64,000 nucleotides of DNA from Caecibacteroides pullorum (GTDB lineage Bacteria > Bacteroidota > Bacteroidia > Bacteroidales > Bacteroidaceae): assembly GCF_019239235.1 (NCBI RefSeq), contig NZ_JAAZTS010000012.1, forward strand, positions 1 to 64,000, given 5' to 3'. The stretch's first letter is position 1. Every line of letters begins with the position of its first letter. This document shows, in pieces, positions 1 through 64,000 of the stretch. The notes beneath the pieces are model-generated. The model searched no databases. It was not told the DNA's origin and was given only the letters and a program-made list of their open reading frames with translations. The translations under genes were made by a program, and so were the position numbers.

Positions 1-151
1 TGACATATCGGCATATAAATACTAAAAATATTCATATCAAAAGATATGTTATATATCATATTGTCACATTTACCCCAATTATCCGGTTCCAAACCACTTT
101 AGAAATACGATAATTTCGGAAGTAAAAAGACAAATAAATGTGATTTTTTTA

Positions 152-159
152 TAGTTTTG
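152..159 (+). promoter_or_regulatory. Putative -7 promoter element of the M16 peptidase gene
   Basis: TAGTTTTG matches the Bacteroidetes -7 consensus TAnnTTTG and lies about 49 bases before the start codon. No good TTTG -33 box is visible at the usual spacing, so this is a moderate call. The preceding 150 bases are AT-rich and hold no gene that I can see. Confidence 0.45.
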
Positions 160-207
160 TAGACTGATTAACCAACAAAAACACATCAATCGAAAAAATG
201 TAAAGTT

Positions 208-3111
208 ATGAGAGTCATGAAACTGAAAATGCTACTATGTCTGGCCATTGCCGTCATAGCCATGCCAGCCTTTAGTCAGGGGCTGAAAGCATTCAAACTG
301 AAAAATGGTCTTTCCGTATATATATGGGAAGACGCATCCAAGTCGGACGTGTTCGGACTGGTTGGTGTACGCGCCGGCTCCATCAACGAGCCGGAAGAAT
401 ACACCGGACTTGCCCATTACCTGGAGCACGTCATGTTCAAGGGAACAGACAATATCGGTGCCCTCAACTGGACGGAAGAAGAGCCTATCTACAAAGAAAT
501 CATCGCCAAGTATGACCAGCGGGCTGCCGAAACCGATCCGGTAAAGAAAGATGCCCTGAACCAGGAAATCAACGAACTCACTCTGAAGGCTGGCAAGATC
601 AGCCTGCCAACCGAATATTCCAGTCTGATGGAAAGTATCGGTGCCAAAGGCGTGAATGCAGCAACAAGCTACGACTATACGTTCTACCACAGCTCCTTCC
701 CAGCTTATCAGATAAACAAGTGGCTCGAAATCTCTTCACAACGCTTCATCCATCCCGTGTTCCGTTCTTTTCAACCCGAACTGGAGAACGTGTACGAAGA
801 GTACAACCGCGCACAGGACAATCCCAATCAGGCTGTCAGCAGCTTTTTCATGAGCAAGGCATTCGAAGGACACCCCTATTCGCGCGACATCATCGGCCTG
901 CCCGAACATCTGAAGAACCCGCAACTGAGCAAGCTTATCGAATTCTATGACACCTGGTACGTACCCGAAAACATGGTGCTCGTACTGGTCGGCAACATCA
1001 ACGCCCAGCAGGTAGCCGGCCGCATCGCCGGCACCTTTGGCCGTCTGGCCAAAAAGCCGATGCCCGTACGCAAAACCTACACGGACATGAACATCCAGGG
1101 ACGCAAACAATACACTGAAAAGGTGGGCTACTATCCGCAGGTAGCCATGGTGTTCAACGGCGTACCGGCCGGACATCCCGACGAGGATGCACTGGATATC
1201 GCCCTCTCTCTGCTGAGCAACGGCAGCCAGACGGGCGCATTGGATAAACTGGTATTGGACGGCGAACTAACCAGTGCCGGAGCTTACGCACAGACTTTCC
1301 GTGAACAAGGACGCTCGGTCGTAGTAAGCATACCGCTTTACGATGAAAACCAACGCCGCTTCGAATCGAACAAAAGTGCCGAGAAAAAAGCTCTGGAAGC
1401 TATCGAGAAGATAGCCAACGGTGAGTTCGAAGATTGGAAAATCAATGCCATCAAGGCGGAAATGTGCCGCCAGTTCGACCTGGCCATGGAGAAGAACGAA
1501 CAGAAAGCCATGATCCTGATGAATGCTTTCTATAATGAACAGGATCTGGGCGAAATATTAAACTACAAGGACAAGATCATGGCTGTAACAAACGACGACG
1601 TAAAGCGCGTAGCCAAACAATATCTGTCCAAAAACTACCTGGCCCTCTACATCGAACAGGGCAAGGCCAAGAAGGGTGAGAAAATAGCCAAGCCCAACTA
1701 CAAGCCCGTGGAACCGCCCGTAGGCCAGCAGTCGCTCTACGCCCTGCAATTCAAGAGCCTGCCCATCGGTCATGTAGCTGAAAACCTGATTGACTTTAGC
1801 GACGTACAGGTAAAACAACTGAACGACCGTTCCAAGATGTACTACACGCCAAACAAGGAAAACAACATCTTCCAGCTCGTCCTGCAGTACGGAGCCGGAA
1901 CCAAAGAATTCCCCAAACTCGACGTAGCCGCCAGCCTGATGAACAACGCCGGCGTGATGGGACTCTACGAACCGCAGCAGCTGAAGGAGGAACTCAGCAA
2001 ACTGAATGCTACCTGCTACGTATCGGCCAGCTCCAACTACCTGACCATCGTCATGGAAGGATTTGAAGAAACCTTGCCCCAGGCCTGCCAGCTCCTCTCC
2101 CGCCAGATTCTGATGCCCAAACTGGACGACAAACAGCTGGCACAGCTAAAAGGTAACATCCTGAGTACACGTCAGCAACGCAAGGAAAACGTCAGCACAC
2201 TGAACGAGGCTTTGCGCCAGTATCTGCTCTACGGTGACAAGTCGGACTACATCGACGAACTGACGGACAAAGAAGTGCTCGAACTGCAGATCTCCGAACT
2301 GACGGGTGACATCAACCGCGCATCCAATTTCGAATCGAAAATCTTCTATACCGGTACCCTGCCCTTCGACAACGTCTACAGCATCCTGAGCCAGAACCTC
2401 CCGCTCGTAGCCAATGAGCGCCCGTCTGAATCGCCGCGCGTGAAACCAATGCAGGCTGTAAATGAAAATACCATCTACTTCCTGCCCAACAATGACGCAG
2501 AACAGGCACAGATCCACTTCTACCTGCCGATGCAGACGGCCGACAAGAAGGACGACGTACTGCGCGACGCCTTCAACCAATACTTCGGTCTGGACTTCAC
2601 CGGACTGGTATTGAACGAAATCCGCGAGAAGCGTTCCATGGCCTATACGGCTTACGCCTACGCAGCCACACAAGGCATTGCCGGCAAAGCCAGCTACCTG
2701 TACGGCAGCATCGGTACGCAGAACGACAAGGCCAACGACGCCATCGACGTGTTCATGGGCCTCATCAACGACATGCCGAAGAATGCCGACCGCATCGACA
2801 ACATCAAGAGTTATCTGCGCCAGTCGGCCTTGACCAACCATCCCGACTTCCGCAGCAAGGCGATGTATCTGGTTAACCTCGGTTACCAAGGCTATACTGA
2901 AGATCCTGCCAAGGAACAGTTGCCGCAAATCGATGCACTGACCTTCGACGACATCGTAAAGTTCTACGAGACAAACATCAAAGGCAAACCCTATGCAATC
3001 GCCATCATGGGTAACCCCAAGATGATAGACCTGAAGAAGCTGGAGAAATACGGAAAAGTAGTCAAACTGAACGACAACAAACTGTTCAACACGAAAGATA
3101 CGCTGTTCTAA
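208..3111 (+). CDS. Periplasmic M16-family zinc metallopeptidase, two-domain
   Basis: A 967-residue M16 (pitrilysin/insulinase-like) protease. Residues 1-24 form a signal peptide ending in AFSQ, so it should act in the periplasm or at the outer membrane. The inverted zinc motif HYLEH is at residues 70-74, and the distal glutamate cluster near 193-198 (ELENVYEE) supplies the third ligand. The length fits two tandem M16 halves; the second half (about 530-960) has no HxxEH and would be the structural partner. The first ATG is used; a second in-frame Met at residue 4 is equally possible. The gene is monocistronic, followed by strong hairpins and a terminator. The physiological substrate cannot be inferred. 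Confidence 0.93.
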   Translation: MRVMKLKMLLCLAIAVIAMPAFSQGLKAFKLKNGLSVYIWEDASKSDVFGLVGVRAGSINEPEEYTGLAHYLEHVMFKGTDNIGALNWTEEEPIYKEIIAKYDQRAAETDPVKKDALNQEINELTLKAGKISLPTEYSSLMESIGAKGVNAATSYDYTFYHSSFPAYQINKWLEISSQRFIHPVFRSFQPELENVYEEYNRAQDNPNQAVSSFFMSKAFEGHPYSRDIIGLPEHLKNPQLSKLIEFYDTWYVPENMVLVLVGNINAQQVAGRIAGTFGRLAKKPMPVRKTYTDMNIQGRKQYTEKVGYYPQVAMVFNGVPAGHPDEDALDIALSLLSNGSQTGALDKLVLDGELTSAGAYAQTFREQGRSVVVSIPLYDENQRRFESNKSAEKKALEAIEKIANGEFEDWKINAIKAEMCRQFDLAMEKNEQKAMILMNAFYNEQDLGEILNYKDKIMAVTNDDVKRVAKQYLSKNYLALYIEQGKAKKGEKIAKPNYKPVEPPVGQQSLYALQFKSLPIGHVAENLIDFSDVQVKQLNDRSKMYYTPNKENNIFQLVLQYGAGTKEFPKLDVAASLMNNAGVMGLYEPQQLKEELSKLNATCYVSASSNYLTIVMEGFEETLPQACQLLSRQILMPKLDDKQLAQLKGNILSTRQQRKENVSTLNEALRQYLLYGDKSDYIDELTDKEVLELQISELTGDINRASNFESKIFYTGTLPFDNVYSILSQNLPLVANERPSESPRVKPMQAVNENTIYFLPNNDAEQAQIHFYLPMQTADKKDDVLRDAFNQYFGLDFTGLVLNEIREKRSMAYTAYAYAATQGIAGKASYLYGSIGTQNDKANDAIDVFMGLINDMPKNADRIDNIKSYLRQSALTNHPDFRSKAMYLVNLGYQGYTEDPAKEQLPQIDALTFDDIVKFYETNIKGKPYAIAIMGNPKMIDLKKLEKYGKVVKLNDNKLFNTKDTLF

Positions 3112-3132
3112 CCAAAACGACCCGTATTATGC

Positions 3133-3256
3133 CCCCCTGAGGAAGCACTGCATGGCACCGTCACGAAGTGCTTCCTCAGGGGGTAACAAAGCACTGCATG
3201 AGAGGGTGACGAAGCACTTCGTCAGACCCTCAGAAAGCACTTCATCAGAACAGAAA
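3133..3256. repeat. Hairpin-rich intergenic repeat (GAAGCACT family), copy A
   Basis: The segment contains a perfect 17-bp inverted repeat (3133-3149 with 3167-3183, 17-base loop) and a second hairpin (3202-3214 with 3217-3231, two-base bulge). Both are built from the words AAGCACTGCATGAG and GACGAAGCACTTCGTC. The same words recur after the cytidine deaminase gene at 60150-60275, so this is a dispersed repeat family rather than a simple terminator. Neither hairpin is followed by a T-run. Confidence 0.75.
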
Positions 3257-3257
3257 G

Positions 3258-3314
3258 AAAAACAGATACGGACGATGTGAAAACTGAGCATCAAATCGTC
3301 CGTATCTGTTTTTT
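3258..3314. terminator. Bidirectional intrinsic terminator
   Basis: A perfect 19-bp stem (3258-3276 with 3295-3313) with an 18-base loop is flanked by A-rich sequence on one side and a T-run on the other. It can terminate the M16 peptidase transcript from the left and the convergent TRIC-family gene from the right. Confidence 0.85.
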
Positions 3315-3343
3315 CTACTTATAACCTGTAACCAGTCCGTCTT

Positions 3344-3955
3344 TTAAGCGTGTCCCGACAAGGTCGGCAAGCATATCTTATACTTCACTGCCAAAATACG
3401 TGTCAGAAAGACCACCACTCCACAAGCTATCTGGCAGATGTAGTCGTCCATCTGTGCCAACGCACACACCCAGTAGACCAATCCGCCGACCACACAAGCC
3501 ATCGCATAGATTTCTTTACGGAATATCAGCGGAATCTCATTAATAAACACATCGCGAATAACACCGCCGGCCGCACCCGTCATGCTACCCATGATAATAG
3601 CCACCCAAAAAGGATAGCCCAAGGACAAACTCTTCCCTACACCTACGACCGTGAACAGAGCCAGACCGATGGTATCGAAAAAGAAAAACGTATTGTTCAG
3701 GTGAATGAGATGCTTGCCAAACATGGTCACAAAAACCAACGCAAGTCCTGTACATATAAGATAAATAGGATCGGTCATCCAGCCCGGAGTCACGTCAAGC
3801 AACAAATCGCGCAACGTACCGCCACCCACGGCCGTAGCAAAACCAACCACGTATGCGCCAAACCAATCAAACCGTTTGGCCGATGCCAGACGAATGCCAC
3901 TGATCGCAAAAGCAAACGTCCCCACAAAATCGAGTATCTGAACAAATGTAGGCAT
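3344..3955 (-). CDS. TRIC/UPF0126-family inner-membrane channel protein
   Basis: A 203-residue protein of the UPF0126 (YadS-like) family, now grouped with trimeric intracellular cation channels. It shows the family's internal duplication: the glycine-rich helix break GGGTLRDLL near residues 45-53 recurs as GGVIRDVFINEIP around 130-142. Nearly all the remainder is hydrophobic, giving about seven membrane helices. Bacterial homologues conduct K+ in vitro, but a physiological role here is inference. It is a single gene divergent from the wecB-like gene, with an 81-base shared promoter region. Confidence 0.88.
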   Translation of the reverse strand: MPTFVQILDFVGTFAFAISGIRLASAKRFDWFGAYVVGFATAVGGGTLRDLLLDVTPGWMTDPIYLICTGLALVFVTMFGKHLIHLNNTFFFFDTIGLALFTVVGVGKSLSLGYPFWVAIIMGSMTGAAGGVIRDVFINEIPLIFRKEIYAMACVVGGLVYWVCALAQMDDYICQIACGVVVFLTRILAVKYKICLPTLSGHA

Positions 3956-4004
3956 ATAGATGAAATTTCCTGCAAAGTAACGAATAAAATTCCATTAGAA
4001 AACG

Positions 4005-4012
4005 TACTTTTG
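4005..4012 (+). promoter_or_regulatory. -7 promoter element of the wecB-like gene
   Basis: TACTTTTG is a full match to TAnnTTTG, 24 bases before the start codon at 4037. On the opposite strand 3973-3980 reads TTACTTTG, one mismatch from consensus, and probably serves the divergent channel gene. Confidence 0.55.
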
Positions 4013-4036
4013 TGAAAGATTTAAAAGGTTCGACTC

Positions 4037-5122
4037 ATGAAAATAACGATTGTAGCGGGCGCACGCCCCAATTTTATGAAAATAGCCCCCCTGTGCCGTG
4101 CCATCGATGCCGCACGCGAAGCCGGTCAGGACATCAGTTACCGCGTAGTATATACCGGCCCGGAGAACGATCCGGCACTGGAAGCCTCCCTCTTCTCCGA
4201 CCTCGCCATGAAGAAGCCCGACTCCTATCTGGGTGTCACGGGCAACGACCATTCGCAAGTGACGGCCGACATCATGCTGGCCTTTGAAAAAGAGTTGAAC
4301 GCCCACCCGGCACAGACAGTGCTGGTAGTGGACGATATGACCGCCACCATGAGCTGCGCCATTGTAGCCAAGAAGCGCGGACTGAAGGTGGCACATGTCA
4401 TTGCAGGTACCCGTTCGTTCGACATGAACATGCCGCGTGAAGTGAACCGCACCATCGTCGACGCCATCTCCGACTACCTGTTTGCAGCCAGCATGGCCGC
4501 CAACCGCAACCTGAACCAGGAAGGCATGATACCGGAGTACATCCACTACGTCGGCAATATCCTGATGGACACTATCCGCTACAACCGCCACCGCCTGCTC
4601 CAGCCCTTGTGGTTCTCTACGCTCGGTCTAAAGAAAGGCTGCTACCTGCTGCTCACTCTGAACCGACACGAGCTGCTGCAACAGCGCCAGGTCCTCCAGT
4701 CCCTGCTACAAACAATTCTCGACAGAGCCGGCGGGGTTCCCGTCGTAGCCCCCCTACACCCATACGTACAGCAAGCCATTCAAGCCACTGGCATCAGTGC
4801 CCCCAACCTGCATATCCTGCCGCCGCAAAGCTATCTGCACTTCGGATTCCTCATCAACCAGGCACAGGGCATTGTGACCGACTCGGGCAACATCGCCGAA
4901 GAAGCCACCTTCCTCGACGTACCCTGCATCACGCTGAATACGTATGCCGAACACCCCGAGACATGGCGTATCGGTACCAACGAACTGGTAGGCGAAAACA
5001 CGTTTGCCCTTTCGGCCTCACTGGAAAAAATGCTAAAAGGTGACTGGAAGCACAGTACCCTACCCGAACGTTGGGACGGCCGTACGGCAGAACGTATCGT
5101 ACAAGTCCTGCTTACAAAATAA
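4037..5122 (+). CDS. UDP-N-acetylglucosamine 2-epimerase-like protein with altered active site
   Basis: A 361-residue GT-B-fold protein of the WecB family, which interconverts UDP-GlcNAc and UDP-ManNAc. The N-terminal signature is present as AGARPNFMKIAP (residues 7-18) and the nucleotide-binding TDSGNIAEEA segment is near residue 280. Several catalytic positions differ from the family: HxEAGLR reads HVIAGTR, and THRxEN reads TLNRHEL, so the usual Glu and His are missing. The aspartate in VVDDMT and the NR of PREVNR are kept. It may be a divergent epimerase, a hydrolase or a non-catalytic UDP-sugar binder. No polysaccharide genes adjoin it. Confidence 0.75.
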   Translation: MKITIVAGARPNFMKIAPLCRAIDAAREAGQDISYRVVYTGPENDPALEASLFSDLAMKKPDSYLGVTGNDHSQVTADIMLAFEKELNAHPAQTVLVVDDMTATMSCAIVAKKRGLKVAHVIAGTRSFDMNMPREVNRTIVDAISDYLFAASMAANRNLNQEGMIPEYIHYVGNILMDTIRYNRHRLLQPLWFSTLGLKKGCYLLLTLNRHELLQQRQVLQSLLQTILDRAGGVPVVAPLHPYVQQAIQATGISAPNLHILPPQSYLHFGFLINQAQGIVTDSGNIAEEATFLDVPCITLNTYAEHPETWRIGTNELVGENTFALSASLEKMLKGDWKHSTLPERWDGRTAERIVQVLLTK

Positions 5123-5252
5123 CAGACTATACCTGTCCGGAATTGAGGACTAAGAAGAGGATGAAAACTTATAATAGTTTTCAATTTTTCCATATTTTTA
5201 GTTCTCAATTCCCAAATAATCAAAATTTGCTTCTTATTTGCTTGCAAATTAC

Positions 5253-5260
5253 TAACTTTG
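5253..5260 (+). promoter_or_regulatory. -7 promoter element of the DUF5686 gene
   Basis: TAACTTTG fits TAnnTTTG. A TTTG at 5226-5229 is a possible -33 box, although the 23-base spacer is slightly long. Transcription would begin near 5266, which argues against the ATG at 5271 and for the ATG at 5280. Confidence 0.5.
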
Positions 5261-5279
5261 CAGTTCGATTATGATAGAT

Positions 5280-7868
5280 ATGAAGCAATTATATACAACT
5301 CTCATTCTTCTGACAGTGCTCCTTTTCGCCCATTCAGCCGGAGCATCCGCCCAAATCAGAGGTACCGTTACAGACTCAATCACCAACGAACCCTTGTTGT
5401 ATGTCACTGTCCAGTACGAAGGCAAAGGCGTGGGAGCCATTACCAACGGAGACGGAGAATACAAGGTAGAGACCCGCAAGGGATGGGACGAACTGACTTT
5501 CTCTACAATCGGTTACGTTACCAAGAAAGTCAAGATCAAACCCGGACAGAAAGTACTGAATGTCAAAATGTCGCCCGACGACATCATGTTGTCTGAAGTA
5601 GTAGTCAAACCCAAAAGAGAAAAATACTCCCGTAAGAACAATCCGGCTGTGGACTTTATGCGTAAAGTCATCGAACACAAGAAGCAGCTGAAACTGGAAG
5701 AAAACGACTTCTACCAATACCAGAAGTACGAAAAGATGAAGATGTCGCTAAACGATGTCACCCCCGAAAAGATGGAAAAAGGACTGTACAAGAAGTTCTC
5801 CTTCTTCAAGGATCAGGTAGAAACATCGCCTAAAACCGGCAAGCAAATATTGCCCATTTCTATCAAGGAGACAGCTTCGCGAACCATCTACCGCAAAGAT
5901 CCACGCAGCGAGAAAACCATCATCGAAGGTATGAACTCGACAGGTATTGAAGAATTCTTCAGTACGGGCGACATGCTGGGTACGATCCTGAACGATGTTT
6001 TCTCGGACGTCAACATCTACGACGACGACATCCGCCTGCTGCAACGCCGCTTCGTAAGCCCCATCGGGCGAGGAGCCATCTCGTTCTACAGATATTACCT
6101 GATGGATACACTCATGGTAGACCAGCATGAATGTGTACACCTGACGTTCGTCCCCAACAATTCGCAGGACTTCGGCTTTACAGGCCATTTGTATGTAGTG
6201 AAAGACTCGACCTATGCCGTAAAAAAATGTACTATGAACCTGCCTAAAAAAACAGGTGTAAACTTCGTTGAAAGTCTGGACATCGTACAACAGTTCGAAC
6301 AGCTGCCCGACAGCAATTGGGTACTGACCGACGACGATATGACCGTAGAACTGGCCTTGATGAAAGGTGTTCAGGGACTGGAAGTGCAACGCACGACCAA
6401 ATATTCGAAATACAACTTTGACGAAATAGAACCCCGCCTCTTCCGCCTGAAAGGAAAAGTCATCAAGGAAGCCAACATGCTGGCCAAGAGCGACGAATAT
6501 TGGGCTGAAGTACGTCAGGTCCCCCTCACCAAGAAAGAGAGTACCATGGACCTTTTCATGAACCGCATCGAACAGATACCGGGATTCAAAATCATTATCT
6601 TCGGCGCCAAGGCACTGATCGAGAACTTCGTGGAAACCGGTAGTAAAGACCATCCCAGTAAGTTCGACTTCGGCCCCATCAACACCATCATCACCAGCAA
6701 CTACGTGAACGGAGCCCGTTTCCGTCTCAGTGGTATGACAACCGGCAATCTGCATCCCCACTGGAACTTCAGCGGATATGGTGCGTATGGTACACGTGAC
6801 AAGAAGTGGTTCTACTCCGGCCAGGTGGCCTATTCATTCAACAAACGCGAATATGTGTTGTGGGAGTTTCCTAAACACTATCTGTCTTTCAAATACACCT
6901 ACGATGTCATGTCGCCTATGGACAAATACCTGGAGACAGACAAGGATAACATGTTCGTAGGCTGGAAATGGACAACCGTCGACCAGATGTCCTATATCCG
7001 TGACGCTACCCTCAACTACGAATTGGAAACAAATACCGGTTTTTCTGTCAAAGCCATGCTGCGCCACCGCAACGACCAGCCGGCCGGCATCCTGCAATAC
7101 TGGCGCAACGACGGTGAGACTCCCGGTGTATTGGGCGAAAACAATACGCTGGTCCATGATATCACCACTACCGAACTGGGTGTAACCCTGCGTTATGCCC
7201 CGGGCGAAACATTTGTCAATACCAAGCAGCGTCGTGTACCCGTATCGCTGGACGCTCCTCAGTTCACCCTCTCGCATACAGTCGGTTTCAAAGGCATATT
7301 GGGAGGTGAATACAACTTCAACCTCACGGAAATAGGCCTGCGCAAACGTTTCTGGTTCGGTTCTTGGGGAAAGATCGACATCACAGCCCGTGCGGGTGCC
7401 CAGTGGAACAAGGTACCATTCCCGTTCCTGAACCTGCCCATGGCCAACCTGTCATACATCACCCAGCACAACGAATCGTTCTCACTCATCAACAACATGG
7501 AGTTTCTGAATGACCGCTACGGCTCGCTGGCGCTGAGTTACGACATGAACGGCAAGCTCTTCAACCGCATCCCGTTACTGAAGAAACTGAAATGGCGTGA
7601 AATGTTCCGCATCCGTAGCCTGTGGGGTACACTGACCGATAAGAACAATCCGTACAAGAGCAACGATCCCGTCCTCTTCCTCTTCCCGACCCGCAACGGT
7701 ATGCCTACCAGCTACGTCATGGGAAAGACGCCCTACGTGGAGGCCAGTGTAGGTATCTATAACATCTTCAAGTTGCTGCACATCGAATACGTGCGGCGTC
7801 TCACCTACACCGACATTCCCGGCGTGAAGAAAGACGGTATCCGCTTCATGATCATGATGATATTTTAA
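5280..7868 (+). CDS. DUF5686/carboxypeptidase-like regulatory domain outer-membrane protein
   Basis: An 862-residue protein with a signal peptide (MKQLYTTLILL... to ASAQ). Residues 25-100 form a carboxypeptidase-regulatory-like beta-sandwich (GTVTDSITNEPLLYVTV), followed by a long region typical of DUF5686, ending in alternating aromatic/hydrophobic strands that suggest an outer-membrane beta-barrel with a terminal Phe. There is no TonB box or plug signature, so I do not call it a TonB-dependent receptor. The ATG at 5280 is chosen because the promoter leaves almost no leader before 5271. It is 14 bases from rarA and may be co-transcribed with it. The molecular function of the family is unknown to me. 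Confidence 0.82.
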   Translation: MKQLYTTLILLTVLLFAHSAGASAQIRGTVTDSITNEPLLYVTVQYEGKGVGAITNGDGEYKVETRKGWDELTFSTIGYVTKKVKIKPGQKVLNVKMSPDDIMLSEVVVKPKREKYSRKNNPAVDFMRKVIEHKKQLKLEENDFYQYQKYEKMKMSLNDVTPEKMEKGLYKKFSFFKDQVETSPKTGKQILPISIKETASRTIYRKDPRSEKTIIEGMNSTGIEEFFSTGDMLGTILNDVFSDVNIYDDDIRLLQRRFVSPIGRGAISFYRYYLMDTLMVDQHECVHLTFVPNNSQDFGFTGHLYVVKDSTYAVKKCTMNLPKKTGVNFVESLDIVQQFEQLPDSNWVLTDDDMTVELALMKGVQGLEVQRTTKYSKYNFDEIEPRLFRLKGKVIKEANMLAKSDEYWAEVRQVPLTKKESTMDLFMNRIEQIPGFKIIIFGAKALIENFVETGSKDHPSKFDFGPINTIITSNYVNGARFRLSGMTTGNLHPHWNFSGYGAYGTRDKKWFYSGQVAYSFNKREYVLWEFPKHYLSFKYTYDVMSPMDKYLETDKDNMFVGWKWTTVDQMSYIRDATLNYELETNTGFSVKAMLRHRNDQPAGILQYWRNDGETPGVLGENNTLVHDITTTELGVTLRYAPGETFVNTKQRRVPVSLDAPQFTLSHTVGFKGILGGEYNFNLTEIGLRKRFWFGSWGKIDITARAGAQWNKVPFPFLNLPMANLSYITQHNESFSLINNMEFLNDRYGSLALSYDMNGKLFNRIPLLKKLKWREMFRIRSLWGTLTDKNNPYKSNDPVLFLFPTRNGMPTSYVMGKTPYVEASVGIYNIFKLLHIEYVRRLTYTDIPGVKKDGIRFMIMMIF

Positions 7869-7882
7869 TCTATAGAACAAAC

Positions 7883-9151
7883 GTGCAACCACTGGCAGAA
7901 AGGCTTCGGCCCAAGACATTAGACGAATACATCGGCCAGAAACATCTGGTCGGACCGGGAGCAGTGCTCCGCAAGATGATCGATGCAGGACGCATCTCCT
8001 CCTTCATCCTGTGGGGACCTCCGGGAGTGGGTAAGACGACACTGGCACAAATCATTGCCAACAAGCTGGAAACCCCGTTCTATACGCTGAGCGCCGTGAC
8101 CAGCGGTGTAAAAGACGTGCGCGACGTGATCGACCGTGCCAAGAACAACCGTTTCTTTTCCCAAGCCAATCCCATCCTTTTCATTGACGAAATCCACCGT
8201 TTCAGCAAGTCGCAGCAGGACTCGCTGCTGGGTGCTGTCGAACAGGGCATCGTGACACTGATCGGCGCCACCACAGAAAATCCCTCGTTCGAAGTCATCC
8301 GCCCTTTGCTGTCGCGCTGCCAGATTTATGTATTGAAGTCTCTCGAAAAGGAAGACCTGCTGGAACTGCTTCAGCGGGCACTGACAACCGACCATATCCT
8401 GCGTGAACGTCACATCGAGCTGAAGGAAACTACCGCCATGTTGCGCTACAGCGGAGGAGACGCCCGTAAGTTGCTCAACATATTGGAACTGGTTGTCGAG
8501 TCGGAGACAGACGACACAGTCGTCATCACCGACGACATGGTGACCGAACGCCTGCAACAAAACCCGCTGGCTTACGACAAGGACGGCGAGATGCACTACG
8601 ACATCATCTCCGCCTTTATCAAATCCATCCGTGGCAGCGACCCCGACGGAGCCATCTACTGGCTGGCCCGCATGGTGGAAGGCGGCGAAGACCCCGCTTT
8701 CATCGCCCGTCGTCTAGTCATTTCCGCTTCGGAAGACATCGGACTGGCCAACCCCAACGCCCTGCTCTTGGCCAACGCCTGCTTCGACGCCGTGATGAAG
8801 GTAGGATGGCCCGAAGGCCGTATTCCCTTGGCCGAAACCACCATTTATCTTGCCACCAGCCCCAAGAGCAACTCAGCCTACATGGCCATCAACGACGCCC
8901 TGGAGCTGGTTCGACAGACCGGCAACCTGCCTGTTCCCCTTCATCTGCGCAATGCCCCCACCAAACTGATGAAGCAGTTGGGCTATGGCGAAGACTACAA
9001 GTACGCCCACGACTATCCGGGCCACTTCGTCCGCCAGCAGTTCCTGCCCGACGAACTGAAAGACCACAGCATCTGGCATCCACAGGAGAATGCAGCGGAA
9101 GCCAAACATAAGGAACGGATGCAGGCGCTTTGGGGAAAAGAACGCTTTTGA
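7883..9151 (+). CDS. rarA: Replication-associated recombination protein A (RarA/MgsA AAA+ ATPase)
   Basis: A 422-residue clamp-loader-like AAA+ ATPase that acts at stalled replication forks. Walker A GPPGVGKT is at residues 45-52 and Walker B LFIDEIHRF at about 99-107, followed by a sensor segment (IGATTENPSFEV) and the C-terminal tetramerisation region with HYDIISAFIKSIRGSDPD. Length is normal for the family. Translation appears to begin at GTG, since no upstream in-frame ATG exists before a stop and the N-terminal sequence (QPLAERLRPKTLDEYIGQ) is complete. Confidence 0.95.
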   Translation: MQPLAERLRPKTLDEYIGQKHLVGPGAVLRKMIDAGRISSFILWGPPGVGKTTLAQIIANKLETPFYTLSAVTSGVKDVRDVIDRAKNNRFFSQANPILFIDEIHRFSKSQQDSLLGAVEQGIVTLIGATTENPSFEVIRPLLSRCQIYVLKSLEKEDLLELLQRALTTDHILRERHIELKETTAMLRYSGGDARKLLNILELVVESETDDTVVITDDMVTERLQQNPLAYDKDGEMHYDIISAFIKSIRGSDPDGAIYWLARMVEGGEDPAFIARRLVISASEDIGLANPNALLLANACFDAVMKVGWPEGRIPLAETTIYLATSPKSNSAYMAINDALELVRQTGNLPVPLHLRNAPTKLMKQLGYGEDYKYAHDYPGHFVRQQFLPDELKDHSIWHPQENAAEAKHKERMQALWGKERF

Positions 9152-9170
9152 TTAAATATATTTGAATAAC

Positions 9171-10127
9171 ATGAAAATTGTAGCACTCGACGGCTATGCC
9201 GCCAATCCAGGAGACCTTTCCTGGAACGAAATGAAAACATTGGGCGAATGTGTCGTATACGACCGCACAGCCCCCTCGGAAATATTGGAACGTGCCGAAG
9301 GCGCTGATGTCCTCCTGACCAACAAGGTCGTAATCTCGGCCGAACACATGAAAGCTCTGCCACAGTTGAAATATATCGGTGTCATGGCAACCGGATACAA
9401 CATTGTCGATACCGAAGCCGCCAAGGAACAGGGTATCATTGTGACCAATATCCCCGCCTATAGCACCGATTCTGTAGCCCAAATGGTCTTTGCCCACTTA
9501 CTGAACATTGCCCAGCAGGTTCAGCATCACTCCGAGGAGGTACACAAAGGCCGCTGGACCAACAGCCCCGATTTCTGTTTCTGGGACACTCCGCTCATCG
9601 AGCTGGCCGGTAAAAAGATAGGTATCGTAGGTTTGGGCAACACAGGAATGCGAACCGCACGTATCGCCATCAGCTTTGGTATGGAGGTGCATGCCTATAC
9701 CTCCAAGTCACACTTCCAGCTGCCGCCCGAAATCAAGAAGATGGAGCTGGACGAGCTGTTTGCCGAATGCGACATCGTCAGCCTGCACTGCCCCCTCACC
9801 GAGCAGACTCGCGAGATGGTCAACGCACGTCGCCTCAGCCTGATGAAACCCACCGCCATCCTCATCAACACAGGACGCGGACCACTCATCAACGAGCAAG
9901 ATCTGGCCGACGCACTGAACAGCGGACGCATCTACGCCGCCGGCGTCGATGTTCTCTCACAAGAACCTCCCCGCTCTGACAATCCGCTGCTCACCGCCCG
10001 TAACTGCTACATCACCCCGCACATTGCCTGGGCCAGCACGGCAGCCCGCCAACGCCTCATGCAAATTGCGCTGGACAATCTGAAAGCATATATGGAAGGA
10101 AAGCCCATCCATGTAGTAAACAAGTAA
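9171..10127 (+). CDS. NAD-dependent D-2-hydroxyacid dehydrogenase
   Basis: A 318-residue enzyme of the D-isomer specific 2-hydroxyacid dehydrogenase family (glycerate/phosphoglycerate/lactate type), reducing 2-oxoacids with NAD(P)H in the cytoplasm. The Rossmann motif GIVGLGNTGM is at 151-160. The substrate-binding Arg lies in INTGRGPLI, the Glu in GVDVLSQEPP and the catalytic His in ITPHIAWAS. The ATG at 9171 is preferred over a TTG nine bases upstream, as it begins the canonical first strand MKIVALDG. It starts 19 bases after rarA. Glycerate dehydrogenase is a reasonable guess but substrate specificity cannot be read from sequence. Confidence 0.9.
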   Translation: MKIVALDGYAANPGDLSWNEMKTLGECVVYDRTAPSEILERAEGADVLLTNKVVISAEHMKALPQLKYIGVMATGYNIVDTEAAKEQGIIVTNIPAYSTDSVAQMVFAHLLNIAQQVQHHSEEVHKGRWTNSPDFCFWDTPLIELAGKKIGIVGLGNTGMRTARIAISFGMEVHAYTSKSHFQLPPEIKKMELDELFAECDIVSLHCPLTEQTREMVNARRLSLMKPTAILINTGRGPLINEQDLADALNSGRIYAAGVDVLSQEPPRSDNPLLTARNCYITPHIAWASTAARQRLMQIALDNLKAYMEGKPIHVVNK

Positions 10128-10146
10128 ACCATTGCATCAAACGAAT

Positions 10147-10184
10147 AATCCCTGGCATCTTTCTTATCGAAGATACCAGGGATT
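10147..10184. terminator. Intrinsic terminator between convergent genes
   Basis: A 15-bp stem with one mismatch (10147-10161 with 10170-10184, 8-base loop) is followed by CTTTGTTT on the plus strand. It sits between the dehydrogenase and the convergent endonuclease operon and could serve both. Confidence 0.7.
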
Positions 10185-10215
10185 CTTTGTTTCAGTAAGT
10201 GTTACCACACTCCGA

Positions 10216-11508
10216 TTACCAAGTCCAGTCTGTTTCCTTCCATGAACTCTCGACAGCATTCTCTATGACGTCAGGAAGATTACAGAAAAGGTCAATACCT
10301 GTTTTCTTTTCCAAATCGTCAATGCTAAGGGCACATGCCTTCAGCTCCTCCACAGAAGGATTTTTAGGTAATCCTTCTTTATGTTCTACCCAGAAACCAA
10401 TAGCTTGATAAATTTCCCCTTTCTTTGAAAGGACAGCCATAAAATAATATTTAGGACAAGCCAGTCCATTGACAGTAAATCCATTTCCATCAGTTTTAGG
10501 TGTCTGAGGCGGATCGTACACAGGCGTTCCGATAAAGTTTATCAACAAATCATTCAGAGAAGCACCTTTCGTTACAAATAGTTCATCATAAGTATTTGGA
10601 ACAGAACGTCCCCAACTACGTACCTTATTTTCCAATGATTGCCAAAATCCTGTATTCAGTTCATTCAATTGAGGGCTTATATTACTATAGTAGAATGTCT
10701 GCTTATTGGCTGCTTCACTATAAACCCTATCCTCTGATGCACAAAGGTGTCCTTTACCAAATCCATCGTTCCGATGCATAGACTCATTCACCTGCACATT
10801 TATCGGAAGATTAGGATCTACTTGCTCCCATTCATTTGTACGTTTCACCAAATCCTGACAAGTAAGTTCGTCAAAACTGAAAGCTACCCATGCCGCATGC
10901 TTTTTTTCTGCATTCCATTGAAGAGCAAAATTCAAGATTTGCTTGTCGGCTTCATTTACATAATAGTCTACATAATAATCCTCACCCGAATAATGGGGCG
11001 TCTGTAATGCCGTCAAAGATGTTTTTCCATCTACAATCACATTGGCATTATCATTTTTATTCAGGTCATGTTCTTCACTGCCTGCCGACACATATTCAAG
11101 GCCGACATTGTTGCCCATCACATAAGCTACTCGAATTTTCAGAAAATCGTACTGAGTCAACCCTTGGCAACGAGCCCAAAAACACATTCCGTTTACAATA
11201 TCCAGTTCCCGTATCCATTGATCAGCCGATGGAACTTGTGTCATCTTATCCAAGCCAGTTTCAGACGCAAGCACAAATGTCCATGCTTTTCCGACAAACT
11301 TCTTCTGCTGGATATAAAATGGATAATCAATATTACCAGTCTTGAACACATTATATCCCTCACTGGCATTTTCATATCCTTTCAGAACAAAGGTAGACGA
11401 ACCGTTAACAGTAGTTGCAATATACCCATAAGGGTCAGTTTCGGAGGGATTACACCCTCCGAAACAAACACTTATCAGTATAAATAATAAATAAGAAATC
11501 TTTTTCAT
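10216..11508 (-). CDS. DNA/RNA non-specific endonuclease lipoprotein
   Basis: A 430-residue lipoprotein: the signal sequence ends in the lipobox CFGGC. Residues about 30-165 form an unassigned N-terminal domain. From about 170 the protein resembles the DNA/RNA non-specific (NUC1-type) endonuclease family, with the active-site segment GFGKGHLCASEDR (catalytic His about 254) and the downstream NISPQLNELNTGFWQSLE, whose Asn would bind the metal. The family's DRGH is GKGH here, a conservative change also compatible with activity. The Met nearest the signal peptide (11508) is chosen over one four codons upstream. It is the last gene of a three-gene operon with a TonB-dependent receptor, so it probably degrades external nucleic acid at the cell surface. 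Confidence 0.85.
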   Translation of the reverse strand: MKKISYLLFILISVCFGGCNPSETDPYGYIATTVNGSSTFVLKGYENASEGYNVFKTGNIDYPFYIQQKKFVGKAWTFVLASETGLDKMTQVPSADQWIRELDIVNGMCFWARCQGLTQYDFLKIRVAYVMGNNVGLEYVSAGSEEHDLNKNDNANVIVDGKTSLTALQTPHYSGEDYYVDYYVNEADKQILNFALQWNAEKKHAAWVAFSFDELTCQDLVKRTNEWEQVDPNLPINVQVNESMHRNDGFGKGHLCASEDRVYSEAANKQTFYYSNISPQLNELNTGFWQSLENKVRSWGRSVPNTYDELFVTKGASLNDLLINFIGTPVYDPPQTPKTDGNGFTVNGLACPKYYFMAVLSKKGEIYQAIGFWVEHKEGLPKNPSVEELKACALSIDDLEKKTGIDLFCNLPDVIENAVESSWKETDWTW

Positions 11509-11530
11509 GGATTCTTTCATTTATTTACCG

Positions 11531-14122
11531 TTATTCCTTGACTGCAAAATTCTTCAATTTGAGTGTAGGAGCACATTCTGTATTGCTTGAATACTTGAAT
11601 GCCACATAAATTTGCTGCCCTTTGTAAGCGGCCATATCAGCCTGCATTTCTTCGAATGTACTGCCGCTCACCCACTTGTCAAACGAAATGACATCCCACT
11701 TGGCAGCTTGTACAGCCTCTTTTGCTTTTTCAGCATTAGGAACATAATCAGTAGATACACAGACTTGGATATGATCAGTTATTTTACCAGAGTACAAATA
11801 AGAAATGGCAGCCTCGAATACCATCTTAGGAGCTATCGCTTCTGTCAAATTAATTTTTGGCGTAATCAACCAAGATTCCGTTACCCTATTTTGTTGATAA
11901 TATCCTGAAGCCTGAATATGAGCCGAGGTAGCAAGGGTACTCCAAACATAATCTTTGCCCCCCAATTCTACATCTACAATAACAGCATCTCCATGTAATT
12001 CGCCGGCAAAAGTATTGGCATAATATTCTACCGCCTCTTTCCAGCTGTTGTTTACCTGCATAAACATCATTGCAGCAGGAACTGAATTGACTGTTTCAAC
12101 CCAAACTGCCCCGTCAAATGTATACTCTGATGCAGCTACTGAAGTTACCTTATCAGCATAATAATAGTAAACAACAGCCTTCTTGTCTCCACTTTGGGCA
12201 TACGGACAGCAATTCTTCAGATAGATTGGAAGCACTTCCGATGGATTGCTAATAGAATTATAGCCCAATGGTTTATAATCAGCAGGTTGCATGACAGCCA
12301 GGCTGACGGTTTCATCTTCAGGTTCATACTCATTCCAAGCACTTCCATTAAACTGATATACAGCATAAGTATTGGGCTCTATTACAGCACGGGTAGCCAA
12401 CATTGATTTGGTAACAGCGGTAGAAGCATCTGCTACAGAAACAACCATTGTATTTACATAACGTCCACCACTCACACCGATAGAATAACCTTCCACACGT
12501 ACTTTCTTTCCATTCAAGGTATTATCTACAACTCCTTCCGGTACATAAGACAAACTACCTATAGCTTTTTCTGCACCTTCTATTGTTATGTTGTAATAGA
12601 ATCCATCAATCTTCAGGACTCCTTCATAACTTACATAAGCCACATAAGGAGACTCCAAATATGCATCCATGTCCTCCCCTTTCAATTGTAACAAATCGGG
12701 ATATACCCAGTCCGTACTTTCTTTAATCAGAGTAACGATAGACTGGTCTGTAAATTGTTTGAGCCCTGCATATTCGGATGTCTGCCCGGCCACAGTCACA
12801 ATATCACCTATTTTACGTTTTTCTGTATAGTTCTTGTTCAGATAAACCAAAATGGAACCTGTACCGTCGTTCAGTAAAAATCCTCTATCATATGTGGCAA
12901 CCACAGATCCTTTTACTGTATATGAACCTGCATTCGAAAGAGCAACAACACCAATGGGAGTATAAGCATTTTCTGTTCCTTCAGCAACAACAGACGTTGC
13001 CATGATATTCACAAAACTCTTACTATAACCGATAAGATAACCGGTAACGGTCACATTCTGTCCATTCAAGGTTTCATCAACCAACCCTGCAACCGGATAT
13101 GAGATAGATCCTTGACGCGTAGCTCCTTCTACCTCCAGATTCAAGTACTTACCACTAATAACCAGTTTACCGGTAATCGACACATATTTGATAGCTGCAT
13201 TCTCTGTCCATTTATCCATTTCAGCGCCACTCATGGAAACTGCTGTAGGATAGGCAAATGTCTTACTACGTTCCAGCAATTTCACTTCGGATGATTGTGG
13301 GAATTGAGACAAACCTGAATAAATGGAAGTTGTACCAGCTACGGTTAAAACATCACCTATCGAATAATTGGCAGGCTTGTTCAAATACACCAGAATTGAA
13401 GCTGTCCCATCATTCAGCAGAAAACCTCTTCCATAAGTGCCTACTACCGTACCTTTGGCTGTATATTCACCGACACCGCCAGCGATAATTTCCGATATAG
13501 GAGTATAGGTAGGTTCGGGGGTAACACCACCTCCGCCAATACTTGGCTCCGTTTCAGAGAAAGCATACTCAACCATGAGTACATCTCCCTGTTTTGCAGT
13601 TTGGTTAGCAGCTTTCAGAATGGCGGGAATCTTGCTTATCGTAGATGGCGACAAATATTTTGCATCTACTTTATCTCCCCACACACTCTTATAGTCTTCC
13701 GTTTCAAACTGATAAGTACGTGCTGTACTCAACTGGGACAAATAGGCAGGCAAATCTTGCGCAAAACGATAGTTTACCAACACCTTCGAATTGTCACTCA
13801 AATAAGGGAAACGGTTGGCTATATAAGCCGGCAAGAATTCCTCAGGCAGAATCATATCCGTAAAGAACTGATTCTTTCCAACAGCCTCCAAAGCTTTGAG
13901 ATAAGACTCTGCTTCTGGATCTTTAGACAAAGCTAAATCCTTATTGGCCTGCAGCTTCGCTATAGTCGCATAATCAGCGGCCTCAAGTGTTATAGTATCG
14001 TTACGTATATCCTTTATTGTATCATATTCATCATATCCGGGAAAATTATCCTCGTTGTAATCACAGGAGCCCAGCATAAATACCGAAGCGAATATGCTTC
14101 CTAATAATATATATTTCTTCAT
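11531..14122 (-). CDS. Lipoprotein with two OB-fold-like repeats and a C-terminal choice-of-anchor-J-like domain
   Basis: An 863-residue lipoprotein (lipobox MLGSC). After a unique N-terminal part (about 25-200) come two homologous copies of about 180 residues, each with the core GRGFLLNDGTASILVYL or DRGFLLNDGTGSILVYL, and GLVDETLNGQNVTVTGY or GVVDNTLNGKKVRVEGY. This pattern is seen in Bacteroidetes OB-fold-like domains (DUF5689/DUF6359 type) often attached to nucleases. The last 170 residues (VTESWLITPKINL...) resemble choice-of-anchor J/DUF5017. It is not a SusD homologue, yet it holds the SusD position between receptor and enzyme. The start is the ATG at 14122; the codon two earlier is TTG. 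It ends 22 bases before the nuclease gene. Nucleic-acid binding is inferred. Confidence 0.75.
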   Translation of the reverse strand: MKKYILLGSIFASVFMLGSCDYNEDNFPGYDEYDTIKDIRNDTITLEAADYATIAKLQANKDLALSKDPEAESYLKALEAVGKNQFFTDMILPEEFLPAYIANRFPYLSDNSKVLVNYRFAQDLPAYLSQLSTARTYQFETEDYKSVWGDKVDAKYLSPSTISKIPAILKAANQTAKQGDVLMVEYAFSETEPSIGGGGVTPEPTYTPISEIIAGGVGEYTAKGTVVGTYGRGFLLNDGTASILVYLNKPANYSIGDVLTVAGTTSIYSGLSQFPQSSEVKLLERSKTFAYPTAVSMSGAEMDKWTENAAIKYVSITGKLVISGKYLNLEVEGATRQGSISYPVAGLVDETLNGQNVTVTGYLIGYSKSFVNIMATSVVAEGTENAYTPIGVVALSNAGSYTVKGSVVATYDRGFLLNDGTGSILVYLNKNYTEKRKIGDIVTVAGQTSEYAGLKQFTDQSIVTLIKESTDWVYPDLLQLKGEDMDAYLESPYVAYVSYEGVLKIDGFYYNITIEGAEKAIGSLSYVPEGVVDNTLNGKKVRVEGYSIGVSGGRYVNTMVVSVADASTAVTKSMLATRAVIEPNTYAVYQFNGSAWNEYEPEDETVSLAVMQPADYKPLGYNSISNPSEVLPIYLKNCCPYAQSGDKKAVVYYYYADKVTSVAASEYTFDGAVWVETVNSVPAAMMFMQVNNSWKEAVEYYANTFAGELHGDAVIVDVELGGKDYVWSTLATSAHIQASGYYQQNRVTESWLITPKINLTEAIAPKMVFEAAISYLYSGKITDHIQVCVSTDYVPNAEKAKEAVQAAKWDVISFDKWVSGSTFEEMQADMAAYKGQQIYVAFKYSSNTECAPTLKLKNFAVKE

Positions 14123-14135
14123 AATCAAGTCTGAT

Positions 14136-16850
14136 TTAGAAATTCAACTTCAATCTTACAGTATAAGTACGTCCGAATCCATATAATACGCGGGTAGCCG
14201 AATCCCAGTCGTGAGTAGAACCGTCACGCGCGTCTGCAATATATTCCTGGTCGAACAAATTAAATACGTTTCCACTGAGCGTAGCACGCAGTTTACCAAA
14301 ATCAAATGTATAGCCTGCACTGAGGTCGAATGTGCTGTATGAAGGAATCTGCCAGGGGTCTTTAACCACATAGGGTTCTTTTTGGGTAGCCTGGCTGGCA
14401 TTGATATCATAGTCTGCGAAATTACGGGCAAAGAAGTTCCAGTCCATGCTCAGGCGCAAACCTTTCATCGGACGGACATTCAATCCCAACGCGGCAGTAG
14501 TCTGCGCAGAACCACCTACATGTACATTGTCCATCTTGATTCTGTATTTATACTGCTCCACATTCGTCATATCCGTTACAACCGTACCACGTGAATCTGC
14601 CAGAATCTGACCCTGGTTATTCAACATAAAACCGGTAGCTTCGCCATTCCAACGCCAGTCTCCCCACGAGAACATACCTGTTACATCCAGCCAGCGAAGA
14701 GGTCGGAATGAGAAATCAAGTTCTGCACCCATATGATTTGCATTTGCTCCCAACATATTCATTACCCAATGCTCAGTAATGCCATTATCATCTGTAAAAG
14801 AGCCATTATCGAACAAGGCCTTGTCCGTCCAGCGGGTATAATACGCATTCACATTGGCAGAGAAGATACGGCTACGGAAGCCATAACCCAACTCAAACGA
14901 AATGACCTTCTCGTTTTTGGCATCCGCATTACGTTCATGTGAATTCTGTGAATTGATAAATGTATTATCGAAAATGGGAGCACGGCTGATGAAACCTAAA
15001 TTAAAGAAAACATTGTTCTTGTCATCAAGGTTGTAGTTTGCTCCACCCTTCACATTACCTCCCAAATAATGCTTTTTGGTCGACTCTGCTTTTTCTTTGC
15101 TATAATACATGCGGTCGTAACGCCAATAGCTTGTATTGGACATACCTCCTGAAATAAAGGTACTTAACTTCTCGCGATTATACTCCAATTGAGCAAAAGC
15201 TCCTTCATACATCACAAAACCATCATAGTCGCGACGTATTACATCCCCTACTCCTAGCTTTTCGTTTATATAAGCAGGATTACCACCTACAGGATTGTTC
15301 CCGGGAAGTACGGCCTTACGATTATATGAATCCACATAATAGTTGCCTCCAAAAAGGTCAACAATTACATTTTGATGTAATCCTTTATAATAACGATAGT
15401 CAATTCCACCATAGAAGTCAAAGTAATCTCCAATTTTAGTAGTGTAAGTTGAAATTACACCAGCCCAGAAGTGATTATTCATTGACTTGCTCATAATCAT
15501 TTTTGAACCATCTTCACTGCTTGCATTCAGTTCTTCAACAGCATCATAATCGAATGTTCCGTCCGGTCTGCGAAATTGGGTATTTACCGTACCATCCACT
15601 GCTGTTCCATACCAACTGCTACTATAACCGGTAACTCCCGTTCCGCTATAACCGTTGCCACGACCAATAGATGCATATAATGCAGTACTCAAACTTGATT
15701 TATGATCAATCTGCCATAAATGGTTCAACGAAATCTGAGGCTTATGATAGGCATTGCGTGAAGAATTATAAACCTGCCCGTTACGATAACCGAAGGTCGA
15801 ATTATAACGGTAAGGGCTCTTCTCACCCATATATTGTTTTACTCGCTGCCATTCTTTAATATTCAAACCATTTGCACTGTTACGCTGATTGTGCCACTGA
15901 GGTGATCCGAATGCGGTTAATGACAACTGATGATTATCATTAATGCGCTTTGCCAAACTGGCAAACCAAGTATATCCTTCAGATTCCGTTCCCTGAATAT
16001 ATCCGTTACGCGTATCCTTGGCTCCTAACAAGGTAAAAGCCCATCCATCTTTCGTCAATCCAGAGGAAACGCTAAACATTATTTTGCTATAACCGTCGTT
16101 ACCCATCGCATAAGAAACAAAGCCACCTTTTTTAGCATCGGTTGTTTTCGTGATAATATTCTGAGAACCACCTACAGAAGGTGAAGCGACCTTGCTGGCA
16201 CCAAGACCTCGCTGTACCTGGATACTGCTGGCAACATCAGACAAGCCGGACCAATTGCTCATGTAAACTTTCTGATTTTCCATTCCATTGACAGGAACGC
16301 CATTAATCATCATAGCCACATTTTCCGATTTAAAACCTCGAATATTTATCTTGGAGTCTCCATATCCACCACCGTCTTTAGTCACATAAACACCCGGAGT
16401 AGACTTCAGGATTTCAGGCAACTCTTGCGATCCAAGTCTATCTTCTATGAAAACAGGATCAATTGTAGATACAGCAACCGGTGTCTTGCGCGCAACGGCA
16501 ATAGATGAAGTGATGACCACGTCTTTCAGCATCACCGCATCGGCATGCATCTGAATAACGCCCAAGTCTACAGAAGCACCCTTACGAGTAATTTTCTGTT
16601 TCAGGTCCTTATAACCCACATACTTGAAAACCAAAGTCGCATTGGGAGCAACCGCTTGCTTGAAATAACCGTCAATGTCGGTCACTGAACCTTGCGTGGT
16701 ACCTTCTACCATAACGGCAGCACCAACCAACGGCTCGCCTGTCTCAGAGTCTACAAGCTGACCTTTCACTGTAGTGGTCTGAGCAAAAGCAGACATACTG
16801 CACACAGACATTACTGCAATCAACAGGAAATGAATTAGATTTCTTTTCAT
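14136..16850 (-). CDS. TonB-dependent receptor of the nuclease operon
   Basis: A 904-residue outer-membrane receptor. It has a signal peptide (to SAFAQ), an N-terminal carboxypeptidase-like domain (about 25-110, GQLVDSETGEPLVGAAVMVEG), a plug domain (about 125-235, with IKINIRGF-like and VQRGLGASKVASPSVGG segments) and a beta-barrel ending in VRLKLNF with terminal Phe. It is the first gene of the operon, 13 bases before the OB-fold-like lipoprotein. Pairing with a surface nuclease suggests uptake of oligonucleotides or nucleosides, but the ligand is inference. Confidence 0.92.
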   Translation of the reverse strand: MKRNLIHFLLIAVMSVCSMSAFAQTTTVKGQLVDSETGEPLVGAAVMVEGTTQGSVTDIDGYFKQAVAPNATLVFKYVGYKDLKQKITRKGASVDLGVIQMHADAVMLKDVVITSSIAVARKTPVAVSTIDPVFIEDRLGSQELPEILKSTPGVYVTKDGGGYGDSKINIRGFKSENVAMMINGVPVNGMENQKVYMSNWSGLSDVASSIQVQRGLGASKVASPSVGGSQNIITKTTDAKKGGFVSYAMGNDGYSKIMFSVSSGLTKDGWAFTLLGAKDTRNGYIQGTESEGYTWFASLAKRINDNHQLSLTAFGSPQWHNQRNSANGLNIKEWQRVKQYMGEKSPYRYNSTFGYRNGQVYNSSRNAYHKPQISLNHLWQIDHKSSLSTALYASIGRGNGYSGTGVTGYSSSWYGTAVDGTVNTQFRRPDGTFDYDAVEELNASSEDGSKMIMSKSMNNHFWAGVISTYTTKIGDYFDFYGGIDYRYYKGLHQNVIVDLFGGNYYVDSYNRKAVLPGNNPVGGNPAYINEKLGVGDVIRRDYDGFVMYEGAFAQLEYNREKLSTFISGGMSNTSYWRYDRMYYSKEKAESTKKHYLGGNVKGGANYNLDDKNNVFFNLGFISRAPIFDNTFINSQNSHERNADAKNEKVISFELGYGFRSRIFSANVNAYYTRWTDKALFDNGSFTDDNGITEHWVMNMLGANANHMGAELDFSFRPLRWLDVTGMFSWGDWRWNGEATGFMLNNQGQILADSRGTVVTDMTNVEQYKYRIKMDNVHVGGSAQTTAALGLNVRPMKGLRLSMDWNFFARNFADYDINASQATQKEPYVVKDPWQIPSYSTFDLSAGYTFDFGKLRATLSGNVFNLFDQEYIADARDGSTHDWDSATRVLYGFGRTYTVRLKLNF

Positions 16851-16908
16851 AATTCCGTTTTTAGTTAATAGATCATGTTAATTAAACATTAATTTATGTT
16901 TCGTCCTG

Positions 16909-16916
16909 CAAATATA
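16909..16916 (-). promoter_or_regulatory. -7 promoter element of the receptor/OB-fold/nuclease operon
   Basis: Read on the minus strand, TATATTTG is a full match to TAnnTTTG, leaving a leader of about 50 bases before the receptor start. No convincing -33 TTTG is visible. Confidence 0.55.
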
Positions 16917-17021
16917 ATGAATATAATCCATATAAATATTACATCTACACTACATTTTTTCAAGAAGAGAAAGACTTTTTTAAAGAAACATGGCTACAAA
17001 CATCTACAACTAAAAACGAAA

Positions 17022-17068
17022 CGGCACGAACCCCCAAATAGAAAATCTATTTATCAGGGCTTCGTGCC
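17022..17068 (-). terminator. Terminator of ettA
   Basis: On the minus strand GGCACGAA (17061-17068) pairs with its complement at 17023-17030. An inner AAATAGA/TCTATTT stem is enclosed, and the hairpin is followed by GTTTCGTTTTTAG. Confidence 0.65.
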
Positions 17069-17108
17069 ATTCAAATTCGAATATAATACTGCAAACAGAC
17101 GATTATAA

Positions 17109-18806
17109 TCAGTCTTCCATCAGCTTACGATAGCGCACGCGCTTAGGTTCTTCCTTACCCAGGCGCTTCTGCTTATTCTCCTCGTACTCCGAATAGGAAC
17201 CTTCGAAGAAGAACACATTCGAATCGCCTTCAAAGGCCAGGATATGCGTACAGATACGGTCGAGGAACCAACGGTCGTGACTGATGACCACGGCACAGCC
17301 GGCAAAGTCCTCCAAACCTTCTTCGAGCGCACGAAGGGTGTTGACATCGATATCATTGGTGGGCTCGTCGAGAAGCAACACATTACCTTCTTCCTTCAGT
17401 GCCATAGCCAGATGCAGACGGTTACGTTCACCACCAGAGAGCACACCACAAAGCTTTTCCTGATCGGCTCCCGAGAAGTTGAAACGAGAGAGGTAGGCAC
17501 GGGCATTGATATCGCGACCGCCCATGCGGATCAGCTCGTTACCACCCGAAATAACCTGATAAACACTCTTGTTGGGATCGATATCCTTGTGCTGCTGATC
17601 CACGTAGGCTACCTTCACGGTCTCGCCTACCTCGAATTCGCCCTTGTCTGGCTTCTCCAATCCCATAATAAGGCGGAAAAGCGTCGTCTTACCTGCACCG
17701 TTCGGACCTATGATACCCACAATGCCATTAGGTGGAAGCATGAAGTTGAGATCGTCGAAGAGCAGTTTATCGCCAAAGGCCTTGGCCACGTGCTTGGCCT
17801 CAATAACCTTATTGCCCAGTCGCGGACCGTTGGGGATGAAGATTTCCAGCTTTTCTTCCTTCTCCTTCACATCCTCGTTCAGCAATTTATCGTAAGAATT
17901 CAAACGGGCTTTACCCTTAGCCTGACGGGCCTTGGGTGCCATACGCACCCATTCCAACTCGCGCTCCAGCGTCTTGCGGCGCTTGCTGGCCGTCTTCTCC
18001 TCCATTTCCATGCGTTTGGTTTTCTGTTCCAACCAGCTGGAGTAGTTGCCCTTCCAAGGAATACCTTCACCACGGTCGAGCTCCAAAATCCATCCGGCCA
18101 CGTGGTCGAGGAAGTAGCGGTCGTGCGTCACGGCAATCACCGTACCTTCGTACTGCTGCAAGTGTTGCTCCAGCCAGTCGATAGATTCAGCATCGAGGTG
18201 GTTGGTCGGCTCGTCCAGCAACAGGATGTCCGGCTTCTGCAGAAGCAGACGGCAGAGAGCCACACGACGACGTTCGCCTCCTGACAAATGCTCCACCGAC
18301 TGGTCTTCGGGCGGGCAGCGCAAGGCGTCCATGGCACGCTCCAGCTTGCTGTCCAAGTTCCACGCATCTGTCGCATCGATGATATCCTGCAGTTCTGCCT
18401 GACGAGCAAAGAGCTTGTCCATCTTCTCCTGATCCTCGTAATACTCGGGCAAGCCGAACTTCTGGTTGATTTCCTCATACTCTGTCAGCGCATCAACAAT
18501 GGGCTGAACACCTTCCATCACCACTTCCTTCACAGTTTTGGCAGGATCCAAATAGGGCTCCTGTGCCAGATACCCGACGGAATATCCGGGTGAGAACACC
18601 ACTTCGCCCTGATAGGATTTATCCAACCCGGCGATAATCTTCAGCAAGGTAGATTTACCCGAACCGTTCAGACCGATAATACCTATCTTCGCCCCATAAA
18701 AAAACGAAAGATAAATGTTCTTCAGCACCTGCTTGTTGTTCTGCTGAATAGTCTTGTTCAGACCTACCATTGAAAAAATAATCTTCTTATCGTCAACTGT
18801 TGCCAT
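17109..18806 (-). CDS. ettA: Energy-dependent translational throttle protein EttA (ABC-F ATPase)
   Basis: A 565-residue soluble ABC-F protein with two ATPase domains. It binds the ribosomal E site and gates the first elongation step according to ADP/ATP. The first domain has Walker A GLNGSGKST (45-53), signature LSGGERRR and Walker B LLLDEPTNHLD; the second has GPNGAGKTT, LSGGERNR and LLLDEPTNDID. Between them is the charged linker characteristic of ABC-F proteins (KRRKTLERELEWVRMAPKAR). The start at 18806 (MATVDDKKIIF) is chosen because upstream Met codons lie at or before the promoter's -7 box. Length matches E. coli EttA (about 555). Confidence 0.94.
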   Translation of the reverse strand: MATVDDKKIIFSMVGLNKTIQQNNKQVLKNIYLSFFYGAKIGIIGLNGSGKSTLLKIIAGLDKSYQGEVVFSPGYSVGYLAQEPYLDPAKTVKEVVMEGVQPIVDALTEYEEINQKFGLPEYYEDQEKMDKLFARQAELQDIIDATDAWNLDSKLERAMDALRCPPEDQSVEHLSGGERRRVALCRLLLQKPDILLLDEPTNHLDAESIDWLEQHLQQYEGTVIAVTHDRYFLDHVAGWILELDRGEGIPWKGNYSSWLEQKTKRMEMEEKTASKRRKTLERELEWVRMAPKARQAKGKARLNSYDKLLNEDVKEKEEKLEIFIPNGPRLGNKVIEAKHVAKAFGDKLLFDDLNFMLPPNGIVGIIGPNGAGKTTLFRLIMGLEKPDKGEFEVGETVKVAYVDQQHKDIDPNKSVYQVISGGNELIRMGGRDINARAYLSRFNFSGADQEKLCGVLSGGERNRLHLAMALKEEGNVLLLDEPTNDIDVNTLRALEEGLEDFAGCAVVISHDRWFLDRICTHILAFEGDSNVFFFEGSYSEYEENKQKRLGKEEPKRVRYRKLMED

Positions 18807-18887
18807 AGAATGATATGTATATATTAAATAAGTATAACTTTCCAAGCTACTCCGCTCCATAATAGGCAACGGAAGAAAACTCCTGTG

Positions 18888-18895
18888 CAAAGATA
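18888..18895 (-). promoter_or_regulatory. -7 promoter element of ettA
   Basis: TATCTTTG on the minus strand matches consensus exactly and gives a leader of about 75 bases. It lies only about 45 bases from the divergent tRNA promoter. Confidence 0.55.
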
Positions 18896-18915
18896 AGAAA
18901 AAAAGAGAAAAAAAC

Positions 18916-18946
18916 TTTGTTTCTTCAAAAAAACTCCCTATCTTTG
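18916..18946 (+). promoter_or_regulatory. Consensus promoter of tRNA-Lys
   Basis: TTTG (18916-18919), a 19-base spacer and TATCTTTG (18939-18946) form a textbook Bacteroidetes primary-sigma promoter. Transcription would start about 20 bases before the mature tRNA. Confidence 0.8.
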
Positions 18947-18971
18947 CACCCGCTTAACAGCAATAAGGTTT

Positions 18972-19044
18972 GATTCGCTAGCTCAGCAGGTAGAGCACAA
19001 CACTTTTAATGTTGGGGTCTTGGGTTCGAGCCCCAAGCGGATCA
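18972..19044 (+). tRNA. tRNA-Lys (anticodon TTT)
   Basis: A 73-base cloverleaf. The acceptor GATTCGC pairs with GCGGATC (one G-T), followed by discriminator A. The D stem is GCTC/GAGC, the anticodon stem CAACA/TGTTG with loop CTTTTAA (anticodon TTT), and the T arm TTGGG-TTCGAGC-CCCAA. CCA is not encoded, which is usual in many Bacteroidetes tRNAs. It has its own promoter upstream and a terminator 25 bases downstream. Confidence 0.96.
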
Positions 19045-19068
19045 CTCAAACAAAAAGCAAAACAATGA

Positions 19069-19108
19069 AAACCGCTGATAATCAATCATTATCAGCGGTT
19101 TTTCTTTT
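19069..19108 (+). terminator. Terminator of tRNA-Lys, overlapping the 3' end of a convergent gene
   Basis: A perfect 14-bp stem (19069-19082 with 19088-19101), a 5-base loop and a following T-rich tract. The last codons and stop of the convergent small membrane protein gene (stop at 19082-19084) lie within the hairpin. Confidence 0.85.
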
Positions 19109-19543
19109 TATCCATACCGCAAATTGAAGCAGAATACCGCATCTTACTGGAGGTGAAATAGGTGGACTTAATTTCCACATAAAAACAAGTCCACCTGATT
19201 GGATTATATTCCAAGGTGCTCTGCCACTGACATCCGCTACCGGACATACAGGAAGTACACTGGCACAAGCAAAAATAATGGTATATAAAGGAATAAGCCA
19301 TAAAGGCAAATCAATACCAGATTGAGTGTCTCCTGAAGTTTGTAGCAGAGAAAGGTAAAAAATAGTCTCAAATTGTGCCTGAGTATGGGTATGTTCAGTG
19401 TTATAAGGGTGAGAGTGCACCACAACAACCCCATTCACCACATGGGAATGGGTGAACAGTGTTATGCCGCACCAGTAAAGAGCGAACAGAATCAAAAGAG
19501 AGATTCCTGCTATTCTATTTCTTTTCAACCTGTTTACAAACAT
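19082..19543 (-). CDS. Small His-rich membrane protein at the end of the heme locus
   Basis: A 153-residue protein with no function I recognise. An N-terminal membrane helix (about 12-32) is followed by a histidine-rich stretch (THSHVVNG, VVHSHPYN, TEHTHT; residues about 31-56) and a second hydrophobic segment near 82-100 containing CASVLPVCPV. The His cluster and Cys pair suggest metal or heme contact, which is inference. Proline-rich residues near 125-133 precede a basic tail. A separate promoter lies upstream, so it may be expressed apart from the PepSY gene 102 bases away. Confidence 0.7.
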   Translation of the reverse strand: MFVNRLKRNRIAGISLLILFALYWCGITLFTHSHVVNGVVVVHSHPYNTEHTHTQAQFETIFYLSLLQTSGDTQSGIDLPLWLIPLYTIIFACASVLPVCPVADVSGRAPWNIIQSGGLVFMWKLSPPISPPVRCGILLQFAVWIKRKTADND

Positions 19544-19568
19544 GAATAAACGGAATTATTTCCTCAGA

Positions 19569-19599
19569 CAAATGTAGATATGTTCATTAAAAAAAGCAA
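19569..19599 (-). promoter_or_regulatory. Promoter of the His-rich small membrane protein
   Basis: On the minus strand TTG (19597-19599), a 20-base spacer and TACATTTG (19569-19576) match the consensus well. Confidence 0.5.
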
Positions 19600-19645
19600 T
19601 ACCTATTTTATAGTAAAAAGATTAAATGAGTTCTTATTACCTATA

Positions 19646-21133
19646 TTATTCTTTACGTACAAAATTCTTTTTCTTTCTTATTACAAATCCTGTATATATA
19701 CACCACATGGCAGCCAGTCCGGCAAAGAAAATATAAACCAGAGTTCCTTTACCAAGCAAGGTATAAATCCGCCCTGTATGTATTTCCAGAGCAAGATTCC
19801 ATAAAGACATCGGAAGAACGGAAAACTCTTCAGGCATAGACACAGAATCTGTGCCTTTCTCATACTCTACTATAAAAGGAACGGATTTAATACCGGAAAT
19901 ACAGCCTGATACTGCCCGTTTCCCGAAAGGCGGTCCTGACACCTCATGCACCTCATCACCGCTAAAGAAATCAAGCACCTTTCCATCGGTCCTGTCCCAT
20001 ACAAACATGCCACTGAATGAACCTGCCAGCCATCTTTCCTCACCGTCTTTCTGCCATACATTCAGCCCCATGACACTTACCGGAGGAGTCTTTTCTTCCT
20101 TTACAGGAACGGCATCCAGCGAAGACAGCGAATAGAAGCCTTCGGAGGTCGAAAGAAGCCAGTCACCACATTCCCTGTCATAACGCGTCATACGCAATCT
20201 GTCATTCCAGGCATTGTCTTCATCCAGCATGGACCCGGGCACCGGGGGTACTTTCCCATAGACCAATGCGATAAGTACAGGAGGACGCAGACACCATCCG
20301 GTAAAGGCAACCCACATAAGCAGAAGGAAAGTATAACGTCCCATCGTATCGTGCCAATTTAAGGATTCTTTCAACAAAGATGTACAGGCTGACACATTTC
20401 TTCCTTTCTCTCTTAAGCGACGGATAACCCCGGGAAGCAGCCAATACAGCACTCCTGAAATACAAAGTATGATAATGACTATTGCCACACCGTCCATCAG
20501 GAGTTTCCCGAATGTACCGAACAGTTCGCCGCTATGCAAAAGCCATACGGTACGGAAAAGAGAAACTTTACCATCATAACCAGCAGGAGCTTTTATTTCA
20601 ACCTTCCTGAAATCATGATGGGGAAATGTAGATATATAAAGATAAGAACGACCTGTCACCACCAGCGTATCTCCAGCCAGTGTCAGGTCGGACAACCGCT
20701 CCTCCTGCCGGTCCGGCAAACAGATTTCCTCCCACTTTTTCCCGTCTCTTCTGTAAAGTGCGAACGGACTGACAGCAAACAAGGTTTTATCCGCAGTCTG
20801 CACAACGGCTCTGATGTTACGTCGGTCAGTACCGGAAGGCAGGCCGTCATTAAAATCCAGAACAGTACTCATAACCGAATCCGTCATCCAGATGCCGTTA
20901 CTTCCATACAAGAGAATGGAGTCTGCATGAGCGTACCGTAATGAACCACGCAGCAGCCCGTTGTTCCATCTGTCGAAACGATAGCTTGAAGGAAGCCACT
21001 TCCTGCTCACGTCCACATCCGATACGGCCTCCCTGTGATTCAGCACAATACCGCTTATACAGAACATAAGCATGAAAAAGGTAAAAATCAGTCCGAACCA
21101 TTTATGATGCTTTCTCCATGTACTCCGTCTCAT
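19646..21133 (-). CDS. PepSY-associated transmembrane protein (ferric/heme reductase-like)
   Basis: A 495-residue inner-membrane protein of the PepSY-TM family. The N-terminal helix begins with the family hallmark WRKHHKWFGLIFTFFML and runs into SGIVLNHREAV. A large periplasmic region separates this from central helices near residues 205-235 and 265-290 (including the paired His-containing HSGELFGTFG and WHDTMGRYTFLLLM), and a last helix at about 460-485. Family members are linked to iron and siderophore reduction; the conserved histidines could ligate heme. The start overlaps the preceding membrane-protein gene by four bases, indicating translational coupling in the heme operon. Confidence 0.85.
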   Translation of the reverse strand: MRRSTWRKHHKWFGLIFTFFMLMFCISGIVLNHREAVSDVDVSRKWLPSSYRFDRWNNGLLRGSLRYAHADSILLYGSNGIWMTDSVMSTVLDFNDGLPSGTDRRNIRAVVQTADKTLFAVSPFALYRRDGKKWEEICLPDRQEERLSDLTLAGDTLVVTGRSYLYISTFPHHDFRKVEIKAPAGYDGKVSLFRTVWLLHSGELFGTFGKLLMDGVAIVIIILCISGVLYWLLPGVIRRLREKGRNVSACTSLLKESLNWHDTMGRYTFLLLMWVAFTGWCLRPPVLIALVYGKVPPVPGSMLDEDNAWNDRLRMTRYDRECGDWLLSTSEGFYSLSSLDAVPVKEEKTPPVSVMGLNVWQKDGEERWLAGSFSGMFVWDRTDGKVLDFFSGDEVHEVSGPPFGKRAVSGCISGIKSVPFIVEYEKGTDSVSMPEEFSVLPMSLWNLALEIHTGRIYTLLGKGTLVYIFFAGLAAMWCIYTGFVIRKKKNFVRKE

Positions 21134-22011
21134 ACCCTGCGCATCATTTTACGATATGTCACATAAAGTCCCGCCACGGCAAACGAACCGCCTATCAGAA
21201 TTATTTGGAGTATATGCTCCCCGGGAGCATTCCATAAAGCAGGAAGAAGGCTGATACGGTCGAACACTTCCACGGCTATCCAGAAGATGATGACCGTAGC
21301 GAAGCCATAACGCAGACTCATGCCCCATGAAGAATAACGCAGCAGACGGGCAAACATGAACAGCGAACCTATAAGCCCCAGCATCCCCACAAGCAATGTC
21401 ACCGGATGACGGTCGCCCAGGAAACGCTCGTCATAGCAGAACATAAGTGTGAGGTAACACGTCCACAACATCGTAATCACTTCCATAAATGCCACAATGC
21501 TGGTATGCCGTGTCATTGGCCGTGCCGCAATCTCCTTCTTGTGTTTGCCGAAGAACAGACGCTGCCACCAGTTCAGGAAGTTACATCCATTGGCCGTACA
21601 AAACAGGTACAGCATCATCACCATCGCCCAGAATCCGAAGGTAGCAGGCAATATCAGATACTCCGGACGGCTGACAATCTCGCCCGTCACCGGGTCGAGC
21701 TGTGCCTGCGTGCCGAACCGTTCGGCATAATACATGAACAGGAAATCAATCGCTCCCATCCAATAGAACATCCCTCCGAACAGTCCCAACAGGCTCTGCC
21801 GCGCATCTCCCTTGATAAAGACACCCGCAATGACCAGTCCCAGTCCGAAGGCTCCCATTCCCATTCCCGCATAAAACTGTTCTACTCCCGTAGTACCGTC
21901 TTTCAGCATACGGGCAAGAATATGCGTAAGGGGCATCGCTGCCAGTGTCACCGCAATGGACACTATCGCTTTGCCCCAATTCGTTTGTTTTCTATTTAAT
22001 CCTGTTGTCAT
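21130..22011 (-). CDS. Multi-spanning membrane protein, paralogue 2 of the heme locus
   Basis: A 293-residue protein with about seven or eight membrane helices and no family I can name. It is clearly homologous along its whole length to the preceding gene product. Shared segments include FGTQ-LDPVTGEIV, RPEYLILPA-FGFW, NGCNF-NWWQRL-F and ARPMTRHTSIV-FME. The conserved loop in the middle carries a Cys, Trp pair and a His. The stop overlaps the PepSY gene by four bases and it starts 13 bases after its paralogue, so all three should be co-translated. Association with HmuY/HmuR suggests a role in heme or iron passage across the inner membrane; that is inference. Confidence 0.78.
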   Translation of the reverse strand: MTTGLNRKQTNWGKAIVSIAVTLAAMPLTHILARMLKDGTTGVEQFYAGMGMGAFGLGLVIAGVFIKGDARQSLLGLFGGMFYWMGAIDFLFMYYAERFGTQAQLDPVTGEIVSRPEYLILPATFGFWAMVMMLYLFCTANGCNFLNWWQRLFFGKHKKEIAARPMTRHTSIVAFMEVITMLWTCYLTLMFCYDERFLGDRHPVTLLVGMLGLIGSLFMFARLLRYSSWGMSLRYGFATVIIFWIAVEVFDRISLLPALWNAPGEHILQIILIGGSFAVAGLYVTYRKMMRRV

Positions 22012-22024
22012 GTTAACAGACTTT

Positions 22025-22909
22025 TTATCCGACAGCAGCCGATTTCCTTGCGCCCTTATACCAGAGATAGAACACTAAAGCCACAAACACTACCAGTATT
22101 ATCACCATCTCCATTACATGGTTCAAAGGATCTGTCCATATCTCGCTGAACAGGTCCATACGTCCCAACACCTCGATAGGTGTCCAGAAAACCACCACCG
22201 TAGCAATGGCCATACGGATATTGGCTCCCCACGAAGCAATGCGCAGCTGTTTGGCAAAGATAAAGAACGAACCTATCAGACAGCCCAAGCCTACCAAAAG
22301 TGTAACAGGATGATTTTCGCCTAAGAATACGTCATCATAACAGAACATCAGCAGTAAGTAGGAAGCCCACAGAATCATCATCAGCTCCATGAAGGTAACG
22401 ATGCTCGTGTGGCGTGTCATCGGACGAGCGGCTATCTCGTTCTTCTTTCCCTTGAACAGCAGACGCTGCCACCAGTTGATGAAGTTGCATCCGTTGCGTG
22501 TGCTGAACAGATACATAATCATCACCATCATCCAGAATCCGAAAGAAGCCGGAAGTATAAGATATTCAGGACGGGTCACTATCTCTCCCGTCACAGGGTC
22601 GAGTTCCGGCTGTGTGCCGAAACGGTTGGCAAAATACATAAACAGGAATTCCACCCATCCCGTCCAGAACAGCAGACCGCCGAACAGTCCCCACAGAGTC
22701 TGGCGCGTATCTCCCTTGGCAAACACGCCTGCAATAACCATCAGCATACCCACGAATCCCATGGCAAAAGCCGAATAATGCAGTGTGGTCTCATCCAGAA
22801 AATGCTCCATCAGAATCATCACGGCATGCCCAAGCGGCATGGTGAACAATACCATCAGGAATGATGCGGTGGCTTTCCACCAGTATTTTTTGATTTTTTC
22901 TTTCTTCAT
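22025..22909 (-). CDS. Multi-spanning membrane protein, paralogue 1 of the heme locus
   Basis: A 294-residue protein, tandem paralogue of the next gene, with the same helix pattern and the same conserved central loop (RFGTQPELDPVTGEIVTRPE, split by helices from NGCNFINWWQRLLF). An N-terminal cationic stretch (MKKEKIKKYWWK) precedes the first helix. The two products may form a heterodimer. It begins nine bases after hmuY. No enzymatic motif is visible. Confidence 0.78.
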   Translation of the reverse strand: MKKEKIKKYWWKATASFLMVLFTMPLGHAVMILMEHFLDETTLHYSAFAMGFVGMLMVIAGVFAKGDTRQTLWGLFGGLLFWTGWVEFLFMYFANRFGTQPELDPVTGEIVTRPEYLILPASFGFWMMVMIMYLFSTRNGCNFINWWQRLLFKGKKNEIAARPMTRHTSIVTFMELMMILWASYLLLMFCYDDVFLGENHPVTLLVGLGCLIGSFFIFAKQLRIASWGANIRMAIATVVVFWTPIEVLGRMDLFSEIWTDPLNHVMEMVIILVVFVALVFYLWYKGARKSAAVG

Positions 22910-22918
22910 AATCTTTTC

Positions 22919-23629
22919 TTATTTTAGTTCGTCGCAGTAATAACTGATTCTTCCTCCTTCGTCACCTATCTCCACATTGGCATCATACCAGCTGATAATC
23001 TGTATTTTGAAGTAACGCTGTCCGTCTGCCGTACGCACTACGTATGTGTGGAAAGACGGAGTATATACAGGAGGAGGTCCGGCAAACGTCATCGCCTCTG
23101 CCAGCAACGGATTGGCATTGGTCTTTGTCCTTTGTGGTCCGTTGTTCGGGTCGAACCAGGGATTAGAATCAAAATCCAGCCCGTTCTCCACTAGGTAATG
23201 GTTCCAGTCGTTCTGCGACATGGTCACACTGACCTCACCATTATCGACCACCCATTCCAAATCCGACGGTAACTGTGAAACGCTTGTCCACTTATTGTAT
23301 TCGCCATATCCCAAGTCGGCAGCACCTCCACGGCCTATGCCACTGGTACCGCTGTTTGTTCTCAACACGTAGCCACAAAAAGCCAAGTCCCAATCCGTGC
23401 GGCCGTACTGTTCGCCTTCCTTGATGTCCTTGTTCACCCCATAGGCATTGAACATTTCGCCGGTACGCAGGTTAAAATAAATCCAGTCATTCGTCACACC
23501 GGTGGAATAACCCGACTTGCGAGGCAGTGTCTTTCCGTTGAAAGGCTGTATGTCGTCATAGTCCACACAAGCGGTCATCGTCAGACACCCCAACAGAAAA
23601 ACCATTATTTTCAATTTCAAACCTTTCAT
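22919..23629 (-). CDS. hmuY: HmuY-family heme-binding lipoprotein
   Basis: A 236-residue lipoprotein (lipobox CLTMTAC). It fits the HmuY family, surface hemophores of Bacteroidales: YFNLRTGE near residue 52, the TDWDLAFCGYVLRTNSGTS segment near 78-96 and the C-terminal YVVRTADGQRYFKIQIISWY near 195-214. Met/His pairs that ligate heme vary between homologues and I do not assign them. The start overlaps the receptor gene by four bases (ATGA), the usual receptor-hemophore pairing though in the reverse order from P. gingivalis hmuYR. Confidence 0.87.
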   Translation of the reverse strand: MKGLKLKIMVFLLGCLTMTACVDYDDIQPFNGKTLPRKSGYSTGVTNDWIYFNLRTGEMFNAYGVNKDIKEGEQYGRTDWDLAFCGYVLRTNSGTSGIGRGGAADLGYGEYNKWTSVSQLPSDLEWVVDNGEVSVTMSQNDWNHYLVENGLDFDSNPWFDPNNGPQRTKTNANPLLAEAMTFAGPPPVYTPSFHTYVVRTADGQRYFKIQIISWYDANVEIGDEGGRISYYCDELK

Positions 23630-25986
23630 TTCCTTTTCTTTAAAGAGTTAATCACATCATCAAGCATAAATTCCATCTGTACCCATCCGCGGGTTCCGGC
23701 TGTAGCCGGAACATTGAACATCGTAATCCCAGAACCCAGTGTTTTCGGCACATAGTTGAACAGATTGTCCACACCAAGAGTCAGCTTCACCTTGTTCCAG
23801 AAAGTCTGCGATACGGAGAGGTTGCACAGTACATATTGCGGAAGGTCGCAACGGAAATAGGCATCATAGCTCTTGTTGTCCTCTTCCACGAATACGCGAT
23901 CCTGCACATCGAACTTCTTGCTTCCCATATACGATGCACTGAACACAGCATTCAGACGATAATTCTTCCGTGCATATTTATAATCCAGACTTGCAGTAGC
24001 AGCGTGTGGAGATGTGGTATTTACCTGTATGCCCTCGTTCTTGCTCACATTGACATAACTGTAAGTTCCGTTAAGGGTCATACAATCCAATACCCTCCAG
24101 CGTAACAAAGCTTCAATACCCAACAGACGCTGCTTGCTCAGATTGGTATATTCAAAATTGTACTGCATGTCATAAATACGCCACACTCCCTCAATCTTGT
24201 CGCGGAAATAGTTGCCGTATGCCGTACCTGACACGAACAGGCGGTCGTTCGAATATTCTGCACCGAGCGAAAAGTAATTGTTCTTCTCCGGCTGCATGTT
24301 CTCATTACCGCGAATCATGAACATTCCCAAATGGTCCCAGTTGAAGAAAAGTTCCTTAATACTGGGAGAACGGTAACCCATTGAATAGTTGGCGCGGATA
24401 GCCCACTGCTCATTGGGTGAATATTTTGCAGCCACTTTAGGCATAGCCATGAAACCGAACGCACGCGAGAAGTTAGTGCGCACTCCGGCAGACACCATCC
24501 ATTGGGGATTGATGGTCCATTCGTCCTGCAAGAAATATTCCGTCTCTTTCAGGGCGCGGGTTTTCAGGTCATGGTTGGCATTGCCCGAAAAACGGTCGCT
24601 GGTCAATTCGTCAGAAGTGTGTTCGATGCCGAATATCAGACTGTGGCCGTCGAAGTAGTCGCTCGTCACGGTCAGACGGGGTTGCCAGATGCTGCTCTCA
24701 TAGTCCTTATTACGGGTATCGATGCGCTCATGGCGCTTGTATCGGTTATAGAAATCCCCGTGCAGGCTTCCGGTCACGCTGAACCAGTCTTTCATATGGT
24801 AAGTCACCTTGGCCCCGGCGTTCCATTCGTTCGCCTGACTGAACGTCATGTCCTGTATCAGGTCGTACGTGTTCATGAAGAAGCCTCCTCCATATACCAA
24901 AACTGACAAATCTTTTATCGGATCGTAATAGACTTTCTGTGACATCGTGATGTGCTCCTTGCCTTCGATACCCATTGGCGGGCGGGCTGCGGTGCTGACC
25001 ACCGTGATGTCATGGGGAAGGAAAGGGTTGGCCTCCTGCGTATAGACTTTCTTGTCGTTCTCCGCCTGATACATATAGAATGCGTCGGTGGAGCTGTACC
25101 ACACATCGGTCTGCGAGGTCACTTTGCCCGTATTGAAGCCGGCTGACACCCAGCCTTGCAGGTTGGGGCGGTCGGCATTCTGCTCGAACATATACAGGAA
25201 GTCGCTTGGCTGCGGATTCTTGTAGTTGCGCTCGTTCATCTGTCCATAACGCACTCCGGCGTCTATCGACAACGGTTTGGAGGTCTTTTTGGTTATCAGG
25301 TTGATGACAGCTCCAGCCGCACGGCTTCCGTAGAGGGTGGAGCTTGCACCTTTCACTATCTCGATGCGGTCTATGGCATGAAGGTTGAAACGTTCATAGT
25401 CCAGGTTGCCCGCCATGTCGCCCGTCATACGTTCGCCGTCCATCAGGAACAACACGTGCCGGGCATCCAGTCCCTGCATGGAGATTTCGTTTCCGAAGCC
25501 CACTTTCTGTATATTCAGTCCCGGAGTTTCCTGCTGGAGAGCCTGCTGCAGATTGGCGTATCCGGCATCCACTAATTGTTTACCCCCCAATACCTGCGTG
25601 GTTATGGGGGACAGTTTGATGGGGCGTGCCGCACGCGAACCCGTCACGACTACTTCGTTCAGCCCCAGTGCATCATCTTTCATATATACGGTCTTCACCG
25701 TTTCGGTTTTATCTATTTTCCCTGTTTCCGGTACAAAGCTGACGTATGTCACCTTATAGTACCAACTACCTTTCCCTGCAAGCTTCAGCACTGTCTGTCC
25801 GTCCACGTCCGTGATGGTGTGCATGGCGTTCCTCAGTTCCGGATTGTCGGCATAGGCCACATTAGCGGCTATGACCGGCTGTTCCGTCCCTTTCTCCAGC
25901 ACCGTCAGCCTGACGCTCCGCTGGGCTGCCGCATCCGTACAGACGCATAGCGCCAACAGCAGGATGAAGGTTGTAATCTGTTTCAT
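23626..25986 (-). CDS. hmuR: HmuR-like TonB-dependent heme receptor
   Basis: A 786-residue outer-membrane receptor. A signal peptide (to TDAAAQ) and a carboxypeptidase-like domain (about 25-108) lead into a plug (about 112-235) with VVVTGSRAARP, TPGLNIQKVGFGNEISMQGLD and a TLYGSRAAGAVINLIT segment. In the barrel, GYRSPSIKELF corresponds to the FRAP box of heme receptors, and GNENMQPEKN to the NPNL box. Both are the conserved region that binds heme or its partner. Adjacent HmuY supports heme as ligand. The siderophore-type alternative is less likely. Confidence 0.88.
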   Translation of the reverse strand: MKQITTFILLLALCVCTDAAAQRSVRLTVLEKGTEQPVIAANVAYADNPELRNAMHTITDVDGQTVLKLAGKGSWYYKVTYVSFVPETGKIDKTETVKTVYMKDDALGLNEVVVTGSRAARPIKLSPITTQVLGGKQLVDAGYANLQQALQQETPGLNIQKVGFGNEISMQGLDARHVLFLMDGERMTGDMAGNLDYERFNLHAIDRIEIVKGASSTLYGSRAAGAVINLITKKTSKPLSIDAGVRYGQMNERNYKNPQPSDFLYMFEQNADRPNLQGWVSAGFNTGKVTSQTDVWYSSTDAFYMYQAENDKKVYTQEANPFLPHDITVVSTAARPPMGIEGKEHITMSQKVYYDPIKDLSVLVYGGGFFMNTYDLIQDMTFSQANEWNAGAKVTYHMKDWFSVTGSLHGDFYNRYKRHERIDTRNKDYESSIWQPRLTVTSDYFDGHSLIFGIEHTSDELTSDRFSGNANHDLKTRALKETEYFLQDEWTINPQWMVSAGVRTNFSRAFGFMAMPKVAAKYSPNEQWAIRANYSMGYRSPSIKELFFNWDHLGMFMIRGNENMQPEKNNYFSLGAEYSNDRLFVSGTAYGNYFRDKIEGVWRIYDMQYNFEYTNLSKQRLLGIEALLRWRVLDCMTLNGTYSYVNVSKNEGIQVNTTSPHAATASLDYKYARKNYRLNAVFSASYMGSKKFDVQDRVFVEEDNKSYDAYFRCDLPQYVLCNLSVSQTFWNKVKLTLGVDNLFNYVPKTLGSGITMFNVPATAGTRGWVQMEFMLDDVINSLKKRK

Positions 25987-26022
25987 CTATCGTTTTGTTT
26001 TTACAATTCCAACTGTTTATAT

Positions 26023-26655
26023 TCAATTCTTACCCTGTTCTTTCTTTGCTTCTTCCAGGTCTTTCTCATACTGCGAAAATTCTTCTTCAAAGCGGTCAAT
26101 GCGGGTCTTGTCAATAGTTTGCAGGAAAGTTTCGGTACGTACGTTCATCATGTTGTAGTCCACGATGAACTCCATCTGGTTAGTGTTCACATTCAGGAAA
26201 CCGTCCACACGGGCGCCACTACCTTGTTGGTTGTCCGCAGCGTCATCGCCACTGGTGGTGACATTCCCGTCCGTGCCTACGAACTTCACCCAGCCGTCGT
26301 CGGGATATTCGTCCTGTTCCCAACTGTTAAGGTTCATAAACTGCGTTGCGCATCGAAAGGTGATGGCAAATGGCATGGCACCTACGGTGAAGTCGCTCAG
26401 GTCAAGCACCATCATCCCGTCTTCCCGCCATGAGAAGTTGAATTTGGTTGGGCAACCGCTCTCCAATAGAGTCTTGTCCACGCCGTTCATAGTGGCTTTG
26501 GTAGAGAGTACGATGTCGCCGTTGAGGATTTCCTTTGCCTTATCAATATATTCCTGTGCAGGTGGCTCATTGGTAAGTGAATCGTCACTTTCACACGAAC
26601 TTAATCCGATTACTGTTGCCATAAGAAGGCTGAATAAAAAGTATAACTTTTTCAT
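26023..26655 (-). CDS. DUF4903-like lipoprotein of the heme locus
   Basis: A 210-residue lipoprotein (signal MKKLYFLFSLL, lipobox GLSSC). The start is the Met preceding the signal peptide, 17 codons inside the longest reading frame. The middle is a beta-rich domain (about 45-170) and the C-terminus (about 180-210) is a charged helix (FEEEFSQYEKDLEEAKKE). The combination resembles DUF4903 proteins found with heme genes, a family assignment I hold moderately. It lies 36 bases before hmuR. Confidence 0.68.
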   Translation of the reverse strand: MKKLYFLFSLLMATVIGLSSCESDDSLTNEPPAQEYIDKAKEILNGDIVLSTKATMNGVDKTLLESGCPTKFNFSWREDGMMVLDLSDFTVGAMPFAITFRCATQFMNLNSWEQDEYPDDGWVKFVGTDGNVTTSGDDAADNQQGSGARVDGFLNVNTNQMEFIVDYNMMNVRTETFLQTIDKTRIDRFEEEFSQYEKDLEEAKKEQGKN

Positions 26656-27066
26656 TTTGCTTATATAATTTACTTGTTTTGTAATCCATAATTGTTTCCT
26701 GTTCATTACCCTTGCCTGCGTGTATTCCGCAAAGGGTATGTAAAGTCATGGCTTTTCCATGATTAAAGGCAGGCTTTTTCCGATGGCAAAGTCTGTCTTT
26801 GCTGTGTACCGCATGTAGGCCTCAGAAGCGGTTCAGGCGGTTTGGATAATTTTGTTTCCTCGCCGTCGGTTGCATACCGGGAGTGTTTTTAGCGACATAG
26901 CAGCCTTGCCGACAGGATAATGGTGTCTTCCCCATTGGGTGAGGTGAATATATTGTGATAATTTTTTCTTAGTAACACACAAAAAAGAGCTAAGAGAAAG
27001 CCGTTTGACAACTTTCTCCTTACTCTTTCTGAATTTAATTTCGTAGCTTGACAAAATAATGACGAA
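26656..27066. other. 411-base intergenic region within the heme gene cluster
   Basis: No convincing gene is present. It contains a terminator at the right, two inverted repeats (TACCCTT/AAGGGTA at 26707-26738; TCATGG/CCATGA at 26746-26762) and a weak promoter-like TACCCTTTG on the minus strand at 26730-26738. This suggests that hmuR-hmuY and downstream genes may have a separate promoter from the LRR and calycin genes. Confidence 0.5.
26981..27028 (-). terminator. Terminator after the calycin-like gene
   Basis: On the minus strand AAAGAGTAAGGAGAAAG pairs with CTTTCTCTTAGCTCTTT (two bulges, 11-base loop) and is followed by six T. It would attenuate transcription before the hmuR part of the locus. 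Confidence 0.65.
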
Positions 27067-27558
27067 TTATTTTGTTCCAACAAAGTGTACGGATGCAGGG
27101 AAATCTGCACCTAAGAACTTACCGGATACTGCCAGAGTAAACTCGATAGTGTTGCCTGTAACTTTGGCATCAGTCAAAGAATCCAGGTACAATTTTATCG
27201 GCAGCATGTTTAAGATTTTCAAAGTCCCGGCTTGATCGCCTTCATTTGCTGTAATTTCACCGGTTTCTTCATCTACTTCTACTTCCAACTCGATAGTGAT
27301 ATTTCCCGGCATACTTCCGATTTGCGGAAAATCGCAAGTTAAAAGACCTCCTTCAAGAGTATAAGAGGCTGTACGCGGTTCATAATCTTCTCCTCTCATT
27401 TTGATTTGATCCATTGTACCGTTATAAGTACCTTCGTAATCGCTGATTGCCAATACGGTACTTACACCATCCACATCCATCACTGTGGCAGCGTCAGCAG
27501 ACTGCGCCATTCCGAAACTTGCTGCAACAAGGGTAGCTCCTAAGAAAAATTTTCGCAT
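27067..27558 (-). CDS. Secreted calycin-like protein
   Basis: A 163-residue protein with a signal peptide (to QSADA) and no lipobox. The mature part is one beta-barrel-like domain with alternating short strands (YEGTYNGTMDQIKM, ITIELEVEVDEETGEI), fitting the calycin/lipocalin-like domain of Bacteroidetes. Calycins bind small hydrophobic ligands, so periplasmic heme handling is plausible but unproven. It starts 43 bases after the LRR lipoprotein gene and is followed by a terminator. Confidence 0.7.
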   Translation of the reverse strand: MRKFFLGATLVAASFGMAQSADAATVMDVDGVSTVLAISDYEGTYNGTMDQIKMRGEDYEPRTASYTLEGGLLTCDFPQIGSMPGNITIELEVEVDEETGEITANEGDQAGTLKILNMLPIKLYLDSLTDAKVTGNTIEFTLAVSGKFLGADFPASVHFVGTK

Positions 27559-27601
27559 CGTTTTTATAATTAAAGTCTAACAAAAAAATAATTACACTTT
27601 A

Positions 27602-29026
27602 TTATTGATTTTTCAATAAAGTCCTCCAACGGCATCCTTCATCATACATCAAAGAAGAACTGTAACCTAACCTTCTAACTTTATCGGATGAATCGATATC
27701 GGTATAGTTTGCTTTTAAGAATGCTTGAGTCGATTCTCTATAGAAAGTGCTTTCTGAACAGGCAAAAGTAGTACCGGCACGTCCATCTTCATTATAGAAA
27801 ATGGTCAGTTCCGGATAGACCAGATTAAAGTCATTATTCAAATCACCAATAGCTATGTTAGATAGCATTTTGACATTCGACATGTCGAATGTTTCCAATG
27901 CGTCCAGGCTTTCGATGTCAATGGTGTTAACTTTCAATTCATCCTTTTCGGGCAATTTGATTTCTTTCAGTGCAGGACATCCAAGAACCATCAGATTACT
28001 GCCATACGTTTCATTACTTTCCGTCTCTTTATCTCGTTGTCCCCAAATAGTAGAATAGCTCAAATCTAATTTCTGCAAACCCGGGATATTCTGAATCCAT
28101 ACATTTACTAAATTAGTAGCATTGGATAAATCGATAGCTTCCACTTCTACATTTTGCAGGATGATTTGAGTAATGGATTTCCCTACTTTTACGTTAGGCA
28201 TAGAAGCTACATTTTCTACTTCAGCGGCGTAAAGACCGAATTTAGAGCCTTCCCAAGAGAGACTTCCTATCAAATATTGAATACCTTCAAAGTTGGAAAC
28301 ATTATCAGTAGGAGAAACAAGTAACTCCTTTGTTTTTTGGTCGAGTCCCAAGCGTTTGTTAAGGTCTATTTGGTCGCCGTTAAACAAATCGGAGAAGTCA
28401 GTCTTCAAACGGACGAGCAGGTTTGCGTCGGGCACGTCGCGCAGGGTGGTATAGGTTTGCAGATTGCCATCGACATCAGTCATCTTCATATCAATGGTGC
28501 CGGCGGTGATGGCTTCCTTGTTTTGGCGGTAGAAACGCACGAGATCTTCGATATTCTCTTTAGCGGTTTCCGGAAGGTAAAGTTTGGTAATTTCGTGCAG
28601 GTTAGTCACAGTTTCATCGCCGTTTTCTTCCACTACGACACTCACAAGATTATCATAGTCGTAGATTTCATTACCCGTCAGGTCTATGCCGGTGATTTGT
28701 TCCGGTAATTTGGCAAAGTCGAACGCCGGGCCGTAACCATTGTCCGACAGATCCACATCAGTCAAGTTAGGGAACATGGAAAGTTCTGCCAGTGCGTCTG
28801 TGGAAATCTGTGTCCCAGAGAGATCAAGCGTAGTTGTATTATTAGCCAAATCGTCAAGCAACAATTTTCCGTTTGCGTCAAACTGGTAGCCTTTTTGTAC
28901 CAGAATGTCCTTCAGTGCTGTGTTCTCAATAGGGTTAGTGCTGTACGTAAATCCTTCTTCTTCGCTACATGAAACAAATCCCAGAGTTGTAGCAAGTCCT
29001 AAGCATAAAATTAAAGTCTTTCTCAT
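27602..29026 (-). CDS. Leucine-rich repeat lipoprotein, first gene of the heme locus
   Basis: A 474-residue lipoprotein (lipobox GFVSC). Residues about 60-120 contain LRR units (TTTLDLSGTQIS, LTDVDLSDNGY, ITGIDLTGNEI). A helical insert at about 140-230 follows, then more LRR-like units (VEAIDLSNATNL, LQKLDLSYSTIW, LKEIKLPE, LETFDMSNVKML) to about 385, and a C-terminal non-repeat part. Probably surface-exposed; similar LRR proteins sit at the head of Bacteroidetes heme loci, and it could bind a hemoprotein (inference). Its promoter lies next to a palindrome shared with the flavodoxin side. Confidence 0.75.
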   Translation of the reverse strand: MRKTLILCLGLATTLGFVSCSEEEGFTYSTNPIENTALKDILVQKGYQFDANGKLLLDDLANNTTTLDLSGTQISTDALAELSMFPNLTDVDLSDNGYGPAFDFAKLPEQITGIDLTGNEIYDYDNLVSVVVEENGDETVTNLHEITKLYLPETAKENIEDLVRFYRQNKEAITAGTIDMKMTDVDGNLQTYTTLRDVPDANLLVRLKTDFSDLFNGDQIDLNKRLGLDQKTKELLVSPTDNVSNFEGIQYLIGSLSWEGSKFGLYAAEVENVASMPNVKVGKSITQIILQNVEVEAIDLSNATNLVNVWIQNIPGLQKLDLSYSTIWGQRDKETESNETYGSNLMVLGCPALKEIKLPEKDELKVNTIDIESLDALETFDMSNVKMLSNIAIGDLNNDFNLVYPELTIFYNEDGRAGTTFACSESTFYRESTQAFLKANYTDIDSSDKVRRLGYSSSLMYDEGCRWRTLLKNQ

Positions 29027-29061
29027 CTTTATTTATATAATTAAGTTTTTTAGAATCGGCG

Positions 29062-29092
29062 CAAAAGTAAAACCTTTACTTATAACATACAA
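29062..29092 (-). promoter_or_regulatory. Promoter of the heme locus
   Basis: On the minus strand TTG (29090-29092), a 20-base spacer and TACTTTTG (29062-29069) match consensus. The leader is about 30 bases. The -33 edge touches the operator-like palindrome at 29092-29109. Confidence 0.65.
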
Positions 29093-29109
29093 TACCTATT
29101 TTTTGGTAT
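29092..29109. promoter_or_regulatory. Operator-like palindrome, heme-side copy
   Basis: ATACC-N8-GGTAT, with core CCTA-N4-TTGG. It abuts the -33 region of the heme-locus promoter and resembles the perfect palindrome at 29233-29249 and the copy at 29311-29327. Confidence 0.55.
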
Positions 29110-29232
29110 TTATTAACATCGTTAATCCTAATAAATGAGGATTGCAAACTTTAAAATCAGCCAATTTTAACGGTTTTTCAAAAACTTCAAACAACCTATC
29201 CAATAACAAACGTTAAAGATCGTTTTACTCAT

Positions 29233-29249
29233 ATACCTATATTAGGTAT
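29233..29249. promoter_or_regulatory. Operator-like perfect palindrome, central copy
   Basis: ATACCTA-TAT-TAGGTAT is a perfect 7-3-7 palindrome in the middle of the divergent intergenic region, about 125-130 bases from one copy and about 60-65 bases from the other. It is a candidate binding site for an iron- or heme-responsive dimeric regulator; the regulator is not in the window. Confidence 0.6.
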
Positions 29250-29310
29250 TGCCATCTTAGATAAAAAAATACTATTATGCTCATCAGGGCCAATACGATA
29301 ATAGCAAAAA

Positions 29311-29327
29311 GCCCTATTTTTAGGTAT
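29311..29327. promoter_or_regulatory. Operator-like palindrome, flavodoxin-side copy
   Basis: The core CCTA-N4-TAGG followed by TAT ends exactly where the flavodoxin -33 element begins. The left half-site is degenerate (GCCCTA). Confidence 0.5.
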
Positions 29328-29357
29328 TTCAAAAAAGAAAAAGACGGTATATTTTTG
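29327..29357 (+). promoter_or_regulatory. Promoter of the flavodoxin gene
   Basis: TTTC (29327-29330), a 19-base spacer and TATTTTTG (29350-29357). The leader is about 25 bases. Confidence 0.65.
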
Positions 29358-29385
29358 CACCGTAAACAATTAAAATATTTACTTC

Positions 29386-29892
29386 ATGAAAAAGATTGGT
29401 ATATTTTACGGTTCCTCCACCGGAACCTGCGAAAGCCTGGCTGAACAACTGGCCGGCGAACTGGGAGTGACAGGCGGCGACGTGCACAGCGCGGACAAGC
29501 TGACTGCCGAATTGGCAAATACCTACGACGTGCTGGTACTGGGAACCTCCACCTGGGGCGACGGAGAACTGCAGGACGACTGGTATGATGCCATCAAGGT
29601 GCTGAAAGGCATGGACCTGCATGGCAAGGACGTGGCCCTGTTCGGCTGCGGCGATTCGGAGTCCTACTGCGACACCTTCTGCGACGGTATGGGTATCCTC
29701 TACGAAGATCTGAAGGACACGGGATGCACCTTCCTAGGCAACCGCGTCAGCACGGACGGCTATTCATTCGGCAGTTCCATCGCCGTGGTGGACGGATGCT
29801 TCGTGGGTCTCGCGCTGGACGATGTGAACGAAAGTGGCAAGACCGCCAGCCGCATCAGTGCCTGGGCTGCCGACCTGAAGAAGTGCTTCTGA
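29386..29892 (+). CDS. fldA: Flavodoxin
   Basis: A 168-residue long-chain flavodoxin, an FMN electron carrier that replaces ferredoxin when iron is scarce. The phosphate-binding loop is FYGSSTGTCES (residues 7-17), the isoalloxazine-contacting 50s loop GTSTWGDGELQDDW and the 90s loop FGCGDSESYCDTF. Length and loops are complete. It is divergent from the heme locus and shares its palindromic intergenic region, in line with common iron-linked control. DUF2023 follows after 27 bases. Confidence 0.95.
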   Translation: MKKIGIFYGSSTGTCESLAEQLAGELGVTGGDVHSADKLTAELANTYDVLVLGTSTWGDGELQDDWYDAIKVLKGMDLHGKDVALFGCGDSESYCDTFCDGMGILYEDLKDTGCTFLGNRVSTDGYSFGSSIAVVDGCFVGLALDDVNESGKTASRISAWAADLKKCF

Positions 29893-29919
29893 CCTTTTTC
29901 TCTCTTCATTTTAAACTTT

Positions 29920-30282
29920 ATGGACATGATATCATCCCCCGACATCCTCCCGGCAGACCTGAAGGTGTTTCTGAACCACGTGTACGAGTATAAGAAAGGT
30001 GTGCGCCGCATGGTGCTCTATACAGTCAACCGCAAGTATGAAGCCTTTGCTACAGCCCGTCTAAAGAGCCAGCACATAGATTTTCTCGTACAGCCAGCTT
30101 CGGACACGAGCATCAATCTGTTCTTCGGCCGTCCTGAGTGCATTCGGGCTATCCGTTTTCTGGCAGACAGACCGCTCAATCTGCTTTCGCCCGAAGAAGA
30201 CTTCATTCTGGGAGCGATGCTGGGGTATGACATCTGTGCGCAGTGCGAACGTTACTGTAAACGAAAGAAAGCCTCCTGCTAA
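29920..30282 (+). CDS. DUF2023 family protein
   Basis: A 120-residue cytoplasmic protein of the DUF2023 family, which typically follows flavodoxin in Bacteroidales. Visible segments are FLNHVYEYKKGVRRMVLYTV (near 18-37), a central PECIRAIRFLADRPLNLLSPEEDFILGAMLGYD split over the second half, and a C-terminal ICAQCERYCKRKKASC with four cysteines, which could bind a metal. Function is unknown; the tight pairing suggests a partner or regulator of flavodoxin. The start ATG at 29920 is followed by another in-frame Met at residue 3. Confidence 0.85.
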   Translation: MDMISSPDILPADLKVFLNHVYEYKKGVRRMVLYTVNRKYEAFATARLKSQHIDFLVQPASDTSINLFFGRPECIRAIRFLADRPLNLLSPEEDFILGAMLGYDICAQCERYCKRKKASC

Positions 30283-30654
30283 TAAGGATGGTGTAATCTC
30301 TCTCGTTCTGTTTCCTTATATACTGAATAATACGTTACAGCTCATTATATTGACTTCTACACCATATATGGAGGTTACGTGCATAAGAATAGAATGAGTA
30401 TAAATCTTCCCCAACTCATCAATACAGACTTCAAGCCTGTAGCCTTCATACGTACAGGAAAATTACCCTGCGAAAGCACTTTCATTTTTCCGTTTACATA
30501 CGTTTATCCTTTCAGAGGAAAATACTCTATCAATATTCTACTTTTTCCCTTTATACGAAATTCTTGTCTTTGACAAAGAAAAAGGAATAATCTAACGAAT
30601 AAATACAATAAAAAACTGTTATCCCTTCCATCAAAGATAAATCCCAATCCTGAT
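30283..30654. other. AT-rich intergenic stretch without a supported gene
   Basis: About 370 bases with no open frame that looks coding, no clear promoter and no repeat that I can match elsewhere. A short imperfect palindrome (TTCTTGTC-TTTG-ACAAAGAA) lies near 30560-30580. Confidence 0.5.
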
Positions 30655-30660
30655 TTGCCA

Positions 30661-30737
30661 GCCGCATTTATTCCTTTTTTCAGGAGAATTTTCCTTATGG
30701 CTTACGCCATGAAAATTCACCTGAAAAAGAATGCGGC
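30661..30737. repeat. Large imperfect inverted repeat at the 5' end of an FKBP remnant
   Basis: The left arm 30661-30701 (GCCGCATT...ATGGC) pairs with the right arm 30706-30737 (GCCATGAAAATTC...AATGCGGC) around a 4-base loop TTAC. About 30 pairs form, with a few bulged bases in the left arm. The right arm runs into the start of the FKBP-like reading frame, so the element may have replaced the gene's original 5' end. Confidence 0.7.
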
Positions 30738-31061
30738 GGCAAAAGGATTAGAATTAAAGGAAAGATTACAACAGGAGCTTCAGACGGCAAGCACCCTACT
30801 CCGCGCAGCATTGTCACGGCCCACTACACAGGGTGGACCATCAACGGCAAGAAATTCGACAGCAGTCGTGGCGGTACACCCGCCGCTTTCCGCCTGAGCG
30901 ACCTGATAGAAGGATGGATAATAGCCATGCAACAAATGTGCGTGGGTGACAAATGGGAAATCTACCTTCCTGCCGAAATGGGATATGGCAAGTGCTCGCA
31001 ACCAGGCATACCCGGCGGTTCCACACTGATATTCGAAATCGAACTGCTGGGCATCGGCTGA
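30697..31061 (+). pseudogene. Frameshifted FKBP-type peptidyl-prolyl isomerase
   Basis: From about 30771 to the stop at 31059-31061 the frame encodes a good FKBP domain: DGKHPTPRSIVTAHYTGW, NGKKFDSSRGG, AFRLSDLIEGW, MCVGDKWEIYLPAEMGYG and STLIFEIELLGIG. This frame has no start codon. A candidate 5' part with ATG at 30697 (MAYAMKIHLKKNAAAKG...RLQQEL) is in a different frame and leads into it near 30775-30783, so one frameshift would restore a protein of about 120 residues. The 5' part is itself built on a large hairpin. A sequencing error, or programmed shift, is the alternative to decay. Confidence 0.7.
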
Positions 31062-31131
31062 CACTCCCCCCTGACAGGCATGGTTATCACCACACTTCTC
31101 ATTATAAATATTTTCACTACTATAAAAACAT

Positions 31132-31165
31132 TTGTCGCAAGAAGTTGCTACATTTGTAGCGACAA
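31132..31165 (+). promoter_or_regulatory. nagA promoter -7 box inside a palindromic operator
   Basis: TACATTTG at 31149-31156 matches the -7 consensus. It is enclosed by nested inverted repeats: TTGTCGC (31132-31138) with GCGACAA (31159-31165), and GCTAC (31147-31151) with GTAGC (31156-31160). A repressor bound here would cover the promoter. Confidence 0.5.
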
Positions 31166-31202
31166 TCATTTTATATTAAACCTCTAAAAACAGAAAAAAA
31201 CG

Positions 31203-32366
31203 ATGCTTACACAGATTATAAACGGACGCATATTCACGCCACAAGGATGGCTGAACGAAGGTTCCGTACTGATGCGTGACGGAAAGATATTGGAAGTGAC
31301 AAATTGCGACCTGGCCCTCATCGGTGCCAAGCTGATTGATGCCAAGGGAATGTACATCGTCCCCGGCTTTGTATGCATGCACATACACGGAGGCGGCGGA
31401 CACGACTTCACCGAATGTACAGAGGAAGCTTTCCGCACAGCTACCCATGCCCACCTGCTCCATGGAGCCACGACCATCTTCCCCACCCTGTCCGCATCGC
31501 CTTTCGACAAGCTGCATCAGGCAGCCGCCCTCTGCGAAAAGATGATGCAGGAGCCGGGCAGCCCGGTAGAAGGCCTCCACATCGAAGGTCCCTACCTGAA
31601 CCCCAAGATGGCAGGCGAACAATTTGCCGGACAGGTGAAAGCCATTGACGAAAAAGAATACAAGGAATTGCTGGAAAGCACAAACTGCATCCGCCGTTGG
31701 GACGCCTCACCCGAGCTGCCTGGCGCACTGGAGTTTGCCAAATATCTACGCGAAAAAGGAATTCTGGTAGCCGTATCACACACCGAAGCCGAATACGATG
31801 AGATCAAAGCTGCCTACGAAGCTGGATTCACACATGCCGCCCACTTCTACAATGCCATGCCCGGCTTCCACAAACGCCGCGAATACAAATATGAAGGTAC
31901 TGTAGAAAGCGTCTACCTGACCGACGGCATGACCATCGAACTGATAGCTGACGGCATTCACCTGCCTTCTACCATCCTGCGCCTGGCCTATAAGCTGAAA
32001 GGAGTGGACCACACTTGCCTCGTCACCGATGCCATGTCCTGTTCGGCAACTGCCGGCAAGGAAATCAACGATCCTCGCTACATCATCGAAGACGGTGTAT
32101 GCAAGCTGGCCGACCGTTCTTCCCTGGCTGGCAGTATCGCTACAGGCGACGTACTGGTACGTACCATGGTGAAGGCAGGTATTCCGCTGGGCGATGCCTT
32201 ACGCATGGCCAGTGAGACTCCGGCACGTATCATGAACATATTCGACCGCAAAGGCTCCCTGCAGAAAGATAAGGATGCCGACATCCTCGTCATGGACAAG
32301 GACCTGAACATACGTGCCGTATGGCAAAACGGTCAACTCATTGAAGAGACCAATACGTTATTCTGA
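31203..32366 (+). CDS. nagA: N-acetylglucosamine-6-phosphate deacetylase
   Basis: A 387-residue amidohydrolase that converts GlcNAc-6-P to GlcN-6-P plus acetate, the entry to amino-sugar catabolism. Metal-binding HIHGGGGHDF begins at His60. The HIEGPYLNP motif, a VSHTEA histidine, HAAHFYNAMPGFHKR and the catalytic aspartate in LVTDAMS are all present. Length is normal. No nagB adjoins it, although a related sugar-phosphate lactonase lies at 48445. The palindrome over its promoter suggests amino-sugar-responsive repression. Confidence 0.94.
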   Translation: MLTQIINGRIFTPQGWLNEGSVLMRDGKILEVTNCDLALIGAKLIDAKGMYIVPGFVCMHIHGGGGHDFTECTEEAFRTATHAHLLHGATTIFPTLSASPFDKLHQAAALCEKMMQEPGSPVEGLHIEGPYLNPKMAGEQFAGQVKAIDEKEYKELLESTNCIRRWDASPELPGALEFAKYLREKGILVAVSHTEAEYDEIKAAYEAGFTHAAHFYNAMPGFHKRREYKYEGTVESVYLTDGMTIELIADGIHLPSTILRLAYKLKGVDHTCLVTDAMSCSATAGKEINDPRYIIEDGVCKLADRSSLAGSIATGDVLVRTMVKAGIPLGDALRMASETPARIMNIFDRKGSLQKDKDADILVMDKDLNIRAVWQNGQLIEETNTLF

Positions 32367-32405
32367 GAAAGAAAAACCTAATCCTAACTTTTAAAACAGA
32401 GAAAA

Positions 32406-33077
32406 ATGAAGAATGTTAAGTTAATGAGTGTAGTGCTCAGCATGGCCATTTTGGCCGGCAGTTGTGGAACAATGAACAACACAACCAAAGGGGGCATCAT
32501 CGGCGGCGGCGGTGGCGCCGTAGCAGGTGCAGCCATTGGAGGTCTGATCGGTAAAGGGAAAGGAGCCGCCATCGGCGCAGCTGTAGGAGCTGTAGTAGGT
32601 ACCGGCACTGGCGTTGTCATTGGTAAGAAGATGGACAAGAAGGCAGAAGAAGCTGCAAAAATTGAAGGTGCAGAAGTCGAAAAAGTAACAGATACCAACG
32701 GACTGGCTGCTGTCAAAGTGTCGTTCGCATCGGGCATCCTTTTCGGGTTCAACTCTTCCACACTGAGCAACGAAGCCAAGGCCTCTCTGCGCGATCTGGC
32801 ACAGATATTGAGAGACGATCCGACCACAGACATCGCCATCATTGGCCATACAGACAAAGTAGGCACGTATGAAGCCAACGTCAAGGTATCCAAAGATCGT
32901 GCCTATGCGGTAGAGAACTATTTACAGGATTGTAATGTATCTCCTGCACAATTCAAAGTCGTCAAAGGTGTAGCCTACGATGAATATGACGAGAGCAAGT
33001 CTGCAGATGAAAACCGACGCGTAGAAATCTACATGTATGCCAGCGAACAGATGATTCAGGAAGCTGCACAACAATAA
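32406..33077 (+). CDS. OmpA-family glycine-zipper lipoprotein (YiaD-like)
   Basis: A 223-residue lipoprotein (lipobox LAGSC). Residues 28-75 are glycine zipper repeats (GGIIGGGGGAVAGAAIGGLI, GKGAAIGAAVGAVVG), which insert into or span membrane. The C-terminal OmpA domain (about 105-215) binds peptidoglycan, with the ligand motif GHTDKVGTYEAN, SKDRAYAV and DENRRVEIYM. It therefore links the outer membrane to the wall. It begins 39 bases after nagA and ends before a bidirectional terminator; co-transcription with nagA is possible. Confidence 0.92.
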   Translation: MKNVKLMSVVLSMAILAGSCGTMNNTTKGGIIGGGGGAVAGAAIGGLIGKGKGAAIGAAVGAVVGTGTGVVIGKKMDKKAEEAAKIEGAEVEKVTDTNGLAAVKVSFASGILFGFNSSTLSNEAKASLRDLAQILRDDPTTDIAIIGHTDKVGTYEANVKVSKDRAYAVENYLQDCNVSPAQFKVVKGVAYDEYDESKSADENRRVEIYMYASEQMIQEAAQQ

Positions 33078-33099
33078 GAAAAGATACATACGAATACAA

Positions 33100-33140
33100 A
33101 AGAGGCGCGGATGCTATGCAATCTGCGCCTCTTCTTATTT
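33100..33140. terminator. Bidirectional terminator
   Basis: A 12-bp stem (33100-33111 with 33122-33133, one G-T pair), 10-base loop, with T-rich sequence to the right and A-rich to the left. It separates the OmpA lipoprotein from the convergent GH105 gene. Confidence 0.8.
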
Positions 33141-33154
33141 ATATTCACAGAAGA

Positions 33155-34516
33155 TTATTTGACCAACTGCTCGTATTCAACAGAAGCTAGAATAAAGGTA
33201 CCGACCGCTTTCCCTTCGTTCTCCACTACCGTCACATCCTTACCTGCCAGGTAGTAATTGACAGTTCCCGTACGAGACGGATCTTTGGCCGGCCCCAGAC
33301 CAGCCGATGCACACGTCTGCACCACGTCCAACTTACCGTCTTCTCGCTCACGAATAAAGGTCTTAAGCAAACCTTGATACGCCTTTTCGGCTACTGGAAG
33401 ATAAATCTCGCGATCAAGCAATCCCAAACGGATTCCCTTCAGATAAGCATACGTAAAAATGCCGGATGCAGATGCCTCCAGATAATTGGCCTCCGTTCCT
33501 ACATTATATACTTTCCCATTAATTGTATCTCCTTTGCCATCGGCAGCCGTTTGTGCATCGTATTGAAGCAACTGATACCACACACCAGAAACCGGATCTT
33601 GCCAACGTTTCAGTCCAGCTGCCACCTGATTGAAGATAGCCAACACGTCAGGATAGTCTGCATGATCTTTTGGCATATACTCGAGCACATCGGCCAAAGC
33701 CGCAAAATACCAGCCCATGCCACGCGCCCAAAACTCTTTACTACATCCTTTGAAAGGTTCTTCCTGATTGGCCCAGAAAGAATTTTCATCCTCGGGAGTA
33801 GCCGACCATGCGTGATAGTTCAACTGCTTGCCTTCGTCATAGGTATATTTATTGATAGTCTTGAACTGTAAAGCAATGTCAGCCCAACTCTGTGCATTGT
33901 CCTCAGCATCATCTTGTCCGAACACATGTTGCCACTGAGCATAAATCGTAGAACCCATATATAACCCATCAAGCCACATCTGATTGGGATATACAGCCTT
34001 GTGGAAAAATCCACCTGCCCCAGGAAGTCCTTCTGGTATACGGGAATGATCATACTTCAATTTGTTACGGATAAGCGAAGCTGCGTTCTTATACCGATTG
34101 GCATCTTTCGTATTTCCTTTCTTCAATTCCTCTTTATAAAGGGTAAAGAAAACATTACCCGCAGGCAAATCATCAATATTACTTGGACGAAGTGCCGACT
34201 CTCCCTTGGCATTCAGGATAACAGAACCATCGGGCGTCGTGCTGTTGTCAGCAAAAGCTTTTACTGCATCGTAATATTCCGTTTTTTCGGGATAAAGTGT
34301 CCATGCTTTCAGCACAGCATTCGCAACCAAACCAGACACATAATCCCAAGATGCACTGTCCAATTCCGTCTGATGATGACGGTTGCAATAGAAATCTACC
34401 AGGCCGTGAGATTCCACCATCCGTTGCGAATACTTTTCCGGTTGGGAAACCTTCTGTCCAGAACCACAGCTTACCATCAAACACATGGAAGCTGCCAATA
34501 AAAGATAATTTTTCAT
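33155..34516 (-). CDS. Glycoside hydrolase family 105/88 lipoprotein (unsaturated uronyl hydrolase)
   Basis: A 453-residue lipoprotein (lipobox LMVSC) with an (alpha/alpha)6 barrel. Recognisable segments are the catalytic-region PNQMWLDGLYMGSTIYAQW (near 173-191), EPFKGCSKEFWARGMGWYFAALADVLEY (split near 245-272) and SGIFTYAYLKGIRLG. Members remove unsaturated glucuronyl or galacturonyl residues from lyase products such as rhamnogalacturonan. It is solitary here; the only other pectin-type enzyme is the GH28 at 47086. The substrate is inferred from family. Confidence 0.88.
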   Translation of the reverse strand: MKNYLLLAASMCLMVSCGSGQKVSQPEKYSQRMVESHGLVDFYCNRHHQTELDSASWDYVSGLVANAVLKAWTLYPEKTEYYDAVKAFADNSTTPDGSVILNAKGESALRPSNIDDLPAGNVFFTLYKEELKKGNTKDANRYKNAASLIRNKLKYDHSRIPEGLPGAGGFFHKAVYPNQMWLDGLYMGSTIYAQWQHVFGQDDAEDNAQSWADIALQFKTINKYTYDEGKQLNYHAWSATPEDENSFWANQEEPFKGCSKEFWARGMGWYFAALADVLEYMPKDHADYPDVLAIFNQVAAGLKRWQDPVSGVWYQLLQYDAQTAADGKGDTINGKVYNVGTEANYLEASASGIFTYAYLKGIRLGLLDREIYLPVAEKAYQGLLKTFIREREDGKLDVVQTCASAGLGPAKDPSRTGTVNYYLAGKDVTVVENEGKAVGTFILASVEYEQLVK

Positions 34517-34604
34517 GCCATTATAATTTTACATTCAAAAAACATTCGTCAATAAAGAAACAGCATTCACCTATCAGAAAGAGATACCGTGTTCGCTAAC
34601 GGTG

Positions 34605-34612
34605 CAAATATA
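34605..34612 (-). promoter_or_regulatory. -7 promoter element of the GH105 gene
   Basis: TATATTTG on the minus strand, giving a leader of about 80 bases. Confidence 0.5.
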
Positions 34613-34687
34613 GTATTCCCCATCCAAAATAAAAACTTTTAGAACACATCTTTACAGGCACAATCCCTCACATATCGAGAAAAAACC

Positions 34688-34695
34688 TATTTTTG
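34688..34695 (+). promoter_or_regulatory. -7 promoter element of the SDR gene
   Basis: TATTTTTG, 33 bases before the SDR start codon. Confidence 0.5.
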
Positions 34696-34727
34696 CACTA
34701 TCATTAAACAAAAAAGACAACTCAACC

Positions 34728-35480
34728 ATGAAATTCAAGAACAAAGTTTGCATCATTACCGGAGGAGCGGCAGGTATCGGCAGATGTCTGGCCGAAAGTT
34801 TCAGCGCTGAAGGAGCCCGTGTATATGTCATAGACAAGGAACAGGTCACAATAAAAAATGATCTGATCCATTTTTTCCAAGGTGACATTGCCGAACAGAC
34901 TGTAATAGATACTTTCGTCGACTGGATACTTGCACACGAGCAACAAATAGATATCCTGATAAACAACGCATGCCTAATGAAGGGCGGTATCCTATCCGGC
35001 TGTACATACGATGACTTCCTGTATGTGCAACGTGTAGGCGTGGCAGCCCCCTTTTGGCTGACCAGCCGGCTAAAGCCCCATTTTGCATCGGGAGCCAGTA
35101 TCGTCAACCTGTCATCTACCCGTGCTTTCCAATCACAAGCAGATACAGAAAGTTATTCGGCTGCCAAAGGTGGCATTACGGCCCTGACCCACGCACTGGC
35201 TATCAGTCTGGCGGGTATTGCACGCGTCAATTCCATCGCACCAGGATGGATCGAGACAGCCCGTTTCCACGAAGGAACAGACGTACCTCATTATACAGAA
35301 AGCGACCTTCTACAACATCCGTCAAGACGTGTAGGCGAGCCGGAAGACATCGTACAGGCAGCATTCTTCCTGTGCGACGAACGGAACAGCTTCATCACTG
35401 GTACCAACTTAACCGTAGACGGCGGCATGAGCAAACTGATGGTTTACCACAACGATGAAGGTTGGACCCTGGACAAGTGA
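34728..35480 (+). CDS. Short-chain dehydrogenase/reductase
   Basis: A 250-residue classical SDR. The cofactor motif TGGAAGIGRCLAE spans residues 11-23, the NNA segment 79-81, Ser near 129-130 and YSAAK at 143-147, so the catalytic Ser-Tyr-Lys set is complete. Asp36 after the second strand (YVIDKE) favours NAD over NADP. The C-terminus ends with the usual FITGTNLTVDGGMSKLM. The substrate is not predictable; it is a single gene between GH105 and hsp20. Confidence 0.9.
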   Translation: MKFKNKVCIITGGAAGIGRCLAESFSAEGARVYVIDKEQVTIKNDLIHFFQGDIAEQTVIDTFVDWILAHEQQIDILINNACLMKGGILSGCTYDDFLYVQRVGVAAPFWLTSRLKPHFASGASIVNLSSTRAFQSQADTESYSAAKGGITALTHALAISLAGIARVNSIAPGWIETARFHEGTDVPHYTESDLLQHPSRRVGEPEDIVQAAFFLCDERNSFITGTNLTVDGGMSKLMVYHNDEGWTLDK

Positions 35481-35502
35481 CATCTTTGCCGAAAAAACGT
35501 CA

Positions 35503-35532
35503 TTCTGACAGACAGGACACTTTCTGTCAGAA
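35503..35532. repeat. Nine-bp inverted repeat after the SDR gene
   Basis: TTCTGACAG (35503-35511) and CTGTCAGAA (35524-35532) with a 12-base spacer. It could be a weak terminator for the SDR gene, but no T-run follows. Confidence 0.5.
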
Positions 35533-35610
35533 GCCCCAAAAGCCAACAAAGTATGCAAAGTTTTAAAAGAAAGAGATTGTTGATTAAAATTCTTTTCACA
35601 AGTTAAAAAG

Positions 35611-35656
35611 TGCCGAAACCTAAACTGACATTTCGGCAACCGGCACAAAGTTTGCA
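35611..35656 (+). promoter_or_regulatory. Sigma-54-like promoter with upstream palindrome, hsp20
   Basis: GGCAC-AAAGT-TTGCA at 35642-35656 reproduces the -24/-12 consensus (TGGCAC-N5-TTGCW) with GG and GC exactly 12 bases apart; only the first base differs (C for T). Immediately upstream is an 8-bp inverted repeat, TGCCGAAA (35611-35618) and TTTCGGCA (35631-35638). No TAnnTTTG box is seen in the leader. A start near 35667 would leave a leader of about 77 bases. Confidence 0.55.
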
Positions 35657-35743
35657 ACTCCTTATGCGAACAACGAAACCGAAAGGTGGAGGAGTTCAGA
35701 GAAAAAATGATAATAAACAACTTAAAAATAGGAGATTACAACT

Positions 35744-36181
35744 ATGATGCCGATTAGAAAGTACAACAATCAGAACTGGTTACCGAGTATCTTTAACGAT
35801 TTCTTTGATAACGATTGGATGGTAAAAGCCAACGCTACTGCTCCTGCCATCAATGTAATAGAAAACGAAAAAGATTACAAAGTAGAAGTTGCTGCTCCGG
35901 GCATGACGAAGGAAGACTTCAACATCCATTTGGGCGAAGACAATGAATTGGTCATCACAATGGAGAAAAAGAACGAAACCAAGGAAGAAGACAAGGAAAA
36001 CAAGAAGTACTTGCGTCGTGAGTTCTCTTACTCAAAATTCCAACAAGCTTTTGTTCTGCCTGAAGATGTCGAGAAAGACAAAATCAGCGCCACCGTCACA
36101 GACGGTGTGTTGACCATTGAGTTACCTAAACGCACACCCGAAGAAAAGGCTAAAATCAACCGTGTAATTGAAATCCATTAA
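35744..36181 (+). CDS. Small heat-shock protein, Hsp20/alpha-crystallin family
   Basis: A 145-residue ATP-independent chaperone that holds unfolding proteins. The N-terminal arm (MMPIRKYNNQNWLPSIFNDFF) precedes the alpha-crystallin domain (about 38-135: YKVEVAAPGMTKEDFNIHL, a lysine/glutamate-rich loop at 78-88, FVLPEDVEKDKISATVTDGVLTI across 103-127). The C-terminal extension NRVIEIH carries an I-x-I-like anchor. A sigma-54-type promoter is suggested upstream, which would be unusual for the family. Confidence 0.95.
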   Translation: MMPIRKYNNQNWLPSIFNDFFDNDWMVKANATAPAINVIENEKDYKVEVAAPGMTKEDFNIHLGEDNELVITMEKKNETKEEDKENKKYLRREFSYSKFQQAFVLPEDVEKDKISATVTDGVLTIELPKRTPEEKAKINRVIEIH

Positions 36182-36209
36182 TTGCACAATACCTTGTAGT
36201 AATTTGTCC

Positions 36210-36247
36210 AAGGCTGCTTTCCCCGCGAGGGAAGAGCAGCCTTTTTT
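36210..36247. terminator. Terminator after hsp20
   Basis: AAGGCTGCT (36210-36218) pairs with AGCAGCCTT (36235-36243), with an inner TTCCC/GGGAA stem, and is followed by seven T. It lies just before the convergent YitT gene and is likely shared. Confidence 0.85.
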
Positions 36248-36253
36248 TATGTT

Positions 36254-37219
36254 TTATTCCGGTTGCAACTCGTTGGCAGACGAAGGCAATTGCTTCCACC
36301 CTTCGCCAAAAGCATCGTAAGCATCGGTCACTACTACAAAAGCACGAGGATCCACTTCCTTTATCTTCAGCTTCACGCCCGCCACTTCTTTATAGCTCAC
36401 CACGAGGAAAAGCATTTCTTTATCAGTGCCCGTATACAGTCCACTACTCTTGATACACGTAGCAGTACGATCCAGATCCTCAAGGATGTATTTGTGCAAG
36501 TCAGTCATCTTGATATCGCTGATGACAAATATCAGCTTGTCATTCTTCGACCCGTTTATCATATAAGCAATGACACGCGAATAAATGAAAATGGAAATCA
36601 ATGAATAGAAAGAAAGGAACAAGGCCGGTTGCACCATATCTTCAGCACTTCCGATGCCAAAACCGATCACAACAAGACCGAAACACACCACTACCCCGTC
36701 GGCCAACAGAATGGCTCTCGAAAAACGGATGTGGCAATACTTCTGCAACAACATCCCCACAATGTCTGTTCCTCCCGTAGTAGCCTGGTTACGAACCACA
36801 ATACCACCACCGATACCGATAAGCGTAGCACCGATAACTGTCGTCAGCATCAGATGATCGGACAAGTCCATACAGCCTCCCAGCAGTTGCGTAGGGTCAA
36901 GTGCCTCCAGGGCTTCCTGCGTAGGATAAGCCACCCGCGACAGCATATTCATTATAAAAGGTGTAACCAAGGCAGCCGCTATGGTACGCGACCCCAACTT
37001 GGCTCCGAGCAAAACGACTGAAAGGATAAGCAGCGGGATGTCGAACATATAACCGAACGTACCCACCTGAATGGAAGGGAAAAGATTGTGAAGCACAATA
37101 CTCGCTCCATACACTCCTCCTGGAATGATATTATAGGGGTTGATAAAAAACACAAAACCGGCTGCAAGAATGGTACATCCCAACAAGATGTTAATCCATG
37201 AATAGATTGTTTTCTTCAT
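36254..37219 (-). CDS. YitT family membrane protein
   Basis: A 321-residue protein with five or six membrane helices in residues 10-210 (YitT/DUF161 repeats with the signature NQATTGGTDIVGMLLQ near 150) and a cytosolic C-terminal DUF2179 domain (about 225-310: FVISDIKMTDLHKYILEDLD, ATCIKSSGLYTGTDKEMLFL). The substrate of the family is not established. It is a single gene with its own promoter. Confidence 0.9.
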   Translation of the reverse strand: MKKTIYSWINILLGCTILAAGFVFFINPYNIIPGGVYGASIVLHNLFPSIQVGTFGYMFDIPLLILSVVLLGAKLGSRTIAAALVTPFIMNMLSRVAYPTQEALEALDPTQLLGGCMDLSDHLMLTTVIGATLIGIGGGIVVRNQATTGGTDIVGMLLQKYCHIRFSRAILLADGVVVCFGLVVIGFGIGSAEDMVQPALFLSFYSLISIFIYSRVIAYMINGSKNDKLIFVISDIKMTDLHKYILEDLDRTATCIKSSGLYTGTDKEMLFLVVSYKEVAGVKLKIKEVDPRAFVVVTDAYDAFGEGWKQLPSSANELQPE

Positions 37220-37239
37220 ATAGTATTATTTTTATGCAG

Positions 37240-37247
37240 CAAAAATA
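37240..37247 (-). promoter_or_regulatory. -7 promoter element of the YitT gene
   Basis: TATTTTTG on the minus strand, about 20 bases before the start codon. Confidence 0.5.
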
Positions 37248-37324
37248 CAGAATTCCTACGGATAAACCGCAACAACCCCTGAGAAAAATCTCATTTCTCC
37301 ATTACCCGGCTCTACATCTTCCGG

Positions 37325-38119
37325 CTACTTCAATCCACGGGCCTTATAGATGCGTTCCTTCGCTTCGTTGATTTCCTGGAATTTCACTTCGGCAGCCTTA
37401 CGGATATCCTCACCCAGTGCCGCCACCTTGTCCGGATGATGCTTCAAGGCCAGACGACGATAAGCCGCACGAACTTCGGCATCCGTAGCTTCGGGAGAAA
37501 TTTCAAGCACCTTGTAGGCATCTTCCAGCGAACTGCCACGCAGGTTGAGCATTGACTCTACCTCCTTCACCGACAGTCCCATGGCTACAGCTACCTCCTT
37601 CAGTGCTTCGATCTCGGCTTGGCAGACATTTCCATCGCTCTGCGCTATCTTCACCAGAAAATCCAGCATTTGCAAACGCTGTTCATAGGTCAGGTTGACA
37701 GCTATCTGCGCACCACAGTCGTGGATCGTATTCTTGAATGCCATCGGATCAGTCCGCTCCATCTGCTTCCGCCGTTCAAACAGGTTCAGCAGAATCTGTT
37801 CACCTTCAGCCACGGCACCTTCACCAAAGTTTACCCGCAGAAAACGACGCACAAACTCCATCTCGCTGTGCATGATACGCCCGTCGGCTCGGATGATGTA
37901 CGAAGCCATGACAAGCATGGCGAAAAGGAAACTGTTGCGCTGCCCAATGTCTTCGCACCCCGATGAAGTCGGCCCATAATATTCACGTCCTGTCGCACCC
38001 TGTGCTTCCGCGTCCGTTGCCTTATCGAACAGTGCTCCTATCGCATAACCGGCCAGCGCCCCCAATGGTCCCATGGCCATAAATCCAACGACGCCGCCAA
38101 TCCATTTTCCGTATCCCAT
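37325..38119 (-). CDS. TerB-like/DnaJ co-chaperone (DjlA-type)
   Basis: A 264-residue protein with a glycine-rich hydrophobic N-terminus (about 8-30) that may contact the membrane, as in DjlA. A TerB-like helical domain (about 60-180: FAMLVMASYIIRADGRIMHSE, KIAQSDGNVCQAEIEALKEV) and a C-terminal J domain (about 200-262) follow. The Hsp70-activating HPD is in LKHHPDKVAALG. It should stimulate DnaK ATPase at the membrane. A promoter-like TTCCTTTG lies at 38161-38168 on this strand. Confidence 0.88.
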   Translation of the reverse strand: MGYGKWIGGVVGFMAMGPLGALAGYAIGALFDKATDAEAQGATGREYYGPTSSGCEDIGQRNSFLFAMLVMASYIIRADGRIMHSEMEFVRRFLRVNFGEGAVAEGEQILLNLFERRKQMERTDPMAFKNTIHDCGAQIAVNLTYEQRLQMLDFLVKIAQSDGNVCQAEIEALKEVAVAMGLSVKEVESMLNLRGSSLEDAYKVLEISPEATDAEVRAAYRRLALKHHPDKVAALGEDIRKAAEVKFQEINEAKERIYKARGLK

Positions 38120-38267
38120 AATAGTAGTATTATTTTATTATCATAGAAAGTAAATCTCCGCAAAGGAACGTATTTTTCAGGTGTCTACCAATCAACGTTC
38201 ATTATATATCCGTTAAAACAAATTAAAAGAACGGCTTTATAGGGTTACAACTTATGGCCCTATTTTC

Positions 38268-38275
38268 TACCTTTG
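38268..38275 (+). promoter_or_regulatory. -7 promoter element before short frames
   Basis: TACCTTTG matches TAnnTTTG and lies 35 bases before the ATG at 38310. Confidence 0.4.
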
Positions 38276-38309
38276 CAGCCGAAAATCAAACAGAAAACGA
38301 CCAGAACGT

Positions 38310-38396
38310 ATGGAGAGCATCCGACTGAACAACGTCATCCGCTACAAGAACAAAATCCACTTCTTCCACGCCTGGGGCGCGGCAGCACAAATCTGA
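38310..38396 (+). CDS. Possible 28-residue peptide
   Basis: ATG at 38310 to TGA at 38394-38396 encodes 28 residues beginning MESIRLNNVIRY and ending HAWGAAAQI. It follows a promoter-like box at a suitable distance. No homology is recognised; it may be a leader peptide or chance. Confidence 0.25.
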   Translation: MESIRLNNVIRYKNKIHFFHAWGAAAQI

Positions 38397-38487
38397 TCCC
38401 ATATAGGAGTGCGGAGGCTCCCTACCCTGCTTCCTCCGCCCGATTTTCATCTCCATTTTACATTTTAACAAGCAATTCTTTAGACTT

Positions 38488-38619
38488 ATGAGCAAACTGA
38501 ACAGGCTCCTGCTGCTCTTCCTGCTCTACGACGCGCCGATACGCCGCGAGCTGAAGCAGATGCCCTTCTGGCGCAGCGTACGCAAAGAAGTGGAAAAGGA
38601 ATTGAAAATGGAGAATTGA
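38488..38619 (+). CDS. Possible 43-residue peptide
   Basis: ATG at 38488 to TGA at 38617-38619 encodes 43 residues: a leucine-rich start (MSKLNRLLLLFLLYDAP) and a basic helix (RRELKQMPFWRSVRKEVEKEL). The 3' end runs into the ATTGAAAATGG repeats. The composition is protein-like, but no family is recognised. Confidence 0.3.
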   Translation: MSKLNRLLLLFLLYDAPIRRELKQMPFWRSVRKEVEKELKMEN

Positions 38620-38647
38620 AAATTGAAAATGGAGAATGAAAAATAGG

Positions 38648-38655
38648 TATCTTTG
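38648..38655 (+). promoter_or_regulatory. -7 promoter element of the RluA-type gene
   Basis: TATCTTTG matches consensus. Transcription would start near 38660, supporting the ATG at 38697 rather than an in-frame TTG at 38664. Confidence 0.55.
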
Positions 38656-38696
38656 CAGACCGATTGAAACCATTATCCATTCTCAATTTTAATTCT

Positions 38697-40472
38697 ATGG
38701 CCGACAACTATCTGGAACGCCAACGCGACGCCTACGAGGCCCGCAAGGCGGCATGGGAAAAGAAGAAGAAACACGCGGCGGGGCTGAAGAAAGCCGCCGC
38801 ACGCACCACCGGCGACGGGGCGGAGATGCTCCACCCGTTCGCCTCGCCTACCGAGGGCATCGAGCCGCCCCGGCGGTTCACCTATCCCTTTGCCTACACG
38901 CCCCACCCGCTCTGCCTGCTGGCCGCGCACGAGGTGCAGCAGTACCTGGCGGCGCAGACGCAGTGGCACGACGAGCTGGAGCGCGGCAAGATGTTCGGCG
39001 TGCTGGTGGTGCGCACCCGCGAGGGGAAGCTGGGCTACCTGGCCGCCTTCTCGGGCATCCTGGCGGGGCAGAACCGCCTGCCCTTCTTCGTGCCGCCCGT
39101 CTACGACCTGCTCCGGCCCGACGGCTTCTTCCGGCAGGAGGAAGAGCAGATTTCCGCCCTGAACCGCCGCATCGCCGCGCTGGAGGCTGACGAGACCCTG
39201 CATCATGCACAGACTGCGCTCAATGACGTGCGCCGCCAGGCCGACGAAGCCCTGTCCGCCATGCGCCTCGCCCTGAAGGAAGCCCGCGCCCGACGGCAGG
39301 AGCGCCGCCAATCGGCCACCCTGACGCCCGACGAGGAAGCCGCCCTGACGCGCGAGAGCCAGCACCAGAAGGCCGAATACAAGCGTGCCGAACGCGCCTG
39401 GCAGGCCCGCGAAGCCGAGGCGCAAGCCGCCTTCGACCGCCTGCAGGCCCCCATCCGCGAACTGAAGGCCGAACGCCACCGCCGCTCCGCCGCCCTGCAG
39501 ATGCGCCTCTTCTGGCACTTCAAGATGCTCAACGCCCGCGGCGAGGCCAAGGACCTCTGCACCATCTTCGCCCCCACCCGCCAGGGCACCCCGCCCGCCG
39601 GTGCCGGCGAATGTGCCGCGCCCAAGTTGCTCCAGCAGGCCTACCTCCACAAGTGGAAGCCCCTCTGCATGGCCGAGTTCTGGTGGGGCCGCTCGCCGGC
39701 GAACGAGATACGCGAACATGGGCACTTCTACCCCGCCTGTACGGGCAAGTGCGGCCCCATCCTGAAGCACATGCTCCAGGGCCTCGACGTGGACGACAAC
39801 CCGCTGCAGCAGAAGATGGCCGACGCCCCCGCCCACCGCCTGCGCACGGTCTATGAGGACGAGTGGCTGCTCATCGTCGACAAGCCCGCCGGCCTGCTCT
39901 CCGTGCCGGGCAGGGAGACCGACGCCCCCTCGGTACTCAGCCTGATGCGCAGCCGCCTGCCCCAGGCCGAAGGCCCGCTCGTGGTGCACCGCCTGGACAT
40001 GGATACCTCCGGCCTGATGCTCATCGCCAAGACCGCCGACGTGCACCGCCGCCTGCAGGCCCTCTTCGAGACGCGCGCCGTGGAGAAGGAATACATCGCC
40101 CTGCTCCAGGGCACCGTCGCGGCGGACAGCGGCCTCATCGACCTGCCCCTGGGCCCCAGCCCGCACCACCGCCCCTGCCAGGAGGTGCGCGCCCCTCACG
40201 CCAAGCCGGCGCAGACCCGCTACGAAGTGCTGGAGCGCCGCGAGGGCCGCACGCTCGTCCGCTTCCGTCCGCTGACGGGGCGCACGCACCAGCTCCGCGT
40301 CCACGCCGCCCATGCCGAGGGCCTCGGCTGCCCCATCGTGGGCGACCCGCTCTACGGCACGCCTGCCGACCGCCTCTACCTCCATGCCCGCTCGCTGCGC
40401 TTCGTCCATCCGGTTACAGGAAAAACGGTGGAGGCAATTTCAGAAATTCTCCGTATCTTTGTCCAAGCATAA
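38697..40472 (+). CDS. RluA-family pseudouridine synthase with N-terminal coiled-coil extension
   Basis: A 591-residue protein; E. coli RluA-type enzymes are 220-330. The C-terminal catalytic part (about 370-590) isomerises uridine in RNA: HRLDMDTSGLML begins at His431 with catalytic Asp434, followed by EKEYIALLQG and RPLTGRTHQLRVHAA. The N-terminal 365 residues include a conserved segment with PFAYTPHPLCLLA and a long charged coiled coil at about 160-280 rich in Arg, Ala and Glu, then a small Cys-containing ACTGKCGPILKHML. Gene and surroundings are very GC-rich. Bacteroidetes have similar extended synthases; the RNA target is unknown. Confidence 0.87.
   Translation: MADNYLERQRDAYEARKAAWEKKKKHAAGLKKAAARTTGDGAEMLHPFASPTEGIEPPRRFTYPFAYTPHPLCLLAAHEVQQYLAAQTQWHDELERGKMFGVLVVRTREGKLGYLAAFSGILAGQNRLPFFVPPVYDLLRPDGFFRQEEEQISALNRRIAALEADETLHHAQTALNDVRRQADEALSAMRLALKEARARRQERRQSATLTPDEEAALTRESQHQKAEYKRAERAWQAREAEAQAAFDRLQAPIRELKAERHRRSAALQMRLFWHFKMLNARGEAKDLCTIFAPTRQGTPPAGAGECAAPKLLQQAYLHKWKPLCMAEFWWGRSPANEIREHGHFYPACTGKCGPILKHMLQGLDVDDNPLQQKMADAPAHRLRTVYEDEWLLIVDKPAGLLSVPGRETDAPSVLSLMRSRLPQAEGPLVVHRLDMDTSGLMLIAKTADVHRRLQALFETRAVEKEYIALLQGTVAADSGLIDLPLGPSPHHRPCQEVRAPHAKPAQTRYEVLERREGRTLVRFRPLTGRTHQLRVHAAHAEGLGCPIVGDPLYGTPADRLYLHARSLRFVHPVTGKTVEAISEILRIFVQA
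40454..40461 (+). promoter_or_regulatory. -7 promoter element of the M48 protease gene
   Basis: TATCTTTG lies inside the 3' end of the preceding coding region, 30 bases before the protease start. Confidence 0.5.
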
Positions 40473-40490
40473 TCCTTTAAACGATAATAT

Positions 40491-41279
40491 ATGAAAAATC
40501 CTCTCCTCCTCCTCGCCCTCACCGCCCTCCTCTGGGCGGGATGCGGTTCCGTCCCCCTGACGGGACGCCGCCAGCTGCTCCTCGTCTCCGACCAGGAAGT
40601 CCTCTCGTCCAGCCTGACGCAGTACAACGACTACATGAAGACCGCCCCGCGCTCCTCGTCGGCCAAGCAGGCGGCCATGGTGAAGCGCGTCGGCCAGAAG
40701 ATAGCCCAGGCCACCGAGGCCTACCTCCGCCAGAACGGACTGGCCGCCGAGGTGAAGAACTTCCAGTGGGAGTTCAACCTCGTGGCGGACAAGCAGGTGA
40801 ACGCCTTCTGCATGCCCGGCGGCAAGATTGTGGTCTACGAAGGGCTGATGAAGCTCGTCACGTCGGACGACGAGCTGGCCGTGGTCATCGGTCACGAAGT
40901 GGCGCACGCCGTGGCCAAGCACAGCAACGAGCGCCTCAGCCAGCAGATGCTGGCACAGACGGGCGCCCAGCTGCTCAACTACTCCCTCGCCGAGAAGAGC
41001 GCCGCCATCCAGACGGCCGCCTCCACCATCTACGGACTGGGCGCGCAGGTGGGCGTCATGCTGCCCTTCTCGCGCAAGCACGAGACGGAGGCCGACTACA
41101 TGGGCCTGGTGCTGATGCGCATGGCGGGCTACAACCCCGACGTGGCCGTCGGCTTCTGGCAGAAGATGTCGGCCTCGGGTAGCGGTTCCGTCCCCGAACT
41201 GCTCAGCACGCACCCCAGCGACGCCCGCCGCATCAGCGACATCCGGAAGGCGCTGCCGGAGATCAAGGCGAAATATTGA
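40491..41279 (+). CDS. M48-family zinc metalloprotease lipoprotein (BepA/LoiP-like)
   Basis: A 262-residue lipoprotein (lipobox LWAGC). The zinc motif HEVAH is at residues 135-139 with the third ligand in HETEADYMG (about 198-200). The C-terminal LLSTHPSDARRISDI is the usual end of periplasmic M48 proteases, which act on misassembled outer-membrane proteins. N-terminal PLTGRRQLLLVSDQEV is also typical. It has its own promoter and terminator. Confidence 0.93.
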   Translation: MKNPLLLLALTALLWAGCGSVPLTGRRQLLLVSDQEVLSSSLTQYNDYMKTAPRSSSAKQAAMVKRVGQKIAQATEAYLRQNGLAAEVKNFQWEFNLVADKQVNAFCMPGGKIVVYEGLMKLVTSDDELAVVIGHEVAHAVAKHSNERLSQQMLAQTGAQLLNYSLAEKSAAIQTAASTIYGLGAQVGVMLPFSRKHETEADYMGLVLMRMAGYNPDVAVGFWQKMSASGSGSVPELLSTHPSDARRISDIRKALPEIKAKY

Positions 41280-41310
41280 GATTTCAGATTTTAGGAATGT
41301 AGGGACGCAA

Positions 41311-41337
41311 AAAAAAAGGGGCCGAAGCCCCTTTTTT
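41311..41337. terminator. Intrinsic terminator
   Basis: A-run, GGGGC-CGAA-GCCCC stem with tetraloop, then T-run; symmetric and therefore usable in both directions. Confidence 0.9.
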
Positions 41338-41343
41338 AATGGA

Positions 41344-41401
41344 AAATTGAAAATGGAGAATGGAGAATGAATTTTCAATTATCAATTATCAATTCTCCAT
41401 T
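41344..41401. repeat. Low-complexity inverted repeat of GAAAATTGAAAATGGAGAATG type
   Basis: Direct repeats of ATTGAAAATGGAGAATG and GGAGAATG are followed by their complement (ATTTTCAATTATCAATTATCAATTCTCCAT). The same words occur at about 38600-38697. This is a typical AT-rich intergenic repeat of Bacteroides. Confidence 0.65.
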
Positions 41402-42204
41402 TACAGCGGGCTTCCGCCTTCGTCCTCGTCGCCTCCGCCGGGTTCCGGTTCCGGCGTGGGTTCGGGGTCGCTGCCGTCCGGGGTCGAACCGCCCGAAGTC
41501 GTGCCGTCCACGATGTCGGCATAGATGCCCACGATGCCGTTCAGGTCGTTGATGAAGGCCAGCAGCTCGTCCGTGGGCTGCACGATGGCATAGGCATTCA
41601 CCGTCTGCACAATCTGGTCGTAGAGCGCGTTCGCCTGGTCCACCACCTGCTCCGAGTCGAGGTCTTCCACATCCATGCGCGTGCTCTTCTCCTGCGCCTT
41701 GCCCAGGAAGGCGGCTTCGAAAGCGGCGTTCGCCTCGGCCAGGGCCGTTACCTCGGCGTCGAGGCCCAGCAGGGTGACGGCAGCCTGGTTTTCCTCGGCC
41801 TGCAGCACGCCGAGCATGCCCTTGATCTCCGCCGTCTCCTTGCTGTACTCATGCTTGCGGATGCCCTTGTAGGCGGCGAGCTGCGGATCGAGCAGCATGG
41901 CGGCCTGGCGCTTGTCTTCGACGGGCGTGGTCTGGTAGGCGATGACGACACTGCTGATGGTGCCCACAGCGTTGTCGCGCACCTTGTCCGTGTCGGCCAG
42001 CTGGGCGGTGGAGATGTAGGCGCGCTGGCGGTTGACGATGCCGGCGAGCTGGCCGACGGCCTGGCTGTAGGCGGGCTCCAGCGCCTCGATGTGGAGTTCG
42101 GCAGGCGTGGTTTGGGTGATAAGGTCGAGTGCGTTGTTGTGGAACTCGCTGCAAGAGCCGATGGTCATGCGGCTCTTGCCAAATGATTTGATTTGTGTTG
42201 CCAT
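41401..42204 (-). CDS. DUF6261 family protein
   Basis: A 267-residue protein without signal peptide or membrane helix, predicted largely helical. The conserved DUF6261-like N-terminus starts MATQIKSFGKSRMTIGSCSE. The C-terminal 30 residues are a low-complexity tail rich in Gly, Pro, Asp and Glu (SGGSTPDGSDPEPTPEPEP). Function unknown. The coding region lies just downstream of a tandem repeat array, and its stop is in the AT-rich repeat. Confidence 0.8.
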   Translation of the reverse strand: MATQIKSFGKSRMTIGSCSEFHNNALDLITQTTPAELHIEALEPAYSQAVGQLAGIVNRQRAYISTAQLADTDKVRDNAVGTISSVVIAYQTTPVEDKRQAAMLLDPQLAAYKGIRKHEYSKETAEIKGMLGVLQAEENQAAVTLLGLDAEVTALAEANAAFEAAFLGKAQEKSTRMDVEDLDSEQVVDQANALYDQIVQTVNAYAIVQPTDELLAFINDLNGIVGIYADIVDGTTSGGSTPDGSDPEPTPEPEPGGGDEDEGGSPL

Positions 42205-42250
42205 AACGTTAAAATTTTAAGGATTAATAGTGTATTTGATTGGTTTCAGT

Positions 42251-42487
42251 TTGCCGACAGCTTTCCGCGGACCTCCGAAGGGCTTCGGAACCTTGCCGAC
42301 AGCTTTCCGCGGACTTCCGAAGGGCTTCGGAACCTTGCCGACAGCTTTCCGCGGACCTCCGTAGGGCTTCGGAACCTTGCCGACAGCTTTCCGCGGACTT
42401 CCGAAGGGCTTCGGAACCTTGCCGACAGCTTTCCGCGGACTTCCGTAGGGCTACGGCGACTTGCCGAAAGCTGTCGGCTGATTCCGG
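42251..42487. repeat. Tandem array of five 42-bp units with inverted end
   Basis: Units start at 42251, 42293, 42335, 42377 and 42419, each beginning TTGCCGACAGCTTTCCGCGG. Each holds a CCGAAGGGCTTCGG palindrome; in unit 5 it is CCGTAGGGCTACGG, with both sides changed, and in unit 3 only one side is changed. From 42461 a partial inverted copy (CCGAAAGCTGTCGG) closes the array. All six frames are nearly open but only because the unit length is divisible by three; I do not call a gene here. Confidence 0.85.
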
Positions 42488-42488
42488 T

Positions 42489-44072
42489 TTACTGCAATAC
42501 GGGTTCTCCGCCGTCCTCTTCGTAGCCGTCGTGATCGGCATTGACAGGAGCCTCTATAACATTGGTTGTGACATGGCTGTTTTCATCTGAATACATGTCT
42601 AACATCCTGTTCCAAAACTCCTCCTGGGTGTCCCACAATGTCAGGGTCAGTTGCTGATTATCTTGCTGGTTCCCGCACGTCAAATCCCACAAATCTGCGT
42701 TATGGGTTATATCGAGAGCCGTCATCTTGTTGCCATGACACCACAAAATTTCAAGTTTTTCCAAAGTGCTGATGTCCAACGAGACAAGTTGATTACCGTT
42801 GCAGTGCAAACTCGTCAGATTGGTCAGCCCGGTTACATCAAGGGCAGTCAGTTGATTACCGCTGCAGAACAAATCTACCAGACTGGTCAGCCCGGTTACA
42901 TCAAGGGTAGTCAGTTGATTATCGTTGCACACCAAAAACATCAGACTGGTCAGCTTGGTTACATCAAGGGTAGTCAGTTGATTACCCCTGCAATCCAAAA
43001 GCTCCAGATTGGTCAGCTTGGTTACATCAAGGGTAGTCAGTTGATTACCGGCGCAATTCAAAGTCTCCAGATCGGTGAAGTACTCAATGCCGGCAAGGCT
43101 GGTAATGTTTTTATTTGGCAAATCCAAGAAAGTTCCCCCATTATTTATTATTTCTATTCGGTTATACTCATCCAGGGATACGGTGCCATCGGGGTTCGCC
43201 CTCCATTGGATATCTGGTTTGGATTCTTTCACGGCATTGGCAAACGCCGCATTGAGGGCCTCGGTGAAATTGGCGATATCCAGTGCGCCCAGGTTGGTAA
43301 TCTTTCCGGCGGTGAAGGGCACCTCTTTTTGGGTGGTCTTGACGTATGTCTTGCCGCCTTCACCCATATAGTTCAGGGTAATGCCGCCCGTCAGCGTGCC
43401 GGGAGCCACGACGAAGTAGTACTCCTCGCCTTTCGTGAAGGTTCCCGTCAGCGTTACCGACCGGGAAGCGCTTCCCGTGGCGGTCAGCGTACCATCGGCG
43501 ATGGTGTAGGTCAGCCCGCCTGCCAGTGCGTCGCTTTCCTGGTTGGCGGTCAGGGTAACTTCCGTCACACCCTCTGCGTCCACGGTGAACTTGGCCAGGG
43601 CGCAGAGGTTCTGGAACGTCAGTTTTTTGCTGCCGTCCGTCGCCTGTGCCCACGAGGGGTTCAGCCCATTGGCAAAGCCGCCTGCCGTGGCTGTCTGCGT
43701 GGCGGGCAGGGTGAAGGTGATGGCAGTGTTGTCGAGGGTCAGCGTCCCGTCGTCGGTGTAGGGATAGAAGGCGGTGTAGGTATCGGTCACTTTGGCCTCG
43801 CCTTCCAGGGTGGCGGTGCTGCCGCTGACTTCGGTTGCTTCAAACTTGCAGATGGTTTCCGTTCCGTCGTAGATGGCTACCAGGTCGCCCTGCGTCCAGT
43901 TGACGGCATGGCCGTCCTCGGCCAGCGAGGTACGTGTCTGCGGTGTTCCGGCGGTAAAGGTCATGTGCACCTTCCCCGTGCTGCCGCTTTCGTTGTTCTC
44001 AATGATTTCTTCGTTGCCGCAGGCTGCTAATAGCAGGGCCAGTGCGGCGATGGTCATGTTTTTTGCTTTCAT
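42489..44072 (-). CDS. Fimbrillin-like/leucine-rich repeat surface lipoprotein
   Basis: A 527-residue lipoprotein (signal MKAKNMTIAALALLLAAC). Residues about 30-270 resemble the fimbrillin family of Bacteroidetes (VHMTFTAGTPQTRTSLAEDG, VNWTQGDLVAIYDG, AFYPYTDDGTLTLDN). From about 310 to 470 are seven 21-residue leucine-rich repeats of the form LTTLDVTKLTNLELLDCRGNQ, also visible as 63-bp DNA repeats at 42770-43090. A short C-terminal domain follows. Start is the Met before the signal peptide, ten codons inside the longest frame. It begins 23 bases after the 57-aa peptide gene. Likely an exposed adhesin or binding protein. Confidence 0.83.
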   Translation of the reverse strand: MKAKNMTIAALALLLAACGNEEIIENNESGSTGKVHMTFTAGTPQTRTSLAEDGHAVNWTQGDLVAIYDGTETICKFEATEVSGSTATLEGEAKVTDTYTAFYPYTDDGTLTLDNTAITFTLPATQTATAGGFANGLNPSWAQATDGSKKLTFQNLCALAKFTVDAEGVTEVTLTANQESDALAGGLTYTIADGTLTATGSASRSVTLTGTFTKGEEYYFVVAPGTLTGGITLNYMGEGGKTYVKTTQKEVPFTAGKITNLGALDIANFTEALNAAFANAVKESKPDIQWRANPDGTVSLDEYNRIEIINNGGTFLDLPNKNITSLAGIEYFTDLETLNCAGNQLTTLDVTKLTNLELLDCRGNQLTTLDVTKLTSLMFLVCNDNQLTTLDVTGLTSLVDLFCSGNQLTALDVTGLTNLTSLHCNGNQLVSLDISTLEKLEILWCHGNKMTALDITHNADLWDLTCGNQQDNQQLTLTLWDTQEEFWNRMLDMYSDENSHVTTNVIEAPVNADHDGYEEDGGEPVLQ

Positions 44073-44095
44073 TGTTATATTTATTAGTTCAGAAT

Positions 44096-44269
44096 TTACC
44101 AAATCTCTTCGTTGCTGTCTTCAAAACCACCGTGTGTGGCACTGTAATCGCTGCCGCACAGCACGCCTTCCTGCTGCATCTCGATGATTTCGCACTTGGG
44201 AGCCTCGTAGGCCTCGCGGCCATTCGCCGCCTGTTGTTCTTCGTTCATTTTCTTCATGTTTTCGTTCAT
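44096..44269 (-). CDS. 57-residue peptide encoded between the 90-aa protein and LRR lipoprotein genes
   Basis: The minus strand encodes 57 residues: a charged start (MNENMKKMNEEQQ), YEAPKCEIIEMQQEGVLCGS (residues 21-40) and an acidic end GGFEDSNEEIW. It has Cys26 and Cys38 and no signal peptide. Peptides with APxxEIIExxxEGVLC and a terminal acidic-Trp motif recur near fimbrillin-type genes in Bacteroidetes as I recall. It begins 9 bases after the upstream gene and ends 23 bases before the lipoprotein, so it is co-transcribed. Function unknown; a modified peptide precursor is one possibility. Confidence 0.7.
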   Translation of the reverse strand: MNENMKKMNEEQQAANGREAYEAPKCEIIEMQQEGVLCGSDYSATHGGFEDSNEEIW

Positions 44270-44278
44270 TTTAACGGT

Positions 44279-44551
44279 TTATAATATGGATGTAATCTCG
44301 TCGGAAGTCAGTTTCCGGTAGCGGCGGATGAGGCAGTCTATCGTCGAGGCGGACAGGCTTTGGAGCATCAGCTTGTGGGCCAGGGCGTCGAAGGTGTTGT
44401 CGAAGCGGCGGCGGTACACCAGTCGCTCGCCCCGCTCCAGGCGCGGACGCAACTGGGCGTCGCGCTCGTCGTCAGCGCAGAACAGGATGCGGCGTTGGTG
44501 GCCGTCGTCGGTGATGTACACCCAGCAGATGTCAGTGTCGAAAAGGTTCAT
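44279..44551 (-). CDS. 90-residue protein, first gene of the AraC-controlled operon
   Basis: A 90-residue acidic-basic soluble protein of unknown function. Features are VYITDDGHQRRILFCADD (residues 11-28), an Arg-rich middle (LRPRLERGERLVYRRRFDN) and a helical end (FDALAHKLMLQSLS, IDCLIRRYRKL). No signal peptide, membrane segment or catalytic motif is visible. It starts about 29 bases after a -7 box with direct-repeat operator upstream. Confidence 0.7.
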   Translation of the reverse strand: MNLFDTDICWVYITDDGHQRRILFCADDERDAQLRPRLERGERLVYRRRFDNTFDALAHKLMLQSLSASTIDCLIRRYRKLTSDEITSIL

Positions 44552-44579
44552 GCGTCGTTACTCGGTTTGAATGACGGCA

Positions 44580-44587
44580 CGAAGGTA
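44580..44587 (-). promoter_or_regulatory. -7 promoter element of the 90-aa/57-aa/LRR operon
   Basis: TACCTTCG on the minus strand, one mismatch from TAnnTTTG. The expected -33 position (about 44607-44610) falls on the first direct repeat rather than on a TTTG, as in activator-dependent promoters. Confidence 0.5.
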
Positions 44588-44606
44588 AAAAAACGGGGAG
44601 AAAAGG

Positions 44607-44643
44607 AATTTCGTATGCGCAATTTTTAATTTCGTATGCGCAA
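44607..44643 (-). promoter_or_regulatory. Two 16-bp direct repeats, candidate AraC-type operator
   Basis: TTGCGCATACGAAATT occurs twice on the minus strand, at 44628-44643 and 44607-44622, identical and 21 bp apart (two helical turns). The promoter-proximal copy occupies the -33 position of the operon. The gene for a TPR-AraC regulator ends only 45 bases away. Confidence 0.65.
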
Positions 44644-44687
44644 AACGTTGTGCTTCAATAGACTACAAAGGCATTTTTTTTTGCTTT

Positions 44688-46427
44688 TCATTGTCTTGAA
44701 GACGAGAATTTGCGGTATTCGCCGGGCGTTATACCGTAATGGTCGCGGTAGCAACGGATGAAACTGCTCTGCGACTGGAAGCCGCAGGCATGGCCAATTT
44801 CGCCCAGCGACAGTTCGGGGTGGTTGTCTATCAGGTAGCGGGCACGACGAACACGGACGGCTGCGACGTACTGCGACACACTCCAGTGTTGCTCGGTGCA
44901 GGCGGCCACGGCATCGGCCACATAGGTACGGTTGGTGCCCAGCAGGTCGGCCAGCTCATCGCGCCCCAGGCGGGGACGGCACAGTACTTCTTCGTCGGCC
45001 AGCAACGCTTGCAGGCGGCGGAAGAGCTGCATCTCGCGCGACAGTTCGTCGGCGGGCTGTTCGGCCTCGGCACGGCGGGCGGCTTCCTCGGCGCGCTGTT
45101 CGGCTTCTTCCTGGCTGCGGATGCGGGCCACCAGCTCGCGGTTCTTCTGCCGCAGGCGGCGATGGTGGACCACCAGCAGCACGCACAGGGCCAGCAGCAG
45201 CACGGCCACTATCAGTGCCGACCCGGCCAGCGTGCGGGCACGGCTTTGCTCGGCCAGGGCCACGCGCTTCTCCTGCTCCAGCTCGTCCAGGCGGTAAAGG
45301 CGCGACAGGCGGTTGAGCTGGGCGTTCGAGGTAGCTACCTGCGCGCTGTCAGCCGCCTCGGCATAGAGGCGGTAGCAGTCGGCAGCCTCGGCATAGCGCC
45401 TTTCGGCGTGCAGGACGTCGGCCAGCGAACGGTAGTAGCGCGCCATGCGGGCCTGGTTGCCCCGGCTGCGGCTGTAGTCGGCCAGCAGGCGCAGGATGCG
45501 CCCGGCCTCGGCGTTGTTACCGGCCAGGCGCTCGTAGCGAGCCAGCGTATATTGCAGCTCCTCCTGCTGCGAGGGGTCGGCATACATCTTATTATATAGC
45601 AGCATCGTGTCGCGCCAGGCGGTGGCGGCGGGCAGGTCGGCACGGCTGATGAGCACCTTGAGGCGGTACATGGCATTCTGCACCCGCAGCACGGGATTGA
45701 CAGCGATGCCTTTCATCACCTCCCACTGGCGGATGAAGGCGGGCAGCGAGTCGCTCAGGGCCAGGGCCTCGTCGAAGCGTCCCCAGCCTTGCAGGATGTT
45801 GACAAGGTTGAAGCCACTACGGGCTGCCAGTCCGGGCGAACCGTAGCGGATAGCCCCGTCGAGGGCCTGACGGTAGTGGCGGGCGGCCACAGAGTCCTGG
45901 CCGTTACTCAGGTAGCACTGGCCAAAGTAGAAGTCGGCGTTCACCAGCCCGAACGGGTGGTTGTGGCGGCGGGCATAGTCGGCCATGCCGCGCAGGGAAA
46001 GGACGGCATCCACGTAGTCGCCCCACACGAGCAGGCGGTCGGCGCGGCGCGCCCAGGTGGAATAGAGCAGCGAATCGTCGGCCTGCGCCTGGTAGTAGGC
46101 TATCAGCCCGTCGGCAGCACGCAGGAAGCCCGGCTTGTCGCCCATCGCCTCGCAACGCGACAACGGGGCGGAGCGGAACACGTAGTCGAAGTGGGCATTG
46201 CCGGTGGCCACGGCACGCTCCAGTCCGCGCCGCTGCATGTCGAAGAAGGCGGGCGACCGGAGGCTGTCGAACATCTGCATGGACAGGGCATAGAGGGCGC
46301 TGTCGCCAAAGTAGCCGTCCTGCTTCTGCGCCCGCAGGCTGCCCGCGGCGAGCAGCAGGACAAAGGCCATGAGCCAGGCTGCCGGGCGGCCCTGCCACAG
46401 AGAGGGTGTATGGGAGTGGTTCATCAT
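44688..46427 (-). CDS. Membrane-anchored TPR-AraC family regulator
   Basis: A 579-residue regulator. An N-terminal signal-like helix (AWLMAFVLLLAAGSLRAQ, about 16-33) is followed by a periplasmic helical region with tetratricopeptide-type repeats (about 40-385), a membrane helix (about 396-418, LIVAVLLLALCVLLVVHH), a cytosolic coiled coil (about 420-470) and an AraC-type double helix-turn-helix (about 485-575: LADLLGTNRTYVADAV, LSLGEIGHACGFQSQSSFIRCYRDHYGITPGEYRK split over the last 45). The start is the MM pair at 46427; sequence upstream in this frame belongs to another gene read out of frame. It resembles Bacteroidetes one-protein sensors that skip a phosphorelay. The likely target is the adjacent operon. 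Confidence 0.85.
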   Translation of the reverse strand: MMNHSHTPSLWQGRPAAWLMAFVLLLAAGSLRAQKQDGYFGDSALYALSMQMFDSLRSPAFFDMQRRGLERAVATGNAHFDYVFRSAPLSRCEAMGDKPGFLRAADGLIAYYQAQADDSLLYSTWARRADRLLVWGDYVDAVLSLRGMADYARRHNHPFGLVNADFYFGQCYLSNGQDSVAARHYRQALDGAIRYGSPGLAARSGFNLVNILQGWGRFDEALALSDSLPAFIRQWEVMKGIAVNPVLRVQNAMYRLKVLISRADLPAATAWRDTMLLYNKMYADPSQQEELQYTLARYERLAGNNAEAGRILRLLADYSRSRGNQARMARYYRSLADVLHAERRYAEAADCYRLYAEAADSAQVATSNAQLNRLSRLYRLDELEQEKRVALAEQSRARTLAGSALIVAVLLLALCVLLVVHHRRLRQKNRELVARIRSQEEAEQRAEEAARRAEAEQPADELSREMQLFRRLQALLADEEVLCRPRLGRDELADLLGTNRTYVADAVAACTEQHWSVSQYVAAVRVRRARYLIDNHPELSLGEIGHACGFQSQSSFIRCYRDHYGITPGEYRKFSSSRQ

Positions 46428-46537
46428 TTCTGTATCGTGTTTTCGCCGTCGCCGGCTGTTCCGTCGGCAAAGGTACGCTTTTTCGGGCAAAGGCCGGTCT
46501 TCTGCTGTCCGGAATTTTTCCTCTCTGCCTCCACGGC

Positions 46538-46921
46538 TCAGAATTCCACCGTCAGGCCGATGGTGGGCAGCAGGGTGCCGCTCTCCTGCTTCAGGCGTTT
46601 CATGACGTAACGCTGCTCGGAGGCGGGGGCTTCGGGATTCTCGACGACGCCAGTGCTCATCAGCACGTCCTGCTGGCGGAGTACGCTCTTCGTGACGTTC
46701 TGCAGGTCGAGGTAGATGCCCGGCGCCACGTGCTCGATGCAGAACTGCCCCAGGCTGTCGGTCGAAGCGCCCTGGCCGGGATTGCCGTAAAGCGACACGT
46801 TGGCGTAGGCCACGGGCTGACGCGAGAGTTTGTCCACTACCCTGCCCCGGACGGTGAAGCCCTGGGCCATCAGCTGCAAAGGCAGCCACATGCATAAGAT
46901 GGTAAGAAGAATGCGAGACAT
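46538..46921 (-). pseudogene. Internally deleted TonB-receptor-like protein (127 residues)
   Basis: The frame is intact but looks like two ends of a much larger protein. Residues 1-20 are a signal peptide and 22-70 a carboxypeptidase-like domain (VRGRVVDKLSRQPVAYANVS, ending APGIY). From 71 the sequence resembles the last strands of a TonB-dependent receptor barrel (LDLQNVTKSVLRQQD, then GTLLPTIGLTVEF with terminal Phe). Plug and barrel are missing, with the junction near 46705-46715. Start 46921 is supported by the -7 box at 46960-46967. A short functional protein cannot be excluded. Confidence 0.6.
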
Positions 46922-46959
46922 ATCAGTGTGAATGGATTTTGCATTACACATTTCAAAGG

Positions 46960-46967
46960 CAAAGATA
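46960..46967 (-). promoter_or_regulatory. -7 promoter element of the deleted receptor gene
   Basis: TATCTTTG on the minus strand, 39 bases before the start at 46921. Confidence 0.5.
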
Positions 46968-47029
46968 GAAAAAGTCATTCCACGCAGGATTAAAATCAAT
47001 CATTTTCTCCCGTCAAAGGTAATATTTCT

Positions 47030-47037
47030 TAAGTTTG
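47030..47037 (+). promoter_or_regulatory. -7 promoter element of the GH28 gene
   Basis: TAAGTTTG, giving a leader of about 42 bases before the GH28 start. Confidence 0.5.
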
Positions 47038-47085
47038 CAGTCGGAATATACTTGATTACAACACACATTAAAAGAAATTACAGCC

Positions 47086-48396
47086 ATGAAACTGATTGCC
47101 TTATTCGTAAGCGCCCTCCTCAGCCTGCCGATGTTCGGACAACAGGATCTCTTCCCCGACGGGACGCCGATACCCGAGTGGTTCAGACAAAACGAAATTG
47201 TAAACATCCGCGACCTGGGTACCGCCTACAACCTGGCCGATTACGGCGTGGTGAACGACAGTACCATACTCCAGACAGAAAAGATACAGGCCGTCATCGA
47301 CCGTGCCGCCGAGCAGGGCGGTGTAGTCATCGTGCCGAAGGGTACCTACCTGACCGGCGCCCTGTTTTTCAAACCCCGCACCCATCTGCATCTGGAAGAA
47401 GGCGCCACACTGAAAGGCAGCGACGACATCAGCAACTTCCCCATCGTGGATACCCGCATCGAAGGACAAACCGTGAAATACTTCTCTGCCCTGATCAACG
47501 CCGACAAGGTGAACGGCTTCACCATCTCGGGCAGCGGTACCATCAACGGCAACGGTCTGCGCTACTGGAAATCGTTCTGGCTCCGCCGCCAGTGGAACCC
47601 CAAATGCACCAACATGGACGAGATGCGTCCACGTCTGGTATATATCTCGAACAGCAACGATGTGCAACTCTCCGGCGTGCGCTTCATCAACTCGCCCTTC
47701 TGGACCACACACCTCTACCGCTGCAACAACGTAAAACTGCTGGGCCTGCACATCTTCGCCCCGGCTGCTCCCGTAAAAGCTCCGAGTAGCGACGCGGTGG
47801 ACGTAGATGCCTGCACCAACGTACTGATCAAAGGTTGCTACATGTCGGTGAACGACGACGCCGTAGCCCTGAAAGGTGGCAAAGGCCCGCAGGCCGACAA
47901 GGATCCGAACAACGGCGGAAACCGCAACGTCATCATCGAGGACTGCACATACGGATTCTGTCACAGCGGACTGACTTGCGGCAGCGAGTCCATCCACAAC
48001 CACAACATCATCCTGCGCCGCTGCACCATCACGCAAGCCAGCCGCATCCTGTGGTTGAAAATGCGCCCCGACACTCCGCAACATTACAACTACATCACGG
48101 TGGAAGACGTGAAAGGCGATGCCAAAAGTTGTATCCTGGTACGCCCGTGGACACAGTTTTTCGACTTGAAAGGACAGAAAGAGATGCCGAAATCGTATGC
48201 CGATCAGGTGACGATGCGCAACATTACCCTGAAGTGCAACACGTTCTTTGACGTCGAAGGTTCCGACCAATATGAACTCACCAACTTCACTTTCGAGAAC
48301 ATGGACATCGAAGCTGAGAAAGGCGATGTAGACAAGTCGCTCATCCGGAACTTCCAACTGAAAAACGTAAAGGTAAATGGAAAATTAATTAAATAG
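47086..48396 (+). CDS. Glycoside hydrolase family 28 (polygalacturonase-like)
   Basis: A 436-residue secreted beta-helix enzyme (signal peptide to PMFGQ). After the pectate-lyase-like start DYGVVNDSTILQTEKIQAVID come beta-helix coils such as VNGFTISGSGTINGNG. The catalytic aspartates are in VNDDAVALKGG (Asn256-Asp258) and DAVDVDACTN before it; His293 in CHSGLTCGSES takes the place of the GHG histidine. It hydrolyses galacturonosyl bonds in pectin-type glycans by family. A solitary gene with its own promoter; the SusC/D-type partner is absent here. Confidence 0.9.
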   Translation: MKLIALFVSALLSLPMFGQQDLFPDGTPIPEWFRQNEIVNIRDLGTAYNLADYGVVNDSTILQTEKIQAVIDRAAEQGGVVIVPKGTYLTGALFFKPRTHLHLEEGATLKGSDDISNFPIVDTRIEGQTVKYFSALINADKVNGFTISGSGTINGNGLRYWKSFWLRRQWNPKCTNMDEMRPRLVYISNSNDVQLSGVRFINSPFWTTHLYRCNNVKLLGLHIFAPAAPVKAPSSDAVDVDACTNVLIKGCYMSVNDDAVALKGGKGPQADKDPNNGGNRNVIIEDCTYGFCHSGLTCGSESIHNHNIILRRCTITQASRILWLKMRPDTPQHYNYITVEDVKGDAKSCILVRPWTQFFDLKGQKEMPKSYADQVTMRNITLKCNTFFDVEGSDQYELTNFTFENMDIEAEKGDVDKSLIRNFQLKNVKVNGKLIK

Positions 48397-48444
48397 GCAA
48401 CGCTGAAAAACACACAACCGGGGAGCACGAACGCTCCACCAGAC

Positions 48445-49158
48445 TCATTGCCCGCCATCTGCGCAGACGTCTATAAACAGCCTAACGTCAGCCGCATGGT
48501 GGGCAATGTAGCTTAAAGGAGAAGTATCCCCCGAATTCAACACATCGTGAACGATTCCTGCCCTGTCCTTGCCTACTGCCAACAGGACAATCCGGGACGC
48601 AGCAAGCAGCAGCGTACCGGTCATGGTAACACATCGCTGTCCGCTGTAGGGATTGGTACAGGCGACATATAATTGTGACGAAGCAAGCAAATGTTCTTGT
48701 CCGGGATAGAGCGACGCAACATGTCCATCCGGCTCTACACCCAGCAACACCGCATCGAAGACCGGTATACCACCAACCATGGGCACAGCTGCACGGACCT
48801 TATCGGCATAACGAACCGCCTCCGCCTTCAAATTGGAAGCACTGCCACAAAGGATGGGGAAAACCGAATCAGACGGAAAAGAAACCTTATCAATCAACAG
48901 TCGGGAAAAAATGCCGTAATTACTGTCCGAATGTTCCATGGGGACATGATGCTCATCGGTCCAATAGATACGCATCCGATGCCAGGGAGTTAGATCGCCA
49001 TAATCATAAGCCCAGACATCAAATAAAGGCCACAGGACATCGCCTCCTGAAAAAGCAAAATTGAATACTTTCTCCGGAGAGGCGTTCATCATGCCGATGA
49101 GATGTTCAATCAACGCATGATAAGTTCCTATAGCTGTTTCCTTCGTATATGTTTTCAT
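48445..49158 (-). CDS. 6-phosphogluconolactonase / sugar-phosphate isomerase-like protein
   Basis: A 237-residue cytoplasmic protein of the 6-phosphogluconolactonase (DevB-type) and glucosamine-6-P isomerase superfamily. The N-terminal phosphate loop is FAFSGGDVLWPLFD (near 33-46), then RIYWTDEHHVPMEHSDSNYG, and the lactonase motif GVEPDGHVASLYPG (about 145-158), where the aspartate-glycine-histidine is as in lactonases. FDAVLLG rather than the deaminase's DLVLLGIG-DGHIGFNEP supports a lactonase over NagB. No zwf or gnd is adjacent, so the pathway role is an inference. Confidence 0.8.
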   Translation of the reverse strand: MKTYTKETAIGTYHALIEHLIGMMNASPEKVFNFAFSGGDVLWPLFDVWAYDYGDLTPWHRMRIYWTDEHHVPMEHSDSNYGIFSRLLIDKVSFPSDSVFPILCGSASNLKAEAVRYADKVRAAVPMVGGIPVFDAVLLGVEPDGHVASLYPGQEHLLASSQLYVACTNPYSGQRCVTMTGTLLLAASRIVLLAVGKDRAGIVHDVLNSGDTSPLSYIAHHAADVRLFIDVCADGGQ

Positions 49159-49221
49159 AATTGATACTGTTTGTAAAACAAAAAGCGTTCTTTATTTGTT
49201 CATAGGAAAAATGAGATTTAA

Positions 49222-50415
49222 ATGAAAAAAATACATATCGGCCTCCTGCCCCGCATCGTGATAGCCATCGCTGCGGGCATCGCCTTCGGAAATGTGCTAC
49301 CCATGATGCTGATCAGGGCTTTTGTCACGTTCAACGGCATCTTCAGTGAGTTCCTGAACTTCTCCATCCCGCTCATTATCGTCGGGCTGGTGACCGTCGC
49401 TATTGCCAACATCGGCAAAGGAGCAGGCAAGATGTTACTGGCCACCGTACTGATAGCCTATGGTGCCACGCTGTTCGCAGGCTTCCTGTCCTACTTCACC
49501 GGTACTACCTTCTTCCCGTCGCTCATACAGCAGGACGTTCCGCTGGAGCAGGTGAGCGAGGCCCAAGGCATCCTCCCCTACTTCAACGTAGCCATTCCTC
49601 CGCTAATGAATGTCATGACAGCCCTCGTCCTGGCCTTCACCCTGGGACTGGGCTTGGCCCACCTGAAGACAGATGCGCTGAAGAACGTAGCACTGGACTT
49701 TCAGGAAATTGTCGTGAAAACCATCAGTACTGTCATCTTGCCCTTGCTGCCCGTCTATATTTTCGGCATCTTCTTGAACATGACCCGCTCAGGACAGGTA
49801 TTCGGCATTCTCAGTGTGTTCATTAAGATTATCGGTATCATCTTCCTGCTGCACATCTTCCTGCTGGTCTTCCAGTATTGCATCGCTGCACTGTTCGTCC
49901 GCCGCAATCCATTCAGACTACTGGGACGGATGATGCCTGCCTACTTCACGGCACTGGGCACGCAGTCGTCGGCCGCCACCATCCCCGTCACCCTGGAACA
50001 GACCGTCAAAAATGGCGTATCGCCCGGAATAGCAGGATTTGTTATTCCGCTCTGTGCCACCATCCATTTGTCCGGCAGTACACTGAAGATTGTGGCCTGT
50101 GCCCTGGCACTGATGATAATGCAAGGCATACACTATGACTTCCAATTGTTTGCCGGTTTCATCTTCATGCTGGGAATCACAATGGTTGCGGCACCGGGAG
50201 TCCCCGGAGGAGCCATCATGGCATCACTCGGCATCCTTCAGTCCATTTTGGGTTTCGGCGAATCGGAACAGGCGTTGATGATAGCTCTGTACATTGCCAT
50301 GGACAGTTTCGGAACAGCCTGCAACGTCACAGGAGACGGAGCCATCGCACTGGTTATCGACAAAATTTATACCAAACGGCAAGCAAGAAGAAACAAACAG
50401 GAACTTGTTGCCTAA
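49222..50415 (+). CDS. Dicarboxylate/amino acid:cation symporter (DAACS family)
   Basis: A 397-residue inner-membrane transporter with about eight helices and two re-entrant loops. The serine-rich hairpin is seen as YFTALGTQSSAATIPVTL (near 236-253), the substrate motif as SPGIAGFVIPLCATIHLSGS (near 268-287) and the second loop as PGVPGGAIMASLGIL. It should import glutamate, aspartate, serine/threonine or C4 acids with Na+ or H+; the exact substrate is open. The divergent start region shared with the lactonase gene is 63 bases. Confidence 0.92.
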   Translation: MKKIHIGLLPRIVIAIAAGIAFGNVLPMMLIRAFVTFNGIFSEFLNFSIPLIIVGLVTVAIANIGKGAGKMLLATVLIAYGATLFAGFLSYFTGTTFFPSLIQQDVPLEQVSEAQGILPYFNVAIPPLMNVMTALVLAFTLGLGLAHLKTDALKNVALDFQEIVVKTISTVILPLLPVYIFGIFLNMTRSGQVFGILSVFIKIIGIIFLLHIFLLVFQYCIAALFVRRNPFRLLGRMMPAYFTALGTQSSAATIPVTLEQTVKNGVSPGIAGFVIPLCATIHLSGSTLKIVACALALMIMQGIHYDFQLFAGFIFMLGITMVAAPGVPGGAIMASLGILQSILGFGESEQALMIALYIAMDSFGTACNVTGDGAIALVIDKIYTKRQARRNKQELVA

Positions 50416-50438
50416 ACAACAAAATTTATACTAATTCG

Positions 50439-50469
50439 TTTGTGTTATATAGAGAAAAAGCTATATTTG
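50439..50469 (+). promoter_or_regulatory. Consensus promoter of the acyl-CoA ligase operon
   Basis: TTTG (50439-50442), a 19-base spacer and TATATTTG (50462-50469); leader about 25 bases. Confidence 0.75.
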
Positions 50470-50498
50470 CACAAATCTAACAAAAATGTGCAATAATT

Positions 50499-52157
50499 AT
50501 GGAACAAAGTTTTATCGCATACATTGAGAAGAGTATTAAAGAAAACTGGGATCTGGACGCCCTGACCGACTACAAGGGAGCAACCCTACAATACAAAGAC
50601 GTTGCACGAAAAATAGAAAAGCTTCACATTATCTTTGAAGCAAGCGGCATTAAGAAAGGAGACAAAATTGCCGTCTGCGGTCGTAACAGCTCGCACTGGG
50701 GAGTCACCTTCCTGGCTACACTGACCTACGGAGCAGTCATTGTACCCATCCTGCACGAATTCAAAGCTGACAACATACACAACATTGTAAATCACTCTGA
50801 AGCCAAACTGCTTTTTGTGGGCGATATGGTATGGGAAAATCTGAATGAAAACGCCATGCCACTGCTGGAAGGCATTTTCATGATGACAGACTTTTCGATT
50901 CTTGTTTCCCGAAGCGAAAAGGTGGATTATGCCCGCGAACACCTCAACGAACTCTTTGGCAAGAAATATCCTAAGAACTTCCGCAAGGAACACGTTTTTT
51001 ATCACAAAGATCAGCCGGAGGAACTGGCCGTCATCAACTACACTTCAGGAACCACCAGCTACTCCAAGGGAGTAATGCTGCCCTACCGCAGCCTTTGGTC
51101 AAATACGGCCTTCGCCTTCCAAGTTCTGCCGCTGAAGTGTGGTGACAAAATTGTATCCATGCTTCCTATGGCCCACATGTATGGACTGGCTTTTGAGTTT
51201 CTATATGAAATCGCTGTGGGTTGCCACATCTATTACCTGACCCGCATGCCGAGTCCGAAGATTATTTTCCAGGCATTTGCCGAAGTGAAGCCACGCATCG
51301 TTGTCGCCGTGCCGCTCATCATCGAAAAGATTATCAAAAAGAATGTATTGCCCAAACTGGAAACACCGACTATGAAACTATTGCTGAAAGTACCTTTTGT
51401 CAACGATAAGATCAAGGCTACCGTACGCGAACAAGTGGTACAGGCATTCGGCGGAAACTTCGAAGAGGTCATTATCGGTGGAGCAGCCTTCAATCACGAT
51501 GTAGAACAGTTTCTCAAAATGATAGATTTCCCCTATACCGTAGGTTACGGCATGACCGAATGCGGTCCTATTATCTGCTACGAAGACTGGAAACGCTTCA
51601 AACCGGGATCATGCGGAAAAGCTGCCCCACGTATGGAAATCAAAATAGCCTCACCAGACCCGGAAAATATCCCAGGTGAAATCATCTGCCGCGGCCCCAA
51701 CGTGATGCTTGGCTACTACAAAAATGAAGAAGCTACCCAAGAAGTACTGGAACCGGACGGCTGGCTGCATACAGGTGACTTAGCTCTAATGGACCGTGAA
51801 GGAAATGTTACGATCAAGGGACGCAGCAAGAATATGCTCCTTGGCCCCAGCGGACAGAACATTTATCCGGAGGAAATTGAAGACAAACTGAACAATATGC
51901 CGTATGTGGCCGAAAGCATCATTGTACAGCAGAACGAACGATTGGTCGGCCTGGTCTATCCAGACTTTGACGATGCCTTTGCCCATGGCCTGACCAACGA
52001 AGACATCGAACGGGTTATGGAAGAAAATCGGGTAGCCTTGAATGCCGAACTTCCAGCCTACAGCCAGCTTTATAAAATGAAAATCTATCCGGAAGAGTTT
52101 GAAAAGACTCCCAAGAAGTCCATCAAGCGTTTCCTGTATCAAGAGGCCAAAGGATGA
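50499..52157 (+). CDS. Long-chain fatty acid-CoA ligase (AMP-binding enzyme)
   Basis: A 552-residue adenylate-forming enzyme that activates fatty acids to acyl-AMP and then acyl-CoA. The ATP motif YTSGTTSYSK is at 181-190, GYGMTECGP near 348, LHTGDLALMD near 425 and the hinge/CoA region IKGRSKNMLLGPSGQNIYPEE near 437. The C-terminal catalytic lysine lies in KTPKKSIKRFLY. All family motifs are present. It overlaps the next gene by four bases (ATGA), showing coupling with a surface-repeat protein. Confidence 0.92.
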   Translation: MEQSFIAYIEKSIKENWDLDALTDYKGATLQYKDVARKIEKLHIIFEASGIKKGDKIAVCGRNSSHWGVTFLATLTYGAVIVPILHEFKADNIHNIVNHSEAKLLFVGDMVWENLNENAMPLLEGIFMMTDFSILVSRSEKVDYAREHLNELFGKKYPKNFRKEHVFYHKDQPEELAVINYTSGTTSYSKGVMLPYRSLWSNTAFAFQVLPLKCGDKIVSMLPMAHMYGLAFEFLYEIAVGCHIYYLTRMPSPKIIFQAFAEVKPRIVVAVPLIIEKIIKKNVLPKLETPTMKLLLKVPFVNDKIKATVREQVVQAFGGNFEEVIIGGAAFNHDVEQFLKMIDFPYTVGYGMTECGPIICYEDWKRFKPGSCGKAAPRMEIKIASPDPENIPGEIICRGPNVMLGYYKNEEATQEVLEPDGWLHTGDLALMDREGNVTIKGRSKNMLLGPSGQNIYPEEIEDKLNNMPYVAESIIVQQNERLVGLVYPDFDDAFAHGLTNEDIERVMEENRVALNAELPAYSQLYKMKIYPEEFEKTPKKSIKRFLYQEAKG

Positions 52158-53386
52158 GAAAACAAAACTCTATAATACTTCTGATGTCCCTGCTCATGGC
52201 AGGGACTCTTTTTGCCCAATCCCCTACCCAACAGTCGGCTTCCAGCTCACTGAAACCCGCCGGTATCAATCTGTCATTATGGAAAGGCATCTCTACACAA
52301 ACAGCTGACAGCATAGGTACTACAATCTTCAACCTGGGCTTTTTTTCTTCACAGAACAATCTGACCGGACTGGGAATTAATATATTGGGAAGCAACACAC
52401 GACAGAATGTAAAAGGCATCCAATTGGCAGGATTTTCAAACAGTGTAGGCCATCGTATGCAAGGCATCCAACTGTCAGGAATCACCAACATCAACAAACA
52501 TGGCTATCGAGGGCTGTCCGCTGCCGGAATGGTCAGTATCAATGGGAATGAAGGAATAGGAATGTTGGCTTCAGGCTTAGTCAGCATCACAGGTGAGAAC
52601 AACCGGGGAATTACTGCTGCCGGATTGATGAACTTCATTGGCGATAATGGTAGCGGTCTACTACTGACTGGTATAGCCAACATTACAGGCAACAACTATC
52701 ACGGACTGACACTATCTGGATTGATGAACGTGGCCGGAGGTTCTTCAGCGGGAGTACAACTAGGCGGGCTACTTAACATTACAGGTGAAGATATGCAGGG
52801 ACTCCAACTGTCGGGAATAGGGAACGTAGCGGGACGCAAGCTCAAAGGAGTCCAAATCGGCTTGCTCAATATGGCTTCTCGTGCCAAGGGAATGCAAATC
52901 GGCTTGTTCAATTATTACAAGGAGAAATTCGATGGCTTACAACTGGGCTTAGTCAATGCCAATCCGCACACTCACATACAACTCCTGGTTTCAGGAAGCA
53001 ATACGACTAAATTGAATCTGGGCGCTCGTTTCAAAAACAACAAGCTTTACACTATTCTAGGAGTTGGTGCTCCCTATTTTGACTTTAACGATAAGTTTTC
53101 CGGTGCGGTTTTCTATCGTGCCGGAGCAGAATTGCCTCTCTACAAACGTCTATTTGTCAGCGGAGACCTGGGATACAGTCATATTGAAACATTCCGCAAG
53201 AACGAGGTAAACTGTCCAGCCCGTCTATATTCTCTGCAGACACGTATCAATATGGAATACAGACTGACCGAAAATGTGGGCCTATTTGTCAGTGGAGGCT
53301 ATGGCTGGGACCGCCACTACGACCGTAATGCGACCTATGACAAAGGAATAATCATAGAGGGCGGCATTGTACTGTTCAAATACTAA
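52154..53386 (+). CDS. Repeat-rich outer-membrane protein (LA_2272-like surface repeats)
   Basis: A 410-residue protein with signal peptide (to GTLFAQ). Residues about 85-280 comprise around ten repeats of 21-23 residues with the core GLQLSGI-N or GLLNITG, as in the LA_2272-type surface repeat, and likely fold as a beta-helix or solenoid. The remaining 130 residues have alternating polar/aromatic strands (AVFYRAGAELPLYKRLFVSG, LFVSGGYGWDRHY) and may form a small barrel. Translationally coupled to the acyl-CoA ligase; function is unknown. Confidence 0.7.
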   Translation: MRKQNSIILLMSLLMAGTLFAQSPTQQSASSSLKPAGINLSLWKGISTQTADSIGTTIFNLGFFSSQNNLTGLGINILGSNTRQNVKGIQLAGFSNSVGHRMQGIQLSGITNINKHGYRGLSAAGMVSINGNEGIGMLASGLVSITGENNRGITAAGLMNFIGDNGSGLLLTGIANITGNNYHGLTLSGLMNVAGGSSAGVQLGGLLNITGEDMQGLQLSGIGNVAGRKLKGVQIGLLNMASRAKGMQIGLFNYYKEKFDGLQLGLVNANPHTHIQLLVSGSNTTKLNLGARFKNNKLYTILGVGAPYFDFNDKFSGAVFYRAGAELPLYKRLFVSGDLGYSHIETFRKNEVNCPARLYSLQTRINMEYRLTENVGLFVSGGYGWDRHYDRNATYDKGIIIEGGIVLFKY

Positions 53387-53397
53387 ATGCCGCCCTC
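53357..53397 (+). terminator. Hairpin spanning the stop codon of the repeat protein
   Basis: A perfect 12-bp stem (53357-53368 with 53386-53397) encloses the last codons and most of the stop. No T-run follows, so its role as terminator is uncertain. Confidence 0.45.
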
Positions 53398-53433
53398 CGG
53401 ATTCAATAATTCAATCTCCTGCTAATTGCCCAA

Positions 53434-55422
53434 TCATACATGCTCTTTTATCAGACCGGTACGATAGGCCACAAGGAGTTTCTTTAAATCTTCAATTTGA
53501 GTACGCAGTTCACGTCCTTTATCCGTATCCTTTACCATCATACGTTGCGAATTGAATTCCACCAGGAATGTGGTCGACTTGATGTCCTGCCCCTCTTCAA
53601 TAGCTTTCTGCCGACTTTGGAAAGGTTCGTGCTGTACCAGCTGCAAACCATGCGAATGATAGACCAATGTATATCCGGCTATACCCGTTTCCGGCTGATA
53701 GGCTTTGGAGAATCCTCCGTCAATTACAAGCATTTTTCCCTCAGCCTTAATGGGTTGTTCTCCCTTGATAGTTTTGACCGGCACATGCCCGTTGATGATA
53801 TGGGCATGAGCTTCGGGATCTATGCCAAACTCCCGCAAAATTCTGTTACATACTTCCACTTCATTCCGCAGTGTATAATAATATCCCTTCGTCTCCTTAT
53901 GCAACGATTTGTCTTCTACAAAATAGCGTTCAAACGTGGCCATTTTGTCTTTGTCGAAAGAGGGAGCATCCGGACCACACCACATATACCACATATAGTC
54001 AAGCGCAAACGCCTTTTCATCCGAACCATCTTCACCAAAGTAGGCGGTACGTACCAATTGGTCCACCTTTTTCAACAGTTTCTCTCCCCAATACTCCTTT
54101 CCATTGATTACTACATGCTTGAAGCTTCCGTCAGCATTCAAAGGAACCGACGCATGATAAAGTAAGTTACTGTTGCATACCAGATACATGCCACCGTAGG
54201 TAAACAGACAGCGCATGTGTTTTTTCAATTTCTCACTATTCATGAAAGAAGCATGTATCTTCTCCATCAAATCATGCTCTTCTTCCGTAAGCCTATAGGG
54301 GTCTGCCGGATCGATTGTCGGGAAGTTTGTGTCACGTAAAGCATATTCCTTTCCATCGTACATAAAGACTCCTCGTTCGAAATCTATCAGATGCAACAGC
54401 TTCCGGTTGCCCATACCTAACTCCGGCCGACGATCAATGATGGCAGCTTCCAGTTTCAGCTGAATAATGGTAATGGCTTTATGCATCTGTGTAATGAGAC
54501 GCAATGTCTTTTCATTGTAACGAGAATCGGAAAAATTCAATTTCGGCGCAAAGATCTCACAAGGATCATCTCCATAGACATCCATGGCAAACGTAGCCAA
54601 CGGCAGTAGATTGATACCATATCCATCTTCCAATGTAGCCAAATTGGCATAACGCATAGACATACGGATTACATTTGCCATACAAGCATCATTTCCCGAG
54701 GCTGCTCCCATCCAAAGAAGATCATGGTTTCCCCATTGAATATCAAAGTTATGATAATCGCAAAGCGTATCCATTATGATGTGCGCTCCCGGTCCACGAT
54801 CATATATGTCACCCACGATATGCAGCAAATCGATAGTAAGCCGCTGTATCAGGTTACACATAGCTATAATAAAATCATCGGCACGCTTGGTAGAGATAAT
54901 GGTACTGATGATAACGTTGATATAAGCATGCTTGTTGGGATCGATAGTAGACTCGTGCAACAACTCTTGAATGATATAAGAGAAGTCTTCAGGCAAAGCC
55001 TTCCGAACTTTAGAACGCGTATATTTGGACGACACATTCTGGCAAACCTTAACCAACTGGTTCAGCGTAATCAAATACCAGTCATCCAAGTCCTTCTCGG
55101 ACGCTTTGATCAGTTGCAGTTTTTCCTCCGGATAGTAAATCAGCGTACAAAGTTCCTTCTTCTCACTCTCACGCAAGGTATGACCGAATATTTCATTCAC
55201 CTTACGCTTCACTGCTCCCGATGCATTCTTCAGCACGTGCTGAAAAGCTTCATATTCTCCATGTATGTCGGTCAAAAAATGTTCCGTTCCTTTAGGCAGA
55301 TTCAGAATTGCCTCCAGATTGATAATCTCGGTACTGGCATCAGCTATCGTCGGAAAGCTATGGGACAATAATTGCAGATAACGCAAATCGCTGATGATAC
55401 TTTCAGAAGTAATATTTCCCAT
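53434..55422 (-). CDS. fbp: Fructose-1,6-bisphosphatase, class III
   Basis: A 662-residue gluconeogenic phosphatase of the large class III type (Firmicutes/Bacteroidetes). It has the metallophosphatase motifs GDIYDRGPGAHIIMD (near 201-215) and IQWGNHDLLWMGAASG (near 224-239), an earlier DIHGEYEAF near 53-61, and the C-terminal HIINGHVPVKTIKGEQP. Length matches the class (about 640-670). It lies 37 bases after the AspT/YidE-like transporter gene on the same strand and could be co-transcribed. Confidence 0.95.
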   Translation of the reverse strand: MGNITSESIISDLRYLQLLSHSFPTIADASTEIINLEAILNLPKGTEHFLTDIHGEYEAFQHVLKNASGAVKRKVNEIFGHTLRESEKKELCTLIYYPEEKLQLIKASEKDLDDWYLITLNQLVKVCQNVSSKYTRSKVRKALPEDFSYIIQELLHESTIDPNKHAYINVIISTIISTKRADDFIIAMCNLIQRLTIDLLHIVGDIYDRGPGAHIIMDTLCDYHNFDIQWGNHDLLWMGAASGNDACMANVIRMSMRYANLATLEDGYGINLLPLATFAMDVYGDDPCEIFAPKLNFSDSRYNEKTLRLITQMHKAITIIQLKLEAAIIDRRPELGMGNRKLLHLIDFERGVFMYDGKEYALRDTNFPTIDPADPYRLTEEEHDLMEKIHASFMNSEKLKKHMRCLFTYGGMYLVCNSNLLYHASVPLNADGSFKHVVINGKEYWGEKLLKKVDQLVRTAYFGEDGSDEKAFALDYMWYMWCGPDAPSFDKDKMATFERYFVEDKSLHKETKGYYYTLRNEVEVCNRILREFGIDPEAHAHIINGHVPVKTIKGEQPIKAEGKMLVIDGGFSKAYQPETGIAGYTLVYHSHGLQLVQHEPFQSRQKAIEEGQDIKSTTFLVEFNSQRMMVKDTDKGRELRTQIEDLKKLLVAYRTGLIKEHV

Positions 55423-55459
55423 GATTCTATCTTTATATTTTTATTCCTATTCAAATTAA

Positions 55460-57124
55460 TCATCCCAACAAAAACATCAGTAGCACCTGAGCTATGATGA
55501 CTCGAAGGAACATGCAAAGCGGATATACTGTGGCATAAGACACCGATGGATTATCACCGGGAATGGTATCGTTAGCATAGTTCAATGCCATTGGATTAGC
55601 CATACTGCCACATAACATACCGGTCACGGAGCCGAAATCAACTTTCATCCATTTAAAAGCAACAACTCCCATTATCAATACTGGTACCAGCGTCAAAACA
55701 AAACCGACACCAATCCAAAGAAGTCCTTCAGGGCGGAACACGGTCTCAAAGAAATGAGCACCCGCATCCAATCCAAGGCAAGCCAAATACAATGCCAATC
55801 CCAATGCACGCAACATCAAATTGGCACTACGTGTCGTATAAGTTACCATATGTAACCTCGGACCAAATGTACCTATCAGAATACCGACAATAATAGGACC
55901 ACCTGCCAAACCAAGTTTCACCGGCGCACTGATACCCGGTATTGAAATAGGAATAGCTCCCAATATAAGTCCCAAAATAATGCCGATAAATACAGCTACC
56001 AGATTAGGTTCTTTCAGACTCTTAATTGCATTACCCAACACCTTCTCAACATTATGCACGGATGCCGCTTCACCAACAATGGTCAACCGGTCTCCTAACT
56101 GCAATGTTAAATCGGCCGTAGCCAACAGCTGTACTCCACTTCGATAAACACGAGTTATATTGATACCATAATGATTACGTAAATGAAGTGATCCAAGTTT
56201 TCTTCCGTTCAATTCCGGACGGGTTACAACGATACGTTGCGAGATAAGTTTACTGTCAATAGCATCCCAATCAATATCTTCCTTATTCCAATTCGTATGT
56301 TCCTGTTCACCGAAAAGCACCGTCATTGCTGCAGCTTCCTTCTCCGAAGTAATCACCAGCAAACGGTCGCCTTCCTCCACGATCTTGTCCGAAGTAGGAA
56401 TCGTCACCTTACCCTCTCTCCACAAACGAGAAATCACAAATTTAGAATGACTCAAGTCAGCTATTTCCTTCACACTTTTACCAAAGATTCCAGGATTATG
56501 AACTTGAAAAGCACCAATATAGGTTTTATTATCATTTTCTTTCTCTTTCACCTCCAGGTCCTTGTCCGTCACCATCAGTTTACGCATAATCAGAATAGCC
56601 AAAATAACTCCCACGACACCTAACGGATACGTAACAGCACATCCCAATGCTGGAGTACTGGCCTCCATTCCCAACTGTTTCAACGTCTGTTGGGCAGCTC
56701 CCAAAGCAGGTGTATTGGTCGTAGCGCCGCATAAAATACCCACCATGTCCGGAAGCGAAATATCTGTTACAAGACTGCCCAGCACGGTCATCAAAGTACC
56801 GATCAGAACGACTCCTGTAGCCAGCATATTCAGCCTGACACCTCCTTGTCGGAAAGAACTGAAAAAACCGGGACCTACCTGTAAGCCCAATGCGTAGACA
56901 AACACTACAAGTCCGAAACTCTCTGCATAATTCAACATCTGGGGATCAATGGTAAATCCCAAATGTCCGGCCAATATACCGGCAAAGAATACGAACGTAA
57001 CACCCAGAGAAACGCCCCAGAAACGTACTTTTCCTAAACCTAAACCGACCGCTGAAATCAACGATAGGATAACAACCGCCTGTAGAGCGGAATGTTCCAC
57101 AAACAAACTATATAGCCAATCCAA
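55460..57124 (-). CDS. AspT/YidE/YbjL-family transporter with two TrkA_C domains
   Basis: A 554-residue inner-membrane protein. Five or six helices of the first AspT/YidE duplication domain (about 10-170) are followed by two cytosolic TrkA_C domains (about 200-280 and 290-370: RLWREGKVTIPTSDKIVEEGDRLLVI is split here; TLQLGDRLTIVGE), then the second membrane duplication domain (about 380-554). The motif GATTNTPALGAAQQTL near 130 is diagnostic. AspT exchanges aspartate and alanine; the substrate of this subgroup is unknown. Confidence 0.9.
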   Translation of the reverse strand: MDWLYSLFVEHSALQAVVILSLISAVGLGLGKVRFWGVSLGVTFVFFAGILAGHLGFTIDPQMLNYAESFGLVVFVYALGLQVGPGFFSSFRQGGVRLNMLATGVVLIGTLMTVLGSLVTDISLPDMVGILCGATTNTPALGAAQQTLKQLGMEASTPALGCAVTYPLGVVGVILAILIMRKLMVTDKDLEVKEKENDNKTYIGAFQVHNPGIFGKSVKEIADLSHSKFVISRLWREGKVTIPTSDKIVEEGDRLLVITSEKEAAAMTVLFGEQEHTNWNKEDIDWDAIDSKLISQRIVVTRPELNGRKLGSLHLRNHYGINITRVYRSGVQLLATADLTLQLGDRLTIVGEAASVHNVEKVLGNAIKSLKEPNLVAVFIGIILGLILGAIPISIPGISAPVKLGLAGGPIIVGILIGTFGPRLHMVTYTTRSANLMLRALGLALYLACLGLDAGAHFFETVFRPEGLLWIGVGFVLTLVPVLIMGVVAFKWMKVDFGSVTGMLCGSMANPMALNYANDTIPGDNPSVSYATVYPLCMFLRVIIAQVLLMFLLG

Positions 57125-57149
57125 AATAAAATCAATTATTATTTATGCG

Positions 57150-57157
57150 CAAAGATA
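57150..57157 (-). promoter_or_regulatory. -7 promoter element of the AspT/YidE-like gene
   Basis: TATCTTTG on the minus strand, 26 bases before the start codon. Confidence 0.55.
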
Positions 57158-57230
57158 GGAACTATAGTTGGAGAGGAAAAATAAATGCCTCAAAAAACTG
57201 GATTCGTCCATAAAAGTCAAAGCACAAACA

Positions 57231-58460
57231 TCAGACTACAGCCTTTTCCATACTTTTTCCACTCAAAGTATACAACTTGCAAGCATACAACCAAACCACA
57301 ATATAAGCAAGCAAGGGAACGACAAAAGCAATCACCATCGTGGTATAATCTGCCACCAGTCCCATCAACAAAGGACCCACAACACCTCCTACCGGTGACA
57401 TCATCAGGAAAGAGGAAGCCCGTTTGGTATGGTTACCCAATCCGCGAAGAGACAAAGCGAAAATAGTAGGGAACATGATTGCTTCGAATGCATAGACCAG
57501 CAGCAAAGCTATCAAAGAAACATATCCTAAATCGAGAAGTACCACTGTCGTCGTCACCACGACACCCGAAGCGCAAACGAAAAGCATCTTTTCGGCACGA
57601 ACCCTCCGCATAATCCAGCTACCGATGAAACGCCCCAACATAAAAAGACTCAGACCACCGAACGAGAGTACCAATGAAGCTGTACGTGCATTCATCCATC
57701 CCTGCTCCAACACATAGTTAATAAAGAAGCTGTTAATGGAAATCTCTCCGACTTCATAAGCAAACAATGCCATCAATCCAAATACAAACAGCTTGTGTTT
57801 CCATAATCCTACTTTATGTCCGTCGGCATTTACCTCGTCCTCGTGTACAATCTCCGGCAGACGGACACGTGAAAAAAGAACCGCAACCAGCAACACAACC
57901 ACTCCCATACAAGCATAGGGAAGTGCCACGTTACCCGAACCGGTATTTCCATCTTCAGAGAACAACAATAATCCCGTCACGATAGGAGCACAGATACAGC
58001 CCAAACCGTTGAAAGATTGTGCAAAGTTCAGACGACTGGCTGCCGTTTCACGTGCACCCAATTCTGTAGCATAAGGATTGGCCGCTGTTTCCAGAAACGT
58101 CAATCCACACCCGATAACGAACAAGGCAAACAGAAATACCTGATAAGACATCCACTGCTGCCCGGGAATAAAAAGTAACGAACCTATTCCATAAAGTACC
58201 AATCCAAATACCACTCCCCTCCTATAGCCAAAACGGGAAATAAATAATCCGGCAGGAATAGCCATCACAAAATAGCCCATATACATCATAGCCTGTATAA
58301 AAGCCGACACAGTTTTATTGATGTGCAGTAGCTCCTGAAAGTGTTTGTTCAGAACGTCAAGTATGGCATGGGCAAATCCCCATAGGAAAAACAAAGAAAT
58401 AATCAAAATAAAGGGGACCATATACTGTTCCCCTACCAGCGGTGTTCTTTTATTCATCAT
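57231..58460 (-). CDS. FucP-type sugar MFS transporter
   Basis: A 409-residue transporter with twelve predicted helices of the fucose/glucose:H+ symporter subfamily (FHS). Visible signatures are LFFLWGFAHAILDVLNKHFQ near residues 20-40, RFGYRRGVVFGL after helix 2, GCGLTFLETAANPYATELG near 119-137 and FNGLGCICAPIV. The start is placed at 58460 (MMNKRTPL) since an upstream Met at 58499 lies inside the -7 promoter box. Substrate could be fucose, glucose, galactose or mannose; no sugar enzyme adjoins to decide. Confidence 0.9.
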   Translation of the reverse strand: MMNKRTPLVGEQYMVPFILIISLFFLWGFAHAILDVLNKHFQELLHINKTVSAFIQAMMYMGYFVMAIPAGLFISRFGYRRGVVFGLVLYGIGSLLFIPGQQWMSYQVFLFALFVIGCGLTFLETAANPYATELGARETAASRLNFAQSFNGLGCICAPIVTGLLLFSEDGNTGSGNVALPYACMGVVVLLVAVLFSRVRLPEIVHEDEVNADGHKVGLWKHKLFVFGLMALFAYEVGEISINSFFINYVLEQGWMNARTASLVLSFGGLSLFMLGRFIGSWIMRRVRAEKMLFVCASGVVVTTTVVLLDLGYVSLIALLLVYAFEAIMFPTIFALSLRGLGNHTKRASSFLMMSPVGGVVGPLLMGLVADYTTMVIAFVVPLLAYIVVWLYACKLYTLSGKSMEKAVV

Positions 58461-58496
58461 AATAACATACAGTATAAAAACCGGAATAATCGGCCG

Positions 58497-58504
58497 CAAA
58501 GATA
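58497..58504 (-). promoter_or_regulatory. -7 promoter element of the MFS transporter gene
   Basis: TATCTTTG on the minus strand. It decides the start codon by ruling out the longer frame. Confidence 0.6.
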
Positions 58505-58617
58505 CACATTATTTATATTCCCAGAAGAATAAGCATCCTCAAAGTGAACGTTAAAGAAACAGACAGGCATGTCGCCCATACAACGGACGACAAACCTTGA
58601 AATGGCCAAGATAGAGC

Positions 58618-59538
58618 CTATCTCAACCGCAAACGGTCTCCTACCTCAGGTACATATTCTCCGTCCTTGCGATTCATCTTGTAGAGATTCTTCAAGCGGA
58701 TACCGTACTTCTGCGAAATGCTGTGCATGGAATCGCCGTCACGAACGACGTGGACTGTATAAGGCTTCTGCGCTTTCTTATTCTTCTTTTTCAGATAGAT
58801 AATGTCACCTGCTTCGAGGGTATATTCACGGTGTAGATCGTTATAGTCAACCAGTTTTTTCCAACTAATGCCAAACTCTCCACCCAACAACTCGAAACTG
58901 TCACCGTCGCGAGCCACGACGTACGCCAAACCGTTGGCTATATATACCTGGTGTGGTTTCAACAACCAAGGTTTCTTCTTGATTTCCTTCTCCCATTTGC
59001 GGGCTTCACGACGTCCCAGGCCTTCATTATCGTACTTATAGAGTTCGTAGTCTTCAATAATCGTTATCAGACGGTTGGCATACGAAGGGTCGGTGGCATA
59101 ACCGGCCTTTTTCAGTCCTTTGGCCCATCCTTTGTAATCGGTTATCTTCAACTTGAACAGAAAAGCATAACGCGCGCCACTGGTAAGGAACTTGGAATGG
59201 TCCTCGTATGAATCGCGCACATTACGATAGGCCCGGAAACATTCGCCACGGGCATCATCATCGTGATAGACCTGACCTCCGCGCCAGTTATTGTGACACT
59301 TGATGCCAAAGTGATTGTTACTTTTCCGAGCCAGTACACTTTGCCCCGCTCCACTCTCGAGCAAGCCTTGCGCCAGTGTAATGCTGGCCGGTATTTTGTG
59401 CAACCTCATCTGCTCCACTGCAATGGGAGCATATTGCTTGATATATTCGTTGTAACGGGAGTTCCTGCGCTGTGCATGGGCAGGCAGAAGCATCATAAGA
59501 AAAGCCACAAGGGCCAGCAGTCGGAACGTATATTTCAT
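58618..59538 (-). CDS. Glucosaminidase-domain protein with two LysM repeats
   Basis: A 306-residue secreted peptidoglycan hydrolase (signal peptide MKYTFRLLALVAFLMM to AHAQ). The N-terminal mannosyl-glycoprotein endo-beta-N-acetylglucosaminidase (FlgJ/LytG-type) domain spans about 28-165, with the catalytic Glu in QGLLESGAGQSVLA and NHFGIKCHNNWRGG. Two C-terminal LysM-like units (VVARDGDSFELLGGEFGIS, VHVVRDGDSMHSISQKYGI) bind glycan chains. The start is the Met before the signal peptide. Confidence 0.92.
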   Translation of the reverse strand: MKYTFRLLALVAFLMMLLPAHAQRRNSRYNEYIKQYAPIAVEQMRLHKIPASITLAQGLLESGAGQSVLARKSNNHFGIKCHNNWRGGQVYHDDDARGECFRAYRNVRDSYEDHSKFLTSGARYAFLFKLKITDYKGWAKGLKKAGYATDPSYANRLITIIEDYELYKYDNEGLGRREARKWEKEIKKKPWLLKPHQVYIANGLAYVVARDGDSFELLGGEFGISWKKLVDYNDLHREYTLEAGDIIYLKKKNKKAQKPYTVHVVRDGDSMHSISQKYGIRLKNLYKMNRKDGEYVPEVGDRLRLR

Positions 59539-59578
59539 GTCTTTGTCATTGATTCGGGCACAAAAGTCTGCAAAAGAA

Positions 59579-59608
59579 TTGAAAATTCCAATCACTTCCT
59601 TATCTTTG
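59579..59608 (+). promoter_or_regulatory. Promoter of the cytidine deaminase gene
   Basis: TTG (59579-59581), a 19-base spacer and TATCTTTG (59601-59608). The opposite strand carries TTCTTTTG at 59571-59578, a possible -7 for the divergent glucosaminidase gene. Confidence 0.6.
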
Positions 59609-59635
59609 TAACATTAATTACAGAAACCTTGTCTT

Positions 59636-60118
59636 ATGAAAGAACTGAATATCCACATCGACATCCGTATTTTCCCATACGAGGAACTGAATGCAGCCGA
59701 CCGTGAGCTGATAGACGCCGCCCGTGAGGCTACTTTCCGCAGTTATTCCCCTTATTCCCACTTTTCGGTAGGAGCTGCCGCTCGCCTGGCAGACGGCACC
59801 ATCGTATGCGGCAGCAATCAGGAGAACGCCGCCTATCCGTCAGGGCTCTGTGCCGAACGCACCACCCTTTTCTATGCCAATTCGCGTTACCCGGATCAGG
59901 CCGTAAAGACACTGGCTATCGCTGCCCGCAACGAGCAGGGGGAATTTCTGGAAGACCCGATTCCGCCATGCGGAGCTTGCCGCCAAGTAATGCTCGAGAC
60001 GGAGACAAGGTACAACCAGACCATGCGCATCCTGCTATACGGAAGCAAAGGCATCTACGAAGTAAAAAAGGTAGGCGACCTGCTACCACTGTCGTTCGAC
60101 GCTTCGGCCATGCAGTGA
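59636..60118 (+). CDS. cdd: Cytidine deaminase
   Basis: A 160-residue zinc enzyme of pyrimidine salvage, converting (deoxy)cytidine to (deoxy)uridine. The zinc/catalytic motif is PSGLCAERTT (Cys72, Glu74), and PPCGACRQ supplies Cys112 and Cys115. The N-terminal YSPYSHFSVGAAARLADG and substrate-binding NQENAAYP are present. Length is slightly above the tetrameric form's usual 130-140 because of an N-terminal extension of about 20 residues. Confidence 0.95.
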   Translation: MKELNIHIDIRIFPYEELNAADRELIDAAREATFRSYSPYSHFSVGAAARLADGTIVCGSNQENAAYPSGLCAERTTLFYANSRYPDQAVKTLAIAARNEQGEFLEDPIPPCGACRQVMLETETRYNQTMRILLYGSKGIYEVKKVGDLLPLSFDASAMQ

Positions 60119-60149
60119 AAGAGTTTTGCATGCCCTATCAGATACCATC

Positions 60150-60275
60150 ACAGGCACCCGTTCTGACGCAGCACTTTCTGGCCCTCTCATGCAGTGCTTC
60201 CTGACACCCTGACGAAGCACTGCATGAGCACCTCACAAAGCACTTCGTCGGACTATCACGAAGCACTGTGTCACC
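60150..60275. repeat. Hairpin-rich intergenic repeat (GAAGCACT family), copy B
   Basis: A perfect 15-bp inverted repeat, CTCATGCAGTGCTTC (60186-60200) with GAAGCACTGCATGAG (60214-60228), is followed by further imperfect copies of AAAGCACTTCGTCGG and GAAGCACTGTGTCA at about 24-base spacing. It matches the words at 3133-3256 and, like that copy, follows the stop of a plus-strand gene. The rest of the 340-base gap to 60459 holds only a promoter. Confidence 0.75.
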
Positions 60276-60386
60276 TCCTCATCATTTACTTTCTAAAGGC
60301 ATCAGGCCTATTACCTGCCTACATAAAAAATGGGAAAGCTCACAAATAACCGTAATTCGGGTATCCCGGTTTTCCAAATTTCTCCT

Positions 60387-60394
60387 TATTTTTG
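60387..60394 (+). promoter_or_regulatory. -7 promoter element of the iron-sulfur/AKR/TonB operon
   Basis: TATTTTTG matches consensus; the leader to 60459 is about 58 bases. Confidence 0.5.
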
Positions 60395-60458
60395 CAGCGT
60401 ATCACTCAAAGAACGATACACGACAATTTTACCTTATTAAAAACAGACACCTTTTATT

Positions 60459-61943
60459 ATGTTACGTAAAATCAGACTGACCCTGGCTATCGTTTTCTTT
60501 ACGCTGATTACCCTGCTGTTCCTCGACTTCACAGGAACACTGCATGCATGGTTCGGCTGGATGGCCAAGATTCAATTCCTCCCTGCCCTGCTGGCACTGA
60601 ATGTGGGAGTGGTACTAGCCTTGGTGATCCTCACTCTGCTGCTGGGCCGTGTCTATTGTTCGGTCATCTGCCCGTTGGGCGTCTTCCAGGACATTGTAGC
60701 CTGGTTCGCAAAGAAGAGCAAGAAGAACCGCTACCGCCATTCGCCCGCCCTGTCGTGGTTGCGCTACGGCGTGTTGGGCGTGTTCGTCATCACGCTGGTG
60801 GCAGGCGTACATTCGTTTGTCGCACTGCTGGCACCCTACAGTTCGTACGGACGCATCGCAAGCAACCTGTTCGCCCCTGTCTACCAGTGGGGAAACAACT
60901 TGCTGGCTTATCTAGCTGAACGGGCTGACAGCTATGCTTTTTACGACACCACTGTCTGGCTGAAAAGCTTGCCCACGTTTGTCATCGCCGCCGTCACACT
61001 GGTAGTGCTCGTCGTACTGGCCTGGAGAGGCGGACGTACTTATTGCAACACCATCTGCCCTGTAGGTACCGTGCTGGGATTCCTGTCAAAGTATGCCTAC
61101 CTGAAGCCGGTCATCGACACAGACAAGTGCATCAATTGTAACCTCTGTGCCCGTAACTGCAAAGCCTCGTGTATCGACATCAAGAATCACCAGATAGACT
61201 ACAGCCGCTGCGTGGCCTGCATGGACTGCCTGGACAAGTGCAAACACCAGGCATTACGCTACGCACATCCTTCCAAAACAAAGGTTGAAGCAACCGAGAA
61301 GAAGCCTGAAGAAGGCAGTTCACGCCGTGCCTTCCTGACATCGACAGCATTGGCAGCCTCGGCTGCCGTATTGAAGGCTCAGGAGATGAAGGTGGACGGC
61401 GGATTGGCTACCATCGAAGACAAGAAAATCCCTAATCGAAAGACACCCATTTTGCCGCCGGGAGCCCAAAGCGCCCGTCACTTTACACAGCACTGTACAG
61501 CCTGCCAGCTGTGTGTGTCGGTATGTCCCAACGAAGTGTTACGCCCCTCTACCGGCCTGATGACGTTGATGCAACCTTTCTCTTCGTACGAACGCGGCTA
61601 TTGTCGCCCCGAGTGTACCAAGTGTTCGGAAGTCTGCCCCGCGGGAGCCATCAAACCCATCACCGTAGCCGACAAATCGTCCATCCAGATAGGACACGCC
61701 GTATGGATCAAGCGCAACTGCGTAGTAAAGACCGACAAGGTGGAATGCGGTAACTGTGCGCGCCATTGTCCCACAGGTGCCATCACCATGGTACCGTCGG
61801 ACCCCAAGAACCCCGACTCGCTCAAGTTCCCAGCCATCGACACGGAACGCTGTATCGGTTGCGGTGCTTGCGAAAACCTCTGTCCGGCCCGTCCCTTCAG
61901 TGCCATTTATGTGGAAGGACACGAACGACACCGGATTATTTAA
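60459..61943 (+). CDS. NapH-NapG-like fused polyferredoxin membrane protein
   Basis: A 494-residue electron-transfer protein. The N-terminal half is NapH-like: membrane helices with the cytosolic motifs VYCSVICPLG and TYCNTICPVGT, then two 4Fe-4S sites (CINCNLCARNCKASC, CVACMDCLDKCKH; about 220-265). Around residue 288 is an internal SRRAFLTSTALAASAAV, resembling a twin-arginine signal, followed by four more cluster motifs typical of NapG (CTACQLCVSVCP, CTKCSEVCPAGA, CGNCARHCPTGA, CIGCGACENLCP). It thus looks like NapH and NapG in one chain, moving electrons from quinol across the membrane. No nitrate reductase is near; the acceptor may be the next gene product. Confidence 0.85.
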   Translation: MLRKIRLTLAIVFFTLITLLFLDFTGTLHAWFGWMAKIQFLPALLALNVGVVLALVILTLLLGRVYCSVICPLGVFQDIVAWFAKKSKKNRYRHSPALSWLRYGVLGVFVITLVAGVHSFVALLAPYSSYGRIASNLFAPVYQWGNNLLAYLAERADSYAFYDTTVWLKSLPTFVIAAVTLVVLVVLAWRGGRTYCNTICPVGTVLGFLSKYAYLKPVIDTDKCINCNLCARNCKASCIDIKNHQIDYSRCVACMDCLDKCKHQALRYAHPSKTKVEATEKKPEEGSSRRAFLTSTALAASAAVLKAQEMKVDGGLATIEDKKIPNRKTPILPPGAQSARHFTQHCTACQLCVSVCPNEVLRPSTGLMTLMQPFSSYERGYCRPECTKCSEVCPAGAIKPITVADKSSIQIGHAVWIKRNCVVKTDKVECGNCARHCPTGAITMVPSDPKNPDSLKFPAIDTERCIGCGACENLCPARPFSAIYVEGHERHRII

Positions 61944-61995
61944 GCGGTGAACGGTAAACGTTTTATTTCTATAACTTCTTTATCACGATATACAA

Positions 61996-63384
61996 ATGAA
62001 CGACCAGAATCATTCCAACGATATGTCTCGCCGCGAGTTTCTGAAAATTGTGGGTATCAGTACGGCCACCACAACCGCGGTATTAGCTGGATGCGGGCCG
62101 AAAGACTCCGCTTCCTCCTCCCTGCAGGCCGAAGGAGAAATCCCCACTGACAAAATGACCCTGCGCGAGAATCCGAAAACCAAAGAGAAAGTATCACTGC
62201 TGGGCTACGGCTGTATGCGCTGGCCCACCCTGCCCGCTCCCGAAAAAGGAGGCAACGTCATCGATCAGGATGCTGTAAACGAACTGATAGACTATGCCAT
62301 GGCTCATGGTGTGAACTACTACGACACGTCGCCCGTCTACGTACAAGGTTGGTCGGAAAAATCGACTGGCATCGCCTTGAAGCGTCATCCACGCGAGAAG
62401 TTCTTCGTGGCTACCAAACTGTCCAACTTCTCCAACTATACGCGCGAGAACTCCATCGCCATGTACAACCGCTCGTTCAAGGAACTGCAGGTGGACTACA
62501 TCGACTACTACCTGCTGCACTCCATTGGCAACGGCGGCATCGAGACTTTCCGCGCCCGCTACATTGAAAACGGCATGATCGATTTCCTGATGAAGGAACG
62601 CGAGGCAGGTCGCATCCGTAACCTGGGCTTCTCTTTCCACGGCACACAGGATGTGTTCGACGAAGTTCTGGCCATGCACGACCAGGTGCACTGGGACTTC
62701 GTACAGATTCAGCTGAACTATGTAGACTGGAAATATGCCTCGGGACGCAACGTTAACGCCGACTACCTCTACGCCGAACTGGAGAAACGCCACATACCGG
62801 CCATCATCATGGAACCGCTGCTGGGCGGACGTCTGTCCAAGCTGCCCGAACACCTCGTGGCACGCCTCAAGCAACGCGGCCCCGAAGCGAGCGTCGCCTC
62901 GTGGGCTTTCCGCTTTGCAGGCACGTTCCCTAATGTACTGACAGTATTGAGCGGCATGACCTACATGGAGCATCTGCAGGACAACCTGCGCACCTATTCG
63001 CCGCTGGTACCCCTGACGGACGACGACCTGGAATTCCTGCAGCAGACGGCCGACCTGATGAAGCAGTACCCTACTATCCCCTGTAACGACTGCAAGTACT
63101 GCATGCCTTGCCCCTACGGTATCGATATCCCCGCCGTGCTGATACATTATAATAAATGTGTAAACGAGGGTAATCTGCCCACTTCGCAAGAACACGCCAA
63201 CTACCGTGAGGCACGCCGGGCCTTCCTCATCGGGTACGACCGCAGTGTACCTCGCCTGCGCCAGGCCAGCCACTGCATCGGCTGCGGCCAATGCGTGTCC
63301 CACTGTCCGCAAAGCATTGATATTCCCGAAGAGCTGCACCGCATCGATCGCTATGTGGAGCAACTGAAACAAGAAACGCTGTAA
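61996..63384 (+). CDS. Tat-exported aldo/keto reductase lipoprotein with C-terminal ferredoxin domain
   Basis: A 462-residue protein. The N-terminus has a twin-arginine motif MSRREFLKI (Arg12-Arg13) and a lipobox-like VLAGC (Cys33), so it may be exported folded and lipid-anchored. The aldo/keto reductase barrel (about 55-345) keeps GYGCMRWP, YYDTSPVYVQGWSE and YIDYYLLHSIG; the catalytic Tyr would be in the former loop. The C-terminus has two 4Fe-4S-type clusters (CNDCKYCMPCPYGIDIP and CIGCGQCVSHCPQSIDIP). It follows the NapHG-like gene by 52 bases, so an electron relay is plausible. The substrate is unknown. Confidence 0.85.
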   Translation: MNDQNHSNDMSRREFLKIVGISTATTTAVLAGCGPKDSASSSLQAEGEIPTDKMTLRENPKTKEKVSLLGYGCMRWPTLPAPEKGGNVIDQDAVNELIDYAMAHGVNYYDTSPVYVQGWSEKSTGIALKRHPREKFFVATKLSNFSNYTRENSIAMYNRSFKELQVDYIDYYLLHSIGNGGIETFRARYIENGMIDFLMKEREAGRIRNLGFSFHGTQDVFDEVLAMHDQVHWDFVQIQLNYVDWKYASGRNVNADYLYAELEKRHIPAIIMEPLLGGRLSKLPEHLVARLKQRGPEASVASWAFRFAGTFPNVLTVLSGMTYMEHLQDNLRTYSPLVPLTDDDLEFLQQTADLMKQYPTIPCNDCKYCMPCPYGIDIPAVLIHYNKCVNEGNLPTSQEHANYREARRAFLIGYDRSVPRLRQASHCIGCGQCVSHCPQSIDIPEELHRIDRYVEQLKQETL

Positions 63385-63400
63385 CCCGAAAAGACAAAGA

Positions 63401-63820
63401 ATGAAAGAACTCATAGACATGCTTCACGCAGGAGGATACTCCTGCGTGATAGCCAATGGTGACCGCATCCGCACGTTCACACGGCGGGGTGTGGCCGACC
63501 TTTACGACCTGCTGGTACAAGAACCCGAATTCCTACATGGTGCGTTTGTAGCCGACAAGGTCATCGGCAAGGCGGCAGCCTCGCTCATGTTACTGGGTGA
63601 CGTACGGCAGGTATATACTCGTACCATCAGCCAGCCTGCTCTCCGCCTGTTGCAGGAAGCCGGTGTCACGGTAAGTTGCGATGAGATCGTGGACCACATC
63701 ATCAACCGCGACCACACAGGCTGGTGCCCGCTGGAACAAGCCAGCCGTGACCTCCAGTCAGCCAAAGAAATTTTCCCAGTTATAGAAAAATTTATCTCCA
63801 GTCAGAGAAAAAACATATGA
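63401..63820 (+). CDS. DUF1893 family protein
   Basis: A 139-residue cytoplasmic protein of the DUF1893 family, whose fold resembles cytidine deaminases. Segments include YSCVIANGDRIRTFTRRGVADLYDLL (split; near 9-34), ADKVIGKAAASLMLLGDV (near 55-72) and YTRTISQPALRLLQEAGV. Cys94 and a C-terminal RDHTGWCPLE are conserved-looking. The biochemical role is unknown. It overlaps the next gene by four bases (ATGA), so it is coupled to a TonB-dependent receptor. Confidence 0.82.
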   Translation: MKELIDMLHAGGYSCVIANGDRIRTFTRRGVADLYDLLVQEPEFLHGAFVADKVIGKAAASLMLLGDVRQVYTRTISQPALRLLQEAGVTVSCDEIVDHIINRDHTGWCPLEQASRDLQSAKEIFPVIEKFISSQRKNI

Positions 63821-64000
63821 AAGAACTGAACTTGAAGGAAGGCCTGTTTGCCTTTCTCCTCCTGACAACTTCCGCCGCTCAAGGACAGGAAGACACCACT
63901 CGTATTGCCCGTAACTTGACGACAGACGAGGTCGTCGTAACCGGTACCCGTAATGAAACCGATATCCGCCACCTGCCTATGACCATCTCTGTCGTAGGTC
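63817..64000 (+). CDS. TonB-dependent receptor, N-terminal part, cut by the window end
   Basis: The first 61 residues are visible. A signal peptide (LFAFLLLTTSAAQGQ) precedes TTDEVVVTGTRNETDIRHLP, the TonB box and start of a plug domain typical of vitamin B12, siderophore or heme receptors without a carboxypeptidase-like extension. The remainder lies beyond base 64000, so the ligand cannot be judged. Confidence 0.85.
   Translation, partial: MKELNLKEGLFAFLLLTTSAAQGQEDTTRIARNLTTDEVVVTGTRNETDIRHLPMTISVVG

Follow-up and report, generated by a model that had tools for sequence, protein, structure and literature searches.

The closest described systems are the PG1236-CdhR (PG1237) pair of P. gingivalis and the BT0519-BT0520 pair of B. 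thetaiotaomicron, in which a hemerythrin gene is followed by the gene of a response-regulator-type DNA-binding protein (PMC10434189; all papers are cited here from the parts of their texts that were accessible). The pair is fused in Prevotella intermedia, is induced by low iron and is reported to regulate hmuYR (PMC10434189, PMC10101095). CdhR has been called an activator of hmu (PMC10101095), pg1237 has been called a repressor (PMC2671838), and mfa1 and luxS are described as repressed by CdhR (PMC4082711). According to PMC10434189 the regulation of the iron response in these gut bacteria is scarcely known, CdhR regulates hmuYR by a mechanism that is unclear, and iron binding is yet to be shown. 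The accessible text of PMC10434189 contains neither the word 'motif' nor 'binding site', and for CdhR no binding motif, no geometry of its promoters and no genome-wide list of targets was found in the accessible parts of PMC10434189 and PMC10101095 or in the open-licence literature searched. The same literature search returned neither the operator nor the promoter rule described below.

Operators of the NarL/FixJ type consist of inverted heptamers in a 7-2-7 arrangement, the heptamer consensus of NarL being TACYYMT, and class II activators occupy a position overlapping the -35/-33 region of their promoters. FBXL5 is a eukaryotic iron sensor of the hemerythrin type. BRUTUS is likewise described as a hemerythrin-type iron sensor controlling iron uptake (PMC12022348). 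The system described here shares with FBXL5 and BRUTUS a hemerythrin-type di-iron domain in control of iron uptake; these act through ubiquitin ligases, whereas a bacterial transcription factor is proposed here.

The window, that is, the whole stretch of 64,000 nucleotides (64 kb) analysed, contains an intergenic region (29027-29385) with the heme locus on one side (minus strand) and fldA and a DUF2023 gene on the other (plus strand). The flavodoxin gene fldA (29386..29892, plus strand; PF00258, E 1.5e-24) is followed downstream by the gene of the DUF2023 protein (29920..30282, plus strand; PF09633, E 1.9e-44). The heme locus, all on the minus strand, starts with a leucine-rich-repeat (LRR) lipoprotein gene (27602..29026), whose homologue in B. 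fragilis shares its promoter class, and includes genes for a small protein that gave no match in the Pfam search (27067..27558), a DUF4903 protein (26023..26706; PF16246, E 1.4e-92), a HmuR-like TonB-dependent receptor (23626..25986; PF00593 and PF07715) and the heme-binding protein HmuY (22919..23629; PF14064, E 1.3e-29).

Three palindromes had been claimed for this intergenic region in a preliminary description, and re-reading of the sequence confirmed them. ATACC-N8-GGTAT (29092-29109) and the perfect palindrome ATACCTATATTAGGTAT (29233-29249) lie exactly where they had been placed, while CCTA-N4-TAGGTAT is present but extends from 29313 to 29327 and does not begin at 29311. The outer sites reach into the -33 elements of two oppositely directed -33/-7 promoters, which is the mirror arrangement that had been claimed. 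A 22-bp matrix from which the window was left out gave 22.5, 13.9 and 26.7 bits at 29090, 29123 and 29308, respectively. The first of these is operator H1 of the heme-locus promoter, AAATACCAAAAAATAGGTATTG (29090..29111, minus strand), and the last is operator F1 of the flavodoxin promoter, AAAGCCCTATTTTTAGGTATTT (29308..29329, plus strand), which is conserved in fldA loci. Operator H2, TAATCCTAATAAATGAGGATTG (29123..29144), is a fourth site, absent from the preliminary description, and forms a tandem with H1, 33 bp upstream of it. The -7 element of the heme-locus promoter, TACTTTTG (29062..29069, minus strand), was recognised from the sequence and from a match to the composite pattern TRGGKATT-N21-TANNTTTG (29098-29062, minus strand), its TTTG being placed exactly 46 nt from where the operator starts; the -7 element of the flavodoxin promoter, TATTTTTG (29350..29357, plus strand), was recognised from the sequence, the fldA alignment and a composite match. 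With the same matrix no position in the rest of the 64-kb window reached 9 bits, and 200 first-order Markov windows yielded 0.085 matches of at least 13.5 bits per window and none of at least 20 bits.

The middle palindrome (29233-29249) is a 7-1-7 variant with a centre 1 bp shorter and was missed by the 22-bp matrix. A read of the sequence on both sides of it found no TTTG at the usual spacing, and since a -7 element at the usual distance is thus absent on either side, it is regarded as an auxiliary site of uncertain use. Its 17-mer occurs only once in the genome at 0-1 mismatch, and with 3 mismatches allowed it was rarer than its control (121 vs 262). Near its position, a 7-2-7-like site whose centre has the usual length is seen in several close relatives.

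Upstream regions of fldA were aligned from at least 80 flavodoxin loci of Bacteroidaceae and relatives. The alignment yielded as its unit a 22-bp even palindrome, AAATCCCTA-N4-TRGGKATTT, which can equally be read as the inverted heptamers TACCTAT and ATAGGTA set 2 bp apart (7-2-7; consensus of 74 rows); the likeness to NarL/FixJ operators lies in these two inverted TACCTAT heptamers around 2 bp. Among the matches listed, the site was aligned by a simple rule in 73 of 80 flavodoxin loci and also in the window, the loci failing the rule being L046 (upstream region cut), L053, L069, L081, L083, L094 and L095. With a matrix built from 74 rows, a site of at least 8 bits was found upstream of fldA in all 79 loci with upstream DNA among the matches listed, a count in which L053, L069, L081, L083, L094 and L095 are the independent loci; in L069 the site lies farther upstream, at -160. 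Alignment across species, which had been proposed as a check, therefore upheld the conservation of the palindrome. Tandem sites 31-33 bp upstream, a spacing of approximately three helical turns, were seen 10 times upstream of fldA in the flavodoxin loci among the matches listed and once at the heme side of the window.

The spacing between operator and promoter was determined in the palindrome-pattern loci. Sites were located there with the matrix, which does not extend to the -7 element, and each was scored for the Bacteroides -7 sequence TTTG. This sequence stood exactly 46 nt from the site start in 50 of 66 distinct sites above 16 bits. After removal of the fldA loci it was found at +46 in 44 of 59 sites above 16 bits (15 had none there), while other offsets had a mean of 0.8 and a maximum of 3, counts in which sites from related genomes are not independent. 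Among the matches listed, 67 of 74 flavodoxin rows had their first TTTG at this same distance and in the other seven an earlier TTTG precedes it; the heme promoter of the window has the same 46-nt spacing. If transcription starts a few bases past TTTG, the operator centre would lie near -44 and overlap the -33 element. A single fixed place overlapping -33 is the mark of an activator, since a repressor could sit anywhere over the promoter, and the operators occupied one fixed place over the -35/-33 region, as class II activators do, in the 44 of 59 sites that have TTTG at +46. A sigma-70 promoter scan was unsuited to this phylum.

In the fldA alignment conservation is highest in the half-site that touches -33, and TTTG lies at one distance from it, as would be seen if the sites were nothing else than an extended form of the -33/-7 core promoter and had no regulator of their own. 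The far half-site, which a core promoter does not need, is conserved too, tandem copies occur 31-33 bp upstream, and many of the targets are iron genes, so that a core promoter by itself is an extremely improbable explanation.

The composite pattern was matched 6 times in the genome of the window (control 0), 9 times in B. fragilis (control 1), 9 times in P. vulgatus (control 0), 4 times in B. xylanisolvens (control 0) and 6 times in B. nordii (control 1), while B. heparinolyticus gave 1 match against 2 for the control. In 101 family genomes there were 219 matches against 12 for the control, and 80 genomes had a match; one of these 80, G074, appears to be B. heparinolyticus again, with the same place and the same sequence. 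Some composite matches, such as B. xylanisolvens 2130451 and P. vulgatus 4528279, have no palindrome and are probably due to chance. The B. fragilis homologues of the LRR lipoprotein (36% identity) and of the TonB receptor (39%) each have a composite match and a palindrome, of 18.8 and 19.9 bits, and since both lie outside the fetched fldA locus, the conservation of the heme-side site does not depend on the flavodoxin side. A possible third promoter of this class in the window, TAGGTATT, 21 nt, TACATTTG (19569..19605, minus strand), was indicated by a composite match; its left half-site is weak and its palindrome reaches 2.4 bits. Behind this promoter and just past the heme locus, an ORF reading gave a histidine-rich ORF of 153 aa (19082..19543, minus strand), and ORFs resembling it follow composite matches in B. 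fragilis, B. nordii and B. xylanisolvens.

The palindrome pattern AATMCCTANNNNTAGGKATT with up to 1 mismatch occurred at 9 places in the genome of the window and at 0 for the reversed control, while with up to 3 mismatches the 38 places were not enriched over the control (49). Because the 3-mismatch counts are not above the control, the signal is confined to strong sites, and loose searches of this kind, with counts below the control, were of no use. In the 101 family genomes the pattern gave 113 matches against 9 for the control and was present in 53 genomes. A strict variant was searched in 296 phylum genomes and was present in 15, including 3 from the genus of the window; its control was present in 5. 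The motif search proposed earlier thus found enrichment over controls in the genome of the window and in the family, with many of the sites at iron genes.

Target names are a reading of translations except where Pfam was run. The sites of the genome of the window precede both window promoters and an operon of TetR, LCM methyltransferase and ABC genes. Another site precedes genes for an LCM methyltransferase, a TonB receptor, a DUF4374 protein and a PepSY protein, in that order, with enolase on the other side; we take this order to be the xusABC layout. Further targets are an operon of porin, imelysin and di-haem oxidoreductase genes, an M24 peptidase gene and, behind a site with two mismatches, the gene of a DUF362 ferredoxin-type protein; one site lies between a BlaI-like gene and a divergent RIC-LuxR operon, and one falls within an ORF. 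In other family genomes the genes behind the sites code for fldA, RIC, feoAB, a FeoB-associated Cys-rich protein, LCM methyltransferase, TonB receptors with small His-rich ORFs, porin, TetR, an HMA protein and enolase. In one batch of 29 family loci the site was inside an ORF in 5, and several others preceded genes without an evident iron link.

Genes up in low iron, compiled from P. gingivalis, P. intermedia or B. thetaiotaomicron, are hmu, fldA-DUF2023, TetR/ABC, SAM methyltransferase, xus, ahpC and hemerythrin-CdhR (PMC10434189), and many of the predicted targets agree with them. The claim that both window promoters share an iron-linked regulatory site is therefore strongly supported by the conservation at fldA, by the enrichment and by the match of the targets to this low-iron stimulon. 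The paired palindromes are real and conserved and belong to a low-iron promoter class that is widespread in the Bacteroides family.

Fur recognises a consensus of the GATAAT type with 7-1-7 spacing. The observation that the motif does not resemble the E. coli Fur box holds, the consensus here being AAATCCCTA-N4-TRGGKATTT and 7-1-7 spacing being confined to the middle palindrome. What the sites share with Fur boxes is a palindrome at iron-uptake promoters, while sequence, spacing and fixed position are different and feoAB has a motif of its own. A Fur-family repressor would nevertheless account for the sites if they were diverged Fur boxes at which iron-loaded Fur blocks both promoters. Three Fur-family genes are present in the genome, and the best-scoring of the three proteins has an unusual recognition helix, VSRATLYN, but no site above 13 bits was found in the stretches around these genes. 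PgFur is reported to bind the P. gingivalis hmu promoter and not the E. coli Fur box, and its mutant to make more HmuY (PMC6613475), while removal of iron from heme is reported to be Fur-independent (PMC6460266). The feoAB operon is reported to be Fur-dependent in B. fragilis (PMC5552952), and a 7-2-7-type site is found at feoAB in 3 of 24 genomes, B. fragilis not among these, and besides these 24 in the feoAB loci L119, L120 and L205, of other genera, but in 22 of 24 genomes (loci L232-L259; read from the sequences, one or two differences allowed) the feoAB promoters carry over the -33 region another conserved motif, TATTTAAAAACAWTCTAAATWATTTG, which is absent at feoAB of Barnesiella and Leyella. 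Because of the reported Fur dependence of feoAB, TATTTAAAAACAWTCTAAATWATTTG is the better candidate for the Bacteroides Fur box. Fur as binder of the 7-2-7 palindrome is weakened by this different motif and by the fixed spacing to the -7 element. Of the proposal of an iron or heme regulator that might be of the Fur family, the first part is retained; the heptamers, the -7 spacing and the feoAB motif argue against a Fur-family protein as the main binder, and we give blockage by Fur only a small chance.

The preferred candidate, a LuxR-type protein corresponding to CdhR, is encoded elsewhere in the genome (contig C44, 41608-42231) behind a hemerythrin (RIC) gene, the two ORFs overlapping by about a dozen bases, and a palindromic site precedes the hemerythrin gene. 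The correspondence to PG1236-CdhR and BT0519-BT0520 was judged by the order and the descriptions of the genes and not by comparison with P. gingivalis sequence. The protein matched PF00196 (GerE) with E 5.6e-18, and at E 1e-18 a match to it was found in 92 of 101 family genomes. In 52 of these 92 (counted by hand) the match comprised only the HTH, inside an ORF with a frame of 315-418 aa, and all 52 are RIC-LuxR fusions, with one ORF matched by both the RIC (E 1e-61 or better) and the LuxR profiles. Such frequent fusion ties the hemerythrin domain to this DNA-binding domain.

The pair is also linked to the promoter class by place. A RIC and/or LuxR gene was present in the fetched flank of 19 of 80 flavodoxin loci among the matches listed, and 17 of 18 RIC-bearing flavodoxin loci among the matches listed had a RIC promoter with a palindrome of at least 10 bits and TTTG at +46, with three start codons placed by hand. 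RIC was recognised in 22 of 30 LuxR loci, 18 of the 22 having a site above 15 bits within 300 nt. Upstream of the 52 fusions, a site scoring 12 bits or more was present within 300 nt in only 27 cases and a composite match in only 2. As judged from these promoter sequences, autoregulation appears clear for the split RIC/LuxR form and uncertain for the fused form. The hmu promoter of the window carries the element, as would be expected of a CdhR target, and the B. fragilis homologues of the LRR lipoprotein and HmuR carry it too.

The 92 genomes with a match to CdhR contain the composite pattern 218 times and the 9 genomes without one contain it once (control there: 2), a co-occurrence with p 8e-6 in a Fisher test and p 2e-5 in a Mann-Whitney test, both ignoring kinship. 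Four of the nine CdhR-less genomes are less than 90% complete and three are of one genus, and fldA at E 1e-20 was found in none of the nine, while 9 of 21 other chosen genomes have it. Since the CdhR-less genomes are few, partly incomplete, in three cases from one genus and all without fldA, the co-occurrence may reflect genome reduction, and given the fldA counts the co-occurrence with fldA alone is not decisive. Some other conserved regulator might bind the palindrome, the RIC-CdhR operon being only one of its targets: binding of CdhR to the motif was not found in the accessible literature, and TetR and BlaI-like genes also lie behind sites. TetR was matched in only 21 of 101 genomes, the search of the genome of the window gave no DtxR-type match above the cut-off, and the LuxR/hemerythrin pair tracks the promoter class and is tied to fldA and hmu by place and by the accessible literature, which leaves such a regulator no more than a slight chance. 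TetR was accordingly rejected as master regulator and is taken to be a target, and DtxR was rejected as well.

The two partner domains were compared with known proteins. The RIC protein matched Pfam Hemerythrin and has six invariant His/Glu residues (H89, H134, E138, H167, H211 and E215, own-protein numbering), the spacing of which we assume to be close to that of the YtfE ligands. A model from 15 sequences had a mean pLDDT of 83.7, and its top-ranking matches in a fold search were E. coli YtfE and S. aureus RIC, with a best E of 1.4e-4 and a TM of about 0.53; a sequence search of solved structures gave no match to RIC and a profile search only one weak match, to the unrelated Asp3 protein. 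A hemerythrin fold with His/Glu di-iron ligands was thus found, and metal binding is predicted. The likeness to RIC/YtfE/ScdA proteins consists in the top fold matches, the Pfam match and the six conserved residues, while the difference is that the domain is here joined to a DNA-binding domain, as a partner or by fusion, and belongs to an iron regulon. The HTH of the LuxR protein matched GerE and the solved structures of the NarL/FixJ regulators VraR, SsrB, FixJ and NarL (21 distinct sequences from solved structures matched the protein), and the recognition helix is invariant in 12 sequences. Unlike those regulators, the receiver domain here has no phospho-acceptor Asp, the residue at that position, as taken from the VraR alignment, being replaced in all 12 sequences (N in 11, S in one). 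Phosphorylation control would therefore be unlikely on the sequence, and because the acceptor is absent the hemerythrin partner is more likely to be the input.

The promoter class is most likely switched on by CdhR, the partner of a hemerythrin predicted to bind iron, and not switched off by Fur. In the mechanism that we propose, a dimer of a NarL/FixJ-type (LuxR-HTH) protein would bind the two inverted heptamers (TACCTAT-N2-ATAGGTA), centred near -44, with the inner half of the dimer overlapping the -33 element, and when iron is scarce it would recruit RNA polymerase to the TAnnTTTG -7 element. The protein is most likely CdhR from the C44 operon with the hemerythrin-fold RIC. The hemerythrin part with a filled di-iron site would keep CdhR inactive and the loss of iron would release it; the roles of binder and activator for CdhR and of iron sensor for the hemerythrin are inferred. 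The RIC-CdhR operon itself carries a promoter of this class, so that the response would amplify itself. We regard this explanation as a whole, a low-iron promoter class activated by CdhR, gated by hemerythrin and amplifying itself, as probable; what can be read from genome sequences is that the sites exist and are conserved, that their geometry is fixed, which genes make up the target set, and that hemerythrin and LuxR are linked and fused. In one species the regulator already has a name, while the motif, the geometry, the breadth and the model of hemerythrin-gated activation are new as far as we have seen. More tentatively, Bacteroidaceae and relatives may sense iron through a bacterial counterpart of FBXL5 and BRUTUS, in which a LuxR-type activator is under the direct control of a di-iron hemerythrin domain, be it a separate protein or part of a fusion. 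In that case heme, xenosiderophore and flavodoxin genes would respond to low iron mainly through hemerythrin-CdhR and not through Fur, whose role would be confined to feoAB. Such a promoter class would explain the joint rise of heme uptake and flavodoxin; with its operator and promoter rule defined and a hemerythrin-based sensor as candidate, the system can be tested directly, and the composite pattern allows low-iron genes to be predicted across the family.

Some further observations concern the genes behind the sites. Enolase, and once phosphoglycerate mutase, was found repeatedly (L195, L197, L200, L157, L216 and L221, contig C60 of the genome of the window, B. nordii L302 and P. vulgatus L315), which hints at a link between lower glycolysis and the low-iron response; the accessible text of PMC10434189 makes no mention of enolase. 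A BlaI-like gene is divergent from the hemerythrin-LuxR operon across one site in three genomes of the genus of the window (L196, L202 and L147). The paralogous LCM methyltransferase loci on contigs C12 and C60 of the genome of the window have an identical 22-bp operator. The TetR/LCM-methyltransferase operon (G000 C12/L143 and G041 C385/L223) adjoins recombinase-like genes, as read from translations, its TetR is 99% identical in another genus, and this iron-linked operon probably travels with its own operator.
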